IMG/VR virus record: IMGVR_UViG_3300042527_000112
Location: 1 to 26,633 of that record
From: a virus
Reading direction: 5' to 3' (one strand)
DNA length: 26,633 nucleotides
In this document: positions 1-26,633 of the stretch, in pieces
How positions within the stretch are numbered: the stretch's first letter is position 1
Layout: every line of letters begins with the position of its first letter
Notes under the pieces: model-generated
Told to the model about the DNA's origin: nothing
The model's database searches: none
The model's input: only the letters and a program-made list of their open reading frames with translations
Position numbers and translations under genes: made by a program

Positions 1-497
1 GTCCACGTGGTTCCATCCTCGCTAGTTTCGTATACAAAATTGTATGTCGATGTACCATAGGAATTAAACCCCACCTGGTAGATTCGCTGAGGCGCGGAAT
101 ACCCGGCACCAAAAAAGTTTGCGCCGATTGTGGACGTGGCGTAGGTGTCTAGGTTGTCGTCAAACAAATTTCCGGCGTTGGCGTTGTTTGTTGGGATGGC
201 CTGGGAGATGGCCGGCGTGATTATATAGCGCCAGTTTGCCTCTCGAACGTCGATGGTGCCGGGCGGCAGCGTGATGATCGTTTGATTGGCCACGGTGCCG
301 AGCAGCTTGTTTTCCAGCATCCACAGGTTCACGCCGCGGTTGGACATGTTCTGCAGGATGTAAAACAGCGCCTGCTTGCCCGCGTCAATGTACTGTGACG
401 TCTGCTCCTCGGCGGGCTTGCCAGCCTCCCGGAATGCGTACTCGATTAGTTGACCAACGTTTATTTTTGTCTGGTTGGTCGTGCCTGAATAGGCCAT
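1..497 (-). CDS. Virion connector/adaptor-like protein with discoidin-like domain (partial, cut by window edge)
   Basis: An open frame starts at an ATG at 497, preceded by a GGGAG-type ribosome site that overlaps the end of the upstream gene, and runs off the left edge after 165 residues with no stop. Residues 13-62 look helical (VGQLIEYAFREAGKPAEE, then a second helix ending in NLWMLE). This resembles the helical N-terminus of head-tail adaptor proteins such as P22 gp4-like and T7 gp11-like families. From about residue 108 the style changes to a beta domain (FDDNLDTYAT, then YETSEDGTTW at the edge) that resembles F5/8 type C (discoidin) carbohydrate-binding domains. The family assignment is inferred from pattern only. 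Position after the lysis genes and before the unseen remainder of the structural region fits a connector or tail protein. Confidence 0.7.
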   Translation of the reverse strand, partial: MAYSGTTNQTKINVGQLIEYAFREAGKPAEEQTSQYIDAGKQALFYILQNMSNRGVNLWMLENKLLGTVANQTIITLPPGTIDVREANWRYIITPAISQAIPTNNANAGNLFDDNLDTYATSTIGANFFGAGYSAPQRIYQVGFNSYGTSTYNFVYETSEDGTTW

Positions 498-500
498 GGA

Positions 501-680
501 TTATCTCCCGCGGCCAGATGCCCGCTTAGGTGCAGAAGACTTAACGCGCTCCGGTAGGTTTTTCTTTGCCGGGCCGGCCTGCACAAACTCCTTGCCGACC
601 TTCTTGGGTATGCCGATGTTGCTCTTTCCGGCCGCCGCCGCGTACATGGCCCGCTGCTGGGCCTTTGATTCGATAGGCAT
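501..680 (-). CDS. Small basic protein, DUF3008-like (59 aa)
   Basis: A 59-residue frame starts [20 protein letters not shown] and ends in a Lys/Arg-rich tail (SGRGR). The start ATG (680-678) overlaps the stop of the upstream gene as TAATG, so it is almost certainly translated by coupling. The N-terminal SKAQQR-(A)M segment followed by a basic Pro/Lys region is a pattern I associate with the DUF3008 family of small phage and bacterial proteins. The function is unknown. Its high charge and pairing with the Lys-rich gene upstream suggest nucleic-acid or virion association, which is inference. Confidence 0.8.
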
Positions 681-1240
681 TAAATTCTTCCCCCCATTGC
701 CCGGCCCACTGCACGAATGCCGCGGATTAGATCCTCCTCCGCGCCCATGGGATAGGCGCCGCCCATGCCGCCGGTGGCCTGCGCGGCCCCCATGCCGCCC
801 TGAGAGCTCTGCGCCGCCTGTGCGGCCTGCTCTAAGAGCGTGGCGTTCATGTCGGACTGCTTACCCGCGCGCATGGTGCCGACAGAGCTGCCGTCTGCGT
901 ACTTTTTAGGTTCCTTTGATTTTTTGGCTGCCGGACCCTTAGCAGCCGGAGTCTTTTTTACGTCACCGCCATTTTTCATGGGGTTGCACACGCCGCCGGT
1001 CTTAAACTTATTGACCACGCCGCCTGTTTTCTTGACGCGCCGGCCGCCCTTAAGCTTGAGCTCGGTCTTCTCCTCGCCCTTATGCTTGGCCGCCTCGTGC
1101 TGGCGCACGCCCTTTTTGACCACCTCTTTGTCCATCGCGACATCTTCGTGGTCTTCTTTTTTCTTGCGCGAAACATAGCCGCCCTCTTTGTAGCAGCCGA
1201 TGTCCGACTTCATCTTTGGGTTAGCCTTAAAGCCTTCCAT
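680..1240 (-). CDS. Lys/Gly-rich phage protein of unknown function (186 aa)
   Basis: It starts at the ATG at 1240 with a strong ribosome site (AGGAAAGGA, about 7 bases upstream). The protein is very basic and low-complexity: an N-terminal [18 protein letters not shown] segment, then repeated GG-basic blocks ([25 protein letters not shown]), a Lys/Ala/Pro-rich middle, and a Gln/Ala/Met/Gly-rich C-terminus ending GRAMGGRI. I recall similar KSDIG and KKGG proteins in uncultured aquatic phages but no assigned function. It is the first gene after the promoter-like element at 1272-1283 and is coupled by TAATG to the 59-residue basic gene. A packaged DNA-binding or ejection role would fit the composition, but that is inference. 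Confidence 0.85.
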
Positions 1241-1271
1241 TTTGTGGTCCTTTCCTGTTGGTGGTTCTGTT

Positions 1272-1283
1272 ACTACTTATGCA
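1272..1283 (-). promoter_or_regulatory. Conserved element TGCATAAGTAGT (site A), promoter-like
   Basis: The coding strand reads TTTTTTGCATAAGTAGT, overlapping the last codons of the lysozyme gene (its final codons and stop are TTT GCA TAA) and ending 31 bases before the ATG of the Lys-rich gene. The same 12-base word occurs at 15634-15645, and with one change at 24371-24382, each time just upstream of the first gene of a module. No shared -35 box is visible, so this looks more like a phage-specific promoter or activator site than a host sigma-70 promoter. Confidence 0.55.
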
Positions 1284-1783
1284 AAAAATAGGGAAATTTC
1301 TGCCTTGCGGCGCCTTACCAAACCCGGCAGTTCCCTGCCTCCGCCCTTGGTGTACATCATAAAACCCTCTGCAATTTTTTCTAGCGGCTCGTCTCTAATT
1401 ATCCGCTGCCGTAGCGTAGACCTCTGAAACCCGCCTACGCCGATGTTGTAGCTAAGAGCGACACAAGCTTCAAATAGGCCTTGACGCCCAGATAGATTAG
1501 GGGCAAGTCGAAGAACACCGCGCTCAAAACTGCCGAGGAGATTCTTGAAGCGCTCCTCCAGCTCGGAGCGCGACCACTGTCGATTGTGTTCTGGTGCAAG
1601 GGGAAACTCCTTACGAATCATCCCGGTGTAGTTTTCTGTGCGGACCATCGGCAGTTTGATCTGCTCCTGGTGTAGTACCTCGCCCCACCCCACGCTCCAA
1701 AGATGGGCCGGGCAGAGGTAGGGTTTGTCACGATACCCCTCGAACTGGTGCATCAGGTGGATGCCCCGCTCCGACGTTTTCAT
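1277..1783 (-). CDS. Lysozyme/endolysin, glycoside hydrolase family 24 type (168 aa)
   Basis: This is a muramidase that cuts peptidoglycan at host lysis. The N-terminal catalytic stretch FEGYRDKPYLCPAHLWSVGWG matches the phage lysozyme pattern E-8aa-D/C-5aa-T: E15, eight residues, C24, five residues, then S30. The nucleophile position is therefore Cys (as in P22-type enzymes) and the usual Thr is Ser. The C-terminal ALSYNIGVGGFQRSTLRQRI and RRRKAEISLF segments are typical of the family, and the length is normal. There is no signal peptide or SAR segment at the N-terminus, so export should depend on the holin encoded just upstream. The start overlaps the holin stop as ATGA. Confidence 0.93.
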   Translation of the reverse strand: MKTSERGIHLMHQFEGYRDKPYLCPAHLWSVGWGEVLHQEQIKLPMVRTENYTGMIRKEFPLAPEHNRQWSRSELEERFKNLLGSFERGVLRLAPNLSGRQGLFEACVALSYNIGVGGFQRSTLRQRIIRDEPLEKIAEGFMMYTKGGGRELPGLVRRRKAEISLFFA

Positions 1784-2262
1784 TTCTTAAACGACTGAGA
1801 CCCGAACCAAAACGCGATCACGGATGAGAAAATAATTGCGCTGTCCTCGTCCCAGAGTATTGACATGGCCTGATCAAACGGCACGCCGGTCTTCCACGCG
1901 TAGAAGAACCCGAAGATGTTTACAAAGAGCAGCATGGAGAACATGCCGTAGGTAATGACCGGCCGCACTGAGGCCCGCATGTTAACCACCCACTGAGAGG
2001 CGCCCTTGCCAATCTCTATGTCGTGTGAATAGAGCGCCTGACGCTCCTGGACCGCTGTCTGCATCGCCACCTGCTCGGTGCGGATCTCCTCGACCCGGGC
2101 CTGGGCCGCAAACCCCAGCTGCATCATCTGCAGCTCGCGCGCGGTTTGCATCTGGGCCAGCTCCAGCTCATGGGCCTTATCCGACCGATCCTGGAAGAAA
2201 TCTAAGACCTTGGGCAGGCCGCCCATCAAGAATGATACCAGGGTAGATAGTAGTGTAATCAT
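1780..2262 (-). CDS. Holin-like protein, 3-TM type (160 aa)
   Basis: An N-terminal hydrophobic helix (about residues 1-16) is followed by a long charged coiled-coil segment (about 24-80) and two further hydrophobic segments (about 102-122, ITYGMFSMLLFVNIFGFFYA, and 138-155, IIFSSVIAFWFG). The layout and the NMRASVRPVITY stretch resemble the 3-TM holin family first described for gene transfer agent release. The start is taken at the ATG at 2262, which overlaps the upstream stop as TGATG; a GTG one codon earlier (2265) is the alternative. It sits directly before the lysozyme with an ATGA overlap, which supports a lysis role. It would form the pore that lets the cytoplasmic lysozyme through the inner membrane. 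Confidence 0.8.
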   Translation of the reverse strand: MITLLSTLVSFLMGGLPKVLDFFQDRSDKAHELELAQMQTARELQMMQLGFAAQARVEEIRTEQVAMQTAVQERQALYSHDIEIGKGASQWVVNMRASVRPVITYGMFSMLLFVNIFGFFYAWKTGVPFDQAMSILWDEDSAIIFSSVIAFWFGSQSFKK

Positions 2263-2720
2263 CACCAGACCTTTGTTAACTTAAGAATCGCATAAATAAC
2301 TAGGGACAATAGTCCAAGAATTAGCCACTCGTTTCTGGAGGCCTGTCGATCTGAGTTAAAGGCCTGGTCCAGCTCCTTGCGCTCCTTGCGTAGCCGAACC
2401 TCTAGAGCCTGTACCTCCTCTATCGCCCGCCTTCCAAACTCTTTTTCAATCTCTTTAAACGCGAGGTCTTTGTTTTTCTTTATGTTGTACAGCACGCGGT
2501 ACTCATTGATTGCGTCTATGTACATCATGTCACCGCGGCGCTGTACCTCTTGCTGCTTTTTACGCCACGCCACCCTAGCAAGCGCCTCCTCATCTAAGAA
2601 GGCATTTACCTCCTTGGCGGTTTCTTTTATTTCCTTACCGGCGCGAATTGCCTCCTTAATTCCGCCTAGTGCGGACTGAACAACCTGCGACGGATTTGTT
2701 GGATCCGATAGTTGCGGCAA
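2262..2720 (-). CDS. Coiled-coil protein with C-terminal membrane anchor, lysis cassette (152 aa)
   Basis: The gene appears to start at a TTG (2720) preceded by GGAG seven bases upstream. The nearby ATG is out of frame, so the TTG is preferred. The protein is mostly charged helix (about residues 20-125, with KEIKETAKEV and EVRLRKERKEL heptad-like stretches) and ends in one hydrophobic segment (NEWLILGLLSLVIYAILKL) followed by a short basic tail, which is a tail-anchored topology. It overlaps the holin-like gene by TGATG. I do not recognise the family. An accessory holin, antiholin or spanin-like role is plausible from context only. There is no lipobox, which argues against an outer-membrane spanin. 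Confidence 0.75.
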   Translation of the reverse strand: MPQLSDPTNPSQVVQSALGGIKEAIRAGKEIKETAKEVNAFLDEEALARVAWRKKQQEVQRRGDMMYIDAINEYRVLYNIKKNKDLAFKEIEKEFGRRAIEEVQALEVRLRKERKELDQAFNSDRQASRNEWLILGLLSLVIYAILKLTKVW

Positions 2721-2744
2721 GGTGATGCTCCATTTTTGTAATTA

Positions 2745-2966
2745 TTATTTGTCTACCTTGTCCTCGAGCTTGTCGAAGATTCGGGTCAACATGGCCTTGA
2801 TCTCGTCAATGTCGCGCTTGTAGTCGTCCTTGGTGACGTACAGGAGCGGCATCTCGGAGATGCGGTCCTCGATGCGGATGATTGACTTTGACAGGCTGTT
2901 TAACACCCACCCGCCAAAAAATCCTGCAACGCCAAACGATATGTTAATTAAGCTCTGCGCGTCCAT
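2745..2966 (-). CDS. Small membrane protein, possible holin/antiholin (73 aa)
   Basis: One N-terminal hydrophobic segment (about residues 7-25, INISFGVAGFFGGWVLNSL) is followed by a charged amphipathic tail (YVTKDDYKRDIDEIKAMLTRIFDKLEDK) that should form a short coiled coil. Small one-segment proteins with such tails are common at the head of phage lysis cassettes, often annotated as holin-like. The ATG at 2966 follows the previous stop by two bases, and the ribosome site is weak, so coupling is likely. The specific role is inferred from position and topology. Confidence 0.75.
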   Translation of the reverse strand: MDAQSLINISFGVAGFFGGWVLNSLSKSIIRIEDRISEMPLLYVTKDDYKRDIDEIKAMLTRIFDKLEDKVDK

Positions 2967-2968
2967 TT

Positions 2969-3496
2969 TTATACGCTTACAGCTGTTATCAGTTGTTCAA
3001 CGGTTGTACAGGCAGCAATCGCGGCTTCTTTAGCGGCGCAGTCAGAAATAATCTTAGCCCGTGCGGCGGCCACATCGGCGGGAATATCTACCCCGCGCTC
3101 GGCCTTGCGGATCACCATCCAGTCGGTTTGGGCGAGTTGGGAGTTAGCTGCGGCCTTGATTTGGGCGATCCACTGAGACTTTAGCCCCTTGGTGACTACC
3201 TGCTCGGCGGTGTCTTCCATCTGCTGGGTGTCGCGGTTATAGGTCTTGACGTACAGGGGTGTGCCGTCTTCTTTAACCTCTGGCCGATCATTTAACAGCT
3301 TTGGATTGTTTACGCCCCAGTAGAACCGCTGGTCGTACCACGGCTCATTTGCCTCAAAGGGATCTGGGTCGTTGGTCTCAACCACGCCAAGTTTTGCCCT
3401 GATCGCTGGGTTAAGCAGGTTTTCATATCGAACCCCGTCTGCACGGAAATACTCCCTGCGGATGTTGACGGGCTGTCCGTTAATTAAATAAGCCAT
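2969..3496 (-). CDS. Tail fibre assembly chaperone-like protein (175 aa)
   Basis: It starts at the ATG at 3496 with a good ribosome site (CGGAG). The C-terminal half holds a helical region with AQTDWMVIRKAERGVDIPA, where a TDW-containing motif precedes a short helix, as seen in phage tail-fibre assembly/DUF4376-type proteins. The N-terminal half (NGQPVNIRREYFRADGVRYENLLNP and a later FYWGVNNPKLL) resembles the client-facing domain of those proteins. It follows directly after the 812-residue adhesin, the usual order for a fibre and its dedicated chaperone. It would help fold or trimerise the fibre and not remain in the virion (family knowledge). Confidence 0.72.
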   Translation of the reverse strand: MAYLINGQPVNIRREYFRADGVRYENLLNPAIRAKLGVVETNDPDPFEANEPWYDQRFYWGVNNPKLLNDRPEVKEDGTPLYVKTYNRDTQQMEDTAEQVVTKGLKSQWIAQIKAAANSQLAQTDWMVIRKAERGVDIPADVAAARAKIISDCAAKEAAIAACTTVEQLITAVSV

Positions 3497-3507
3497 GTAT
3501 TTCTCCG

Positions 3508-5946
3508 TTATCGTGCGAGAGTATATTTAAAGGGGAACTCAGCGAAGGCGGCGTAGATGTAGGTTGTCCCGCTTCCATTTACACCGCCATTAGTTCCACG
3601 AAGTTTAAAGCCGTTAGATAAAAAGTCTGTGTTTCTTGTTGCGCTATCCACTTGTTCTGCATCCGATGTATTAGGAAATAATTGATCGTTCACAGTATTG
3701 AACGGACTTCTAGCAGCATCTTCAACTTGCCAAGAATCAACAACAGTTGACGGTTTGATCAACACATACTCTGGCCTAAAGCCCGTGTATATGAAAGGCC
3801 CATCCGTAGAGCCATTACCCGTATATGAACCAAAGGCAGAGTAGCCAGCGACAGCGGCGAAGCAGTAGGCAATCATTGCATTGCCGGAACCGTTAGTTCC
3901 TTCGCTACTATTACCAACGGTAAATACCGCTGAAGTTGGGCTGGTGTTGTTCCAGAGATTTGTTCCAGTATACGCCGCACCAGTAGTGCTTAAAAACACG
4001 GCTTTAGTATTTCCTAAAGACGAATGGTAAACAACCCATTCACGAGCGCCGGACGTAGCAACCCTATCTTTAACAATTATCATGCTAGGTGTAGCACCAA
4101 GCCCGTGTCCTATGGTAGCGCCAGCAGTTGCGTTACCCGTATAAGTAACAATACTAAAGCCAGCAGTTGTATTTGCTCTTACTGTGCTTGCGATAGACGG
4201 CGTTGAGCCGTATTGGTTTACAGAAATGGTTTGGTTAGAGCCGCCAGCGTTCCAGTTCCATGCAACGTATGTTTGTGTGTTTACATTGCTATTGGTACTT
4301 CCTGTTGTGTTTGCGCCAAGCGAAAACCCATCAGTATTAAAAGCAGTTACAGTATCTGTGTTTGTTTCTTGCGCCGAAGTAGTATTACTAAACAACTGAC
4401 TGTTTACACCTCTAACAGCGTCTGTCAAAGTGTGCCATCCAACATTACTTCTATTTTTAATCCACACAAAATCCGGTTGAAATCCAACTCCTGTAATTGA
4501 CTGTGTGCCTGATGTTGGGTATCCGTTACCCGTATACAGCACCGCATTAAAGTAATCATTCGCTTGTGTCGTACTCGTAGCCCCGATAGTAGGCGTGGGC
4601 AGGTTAGTCGTACATAGTGCTTTGAAGCCTGACGGTGCGGTGTAGGCAAAGGGACGCTGGCCGAAGTTGAGCGTGTAAGTTCCGCTTGGCGCCCAAACCA
4701 TTGGTTTCCACTCTTTACCTATCAAATCCGAAAACGCAGTACCTTGGCTAGACCCATTTTTGTAAAACACAATGGTTCCAGCATCCATGTTAACTGCAAC
4801 ACCAATTATATCTCCATTACCCCAAGTTGCTCCATATGCAGATGTACTACCGTTATATTTACTTCCGTCTGATACGTAGTTTCTGGCTTGTGAACTCCAC
4901 GTGTTATCTGTTTTAATAAACGTAGAATCCATTAGTCCAACATAACCAGCAGATGATATTGCAGAAGCAACAGTTATCTCCCAATACCATTTTCCTGTTG
5001 TAAAAGAAAATGTGCCATATGATCCTGAATTATTCGATAACGCTACATCTAAGTTGCCATTAGTTGGCGTGTTGTAAGTAACATTAAGAGCATAAACTGG
5101 ACTGAGCGTACAGTAGTTACCACGCACCTCACCACCAGCACCTGTGTCTGTGCCGTACTGGGTTGGGCTGTCTACTAGGCTGTCATTACCATCGCCAGCA
5201 GTTACCGAGAAGTTATTAGGCGTCCAGTTGTTGCTGTTGCCTGATGTGTCCTTACCAAGCGTTGTGCTGGTAGTTCCTGAGTTATCGGCAAACTGTAACC
5301 AAAAGCCGTTAGTGCCGTATGTGCCGGTGTACTTAATTGGCTCCCATACGCCCGTGGCTGAGTTTGTCTGGCCAAATGAGGATGGGGTTAATGCTTGACC
5401 GTCGATGAAGTTGACTTCGGTCATGTAGCCATTGAAATTACCTGTTGGCATAAACTGGTTTGCGTATCTACCAATAAAATGCTGTAGGGCAGTATTAAAA
5501 AAAGGCGTAGCATTTTGCGACGGGTAATCAGACCCTGTAAACGTCTGTTGAACACCATTTACGTACATTTTTACCCGATTACTTGCGGTTGCTTGAGTAG
5601 TGTCAACCGCCAATACGATGTGATACCAAGCCGATACATCTCGAAAAACAGCGTTTGTTGTTAAACCACTACTACTATATGCACTAAAAAACAGCCTTAT
5701 TGTATCTCCTGAAAGAAATGCAAAAGAGTCTTCAGCGCCTCCGTTTTGAGCAGTCATAATTGACTGTAGCGTGCCTAATATACTGCGCTTAAGCCACACA
5801 GAAAAAGTAAAAATTTTCCCGTTAGTTGGAGTTCCAAGCGTCCTATTCAGATACGCAGAGTCAGCAGAGTTAAACCGCAGGCTGCGGCTGATCTGATAGC
5901 CTCCGCTTACAAAATTACCCAGCAGTAATTCTTGAGATCCGCTCAC
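3508..5946 (-). CDS. Large adhesin: LamG-like, SPRY-like and three DUF7483-type beta repeats (812 aa)
   Basis: A probable receptor-binding virion protein. Residues 19-195 look like a LamG/concanavalin-fold domain (FTFSVWLKRS, WYHIVLAVD, VKMYVNGVQQ, GYMTEVNFIDGQAL). Residues 300-448 look like a SPRY domain (GKWYWEITV, DIIGVAVNMDAGTIVFYKNG). Residues 468-802 are three beta repeats of about 100 residues, each opening with Y-T-G-N-G or similar, carrying a G-x-x-P-x-(x)-V-x-I-K core and ending in an aromatic YVAWNW/IAYCFA/YIYAAF strand. I associate these with the DUF7483 family (name from memory). The start is GTG (5946), overlapping the upstream stop as GTGA, with no better in-frame start. Base composition by eye is more AT-rich than the head genes, suggesting independent acquisition. 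Confidence 0.85.
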   Translation of the reverse strand: MSGSQELLLGNFVSGGYQISRSLRFNSADSAYLNRTLGTPTNGKIFTFSVWLKRSILGTLQSIMTAQNGGAEDSFAFLSGDTIRLFFSAYSSSGLTTNAVFRDVSAWYHIVLAVDTTQATASNRVKMYVNGVQQTFTGSDYPSQNATPFFNTALQHFIGRYANQFMPTGNFNGYMTEVNFIDGQALTPSSFGQTNSATGVWEPIKYTGTYGTNGFWLQFADNSGTTSTTLGKDTSGNSNNWTPNNFSVTAGDGNDSLVDSPTQYGTDTGAGGEVRGNYCTLSPVYALNVTYNTPTNGNLDVALSNNSGSYGTFSFTTGKWYWEITVASAISSAGYVGLMDSTFIKTDNTWSSQARNYVSDGSKYNGSTSAYGATWGNGDIIGVAVNMDAGTIVFYKNGSSQGTAFSDLIGKEWKPMVWAPSGTYTLNFGQRPFAYTAPSGFKALCTTNLPTPTIGATSTTQANDYFNAVLYTGNGYPTSGTQSITGVGFQPDFVWIKNRSNVGWHTLTDAVRGVNSQLFSNTTSAQETNTDTVTAFNTDGFSLGANTTGSTNSNVNTQTYVAWNWNAGGSNQTISVNQYGSTPSIASTVRANTTAGFSIVTYTGNATAGATIGHGLGATPSMIIVKDRVATSGAREWVVYHSSLGNTKAVFLSTTGAAYTGTNLWNNTSPTSAVFTVGNSSEGTNGSGNAMIAYCFAAVAGYSAFGSYTGNGSTDGPFIYTGFRPEYVLIKPSTVVDSWQVEDAARSPFNTVNDQLFPNTSDAEQVDSATRNTDFLSNGFKLRGTNGGVNGSGTTYIYAAFAEFPFKYTLAR
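3541..4545 (-). repeat. Triplet of ~100-residue beta repeats (A-B-C) in the 812-aa adhesin
   Basis: Residues 468-566 (A), 597-698 (B) and 705-802 (C) are diverged copies of one unit. B is closer to the B units of the 643-residue protein than to its own neighbours: both share YHS(S/A)LG-x-TK, TGTN-x-WN and SPTSAVFT/APTSSVFT. The copies are related at protein level, not as exact DNA repeats. Confidence 0.7.
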
Positions 5947-6431
5947 GACACGTTCCCTGTCACCACACAGACGGTTGAAGAAATAAACAGAATCGTAGCC
6001 ACGCCACGGGTAGCCAGGGTCATCGTGGCCTTATCCGAGTCCGTCCCGGCGATATAGGCGGTCGTAATCGAGCAGGTCATCGTGATGCCGGCTGAGGTGT
6101 TATTAAAGACTGAGACCACATCGCCCTCGGCAAAGGTGGCGTCGGGGATCGTAATCGACCCGCCGGAGCCTACCTGAACGTACTCGCCCACGTCTGCCGT
6201 CGTCAGGGTGTATGACCCTGTTTTTGTTCCGACGGGGGGAATGTTTAGATACCCCAGGGTAGATGTTAAAGACGGCAACGTGCAGGTTACGTTTGAGGCA
6301 AGCGATGAAGGCGCTGTCAGCTCAACGTAGTTAGTCCCGCTATCGGTGTCCTCGGCTAGCCGTACCCGGCCCTGGGTCGTTGACGTACCGTCTAGGGTTA
6401 TTAAGCCGTCGCCGTTAATAGTTGCTGCCAT
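5943..6431 (-). CDS. Small beta-rich virion/fibre-like protein (162 aa)
   Basis: It starts at the ATG at 6431 with a strong AGGAG site formed across the previous gene's stop. The N-terminus (ATINGDGLITLDGTSTTQG, then RVRLAEDTDSGTNYVELTAP) resembles phage fibre proteins that begin with a short shaft followed by an ASNVTCTLPSL segment. The remainder is Thr/Val/Ser-rich with strongly alternating beta character (TLTTADVGEYVQVGSGGSITIP, cupin-like or phage-spike-like by eye). No enzymatic motif is visible. It is coupled by GTGA to the 812-residue adhesin and may be its virion-proximal partner. The function is inferred from neighbours. Confidence 0.72.
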   Translation of the reverse strand: MAATINGDGLITLDGTSTTQGRVRLAEDTDSGTNYVELTAPSSLASNVTCTLPSLTSTLGYLNIPPVGTKTGSYTLTTADVGEYVQVGSGGSITIPDATFAEGDVVSVFNNTSAGITMTCSITTAYIAGTDSDKATMTLATRGVATILFISSTVCVVTGNVS

Positions 6432-6434
6432 GAT

Positions 6435-6692
6435 TTACTCCTGATATGGGAAACGGGCCTTGATCTCGGCCACCTTGTTTTGCCAATCTTGAACGGTTGC
6501 CTCGCCACGCTGGGCCTTGAAGAACAGGCTATCGGACTCAGCCTTATAAGCAGCCTCGCGGGCAGACTTCATCCTGGCGTTGTTTCGGTCTTTTTCACCG
6601 GCAGCCCAAGCAGCTTCTTCAGCATCGCGGGCGGCTTCCTCTTCGGCGGTAAACGGCACCGGGCCGTTAGAAGTCATGTGATGTCGTGCCAT
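6435..6692 (-). CDS. Small tail assembly chaperone-like protein (85 aa)
   Basis: An Ala/Glu-rich helical N-terminus (PFTAEEEAARDAEEAAWAAG) is followed by a C-terminal segment RGEATVQDWQNKVAEIKARF, a pattern I associate with short phage tail/fibre assembly proteins. The start is the ATG at 6692 with AAGGA upstream, two to nine bases after the fibre gene stop. It directly follows the 252-residue fibre-like protein, so it may be that protein's chaperone. There is no membrane segment and no catalytic motif. Confidence 0.7.
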   Translation of the reverse strand: MARHHMTSNGPVPFTAEEEAARDAEEAAWAAGEKDRNNARMKSAREAAYKAESDSLFFKAQRGEATVQDWQNKVAEIKARFPYQE

Positions 6693-6701
6693 GATTATTC
6701 C

Positions 6702-7460
6702 TTAGCTATTCTTAATACCGTAAAGACGGGCTGATCCAGACACAATATTTCCGCTAGAAAAATAAAACTTAACACCGGTTAATGCTTCAGCAGAGGCATA
6801 GTTTTGCGCCCAAAAACTACCCGATCCCATTGATGTGGTTGCGGCTGATGTAATACATAATGCTTGACCATAAATTGTTTTCCAAAGACTTGTTGATGCC
6901 GGATTTGATACATACATAATTGCATCTACATGTTCTCCAGCATCATTTCCCACATTAGGAAGTATGGTTACAGCAGAACCATTTTGTGCCGCGGTACTAT
7001 TAAAACCACCGCTACCACCAGTATTAGATAAATAATTTTCTGAAAATGCACGATAGTTTGTAGTTTGATAACTTCCGTTAATTTTCATTTCAAATCTAAT
7101 TGAAACATTATCTGTTTGAGCAACAAAACCACTAATTACTATCGCATAAACATCGTATGTACTACTAAAAGTAGTTTCTACATCTACGGTTGCGCTATTG
7201 CTTGCAGTTACCGTAGACAGATAAGTCCAAGCTCCGCCCGCTGGTGTAGCAAAACTTAGCGTTCCAGATCCGTTGGTCTGAAGCACTTGTCCGTTTGTTC
7301 CGTCTGTTGTTGGAAAAGTCAACCCATTAAGATTAACTCCAGACGAGCTTACTGTTACTTTGGTCGAACCGTTGGCCTGAAGTTGAAGCTGACCGGAGGC
7401 GTCTCCGGTGCTAACTAAACCGCCAGATCCGGTTGATAGTGCGTTTATGGTTGATGCCAT
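6702..7460 (-). CDS. Tail fibre/adhesin-like protein (252 aa)
   Basis: The N-terminus (GSGGLVSTGDASGQLQLQAN, then GSTKVTVSSSGVNLNG) is the Gly/Ser/Thr-rich anchor seen on many phage fibre and spike proteins and is related to that of the 190-residue protein at 9856. After a linker with TTDGTNGQVLQTNGSGTLSF the C-terminal 170 residues form a separate domain (WTYLSTVTASNSATVDVETTF, later VSIRFEMKINGS and VKFYFSSGNIVSGSARLYGI) with beta-sandwich character. The gene is visibly AT-rich relative to the head genes. It lies between two chaperone-like genes. Receptor or surface binding is the likely role, and the ligand is unknown. Confidence 0.78.
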   Translation of the reverse strand: MASTINALSTGSGGLVSTGDASGQLQLQANGSTKVTVSSSGVNLNGLTFPTTDGTNGQVLQTNGSGTLSFATPAGGAWTYLSTVTASNSATVDVETTFSSTYDVYAIVISGFVAQTDNVSIRFEMKINGSYQTTNYRAFSENYLSNTGGSGGFNSTAAQNGSAVTILPNVGNDAGEHVDAIMYVSNPASTSLWKTIYGQALCITSAATTSMGSGSFWAQNYASAEALTGVKFYFSSGNIVSGSARLYGIKNS

Positions 7461-7463
7461 GTC

Positions 7464-7916
7464 TTACTCCGGTTTGTTAGGCCACTGAATATCCCACGGG
7501 AAGCCAGCCTGTGCAGGTACATCCCGCAACGCTTGTCTGTATGCCGCCCAGGGGGTGCTTACTGAATCCGCAATGTCTTTGCCCTGAGTCCAGTCAGAGT
7601 CAGCCAGGCGGCGGTTTCTGTCATCCCGCACACTCTTGGCCTGCTCAACATTCTTGGCTGCCTTGGTCTCGTCATCCATGTCGGCCACTGAGTACTTGGT
7701 GTACCACTTGCCCTCGACTTGCTCAACCCCGTCACGGAAGGCGACTTGGTATCTTCCCGGCTGGGCCTGCGGGCCTTCAAAGACCGGGTCAGCTTGGAGA
7801 GCCTCAAGGACTTCTGGGGTCAGCCGGTCAAAGGACGGGCCGTTGTTTTCTCTTAGGTATTGACGCAGCTCGCCTTCGTACATCACTGCGCCGTTTGATC
7901 GAAGTCTAATTTCCAT
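7464..7916 (-). CDS. Phage tail assembly chaperone-like protein (150 aa)
   Basis: The C-terminal third reads RDDRNRRLADSDWTQGKDIA followed by AAYRQALRDVPAQAGFPWDI and ends WPNKPE. This is the hallmark of the phage tail assembly chaperone family (Phage_tail_APC type): a helix ending in (D)SDWTQ, then A-YRQALRD, then the P-x-FP-(x)n-WP-xKP ending. The N-terminal half (MYEGELRQYLRENNGPSFDRLTPEVLEAL) resembles the DUF4376-like partner domain. The start is the ATG at 7916 with AGAGG upstream, directly after the 643-residue adhesin stop. It probably assists that protein's folding. Confidence 0.85.
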   Translation of the reverse strand: MEIRLRSNGAVMYEGELRQYLRENNGPSFDRLTPEVLEALQADPVFEGPQAQPGRYQVAFRDGVEQVEGKWYTKYSVADMDDETKAAKNVEQAKSVRDDRNRRLADSDWTQGKDIADSVSTPWAAYRQALRDVPAQAGFPWDIQWPNKPE

Positions 7917-7924
7917 GTTTACCT

Positions 7925-9856
7925 CTAGGCTATCGCCAAAAAGATGAATGTCCCACCGTTAGCGTTTATCGCCGCTGGTGCGGTGCTGCTAATCTCAAAT
8001 CCAGTGCTTGCGGTGTCAACGTAGTCTGTATTGGTGACTTCCGCCGCCGTTGAGTTTAGAAGCAGATATGGATCGTTCCCGGCCACTATGCCGCGAGCCG
8101 AATCCCAGACGTACCAGTCACCTGTGCTATCAGTGCGCTTGATTAACACAAACTGACTACCCGCTGTGAATCCGCAGTTGATAGTTTGTGTAGAGCCTGT
8201 GCCTGTATAAGAACCTACTTTGCTTACCCCTGCAACGGTGGCGAAGAGGTAGGCGACGTATGTTTGTCCAGCTGTGTTAATTGTTCCAGTAGTGCCTATT
8301 GTAAATACTGAAGATGTTGGCGCAGTATCATTCCATCTATTAGTGCCTGTGTTTTCAGCACTAGTATTAAATTCAAGATATTTTGTTGCTCCTAATGCGC
8401 TGTGATAAATAGTCCAAGCACCAGATGTGCTTCGTGCTTTTAAAATCATTAACTCAGGCACAACACCTAAGTTGTGGCTTACTGTTGTAGCAGAACCAGT
8501 GCCTGTATAGCAGACCACATCAAAGAAGCCAGGGGCGCGGCGAAAGTGCCACCTCGCTTGATTATTGTTGTTATACGAAAGTTGAAAACTATTTTGTAAA
8601 TCAAATTGGCAAACACTTACAGTTTGTTCTGCGGCAGTCGATGCTGTTCCACCAAAATATTTGTTATCACCAGCCAGTCGATATACCACAACGGTATTAA
8701 GGGCATTTCCTGACTGATCTGCTGCAAAACAAGCATCGGTTGGAAATCCGACAGAATAAGACGAACTTCCAGAATGAACTTTTGGGTAAAACACACTTGT
8801 CCCACTCGTAGGCGTTTTCATCGGCCCACGGCGAATGGCGATGTAGATGAATGTATTACCATTATTATTTGGCGACCCCGCTGTGTCCAACTGAAAACCA
8901 GTAGCGGTTGGAGATAAAACTGTTGAATCTGATTCTGCGTTAGAAAGATTAGGAATTAAATTTGCATCTGCATCCCCAACAGGCATACCTCGCATATTGT
9001 CAAGCAAATACCAATTCTGAACGGCGCTTGCATTCTTAATTAAAACCCATTGAGGCTCATATCCAAGGTTAATAACAGGCCCATTAGTATCGCTTCCATT
9101 TCCAGTATAAGAGCCACAAGTAATCACATTTTGATCGCCAGCAAGACCAAAACCTCCAGCATTGTGGGCAAAGAGGTAGGCTATGTAATTTGATCCGGAT
9201 ACATTTACCATTCCGTCTGTGCCAACGGTAAACGTAGTAGAGGATACAGACTTAACAGTTGATGTGTTTGAAGATTCTGCGTCTGTTTTATTTAATCTAA
9301 GGCCATAATTTGCTGCTAAGGATCTGTGATAAACAAACCAATCATCTCCGCTTAATCGACGAACAATTACACATCCTGGTGTTGATCCAAGATCATGTGC
9401 AATTTGTCGGTTATCAACACTATCGCCACTGTAAGTAACTATATCAAAAAACTTTGGCTGCTCGCGGAATGTCCATGAGACGTATGTCTGCGTGTTTGAA
9501 TTTGCGGAACCGTTTGATCCAAGACCAAATCCATTAGCGTTAAACCCAGTAATCCACGCATTTGCAGGAATGCCTGAAACGCTTGTATTTGGATCTGCAT
9601 TATTTGAACTAAGCAGATAGTCTGCGCCACGAACCGTGTCAAACAATCCGTTGTTGTAGCCAAGGCTCCTGCCTTTCAACCAAACCAACCCGCCTTTTGT
9701 AGACAGATCAATGTTGTTGGTGATCGTCTGTGTAGAGCCGTTGCCTGTATAGAGGTATGTCGAAAAGACATCTTCAATGTAATTAACTGCCGCAGACTGG
9801 GCGAACTCCCCAAATCCCTGAGCAGATGCGGCGCCTCTGGTCGCAATCAGCGGCAT
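7925..9856 (-). CDS. Large repeat adhesin, two A-B-C triplets of DUF7483-type repeats (643 aa)
   Basis: After a short N-terminal anchor (about residues 1-33) nearly the whole protein consists of six beta repeats of about 95-100 residues: A 34-130, B 136-230, C 247-343, a degenerate A' 350-440, B 444-540 and C 547-643. Typical unit features are an opening Y-(T/S)-G-(N/T/D)-G, an L/P-x-x-V-(x)-IK/RR core, an aromatic W-x-x-x-(D/H) turn and a closing YVSWTF/YIAYLF/FIYIAI strand. I associate the family with DUF7483 in aquatic phages (name from memory). It starts at the ATG at 9856, overlapping the upstream stop as TAATG. The likely role is host or surface recognition. It shares repeats with the 812-residue adhesin. 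Confidence 0.83.
   Translation of the reverse strand: MPLIATRGAASAQGFGEFAQSAAVNYIEDVFSTYLYTGNGSTQTITNNIDLSTKGGLVWLKGRSLGYNNGLFDTVRGADYLLSSNNADPNTSVSGIPANAWITGFNANGFGLGSNGSANSNTQTYVSWTFREQPKFFDIVTYSGDSVDNRQIAHDLGSTPGCVIVRRLSGDDWFVYHRSLAANYGLRLNKTDAESSNTSTVKSVSSTTFTVGTDGMVNVSGSNYIAYLFAHNAGGFGLAGDQNVITCGSYTGNGSDTNGPVINLGYEPQWVLIKNASAVQNWYLLDNMRGMPVGDADANLIPNLSNAESDSTVLSPTATGFQLDTAGSPNNNGNTFIYIAIRRGPMKTPTSGTSVFYPKVHSGSSSYSVGFPTDACFAADQSGNALNTVVVYRLAGDNKYFGGTASTAAEQTVSVCQFDLQNSFQLSYNNNNQARWHFRRAPGFFDVVCYTGTGSATTVSHNLGVVPELMILKARSTSGAWTIYHSALGATKYLEFNTSAENTGTNRWNDTAPTSSVFTIGTTGTINTAGQTYVAYLFATVAGVSKVGSYTGTGSTQTINCGFTAGSQFVLIKRTDSTGDWYVWDSARGIVAGNDPYLLLNSTAAEVTNTDYVDTASTGFEISSTAPAAINANGGTFIFLAIA
7928..9757 (-). 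repeat. Six ~100-residue beta repeats in A-B-C-A'-B-C order
   Basis: The second triplet copies the first in order, but its A unit (residues 350-440) has lost the opening YTGNG and the closing strand is WHFRRAP in place of YVSWTFREQP. The B units share FFD(I/V)V-x-Y-(S/T)-G at their start, and the C units share GSYTG. The order indicates duplication of a three-unit block, with later decay of one unit. Confidence 0.7.
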
Positions 9857-10428
9857 TATGCAAACCTCGTCTGAGCGGCAAACACCGTAAATGCGGCGTT
9901 ACCGGTCTTGATGATCGTATAAGTGTAGGCATCAATACTGCTTGCGTTACCAGCCGACCATGCCGTGCCACCTTGATACTTAGGCGTCACCGAGCTGCCG
10001 TCTACTTGGACGACGTTGTTGTAGTAAGCCGTAGCGCCTTGGGTAACAAAGAAGGCCACGGTCAGAGACTCGCCGGTAGCCATCAGCGTGTTAAGGCTTG
10101 TACCGCTCGATCCACGGAAGTTCACCGTCCAGTTAGCCGAGGCGTTTGATGTGTAGTACAGAACCGCTTGGGTCGTGACGTCGTAGTTAATTGTCCCGGT
10201 GGCTGCCGTGGCCGAGATCGTGGCGGTCTCCAGCACATCGGAAATCTTTGCCCCAGCTACGCTTGATGACCCAGTTAACACTGCCTTACCGGCAAACGTG
10301 GCTGACTGGTCTGTTCCTAGCGTAACCGCCGTGGTCGTGCCGTTGGTCTGGAGAACCAGCTGGCCTGTCGTGTCGCCGCTGTTTACCAGCGCGGTGCCGG
10401 ATGTGAGTCCTGCTGCAATCGTACTCAT
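9856..10428 (-). CDS. Tail fibre-like protein (190 aa)
   Basis: The N-terminus (AAGLTSGTALVNSGDTTGQL, then VLQTNGTTTAVTL and a TFAGKAVLTG segment) is a widespread phage fibre anchor and is clearly related to the start of the 252-residue fibre at 7460. The C-terminal 130 residues (SATAATGTINYDVTTQAVLY, WTVNFRGSSGTSLNTLMATGE, AYTYTIIKTGNAAFTVFAAQ) form a compact beta domain that recurs in uncultured phage fibre proteins. A strong AAGGAG site precedes the ATG at 10428. It is coupled by TAATG to the 643-residue adhesin. There is no enzymatic motif, and the role is inferred as a short fibre or spike. Confidence 0.78.
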   Translation of the reverse strand: MSTIAAGLTSGTALVNSGDTTGQLVLQTNGTTTAVTLGTDQSATFAGKAVLTGSSSVAGAKISDVLETATISATAATGTINYDVTTQAVLYYTSNASANWTVNFRGSSGTSLNTLMATGESLTVAFFVTQGATAYYNNVVQVDGSSVTPKYQGGTAWSAGNASSIDAYTYTIIKTGNAAFTVFAAQTRFA

Positions 10429-10437
10429 GTTTACTCC

Positions 10438-10761
10438 TTAAAGCACCAGCCAGCGCTGGCCGGAGGATATGGTGACTGTTACGCCGCTGGCAATTGTGAT
10501 TGGGCCCACAGAAAAGCCGTTAGTTCCTGACGGCATGGTGTAACTCTCATCCGCGGTTGTTTCGTTGATTACAATCGCGCCACCAGCTTTTGCTCCGCTG
10601 CCGCCAAGTGCTACAACGTTGCCGCTAGCGTCTTTTGTGTAAATCTGGCGGTCTGTGACGTTTACACCCAGCTCGCCAACCAAAAGGTTCCCCGCCGTCG
10701 GCAAGGCACCGGTGGTTGAGCTGTGGTACATTTGAATTGGCGTGTAGCCGGCCTGTGCCAT
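10438..10761 (-). CDS. Small tail/fibre-like virion protein (107 aa)
   Basis: The N-terminus (GYTPIQMYHSSTTGALPTAG, then NLLVGELGVNVTDRQIYTKD) matches a common phage fibre N-terminal module in which an x-GELGxN-x-x-D-x-x-(I/L)-Y-x-K-D motif follows. The C-terminal half (IVINETTADESYTMPSGTNG, then SVGPITIASGVTVTISSGQRWLVL) is the repetitive, Gly/Ser-rich ending found on small decoration or fibre-tip proteins. AAGGA lies within the end of the glycosyltransferase gene and precedes the ATG at 10761. Probably part of the fibre complex; no specific function is visible. Confidence 0.77.
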   Translation of the reverse strand: MAQAGYTPIQMYHSSTTGALPTAGNLLVGELGVNVTDRQIYTKDASGNVVALGGSGAKAGGAIVINETTADESYTMPSGTNGFSVGPITIASGVTVTISSGQRWLVL

Positions 10762-10763
10762 TT

Positions 10764-11810
10764 TTATGCTTCCTTATAAAACTTTAGGTTAGTCTTTAAT
10801 CTTTCTATGTCGGGGGCCATGTCTACGGCAATCTGGCCATGCTTTACCGCCTCGTCTTTTAACTTTAAATTGTACGCACTTAGTGCAATCAAATCGTGTA
10901 GCAGGTAGCCCCAGGCCGATGCGTCGTACGTGTGCTGGGCGATGTTTCTAGTTATTGACAGCGCCGTCTTTGCCGTACCGTAGCACTCGGGCCACAGATC
11001 TCGCTTGTAGCACCCATACGCCAGCGCGTACCAGTTTTCCCGTATCGTTGGGTCCTCGGCGCACGCCAATCTTAGCCAGCGCATTCCGTCTTGGCCCATA
11101 TTTTCAATCGACCCGCCAATCATCCTCATGGCGTGGCTTCTTTCCAGCGGCCACATCGACCGCGGCAGTAACAAATATCTCTGAAGCTCTTTTGTTGCGT
11201 CGTCCCACCGCTGGTGGTACGTATACTCACGCCCGAGGTAGTACGCCATCCTCTGGCAATTTAAATCTTCTTTTGCGCCCATCTCCAACATGTCGAGGTA
11301 CTGCCCCCGACTTTTTGTTGTGTCCGGCAGGTGACGCATTAGTATGTCGTCCGTCTGCGCGTAGATGTCCTTGCACCTTGGGTCTGGCGTTATGTACTCG
11401 TGGCATACATACTTCCAATAGTACCCGTGTCTTGCGTGTATCCTGGACGGGTAAAACACCAAACCATTGCCCGAGTCAAACCCAAATCCCATGCGCGTGT
11501 GGCCGTCGTTAAAAATCTTCTCCACGTAGTCGCGCCAGCCGGGCAACAACACCTCGTCTAGGTCCATCGAGACGCACACATCGACGTCCTTGGGCACCAG
11601 GGCCAGGGCGGCGTTTCTTGCCGCGTCAAACCTAAATGGAGAGACTAAAACCTCGTAAACCTGGGCGCCGCACTGCCTTCCAATCTCGACAGTTTTATCT
11701 TCCGAGCCGGTGTCCGCTATTACAATCAGATCTGCATCTTTGGCGGACTCACAAAATCTTTTTACGTGTTTTTCTTCATTTTTACTGATCGCATATACCG
11801 CAATCTTCAT
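10764..11810 (-). CDS. Glycosyltransferase family 2 protein with TPR-like C-terminus (348 aa)
   Basis: The N-terminal 100 residues carry the GT2 hallmarks in order: AISKNEE (residues 7-13), IADTGSEDKT (31-40), RFDAARN (60-66) and the metal/nucleotide-binding MDLDE (D83, D85). A later YVCHEYI (H137-E138) matches the acceptor-side HE motif of this GT2 subgroup. Residues from about 170 are helical, with repeated tyrosine/alanine-rich pairs that look like TPR units (KSRGQYLDMLEMGAKED onward), which often position protein substrates. It transfers a sugar from a nucleotide donor to an unknown acceptor in the cytoplasm. Position directly after the collagen-like fibre suggests glycosylation of that fibre or of another virion protein, which is inference. 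AAAGG precedes the ATG. Confidence 0.9.
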   Translation of the reverse strand: MKIAVYAISKNEEKHVKRFCESAKDADLIVIADTGSEDKTVEIGRQCGAQVYEVLVSPFRFDAARNAALALVPKDVDVCVSMDLDEVLLPGWRDYVEKIFNDGHTRMGFGFDSGNGLVFYPSRIHARHGYYWKYVCHEYITPDPRCKDIYAQTDDILMRHLPDTTKSRGQYLDMLEMGAKEDLNCQRMAYYLGREYTYHQRWDDATKELQRYLLLPRSMWPLERSHAMRMIGGSIENMGQDGMRWLRLACAEDPTIRENWYALAYGCYKRDLWPECYGTAKTALSITRNIAQHTYDASAWGYLLHDLIALSAYNLKLKDEAVKHGQIAVDMAPDIERLKTNLKFYKEA

Positions 11811-11824
11811 TAAACACCTTTCTG

Positions 11825-14303
<2,479 letters not shown>

Positions 14304-14304
14304 G

Positions 14305-14799
14305 TTAGCTTGGGGTTACTGGATTGCCGCCGCCGTTATCAACCCAGGTATCTGCAGCCGCAGACCCGGTGGCAATCTTAATCTTGGTGTTGGTGGTCTC
14401 CCACACAACACGCCCAGATGCCTTGCCTGTGGTGTTGATGGCGTTTGCAATGTCTGCAATCTCGCCGGCGGTAACGTTCGTCAGGATTTGAGGCCCTGTA
14501 GCCCCAGTTGCTCCGGTTGGTCCCGTAGCGCCTGTTGCACCTGTGGCTCCGGTTGCACCCGTCGCGCCAGTGGCTCCCGTTGGTCCAAGCGGAGGCGCCT
14601 GCCATATCGGCGCGGCTCCGGTACCCTGAGATATTAAAACGTTGCCAGAGGATCCAGTTGCTTGCAGAACCGCATATACAACCTCGTCGGGGGTGGCCTT
14701 AGTCGTGGACGCGCCGCTGTTTGAGACAAGCGGAAGCACGTCCACGGCCGGATCGACCGTGGTAACCGCGGGGAGCGCAGATATCTTGACGTCGGGCAT
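14305..14799 (-). CDS. Short collagen-like fibre protein (164 aa)
   Basis: Residues 1-70 form a phage fibre anchor ([20 protein letters not shown], then VLPLVSNSG and [10 protein letters not shown]). Residues 72-103 are a collagen-like GPT/GAT run. Residues 104-164 are a small C-terminal domain ([20 protein letters not shown], later [20 protein letters not shown]). This is the same anchor-collagen-cap design as the 710-residue fibre but much shorter. Its ATG follows the previous stop by two bases with only a weak ribosome site. It is likely a minor or shaft fibre. Confidence 0.82.
14491..14586 (-). repeat. Collagen-like Gly-X-Y repeats in the 164-aa fibre
   Basis: About eleven GPT/GAT triplets, residues 72-103. 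They match the triplet style of the 710-residue fibre two genes downstream. Confidence 0.85.
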
Positions 14800-14800
14800 T

Positions 14801-15103
14801 TTACTTGATGCCTGCCTGGATGACGGTCAGCGCGTCTCCCGCCGTTCCGCCAGTTAACCTAATTGCCGTAAACGGCTGCCCTAAAAAGTCAGGGCCATTA
14901 GGCGCTCCCGTTGGAGCGGTGACCCAAGAAAACGTCGGGGCAACAAAATTTCCGTTTGTTACTGGAAATGGGTCGGTCATTGAAACCTGAACGACTCCAC
15001 TTCCAGACGCAGTATACGACACCATAAACGGTGCAATATACTTATCTAACACCACGGGCTCCGTCGCGCCGCTTACTCCTACTGTAACAGTTGTTTGGCG
15101 CAT
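14801..15103 (-). CDS. Small beta-rich virion protein of unknown function (100 aa)
   Basis: It starts at the ATG at 15103 with AAGGA eight bases upstream. The sequence is Thr/Val/Ser-rich with alternating strands ([20 protein letters not shown], then [20 protein letters not shown] and [20 protein letters not shown]). There is no signal peptide, membrane segment or catalytic motif. The C-terminal FTAIRLTG...DALTVIQAG pattern looks like small phage structural proteins of beta-sandwich type. It is the second gene of the adhesin transcription unit. A decoration or neck role is possible, but I do not recognise it. Confidence 0.75.
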
Positions 15104-15116
15104 TTCGTTTCCTTAA

Positions 15117-15539
15117 TTAAAGAGGCGTTGCTAAGGTGTTAACAACCGCAACCCACGGGGCCGCCTGGTTGCCGTTTCCGCCCCACTGAACGATAGAGCT
15201 GGGGGGAATTTCAACGCCGGTCACGGAGCCATTGATGGGCTGCGTGCCGTAGCCTTTGAGCGTGCCGGTCACGGCGCCTTCGTTAAACACAACGCCCTGA
15301 GCGCCGTCATAGCGCGGATCTGCGGGCTGAGAAGATGTGGTAAACGTGCCGCTTTCGACCTGGGGCAGCGTCAGTGTAACCGCGCCGGTGGGTCCGCCGT
15401 TGGTTGAGGAAAGAATTACGTAGCTACCGGTTGCCTCGAGGCTTGCGGCGGTTGTGCCGGCGCCGAGGATGTAGCTGGTGGATGCGCCCATGAATCCAGC
15501 GATGGATCTTACTGGGCCGGTAAAAGTGGTCATCGACAT
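15117..15539 (-). CDS. Beta-rich virion protein of unknown function (140 aa)
   Basis: The start is set at the ATG at 15539 because AAGGAA lies eight bases upstream. A longer reading from a TTG at 15569 has no ribosome site and would encode the Shine-Dalgarno region itself. The protein begins MSMTTFTGPVRSIAGFMG and continues with Gly/Thr-rich strands (YVILSSTNGGPTGAVTLTLP, later YGTQPINGSVTGVEIPPSSI and APWVAVVNTL). No known domain is recognised. It is the first gene after promoter-like site B and has an unusually long (about 94-base) leader containing a small hairpin. Confidence 0.78.
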   Translation of the reverse strand: MSMTTFTGPVRSIAGFMGASTSYILGAGTTAASLEATGSYVILSSTNGGPTGAVTLTLPQVESGTFTTSSQPADPRYDGAQGVVFNEGAVTGTLKGYGTQPINGSVTGVEIPPSSIVQWGGNGNQAAPWVAVVNTLATPL

Positions 15540-15585
15540 GTTATTTTCCTTACTTAGAGGATGCCCCAAACCGTCGCTAAGCCGT

Positions 15586-15606
15586 CAGCCGGGAAGTTTT
15601 CGGCTG
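15586..15606 (-). promoter_or_regulatory. GC-rich hairpin in the 5' leader of the adhesin module
   Basis: Coding-strand CAGCCG (15606-15601), a nine-base AAAACTTCC loop and CGGCTG (15591-15586) form a perfect six-pair stem. A second CGGCT just downstream could compete for the same arm. There is no U-tract, so it is not an intrinsic terminator. It may protect the mRNA 5' end or be incidental. Confidence 0.3.
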
Positions 15607-15633
15607 TCTGAGTGGGGCTGTGATCTTCCTATG

Positions 15634-15645
15634 ACTACTTATGCA
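15634..15645 (-). promoter_or_regulatory. Conserved element TGCATAAGTAGT (site B), promoter-like
   Basis: The coding strand reads CCTTTTGCATAAGTAGTCATAGG. It is identical to site A over the 12-base core and lies in the gap between the HNH gene and the first gene of the adhesin module, 94 bases before the ATG. The upstream capsid terminator means the adhesin genes need a new transcription start, and this is the natural place for it. Confidence 0.6.
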
Positions 15646-15665
15646 AAAGGGGCTAAAAATCCGCC

Positions 15666-16133
15666 CTATTGGGATATTGCGACGTATTTATTGCTTTTCT
15701 TAACATTTTCAGATCCGGGAATGACCTGAAGGTTTTCCGGAACGTGTAGCCCAGAAACCAGCTTACCTTGCAACGGGACAATGTGGTCTACATGCCAGGG
15801 GAAACCAAACATCTTTGCCCTTAACGCGGCCAGCTCATAAGCCTGCTCAATAATCCAAAGGTCGTCGTCTGTTAGCCATTTTGGGGTTCGTTGCAGTATG
15901 GCTGCCCTGCGCTTGGATTGAAGTGCTGCTTTTTTAGGCTTATTATTTTTATTCCACTCTCTATTTCTAGCGTTGTGGTTTTCTAAATCTTTTTCTCTGT
16001 TTTTTCTGTGTATCTCATGCCTTCTTTCGGGATTAGCCAACGCCCATTCACGAGCTCGTTGTTTTGTAAGCTCCTTATTGCGCTCGTACCATTCACGAGC
16101 AATTCTTTTTTGGTTTTCTTTGTCTCGGGCCAT
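15666..16133 (-). CDS. HNH homing-type endonuclease (155 aa)
   Basis: The C-terminal half carries the HNH core: PWHVDHIVPLQGKLVSGLH (D-H-I with preceding H), then VPENLQVIPGSENVKKSN, where the last Asn/Lys-rich segment supplies the final metal/DNA-contact residues. The N-terminal 80 residues are a basic helical array with repeated N-x-EW/REW units (AREWYERNKE, REWALANPERR, NREWNKNN) that probably contacts DNA. Such free-standing HNH genes are mobile and cut cognate sites in related phages. The gene lies immediately after the capsid terminator, has no clear ribosome site, and occupies a gap between two transcription units, which fits insertion at a tolerated location. The ATG at 16133 is the only plausible start. 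Confidence 0.9.
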   Translation of the reverse strand: MARDKENQKRIAREWYERNKELTKQRAREWALANPERRHEIHRKNREKDLENHNARNREWNKNNKPKKAALQSKRRAAILQRTPKWLTDDDLWIIEQAYELAALRAKMFGFPWHVDHIVPLQGKLVSGLHVPENLQVIPGSENVKKSNKYVAISQ

Positions 16134-16139
16134 TTAAGT

Positions 16140-16180
16140 ACAGTAAAACAAAACGGCCAGTCTTTCAACCGGCCGTTTTG
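16140..16180 (-). terminator. Rho-independent terminator after the major capsid gene
   Basis: The coding strand reads CAAAACGGCC (16180-16171), a 12-base loop and GGCCGTTTTG (16158-16149): a perfect ten-pair stem running into TTTTGTTTTAC. On the opposite strand the stem is not followed by a T-run beyond TTTTG, so termination is oriented for the minus-strand head module. It lies 17 bases after the capsid stop. Confidence 0.88.
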
Positions 16181-16196
16181 ACTACTTCAGCGTTGA

Positions 16197-17114
16197 TTAG
16201 ACGCCTGCGGTACCGTAAATGTTACGTGCATCGTGCCAACCGGTGGCATAACGCTCCGTAGCTTTGTAACGCATGGAGTCAGTTTCAAAGTCTCCCTCCA
16301 TAGATTTCTCCATGGGACGACGCATTACCAGCATTAGACCGTTGTCCGCGTCGGTCTGGATCCACCAAGCCTTGGAAGAGCTCAGACGGGTCACGACGTG
16401 CGCGCCCTTCGGAAGCATACCAATCGACTTGATCGGGTTCAGATCGTTGTCAGCGGTGCCGGAACGGAGAACAGACTTCAGAATAACTTCAGCCTGGAAC
16501 TCGAGTGCCGGGGGAACGATCAGCTGCTCACCCTTCAGACGAATCCGCTTGCCGTTGTTGTCAATGGCGTTACGGATCTGGATGAGCATCTGCTCAACCG
16601 AGGTCTGCGACAGGTTAGCGGCGGTTGCCAGCGTGTTGCTATAGGTCAGACCGTTAGCAACGGGGTGTGCGGTGTTAACCAGCGTCACACCATCACCGCC
16701 AACATAGCCGGCGGTAAATGCAAAGTTCAGCAGGTTTGCACACAGGGTTTCCTTGGTCTCAATCATGGACTGAGCCAGGTGTTTTGCGAAGGTGCTGCCG
16801 ATACGAATGTGATCGCCGTCTTCCATCAGAACCTTGGTCAGGGCATAAGCCAGGCCATAGATCTGATAAATGAATCGGGTGATGTACAGCGTACCGCCCT
16901 GATCGTACGAAACCGGAGTTCCGTCGGGCATTGCGGGTGCTGCATTCATACCAAAGAGCATCACTTCTTCGTGATAGTTACGAGGAATACCCTGGATCTG
17001 GGTTACAAACCCTTTCCACTCGTCGTCACGTTGTTGATAAACTCCATCAAAGACTTCGTTGATAATCGGCTCGACTACCGCACGAAAGTCTGTACTACGC
17101 ATTGGGGCTGCCAT
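16197..17114 (-). CDS. Major capsid protein, HK97-fold type (305 aa)
   Basis: The head shell subunit. The order scaffold candidate, two small head proteins, this gene, then a strong terminator is typical of a capsid gene. Sequence features fit HK97-fold capsids: an N-terminal helix (STDFRAVVEPIINEVFDGVY), a long central region with SFAKHLAQSMIETKE-like alpha helix, a P-domain-like part (GKRIRLKGEQLIVPPALEFQ), and the conserved C-terminal RYATGWHDARNIYGTAG, a variant of the (F/G)-x-D-(W/A)-RN-(I/V)-YG ending common to this group. A strong AAAGGAGA ribosome site seven bases before the ATG fits high expression. Length is normal for a small-headed podovirus. No protease gene was seen nearby. Confidence 0.92.
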   Translation of the reverse strand: MAAPMRSTDFRAVVEPIINEVFDGVYQQRDDEWKGFVTQIQGIPRNYHEEVMLFGMNAAPAMPDGTPVSYDQGGTLYITRFIYQIYGLAYALTKVLMEDGDHIRIGSTFAKHLAQSMIETKETLCANLLNFAFTAGYVGGDGVTLVNTAHPVANGLTYSNTLATAANLSQTSVEQMLIQIRNAIDNNGKRIRLKGEQLIVPPALEFQAEVILKSVLRSGTADNDLNPIKSIGMLPKGAHVVTRLSSSKAWWIQTDADNGLMLVMRRPMEKSMEGDFETDSMRYKATERYATGWHDARNIYGTAGV

Positions 17115-17138
17115 TTGCTAGTCTCCTTTCGTTGTTAA

Positions 17139-17804
17139 TTATAGCGAAGCCTTGGGAGCTACGAAGGCGTTGTTGGCGATCTTGACCTGAACGATGGTGT
17201 AGGTATCGCCCCACTGGTTTGTTTCACCCGGGGGATATGCCACCTCGCGACCAAGACCAACAACACGGACCTGACCTTGCACCGTAGTTGCAACCGGGGT
17301 TGCATTCAGTGCGGTGGTCGAGAATCCGGCGCCGCCGTTGCCAATCGAAGTGCCGCTAGCGGTAGTATAACCAGCCGTGGTGGTGAAGTTATACTGACGG
17401 CCAAGGTACGCCGTGGTTACGGAGCCTTCAACTTGAGCCTCGTACACGACTTCCGGATCAGAGAAGATCCAGAAGACGATGTCGGTTGATGCGTCAAGGG
17501 TAGCTTTCGATGCCCACTTGGACACAGAGCGACGGCCCTGTGAATCGGTGAACTCGACGCCATCAAAGACGCCAAAAATTGGAGAAGTTGCAGCTGCAGC
17601 GGCTCCAATGGTTAATTGGCCAGAAGTGTTAAGGCCGACAGGCTGGTATTGGTAAAATGCTTGACCAACGCTCAGCGAGTACGGCGCGGTGTACGTTCCA
17701 CTTCCAGGACCGTAGGTGTTTGTGCCAATAAATGGGGTAGCACGATCTAGGCCACTGGGGTGGTATACAGGCTTCAGACCAAAGGGTTTAAATGTCGTTG
17801 CCAT
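17139..17804 (-). CDS. Head decoration/capsid-associated protein candidate (221 aa)
   Basis: It starts at the ATG at 17804 with AAAGGA eight bases upstream. The sequence is Gly/Thr/Ala-rich beta protein: KPFGLKPVYHPSGLDRATPF, later SLSVGQAFYQYQPVGLNTSG, SPIFGVFDGVEFTDSQGRRS and DTYTIVQVKIANNAF. The position directly before the capsid gene (24 bases apart) and the lack of any enzymatic motif fit a decoration or cement protein. In several uncultured podophages I recall a protein with the KPVYHPSG start in this position, without an assigned role. The call is by context and fold style. Confidence 0.75.
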   Translation of the reverse strand: MATTFKPFGLKPVYHPSGLDRATPFIGTNTYGPGSGTYTAPYSLSVGQAFYQYQPVGLNTSGQLTIGAAAAATSPIFGVFDGVEFTDSQGRRSVSKWASKATLDASTDIVFWIFSDPEVVYEAQVEGSVTTAYLGRQYNFTTTAGYTTASGTSIGNGGAGFSTTALNATPVATTVQGQVRVVGLGREVAYPPGETNQWGDTYTIVQVKIANNAFVAPKASL

Positions 17805-17832
17805 TTATTTGTCCTTTGTTTTTGAAGAAATG

Positions 17833-18384
17833 TTATTGAAAACGAATATTACTATTCGCCTTGTTGGCCTCTTTCTCCATCTGCAGAATACCGCCCTCCA
17901 GTATAGAACGGCCGCCCTTACCTTCTTGTGATGCTCCCCGAACTTGCGCGGTGATATTCCGCTGATGCTCAAGGGGATCCTCTAGGTGCAGCATGCGCAT
18001 TACTTCCTGGTAGACCTCTTCTGGTAGCTTAAAGAGAACCATCTCGTTACAACTAACACAGCCTTCAAACTTGCCTGAACTCATCTTGCCTAGTGATTCA
18101 AAGCCTTTTCCTAATTCGCTGGCTTTCACTGGCTCATAGCCTAGAGCTAAACGTTTGTCGATACTGTCGTACTGGTTTGTGGTACTTAACCAGCACAAAT
18201 GAAATCCCGGGATTGCATCCTTCGGGATGTCGGGCAGCGCGCTGTTCTGCCACTTGTCGCGGAACGCATCCAACCGTTCCCGGCGCTTGATATCATCTTC
18301 GCTCGCAGTGTTGCGATTCTTGACCTCTTGGACGCGCTCTTCGAGTCGATCGTCTAGGTCTCTCTTAATTCTTACGTTTGCCAT
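17833..18384 (-). CDS. Conserved head-module protein of unknown function (183 aa)
   Basis: The N-terminal 45 residues are charged helix (RIKRDLDDRLEERVQEVKNR). The centre carries PGFHLCWLSTTNQYDSIDKR followed by LALGYEPVKASEL, a segment I recall as conserved in phage proteins lying between scaffold and capsid genes, and two cysteines in EGCVSCNEM that could bind metal with others nearby. The C-terminus is Gln/Asn-rich helix. The ribosome site GGAG is formed by the last codon and stop of the scaffold gene, so the two are coupled. A role in head assembly is inferred from location only. Confidence 0.8.
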   Translation of the reverse strand: MANVRIKRDLDDRLEERVQEVKNRNTASEDDIKRRERLDAFRDKWQNSALPDIPKDAIPGFHLCWLSTTNQYDSIDKRLALGYEPVKASELGKGFESLGKMSSGKFEGCVSCNEMVLFKLPEEVYQEVMRMLHLEDPLEHQRNITAQVRGASQEGKGGRSILEGGILQMEKEANKANSNIRFQ

Positions 18385-18386
18385 TT

Positions 18387-19382
18387 TTAACTCCGATTCT
18401 GTCTGTCGTACGCGGCGTATGCCTTAATCATCGCGTTGCGCTTTGCCTGGTCATCCCACGCGCCCGCGTCCTTAATTGCCTGAACACGCTCACGGCTTAG
18501 CGTGATGGTGTTCGCCGATTTAGCGGATGGGTTTGCGGACCTACCAGAGGCCGCGGGGGTTACCCTTTTCGCGCTAGTGCCGGTTCTTGCTGCGTACCTG
18601 TGTGGCAAACGTGCAGCCAATCGATTGTCCAGCTCGTCCCAGTACTCGGGGTCTGCCGGGTCCCATCCATCGGTTGCTAACTCTTGGTCGATTACCTTGG
18701 CGATGCGACTGTCTGTGTCGCGCGCCTGGGGGTCGTACCATTTATTCTTATCTAACCAACGCCTTGCGTTTTCTTGCACCTCGCCGCCCCGCGGCGTTGG
18801 TACATTTTGAGACGGCTGTTTAACCTGCTCCAGCTGCATCTTCTTGTAGCTCTGCGCCTGTGCGAGTCGGTTTTTTGCATCCTGGAGCTGCTCCAGGTAC
18901 TCTACCTGATCCGCCGCGTTGCCCGCCTGAGAGGCCTGCAACAGCTTCATCTTTGCGTACTCTACGCGGGTTGCCTCGTCTTCAATCGCCTTATCTAGCT
19001 GTGCAAACTGGTAAGACGCGGCTGTGTTCTCTACCGCAGCAAGTCTTCGAGCAAGTTCTTCATTTTTACGCTCAAGCGCGCTGATTTTATGTTTAGCAGA
19101 GGCCTCTCGCTGTTTTGCGAGCTCTTTTTTAAGCCTGCGCTCTTCTCTACGAGCCTCGCGAATTCGTTGCCGATCTTCGTCGGTCTCATCATCCTCGTCG
19201 TCATCGCCGTCAGCCTCCCGGGACTCGCTTTCTTCAGCGTCACCAGAGGCTTCAACGTCAGCGTCGGCATCCTTCTCCTCGTTTTTCTTATCTTCAACGA
19301 AGGGATCCTCTTCTGTCTCCACGGCCGCCACTACGCTGCCGTCTTCCAGTTCCTTGACCGGAATATTTTTTTCTTCTGCCAT
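18387..19382 (-). CDS. Scaffold protein candidate (331 aa)
   Basis: Residues 1-70 are extremely acidic (EADGDDDEDDETDEDRQR). Residues 65-200 are a long alpha-helical/coiled-coil region (RRLKKELAKQREASAKHKIS, later AKMKLLQASQAGNAADQVEY). Residues 210-260 include a conserved-looking NARRWLDKNKWYDPQARDTD, and the C-terminus is basic (TAAASGRS-like, then KRNAMIKAYAAYDRQNRS). Acidic helical body plus basic C-terminus, placed between portal and capsid genes, is the usual signature of podovirus scaffolding proteins, which guide capsid assembly and leave before DNA packaging. GGAG lies nine bases before the ATG. Confidence 0.85.
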   Translation of the reverse strand: MAEEKNIPVKELEDGSVVAAVETEEDPFVEDKKNEEKDADADVEASGDAEESESREADGDDDEDDETDEDRQRIREARREERRLKKELAKQREASAKHKISALERKNEELARRLAAVENTAASYQFAQLDKAIEDEATRVEYAKMKLLQASQAGNAADQVEYLEQLQDAKNRLAQAQSYKKMQLEQVKQPSQNVPTPRGGEVQENARRWLDKNKWYDPQARDTDSRIAKVIDQELATDGWDPADPEYWDELDNRLAARLPHRYAARTGTSAKRVTPAASGRSANPSAKSANTITLSRERVQAIKDAGAWDDQAKRNAMIKAYAAYDRQNRS

Positions 19383-19399
19383 CTAAACTTTCTCCAAAG

Positions 19400-19840
19400 T
19401 TAATCAACAAAGGCTTTCATGCGCTGCGCATGTTCAAAGCTGCGGATTCGGCTGATGATTTCGCGGGCCTGGATCGTGATAAATATCACGGGGGCCCCCT
19501 CATCGTCGGGGCTAACCACAAATCGGTCGCCGCCGTACTTAATCGTCCGCACCAGGTCACCGACTTTACACCAGGGCCCCTCGGGCCACGGCTCCAGCGT
19601 GTCTGGGCTCATGTATGCCAGCGGTCCGATCTGTATAACCTTGGCAACGGTTTCGTTGTACCGCAATGTTGCCTTGGTCTCGTCGACCAGAATAATTCCG
19701 CCCTTGCTTGTGGTCTTCTCCCGGCGCAGTTGAACCAGCACCCGGTCTCCGGCCACGTCAATGCCTGGGTCAATGTCCGGAAAACATTCTTTTTCCGTTC
19801 TAAGGTCAGGCTCGTGTTTGTGTGAAACGTCAATCGCCAT
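19400..19840 (-). CDS. GroES-like co-chaperonin (146 aa)
   Basis: Residues 28-110 match the Cpn10 fold: GDRVLVQLRREKTTSKGGII (residues 31-50), LVDETK, ETVAKVIQIGP (63-73), KVGDLVRTIKYGGDRFVV (92-109). The mobile loop equivalent contains SKGGIIL, the GGI(I/V)L tripeptide core that contacts GroEL. The acid N-terminal tail and a Pro/Trp-rich loop (PWPEGPWCKVGD) are phage additions; T4 gp31 is the classic functional parallel. The start is placed at the ATG at 19840, nine bases after AAGGAG; an upstream ATG (19876) lacks a site and overlaps the previous gene. It is expected to partner with host GroEL for capsid folding. No GroEL is encoded in this window. Confidence 0.88.
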   Translation of the reverse strand: MAIDVSHKHEPDLRTEKECFPDIDPGIDVAGDRVLVQLRREKTTSKGGIILVDETKATLRYNETVAKVIQIGPLAYMSPDTLEPWPEGPWCKVGDLVRTIKYGGDRFVVSPDDEGAPVIFITIQAREIISRIRSFEHAQRMKAFVD

Positions 19841-19859
19841 TCGGCAAGCTCCTTCTAGG

Positions 19860-20051
19860 CTATACAGCCTCGTCATCCTCCGTGAGGATCTCGTCTATCA
19901 ACAACAAGGCTCGAGAGAGCCCCTCTCCTTTGCCCACAAGTCTTTGGTACTGCTCAAAGTTGTGAACATTCGTGCCAGACGCCAGGGTGGCGTCTAGTAT
20001 CATCTTTTCTTCTTTGACTCGGCGAATTACCTCGCCAACAATATCTTGCAT
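19860..20051 (-). CDS. Small helical protein before groES (63 aa)
   Basis: Residues 1-18 (QDIVGEVIRRVKEEKMIL) and 28-60 (VHNFEQYQRLVGKGEGLSRA, then LLLIDEILTEDDE) look like a helical hairpin. There is no ribosome site before the ATG at 20051. The ATG instead lies inside the right arm of a perfect inverted repeat. An in-frame ATG at 20003 is an alternative start. The 35-residue C-terminal pattern Y-x-x-L-(V/x)-G-x-x-x-G-x-x-x-A is one I associate with small head-module proteins, function unknown. Confidence 0.68.
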   Translation of the reverse strand: MQDIVGEVIRRVKEEKMILDATLASGTNVHNFEQYQRLVGKGEGLSRALLLIDEILTEDDEAV

Positions 20052-20069
20052 AAAACAACGTATGCAAGA
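20044..20069 (-). promoter_or_regulatory. Perfect 9-base inverted repeat spanning the start codon of the 63-aa gene (also weak motif site D)
   Basis: The coding strand has TCTTGCATA (20069-20061), an eight-base CGTTGTTT spacer and TATGCAAGA (20052-20044). The start codon ATG at 20051-20049 lies inside the second arm. The left arm and spacer read TGCATACGTTGT (20066-20055), 10 of 12 matches to the promoter-like element found before three other modules. The site may act as an operator, as an mRNA hairpin hiding the start, or as a diverged promoter. Confidence 0.45.
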
Positions 20070-20086
20070 CTAGAGAAAATGCCGCC

Positions 20087-20305
20087 CTAGTACAGCGAGC
20101 CGCTTGTGCCGCGAAGGTTGTTCTCGGGGCCGATTTGGGTTGCGTTTCTCATCTTGGCCTGTGCCGCGCCTTTTTTCCAGTTGTTATCGCGGTGGCTGCC
20201 TGACGGGCCTGGGTCAATGTTGCCGCCGTTACCGCCGCCATAGCCGGGCTTGCCGGTCTCTTGATAGGTCTGGCGGAAGCCTTTGAGTTGCTGCTCTGTT
20301 GCCAT
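20087..20305 (-). CDS. Small Gly-rich protein after portal (72 aa)
   Basis: The sequence begins with a short helix (ATEQQLKGFRQTYQETGKPG) followed by Gly/Asn-rich linker (GGGNGGNIDPGPSGSHRDNN) and a basic stretch (WKKGAAQAKMRN) ending RGTSGSLY. The start overlaps the portal stop as TAATG, so it is translated by coupling. Not recognised. Low-complexity tails of this type occur in small virion proteins. Nothing points to an enzyme. Confidence 0.75.
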   Translation of the reverse strand: MATEQQLKGFRQTYQETGKPGYGGGNGGNIDPGPSGSHRDNNWKKGAAQAKMRNATQIGPENNLRGTSGSLY

Positions 20306-23055
20306 TAGATTGCTCCTTGTGGTGGTTGTTGTTGTGCGTCGATTGCGGCCTGTACCGCCGCAGCCTGCTGCCGAAAGGCTTCTTGCTCTACCGCGATGCC
20401 GTGCTTCCTGATGTCTGCGTCCGCCGTGTTGATCGCGTCGATTGCCGACATTGCCTGCTCGTGCTCTAGCTGGCGCTGCATTCCGTCTAACTCTGACCCT
20501 ACCTGCATAGCCGCAATTCTTTCTCGCGATGCGTTGTTGATGTTGGCCATCGCGATGTTGGTCGCGTTTTTCTGGCTGTCGATCTGGCTCTGGGTCCGAT
20601 ACTTGGTCATAAGCTCGGCGACTTGTTGCTCGAGCTCGGCAACCTTTAGCTGGTAATTTTGCTGGTCGCGTTGGTTCTCCAGCTGCAGTCGCTGCACGGC
20701 CTCCTGGGTCTTGCGCTGAGTCTCCGCCATCTGTGTCTTCATCAACACATTTGCGGTTGGATCCATGGCCGCCATTTGCTCCATGGCCGACTGCTTGGCC
20801 TGCTGAACCTTTTGCACCAGGCCCATAATCGCAGGCTGTGCGCCTTGGAATGTGACCGCGGCGTCTTGTGACACCATCTCCGCCGCCAGTGCCAGGGCCT
20901 TTTGATCCTCCAGGGACAGCGGCTTTTCTTCGTGCAGTCGTAGAACGTCCTGCCCGCCCGCCGCCTCCGCGATGTACCCGCGCATAGACTGCAGGTAGTG
21001 CAGCGTGAGGTGTTGCTTAATGTGCTCCAGTGCAAGCGGCGCAAACTGGGGCCCGATTAGGGGGCTGCCACCATAATTGGGGTCCTGAGCATACGCCAAG
21101 TGAACCTTGATGTGCGCCAAATGGTCCTGATCCGGGTAGGCCGCCGCGGGGCGGCCCATGGACATTGCTACGTTCTCCAGCGCCGGGTTGGCCTCTTTAA
21201 TTCCATCCGGATCGGGCAATATCTCACTAATTGCAGGCACTTTTAGCTGCTTCAGAACGCGCCGGTGCGCAGCGCGAAGGTCGTACAACTGCGGCGCGGA
21301 GTTAGCCATCTGTAAAATGGCCTGCGCCTGTGCCAGTCGCTGGGTTTCCGAAAAAATATTCGGGTCAGAGACGGGCCTGATGTCGTTGTTTGATGCAAAG
21401 TCGCGCACCTCAATCTCGGTGCCCGACTGGTTGTCCATGTCTTCCAGGTACCAGTGATTGATACGGGACAGGATCTTGAATGACTTGGCCTGTGAGCGGT
21501 GCAGCCTTGCGTGAATGCTTGAGAACACCTTAGCGCCCTGCTCAATCAACGCCTGGGTGGTGCCCACCGGCGTATTGGCGTTTGCGTCACCGATTTTTTC
21601 CTCGGCCGTCGTCACCACGCCCTTTGCGGCTGTGGTTAGCCAACCGAGGAGGTTGTATAAAACACTCGAGGGTTGGTTGAACGGCAACGGCATAGCCAAT
21701 TTGCGGACGTCGTCCACGCCGGGAGCACCTTCGATCTCTAGAACCTGCGTCGGCTCAATCCGGTCACTCTGTCCAGAAATGCGGCCGCCTTTAAGCTTAA
21801 GCATTGTCTGGCTGTTGTTAATGTGTGCTGAATCCAAAAGAGCGCGAAGAGCGCCAGTAAGGGCGGCAGACAAACCACCAATAAGATGAGGAAGCCCAAT
21901 GGCGTACGCACCACGCCATGGAATAAACTTGAACTCCACCATCCAATCAAGCTTCGTAAAGAGCTCATCCCCGGACTCCCAGTTGCGGTAAAGTGATAGT
22001 ACCTTGCTGGAGCTGTCATCGATTGTCAAAATGTACGGGGCCCGCTTGCCTTGTGTAATCGGGTCGTCTTCCAGCCTTAAGAAACACGTAATCTCGTACA
22101 CGCGACGAACGCCGTCGACGTTCTTTTGCGGCACGTTTTTGCCCTCAATTTTATCGTTGGCTTTTTGCGACCTTGTTTGCTCATCCAGCTCAATTGCAGA
22201 GACCGTGATGATGTTAATGTCGCGGTACAGCCCGGACTCGATGCGTTGCTTAAACGCGTCTTCCGTAATATCCTGCTGCTCCGTAACCCGCGGCGATGTG
22301 TAGAAGTTTGTCGTGGAGTAGGGCAGGAAAATATTGTCGATTGGGATCCACTCGCACACCGGACGGAGCTGTTCCTGATCCCAGCGCCATTTAAAGTACT
22401 GAGACCCGCCAAGTGGCAGCTGTGTTAGGATCTGCTCCATCTCATCGCGGTACTCCTCAACCTGCTCCGTGAGCTGCCAGTTAAGGAACTGCGACTTGCG
22501 CTCGGCTACTTCCGCGCGCTTGCGGTCTGCCTCTCCCTTTATTTCCGACTTAACAATCCCTTCAGGCGGGAGTAACTCTCGCGAGCTAGACGCCGCGAAG
22601 TCGACACAAGCCTCTGCCATAACTGGATGCACAACTTTGGAAGCCCCGTCAAACGTTGCCCCACCTGGCGCATCTTTGCCAAGACCTGTCCTGCGTAGTC
22701 CTTCTTCATATTGTTTGTCCCTTTCTTTTCTAGCCTCTCGGTCAACGTCGATGTACTCCAGGTACTCGGTCGCCAAAGAGTCAAGCAGGCCCTCCTCAAA
22801 CGTCTCCGCCAGGTTTACGTAAAACTCTGGGTTCTGCGAGGGTCCCTCTTTTGGTGTGTAGTTGATAACCACCGAGCCGTCATCGAGTTCAATTACCTCC
22901 TCGTCGGACTCGCCCGGCTCAAGGCCAAGCGCGTCCTCGATAAGCTCGATTTCATTTTCCTGCATGACAGACTGCTGAAAGTCCTCGTTCTTTTCCAAAT
23001 CAAGGCTTCCAAGGTTTGCACCCTGCTGCATTGGCATCATCGGTAGTTGTGGCAT
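20305..23055 (-). CDS. Portal protein, P22-like (916 aa)
   Basis: The dodecameric head vertex through which DNA enters and leaves. After an acidic N-terminal region (residues 20-60) comes a helical part with EARKERDKQYEEGLRRTGLG and DGASKVVHPVMAEACVDFAA (about 137-156), then RELLPPEGIVK. This sequence style is characteristic of the P22-like portal family, and the length is long, as expected. The centre includes FKWRWDQEQLRPVCEWIPID (about 221-240) and the crown/stem region PLLG-like SVLYNLLGWLTTAAKGVVTT. The last 150 residues are Gln/Ala-rich coiled coil (ENQRDQQNYQLKVAELEQQV) that may form the P22-type barrel. The gene overlaps the preceding stop as TAATG. Confidence 0.94.
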   Translation of the reverse strand: MPQLPMMPMQQGANLGSLDLEKNEDFQQSVMQENEIELIEDALGLEPGESDEEVIELDDGSVVINYTPKEGPSQNPEFYVNLAETFEEGLLDSLATEYLEYIDVDREARKERDKQYEEGLRRTGLGKDAPGGATFDGASKVVHPVMAEACVDFAASSSRELLPPEGIVKSEIKGEADRKRAEVAERKSQFLNWQLTEQVEEYRDEMEQILTQLPLGGSQYFKWRWDQEQLRPVCEWIPIDNIFLPYSTTNFYTSPRVTEQQDITEDAFKQRIESGLYRDINIITVSAIELDEQTRSQKANDKIEGKNVPQKNVDGVRRVYEITCFLRLEDDPITQGKRAPYILTIDDSSSKVLSLYRNWESGDELFTKLDWMVEFKFIPWRGAYAIGLPHLIGGLSAALTGALRALLDSAHINNSQTMLKLKGGRISGQSDRIEPTQVLEIEGAPGVDDVRKLAMPLPFNQPSSVLYNLLGWLTTAAKGVVTTAEEKIGDANANTPVGTTQALIEQGAKVFSSIHARLHRSQAKSFKILSRINHWYLEDMDNQSGTEIEVRDFASNNDIRPVSDPNIFSETQRLAQAQAILQMANSAPQLYDLRAAHRRVLKQLKVPAISEILPDPDGIKEANPALENVAMSMGRPAAAYPDQDHLAHIKVHLAYAQDPNYGGSPLIGPQFAPLALEHIKQHLTLHYLQSMRGYIAEAAGGQDVLRLHEEKPLSLEDQKALALAAEMVSQDAAVTFQGAQPAIMGLVQKVQQAKQSAMEQMAAMDPTANVLMKTQMAETQRKTQEAVQRLQLENQRDQQNYQLKVAELEQQVAELMTKYRTQSQIDSQKNATNIAMANINNASRERIAAMQVGSELDGMQRQLEHEQAMSAIDAINTADADIRKHGIAVEQEAFRQQAAAVQAAIDAQQQPPQGAI

Positions 23056-24350
23056 TATTTGTAATCTTCCATCACGGATCTGTAGCCCGACGGCGTGTCG
23101 CCCGCGGCGGCTGGTGCCGCGGCCATGCCCGCGCCCACTGCCATGGGTCGAGTCCTCGCCGCCTGTAGCGCGCCCTTAGTCGCACGTCTGTAGGGCAGAG
23201 CAAAAAGATAATTCATCGGGTCGCCGATTAAATTTGCTAACGTGGCGCCTGTTTGGTACGCGCCACTTTGAGTGTCAGAGTACGGCACAAAACGACCCTG
23301 TGGCACACTCATGTACGTCTCATCCGCGAGCGTGGGCTGATACATGCCAAGTTTTTGGCCCATCTCCATGTACCCGCGGGCTGTATCTATCGGCGCGTTA
23401 CGCGCGCCCATCATAAAATCTCTCATTGACTTTGCCGTCTGCTCATACCCGCGCATGCGCTGCGGCGTGCGGTTTGACACGGCGAGCTCCGCCTCCATGT
23501 CTCGCGCAGACTTCATCTGCCCGCCGTCTTTTTTAGCCGGCGTGATGCCCCTAGAAATGTCTAGCTCGTGCTGGAGGTATTGCGGGTACTCTGACGGCGG
23601 CCGCTCGAGGTATCTTTCCTCGACGCCTTCCGTGCGCGCCCGGTTTCTCCAGTCGGCCATGCCGCGAGCAGTGCTGGGACGCTCCCCCACGATGGCGGCT
23701 CCGACCTCACCGTATTGGTGCCTGGCCGGGTTAAATTCTGCGATGATAATATCGAGCTCTTCATCTGTCGGGTAGCGCTTGTTGCGCGCAAAAAATTCCG
23801 CCTTTAGCTTGTCGATCAAGGGCGTCTTGCCGGACGATAACTTAGCGTTTTCAATCGCGGTCGACATCCTCGCCATGTAGTCCGCGGATGGCGTAATCGA
23901 GGACTGCATCTCTTGCGGAATAGACTCAAGGGTCCCAGCCTCTTGAGCCTTCTCAATATTTTTTACAACGTTCGGGTCGTTGATGTCCTGCACCTTAGGC
24001 CGCAGGTACGTCCCCTTTACGCCACGTCCAAGCATTGCCTGCGACAAAAACTGATCCGGCACGTTTGGGTTTATTAAATTTGGATCTGTGGCCAGCTCGT
24101 AACGAGCCCGCGGCGCCGCCGAGATTCCGGTCCTTAACCCGCCGGTCGGTTTGCTTAACGACTGGATGTGATCCTTAAGCGCCTGCACCTCTTCAGCCGG
24201 CGGCTCCTTGCCGTACAGTTTTTTGTACCTGGCGATCGCGTTTGCAATTTGTTTGGTAAACTGCTCTACAGCTACCTGCTTGCCCCCGGCCATGGCCGGC
24301 ACGCCTGACATCTCCAGTAACATCTCGCGCGGTGATTTAATCGGGTTCAT
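23055..24350 (-). CDS. Unrecognised protein between terminase and portal (431 aa)
   Basis: I do not recognise this family. It begins MNPIKSPREMLLEMSGVPAM. Two helical segments look like copies of one motif: about 30-64 (TKQIANAIARYKKLYGKEPP followed by AEEVQALKDHI) and about 178-208 (LIDKLKAEFFARNKRYPTDE followed by ELDIIIAEF), both with a basic helix, a (K/R)-x-P turn and an acidic helix. The middle is charged and Tyr/Arg-rich. The C-terminal 60 residues are Ala/Met-rich (AVGAGMAAAPAAAGD) and could be membrane-active or buried. It is the first gene after promoter-like site C and is coupled to the portal gene. A virion protein or packaging accessory is possible. Confidence 0.85.
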   Translation of the reverse strand: MNPIKSPREMLLEMSGVPAMAGGKQVAVEQFTKQIANAIARYKKLYGKEPPAEEVQALKDHIQSLSKPTGGLRTGISAAPRARYELATDPNLINPNVPDQFLSQAMLGRGVKGTYLRPKVQDINDPNVVKNIEKAQEAGTLESIPQEMQSSITPSADYMARMSTAIENAKLSSGKTPLIDKLKAEFFARNKRYPTDEELDIIIAEFNPARHQYGEVGAAIVGERPSTARGMADWRNRARTEGVEERYLERPPSEYPQYLQHELDISRGITPAKKDGGQMKSARDMEAELAVSNRTPQRMRGYEQTAKSMRDFMMGARNAPIDTARGYMEMGQKLGMYQPTLADETYMSVPQGRFVPYSDTQSGAYQTGATLANLIGDPMNYLFALPYRRATKGALQAARTRPMAVGAGMAAAPAAAGDTPSGYRSVMEDYK

Positions 24351-24370
24351 TATTGTGGTGTCTCCCTAGC

Positions 24371-24382
24371 ACCACTTATGCA
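24371..24382 (-). promoter_or_regulatory. Conserved element TGCATAAGTGGT (site C), promoter-like
   Basis: The coding strand reads CTTTGTGCATAAGTGGTGCTAGGGAG, between the terminase stop and the 431-residue gene. It matches sites A and B at 11 of 12 core positions and ends 20 bases before the ATG, with the AGGGAG ribosome site just after it. The short distance would place the transcription start inside or at the end of the element. Confidence 0.55.
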
Positions 24383-24402
24383 CAAAGACGACAATGCTCG
24401 CC

Positions 24403-25842
24403 CTAGACCGCGTATGGGTTGTAACGCTGCCGTCCACGGTCGTCCGCGTAGTCGTAGTCCCTAACCGGCAGCGGGTCTAGCTGGATCCACCCCGAGTCGC
24501 GCAAGACTCTTAGGGACTGAGACAGCGCGTCCACGTAGTCGTCGTGCCCGCCGGACTCGGGGAACGCGCAGACCTGGCGCAAGAATCGCTTGGCCCACTC
24601 GGCAAACTCTCCCTGCTTTTTTGTATCCTCCGGTATGTAGACCTTACCCTTGGCGATCAGCGGCGCCACGATGTTGATACGCTGCACCTTATCCGCGCGG
24701 CCTGGGTTGTACGCGCGCACCGGCACACCCGCCCCCTGTAGCTCCTGAATTAGCGATATGCCGGCCGACTTATCCTCCATGAGAATCAGGTCCGCCTTCC
24801 TCCCCTTGGCGAACGTATTGTCCGCGCCGTACACGACCTCCTTAAAGTCGGCGATTACCTTCTTTCGCAGCTCGGGGTATGACAGGTGCGCGTCCCACGC
24901 GTCCAATAAAATAATGCACGTGCCCTTGTCTTGGTTCTCAAACACGCCCCACACCTCGCACGCCGTCGGGTCGTTGTGAGTTTTCTCTGAGGTGGCCGGG
25001 TCGTATGACGCGATCACGTACTCCAGGGTCGGCGTTTCCTTTTTGGACGGCCACATCTTAAACCACTTGCGCTTTATAATGCCGGCATCTTCTGGGTTTA
25101 GGATCTCCCCGTAGATCTCCTGCTTTCCAAGGTCGGTGCCCTCGTACGTCTCCAGCTGCTTAAAAAACGTGGCCGATAGGTTTTGCTTGTTGTCATACGA
25201 CGACGCGTTCACCACGTACACGTCCCCGCCGACCTTGCCCTCGTTTAGGTCGACGATTAACTCTTTTGGTTTTGGCGTGGTGGTAACGATCTGCTGCACG
25301 CGCTCGATGTCGTTGTGCCGCAAACGCAGCGTAAACTGCACCTGGTCATACGCGTCGTCGATGTACTCAAACGCGCAGAGCTCGTCGAACCAGGCGCCGT
25401 GAAACTGCTTGCCTCGGTACCGCTCTGGCTCGGAGCCCGGTATGCCCTGTATGAGCGAGCCGTTTATCAGCGTAATTTCAAAGAGCGACTTATTGTAGTC
25501 CTGGATTAGCGAGTGTGGGATCACGTTTAGAAGCCCCGAGTCGCCCTCAAAGCACGTCGCCCGGATGTCGTTTGAGGTCGGCGCCGTGACAAGCCAGCGC
25601 GTGCCAGGAAATTTCCACGCCCTGAGCCCGATCCAGTGACTCGCCGTGTACGTCTTACCCGATCCACGGCCGGCGAGCATTAAAAACGTGTCGTAGTTGC
25701 CATCTTCCGGCTCTCTTTGGTGGGCGAGCGCCGAGATCTCCCACTTTACCTGCCACAAAGCCGCGTCTAGCTGCGGCTTTGGCCAGTGCTTGTTGTTTTT
25801 TGCAAAATCCGCGAGGATTTTTTCTTGTTTTTTGCTCAACAT
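24403..25842 (-). CDS. terL: Terminase large subunit (479 aa)
   Basis: The ATP-driven DNA packaging motor and headful nuclease. Walker A is GRGSGKT (residues 58-64). Walker B with the catalytic acid is GAWFDE (149-154). The coupling motif is IVTTTPKP (185-192). The C-terminal RNase H-like nuclease is complete: D281 in IASYDPA, the E356/D357 pair in LILMEDKSAG and D434-D435/D438 in GHDDYVDAL. Length is normal. The ATG at 25842 overlaps the stop of the upstream intein-like gene by seven bases, so initiation is probably coupled to it. The small terminase subunit is not visible in this window and may lie upstream. Confidence 0.97.
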   Translation of the reverse strand: MLSKKQEKILADFAKNNKHWPKPQLDAALWQVKWEISALAHQREPEDGNYDTFLMLAGRGSGKTYTASHWIGLRAWKFPGTRWLVTAPTSNDIRATCFEGDSGLLNVIPHSLIQDYNKSLFEITLINGSLIQGIPGSEPERYRGKQFHGAWFDELCAFEYIDDAYDQVQFTLRLRHNDIERVQQIVTTTPKPKELIVDLNEGKVGGDVYVVNASSYDNKQNLSATFFKQLETYEGTDLGKQEIYGEILNPEDAGIIKRKWFKMWPSKKETPTLEYVIASYDPATSEKTHNDPTACEVWGVFENQDKGTCIILLDAWDAHLSYPELRKKVIADFKEVVYGADNTFAKGRKADLILMEDKSAGISLIQELQGAGVPVRAYNPGRADKVQRINIVAPLIAKGKVYIPEDTKKQGEFAEWAKRFLRQVCAFPESGGHDDYVDALSQSLRVLRDSGWIQLDPLPVRDYDYADDRGRQRYNPYAV

Positions 25843-26624
25843 ACTGAGATAAATCCCTCACCGGCTAAAAATTGCTCGTTTGTGATGATGTGCGCGCACT
25901 GTCGGGGCTTAATTTTGTCAATCCCGACCAAATATCGCCTAGAAAACGCCGTATTTTTGTTTGTGTACGAAAAACTAAGCCTAAACCCCGGCTTGTCGTC
26001 CCTCTTTTCCATCTTTGTCTTGTACCCCAGCGACTCAACCAACATCTGTGCGCGCCTTGCCGTGCCCCAGTGGCTCCGTGTCACGCTAAATCTGTCCACG
26101 CCGGGAGATTTTTTAAAAAAACCCGAGTCGATCAGCCCCTCCAGCAGCTCGATCCTCTGCTCCGGCGCGCTTTCGATGTAGTAAAACGGCAGATCGTTTG
26201 GTATCAAGGCGTCGGCAAACAGAAACGAGTCCTTAACCGAGGGCCGAAACTCGATGTAGTTCCTCCCCTTGCCGAACACCTTGCCCGCCACGACCAGGAA
26301 ACCATGCTGCCTGAGCCGCTTGTTTATTTTCTGCACGTTTTCCTTGGCCACCACGTGCCTCTTAGTCCGGGTCATGGACCCAAACCACGCGCCGAATACG
26401 TACGGCTGGACCGGCAGGTCTCGCCAGGGGTACGCAACGGGCGAGCAGTTCTGCACCGACCATATCTTGCGGTTGTTCTCAAACACCAGGGGCTTGTTGT
26501 GCAGGTCCTTCACACGCCGCATCCTAAGCGGGCTTCGGTTTGGCTTGGCGTACTTCTTGCCGCGGTTCTTTAGCCACTCCGATAGGTTGTCCCTGTATAC
26601 CTTGTCCTGCAGCGGCAGGGTCAT
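25836..26624 (-). CDS. Intein-derived LAGLIDADG (DOD) endonuclease-like protein, probably inactive; 5' end may lie beyond the window
   Basis: The middle resembles inteins: YPWRDLPVQPYVFGAWFGS matches the usual YPx-DLPIDPYLLGLWLGDG entry to the first LAGLIDADG helix, and EQRIELLEGLIDSGFFKK matches the second (EQRLxLLQGLMDTDG). In both the catalytic Asp is missing (GDG replaced by GSM; TDG replaced by SGF). The C-terminal QFLAGEGFISVC* matches the intein C-terminal splice block (FLAGEGFIPTHN), but the final Thr-His-Asn is gone, so it cannot splice. No N-terminal Cys block is visible. The frame is open to the right edge, so the ATG at 26624 is only the first in the window. It is a stand-alone relic, or a repurposed DNA-binding protein. 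Confidence 0.8.
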   Translation of the reverse strand: MTLPLQDKVYRDNLSEWLKNRGKKYAKPNRSPLRMRRVKDLHNKPLVFENNRKIWSVQNCSPVAYPWRDLPVQPYVFGAWFGSMTRTKRHVVAKENVQKINKRLRQHGFLVVAGKVFGKGRNYIEFRPSVKDSFLFADALIPNDLPFYYIESAPEQRIELLEGLIDSGFFKKSPGVDRFSVTRSHWGTARRAQMLVESLGYKTKMEKRDDKPGFRLSFSYTNKNTAFSRRYLVGIDKIKPRQCAHIITNEQFLAGEGFISVC

Positions 26625-26633
26625 GTGCCTGTC

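What the first reader, a model, noticed from the sequence alone, without database searches (positions are those of the whole stretch)
3541..9757. Two big adhesins share an A-B-C repeat triplet, and one has doubled it
The 643-residue protein is A-B-C-A'-B-C, with the second A decayed, and the 812-residue protein ends in one A-B-C. Same-letter units resemble each other across the two genes more than neighbouring units do (for example the B units share YHSxLGxTK and TGTNxWN). The functional module is therefore the three-unit block, which appears to be copied whole.
Basis: seen in the sequence. Interest (0 to 1): 0.56.

Follow-up and report, generated by a model that had tools for sequence, protein, structure and literature searches.

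The report
Phage fibre proteins with three-part blocks
Two phage tail-fibre proteins are built from the same block of three related pieces, and relatives from many phages use and copy that block as a whole, which suggests how these poorly known, probably host-binding proteins are put together.

Summary
The repeats are real. The A-B-C block is Pfam DUF7483 (PF24299, about 330 aa, function unknown): one copy ends the 812-aa protein (LamG-like + SPRY + block), two make up the 643-aa protein. Profiles and a 99-unit tree group units by letter across both genes; grouping by gene is rejected (AU p 7.8e-5). The block is the module: 201 of 207 distinct complete unit-bearing ORFs hold whole A-B-C blocks; five of the six exceptions are pieces of one broken frame or one TGA-recoded gene. 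AlphaFold2 gives one rigid body (pLDDT 91.8, pTM 0.92). The 'decayed' A is not decay: it is family-wide, keeps its strands and merely changes fastest. The doubling is old, not specific to this phage. Most likely function: distal tail-fibre adhesins; each type has its own downstream chaperone-like gene, without cross-pairing, also in named phages. A pseudo-trimeric single-chain arrangement is suggested but weakly supported. Known family, new anatomy; receptor binding is inferred, not shown.

The parts
3508..5946 (-). 812-aa protein: LamG-like N-terminal part (about aa 28-280), SPRY domain, C-terminal A-B-C block (DUF7483)
   Evidence: PF24299 aa 462-805 E 1.7e-117, PF00622 SPRY aa 319-430 E 5.7e-15; PHROG 27411 over aa 28-436. 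LamG is named from annotators' labels on relatives; Pfam gave no LamG hit in the window protein
4657..4992 (-). SPRY domain of the 812-aa protein (aa 319-430)
4159..4557 (-). unit A of the 812-aa protein (aa 464-596; core 464-568 plus linker to B)
3844..4158 (-). unit B of the 812-aa protein (aa 597-701)
3511..3843 (-). unit C of the 812-aa protein (aa 702-812)
7925..9856 (-). 643-aa protein: short N-terminus then two DUF7483 blocks, A1-B1-C1-A2-B2-C2
   Evidence: PF24299 E 2.7e-105, two stretches; three DUF7483 places in the record
9452..9769 (-). unit A1 (aa 30-135)
9128..9451 (-). unit B1 (aa 136-243)
8816..9127 (-). unit C1 (aa 244-347)
   Evidence: profile match to A units, placed with A units in the tree, eight predicted strands, conserved in the family
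8225..8527 (-). unit B2 (aa 444-544)
7928..8224 (-). unit C2 (aa 545-643)
7464..7916 (-). 150-aa phage tail assembly chaperone, directly downstream of the 643-aa gene
   Evidence: PF16778 E 8.7e-20; a relative directly downstream of 57 of 76 two-block genes and of 6 of 6 annotated ones
2969..3496 (-). 175-aa tail-fibre-assembly-like protein, directly downstream of the 812-aa gene
   Evidence: PHROG 4912 tail fiber assembly E 7.3e-05, no Pfam hit at E 0.01; a relative directly downstream of 67 of 114 single-block genes of 650 aa or more
9856..10428 (-). 190-aa small fibre-region protein directly upstream of the 643-aa gene
   Evidence: PHROG 5906 E 8e-26, function unknown; a relative directly upstream of 41 of 74 two-block genes

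Best explanation
Both proteins are distal tail-fibre adhesins. Their host-facing parts are DUF7483 blocks: three homologous but fixed-role beta-sandwich units (A, B, C) in one chain that fold into a single rigid head. Shown here by sequence and prediction: the units, the fixed order, the block that is hardly ever divided, the compact predicted fold, the tail-region location, and a separate downstream chaperone-like gene for each adhesin type. Inferred: the chaperone folds or attaches its own adhesin; variable loops at equivalent places of the units form the surface that touches the host envelope (probably glycans); the three units pack round a pseudo-threefold axis like a fused trimer. The 812-aa protein carries one head behind two lectin-like domains (LamG-like, SPRY); the 643-aa protein carries two heads in series, the second with a fast-evolving A unit.
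For: DUF7483 matches. Letter clades in 99 units: A 32 rows 99/88*, B 33 rows plus one stray long-branch A 99/98*, C 33 rows 98/97*; profile scores within a letter 88-224, across letters 35-96. 201 of 207 distinct complete unit-bearing ORFs hold whole A-B-C blocks; free-standing single-block proteins of about 341-363 aa exist. AlphaFold2: block pLDDT 91.8, pTM 0.92; whole 643-aa protein 89.3 and 0.88. Downstream gene: two-block 57 of 76 with a relative of the window's PF16778 chaperone and none with the 175-aa type; single-block genes of 650 aa or more 67 of 114 with the 175-aa type and none with the PF16778 type. In 6 of 6 annotated phages with a two-block gene that were fetched, the next gene is PF16778. 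Relatives are annotated as tail fiber, fiber or virion structural protein. Variable columns coincide between most units. Fold leads to single-chain trimers.
Against: No solved structure is related by sequence and no structural match is strong: Z 4.8 at best for the block, 5.1 for the 643-aa model. The three-unit matches to single-chain C1q-type trimers are weak (Z 3.5 and 3.1), and in Foldseek's own listing the TM-score by the query is 0.31 or less. Coupling analysis cannot tell a ring from a chain. Variable loops are expected in any surface beta-sandwich. In four phages of the same host strain (CRP-1, -4, -9, -13) no unit A to C is especially conserved (pairwise 0.31-0.70), so no unit is marked as the receptor-binding one. 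Chaperone pairing is incomplete: 9 of 76 and 35 of 114 genes have another neighbour. No binding or virion data.
Confidence: 0.6

Rival explanations
1. The blocks are structural spacers of the fibre (rigid stalk segments) and the receptor is bound by another part: LamG-like/SPRY in the 812-aa protein, or a neighbouring gene such as the 710-aa collagen-like fibre.
For: Two blocks in series and three in cyanophage S-B68 look like length modules; C2, the last unit, is the most conserved, also without motif selection (0.53), unlike a typical variable tip; the 710-aa protein has collagen repeats.
Against: Free-standing single-block proteins have no other domain to do the binding; the block is C-terminal in the window proteins and in many relatives; loops vary strongly in most units.
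Confidence: 0.22
2. A, B and C are independent repeat domains that only happen to be duplicated together, without forming one body.
For: Each unit alone resembles a stand-alone beta-sandwich (single-unit matches of about 80 residues to galectins and other jelly rolls).
Against: Units hardly ever occur outside the A-B-C order (201 of 207); pTM 0.92 for 354 residues means that relative unit positions are predicted confidently; letters have diverged into separate clades, as fixed roles would predict.
Confidence: 0.12
3. The proteins are carbohydrate-active enzymes of the tail.
For: Weak matches to beta domains of glycoside hydrolases and a weak profile hit to kappa-carrageenase (E 0.029).
Against: Those VIA matches align about 75-100 residues of beta-sandwich; no enzyme family passes a cut-off in Pfam and none is named among the PHROG hits.
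Confidence: 0.05

Closest known systems
Pfam PF24299 DUF7483
   Same: The block is this domain: three stretches in the window, all over the curated cut-off.
   Different: Pfam models it as one 330-residue domain of unknown function; the internal A-B-C triplication, the double-block form and the chaperone pairing are what this work adds. Whether Pfam's own entry text mentions a repeat was not seen.
Two-block proteins of Roseobacter phages CRP-1, CRP-4, CRP-9, CRP-13, CRP-603 and Caudoviricetes sp. ctnlZ23 (MW202710)
   Same: Match over most of the 643-aa protein (92-96% covered, 38-48% identity); PF16778 gene directly downstream in all six.
   Different: The N-terminus differs (identity 0.24-0.35); CRP-603 carries a longer front part, 902 aa.
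SPRY-DUF7483 protein of Methylophilales phage MEP301 (gp16)
   Same: 99% of the 812-aa protein covered, 45.8% identity; downstream gene related to the window's 175-aa protein, E 2.2e-31.
   Different: No two-block protein was seen in the fetched stretch.
Single-chain C1q-type globular heads (PDB 5hzf; Cbln1 trimer in 5kca)
   Same: The only listed VIA row of the block model that aligns more than 200 residues and spans all three units: 218 residues, rmsd 5.4, Z 3.5; block 2 of the 643-aa model aligns over 354-643 with 5kca, 188 residues, rmsd 4.8, Z 3.1.
   Different: No sequence relation; Z far below a safe level. A lead on arrangement, not membership.
Fibre gene plus adjacent assembly chaperone pairs (T4 gp37/gp38, lambda stf/tfa, Mu S/U; recalled)
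   Same: Adhesin gene directly followed by a small assembly-type gene.
   Different: Not compared with those adhesins here; function of the small genes was not tested.

Membership tests
DUF7483 (PF24299) | match over the curated cut-off (27 bits) along the whole profile | tested here: met
   392.7 bits, profile 2-330 in the 812-aa protein; 352.6 bits in the 643-aa protein, first stretch profile 4-327; second block profile 128-327, its A part too divergent for this profile
DUF7483 (PF24299) | occurrence in tailed phages | tested here: met
   window record is a virus record with terminase and portal genes; relatives in 69 and 81 phage records
SPRY (PF00622) | match over the curated cut-off | tested here: met
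   55.9 bits against 26.3
Laminin-G-like | profile match in the N-terminal part of the 812-aa protein | tested here: inconclusive
   no Pfam LamG hit up to E 1; relatives are annotated LamG-like or laminin G
C1q/TNF-like heads | sequence relation | tested here: not met
   profile searches of PDB sequences list no C1q chain up to E 1
C1q/TNF-like heads | three jelly-roll units packed round a threefold axis | tested here: inconclusive
   VIA Z 3.5, 218 residues, rmsd 5.4; Z 3.1, 188 residues, rmsd 4.8; coordinates of the models were not available for measurement
Phage_tail_APC (PF16778), 150-aa neighbour | match over the curated cut-off | tested here: met
   70.8 bits against 26.6
Phage_tail_APC (PF16778), 175-aa neighbour | match in Pfam | tested here: not met
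   no family up to E 0.01; PHROG 4912 E 7.3e-05
Phage tail-fibre adhesin | gene among tail genes next to an assembly chaperone | tested here: met
Phage tail-fibre adhesin | present in the virion and binds the host | not testable with these tools
   needs proteomics, microscopy or adsorption assays

The most novel reading that the evidence does not exclude
DUF7483 is a single-chain pseudo-trimer: a fibre head that once was a homotrimer has been fused into one gene, freeing the three 'subunits' to specialise (A, B, C), and phages then use this asymmetric head as a cassette, in one, two or three copies, each adhesin type served by its own assembly chaperone.
Probability: 0.3. Interest if true: 0.62.

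Novelty: new member of a known kind. Interest (0 to 1): 0.4.

Why it matters
DUF7483 proteins are widespread among aquatic phages (hosts listed include Pelagibacter, Roseobacter-group bacteria, Synechococcus, Prochlorococcus and Vibrio), and no paper in the searched library names the domain. Knowing that the functional piece is a fixed three-unit block, with a partner chaperone, gives exact construct boundaries for expression and structure work and lets annotators call these genes adhesin candidates. If the pseudo-trimer reading holds, it would be a natural case of a symmetric fibre head turned into an asymmetric single chain.

Tried and rejected
Decay of the second A: rejected. Recent copying between the two genes of this phage: rejected, since the window's 812-aa units A and C fall with units of other single-block proteins and the 643-aa units with other two-block proteins (B units of single blocks are unresolved there; the block tree agrees). 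Very high conservation of C2 (0.82): mostly a sampling effect, as 63 of 69 proteins carry the exact search peptide TGDWYVWD; in proteins found without motif selection C2 is 0.53, still the highest unit, and A2 0.31, still the lowest. Marking a receptor-binding unit from phages of one host: no signal. Ring or chain from residue couplings (mean-field DCA, 160 sequences, effective 155, 321 columns): A-C pairs are as frequent as A-B among the top 100 (6 against 5, B-C 2), but sequences are too few to decide. One-origin test of C1+C2: undecided. Fold search: no strong relative in PDB; Foldseek lists single chains with three beta domains (adiponectin and C1q single-chain trimers, PCSK9, APCbeta, Parkia lectin) but with rmsd of roughly 10-22, so only the VIA rows speak to geometry. 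Papers: 'DUF7483' 0 papers; pelagiphage + tail fiber + SPRY 0; pseudo-trimer + phage + receptor-binding 2, neither on such proteins by title.

Known weaknesses of the sets: the single-block alignment A2 holds five first blocks of two-block-type proteins (L018, L011, L072, L068, L044), which also sit in the 812 profiles; this explains row s65 lying with the two-block rows, and it was moved to that side for the AU tests. Tree row s66_one_A fell among B units with a very long branch (3.45) and was kept. Identical proteins were counted once; this left 69 sequences including the window's. L001 is identical to the window protein, so the counts include the window's own proteins.

Full report
WHAT IS THERE. 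The window is a 26.6-kb virus record with terminase, portal and head genes followed on the minus strand by tail and fibre genes. The finding covers two genes: 643 aa (7925-9856) and, further along transcription, 812 aa (3508-5946).

UNITS. Cutting at the recurring start of each unit gives nine units. Same-letter pairs lead the pairwise ranking; A2 matches nothing convincingly on its own. Profiles built from 69 two-block and 68 single-block sequences put each unit's best partner in its own letter class: B units 217-224, A1 with 812_A 195, C1 with 812_C 218, C2 with 812_C 157, A2 with 812_A 98 and A1 88; scores across letters are 35-96. A maximum-likelihood tree of 99 units (11 per class, 108 columns; the program warns of few columns and an unsettled bootstrap) gives A (99/88*), B (99/98*, with one stray long-branch A row) and C (98/97*).

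THE BLOCK IS THE MODULE. Among 207 distinct complete ORFs with units in loci L001-L250, 119 are A-B-C, 74 are A-B-C-a-B-C, 4 are A-B-C twice with a gap; S-B68 has two proteins with three blocks, and two others keep the order with a long gap between A and B: 201 whole-block proteins in all. The six exceptions are phage C72C1 (extra A and B-C), two pieces of one gene in L075 and three pieces of one gene in L244. The L244 gene, from a Gracilibacteria MAG, reads as one long A-B-C-a-B-C protein when TGA is glycine, with ten in-frame TGAs before its last codon. These loci were nearly all fetched by similarity to the block, so lone distant units could be missed. Free-standing one-block genes exist (L127 checked by Pfam), and a LamG-SPRY-like part can be a separate neighbouring gene (L127, by eye).

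THE SECOND A. A2 is part of the aligned two-block family throughout (69 sequences, mean occupancy 0.96), with pairwise identity 0.37 against 0.52-0.82 for the other units. The model gives it eight strands with ten-residue pLDDT means mostly 82-92, lowest 72. It is a divergent, intact, fast-evolving unit. The first set was pulled mainly by a peptide in C2 (63 of 69 carry it), so C2's 0.82 is inflated; in six proteins found by tblastn plus the window protein the means are A1 0.47, B1 0.46, C1 0.44, A2 0.31, B2 0.42, C2 0.53.

DOUBLING. A block tree (72 rows chosen from 319 blocks, quick method, SH-aLRT only) puts first and second blocks of two-block proteins, with EBPR siphovirus 2 gp70 (a single block, beside the first blocks), on one side of a split with support 98. 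That fits one old doubling of a whole block. In S-B68 three of the blocks (two of one protein, one of the other) group together (support 82 and 96), a separate case of whole-block copying. The root is not known, and C1+C2 as sisters is neither shown nor rejected (AU p 0.298). Whole two-block genes also stand in tandem (three in L044, two in L070; per-unit identity 0.31-0.76), so they are old paralogues or acquisitions.

STRUCTURE. AlphaFold2 models are confident: block 91.8/0.92, 643-aa protein 89.3/0.88. Each unit is an all-beta sandwich by its strand pattern. PDB comparison finds no strong relative. Most rows align one unit. In the block model the only listed VIA row that aligns over 200 residues across all three units is the single-chain C1q head 5hzf (Z 3.5, rmsd 5.4, 218 residues); in the 643-aa model 5kca, which holds a Cbln1 C1q trimer, aligns 188 residues over 354-643 (Z 3.1, rmsd 4.8). 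These Z values are in the range the tool calls common, so a pseudo-trimer is a hypothesis. I had no coordinates to measure.

NEIGHBOURS. A relative of the window's 150-aa PF16778 chaperone is directly downstream of 57 of 76 two-block genes (9 other, 10 without an ORF in the data); several of the 'other' genes look by eye like homing endonucleases (not searched). The window's 175-aa type follows 67 of 114 single-block genes of 650 aa or more (35 other, 12 none) and 8 of 20 free-standing blocks; no cross-pairing was seen. The six annotated two-block phages that I fetched all have PF16778 next. A relative of the window's 190-aa protein precedes 41 of 74 two-block genes against 3 of 99 single-block ones of that size. 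So each adhesin sits in its own small gene set. Having both adhesin types in one phage looks unusual: 0 of 24 two-block loci with at least 4.4 kb downstream show another unit-bearing gene there, while L085/L165 (one contig) and L195 do show both types.

FUNCTION. Location, annotation of relatives, chaperone pairing, lectin-like partner domains and equivalent variable loops (Spearman 0.53-0.82 between units other than A2 and C2, lower with those two) point to distal tail-fibre adhesins. Literature: passages of PMC6918029 state in general terms that phage tail fibres are responsible for host specificity; passages of PMC7468147 describe C1q-domain proteins as putative, highly variable phage receptor-binding proteins, a different domain by sequence. 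PMC8528129 was seen only in a search listing. Receptor binding itself is inferred.

VERDICT. The family is known by name only; its anatomy was not found in the papers searched.

Noticed in passing
L244:5001-6893: A Gracilibacteria MAG contig carries a two-block DUF7483 gene with ten in-frame TGA codons before its last codon; read as glycine (table 25) it is open throughout, and several fall on glycines conserved in the family (for example in the RG, GF and GNG motifs). Probably a phage or prophage using its host's code.
   Followed up: partly
L070:6900-7588; L022, L018, L077, L241 just after the two-block gene: Genes between the adhesin and its usual chaperone position look by eye like homing endonucleases (GIY-YIG or HNH-associated type); not searched against a library.
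   Followed up: no
L044:3-6290; L070:4851-9670: Two or three two-block adhesin genes in tandem, only 31-76% identical per unit: a possible reservoir of alternative adhesins.
   Followed up: partly
window 10764-11810 (-): Glycosyltransferase (PF00535 E 3e-06; PHROG 13126, beta-1,4-glycosyltransferase, E 1.4e-90) among the fibre genes.
   Followed up: no
window 11825-13957 and 14305-14799 (-): 710-aa fibre protein with strong collagen repeats (PF01391 E 5.6e-36) and a smaller neighbour with a weak collagen-type match.
   Followed up: no
window 9856-10428, 6702-7460 and 5943-6431 (-): The small proteins of 190, 252 and 162 aa begin with similar-looking stretches (G-D-x-x-G-Q-L-x-L-Q in two); phmmer between them printed no match, so this is by eye only.
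   Followed up: partly
BFVD entries A0A516L4G1 (117 aa) and A0A8S0I7N3 (110 aa): Single-unit proteins matching one unit of the block (TM over target 0.88 and 0.79); fragments or a possible one-unit ancestor type.
   Followed up: no
L250:5201-9538 and 41541-46331: Cyanophage S-B68 has two giant proteins with three A-B-C blocks each, annotated hypothetical.
   Followed up: partly
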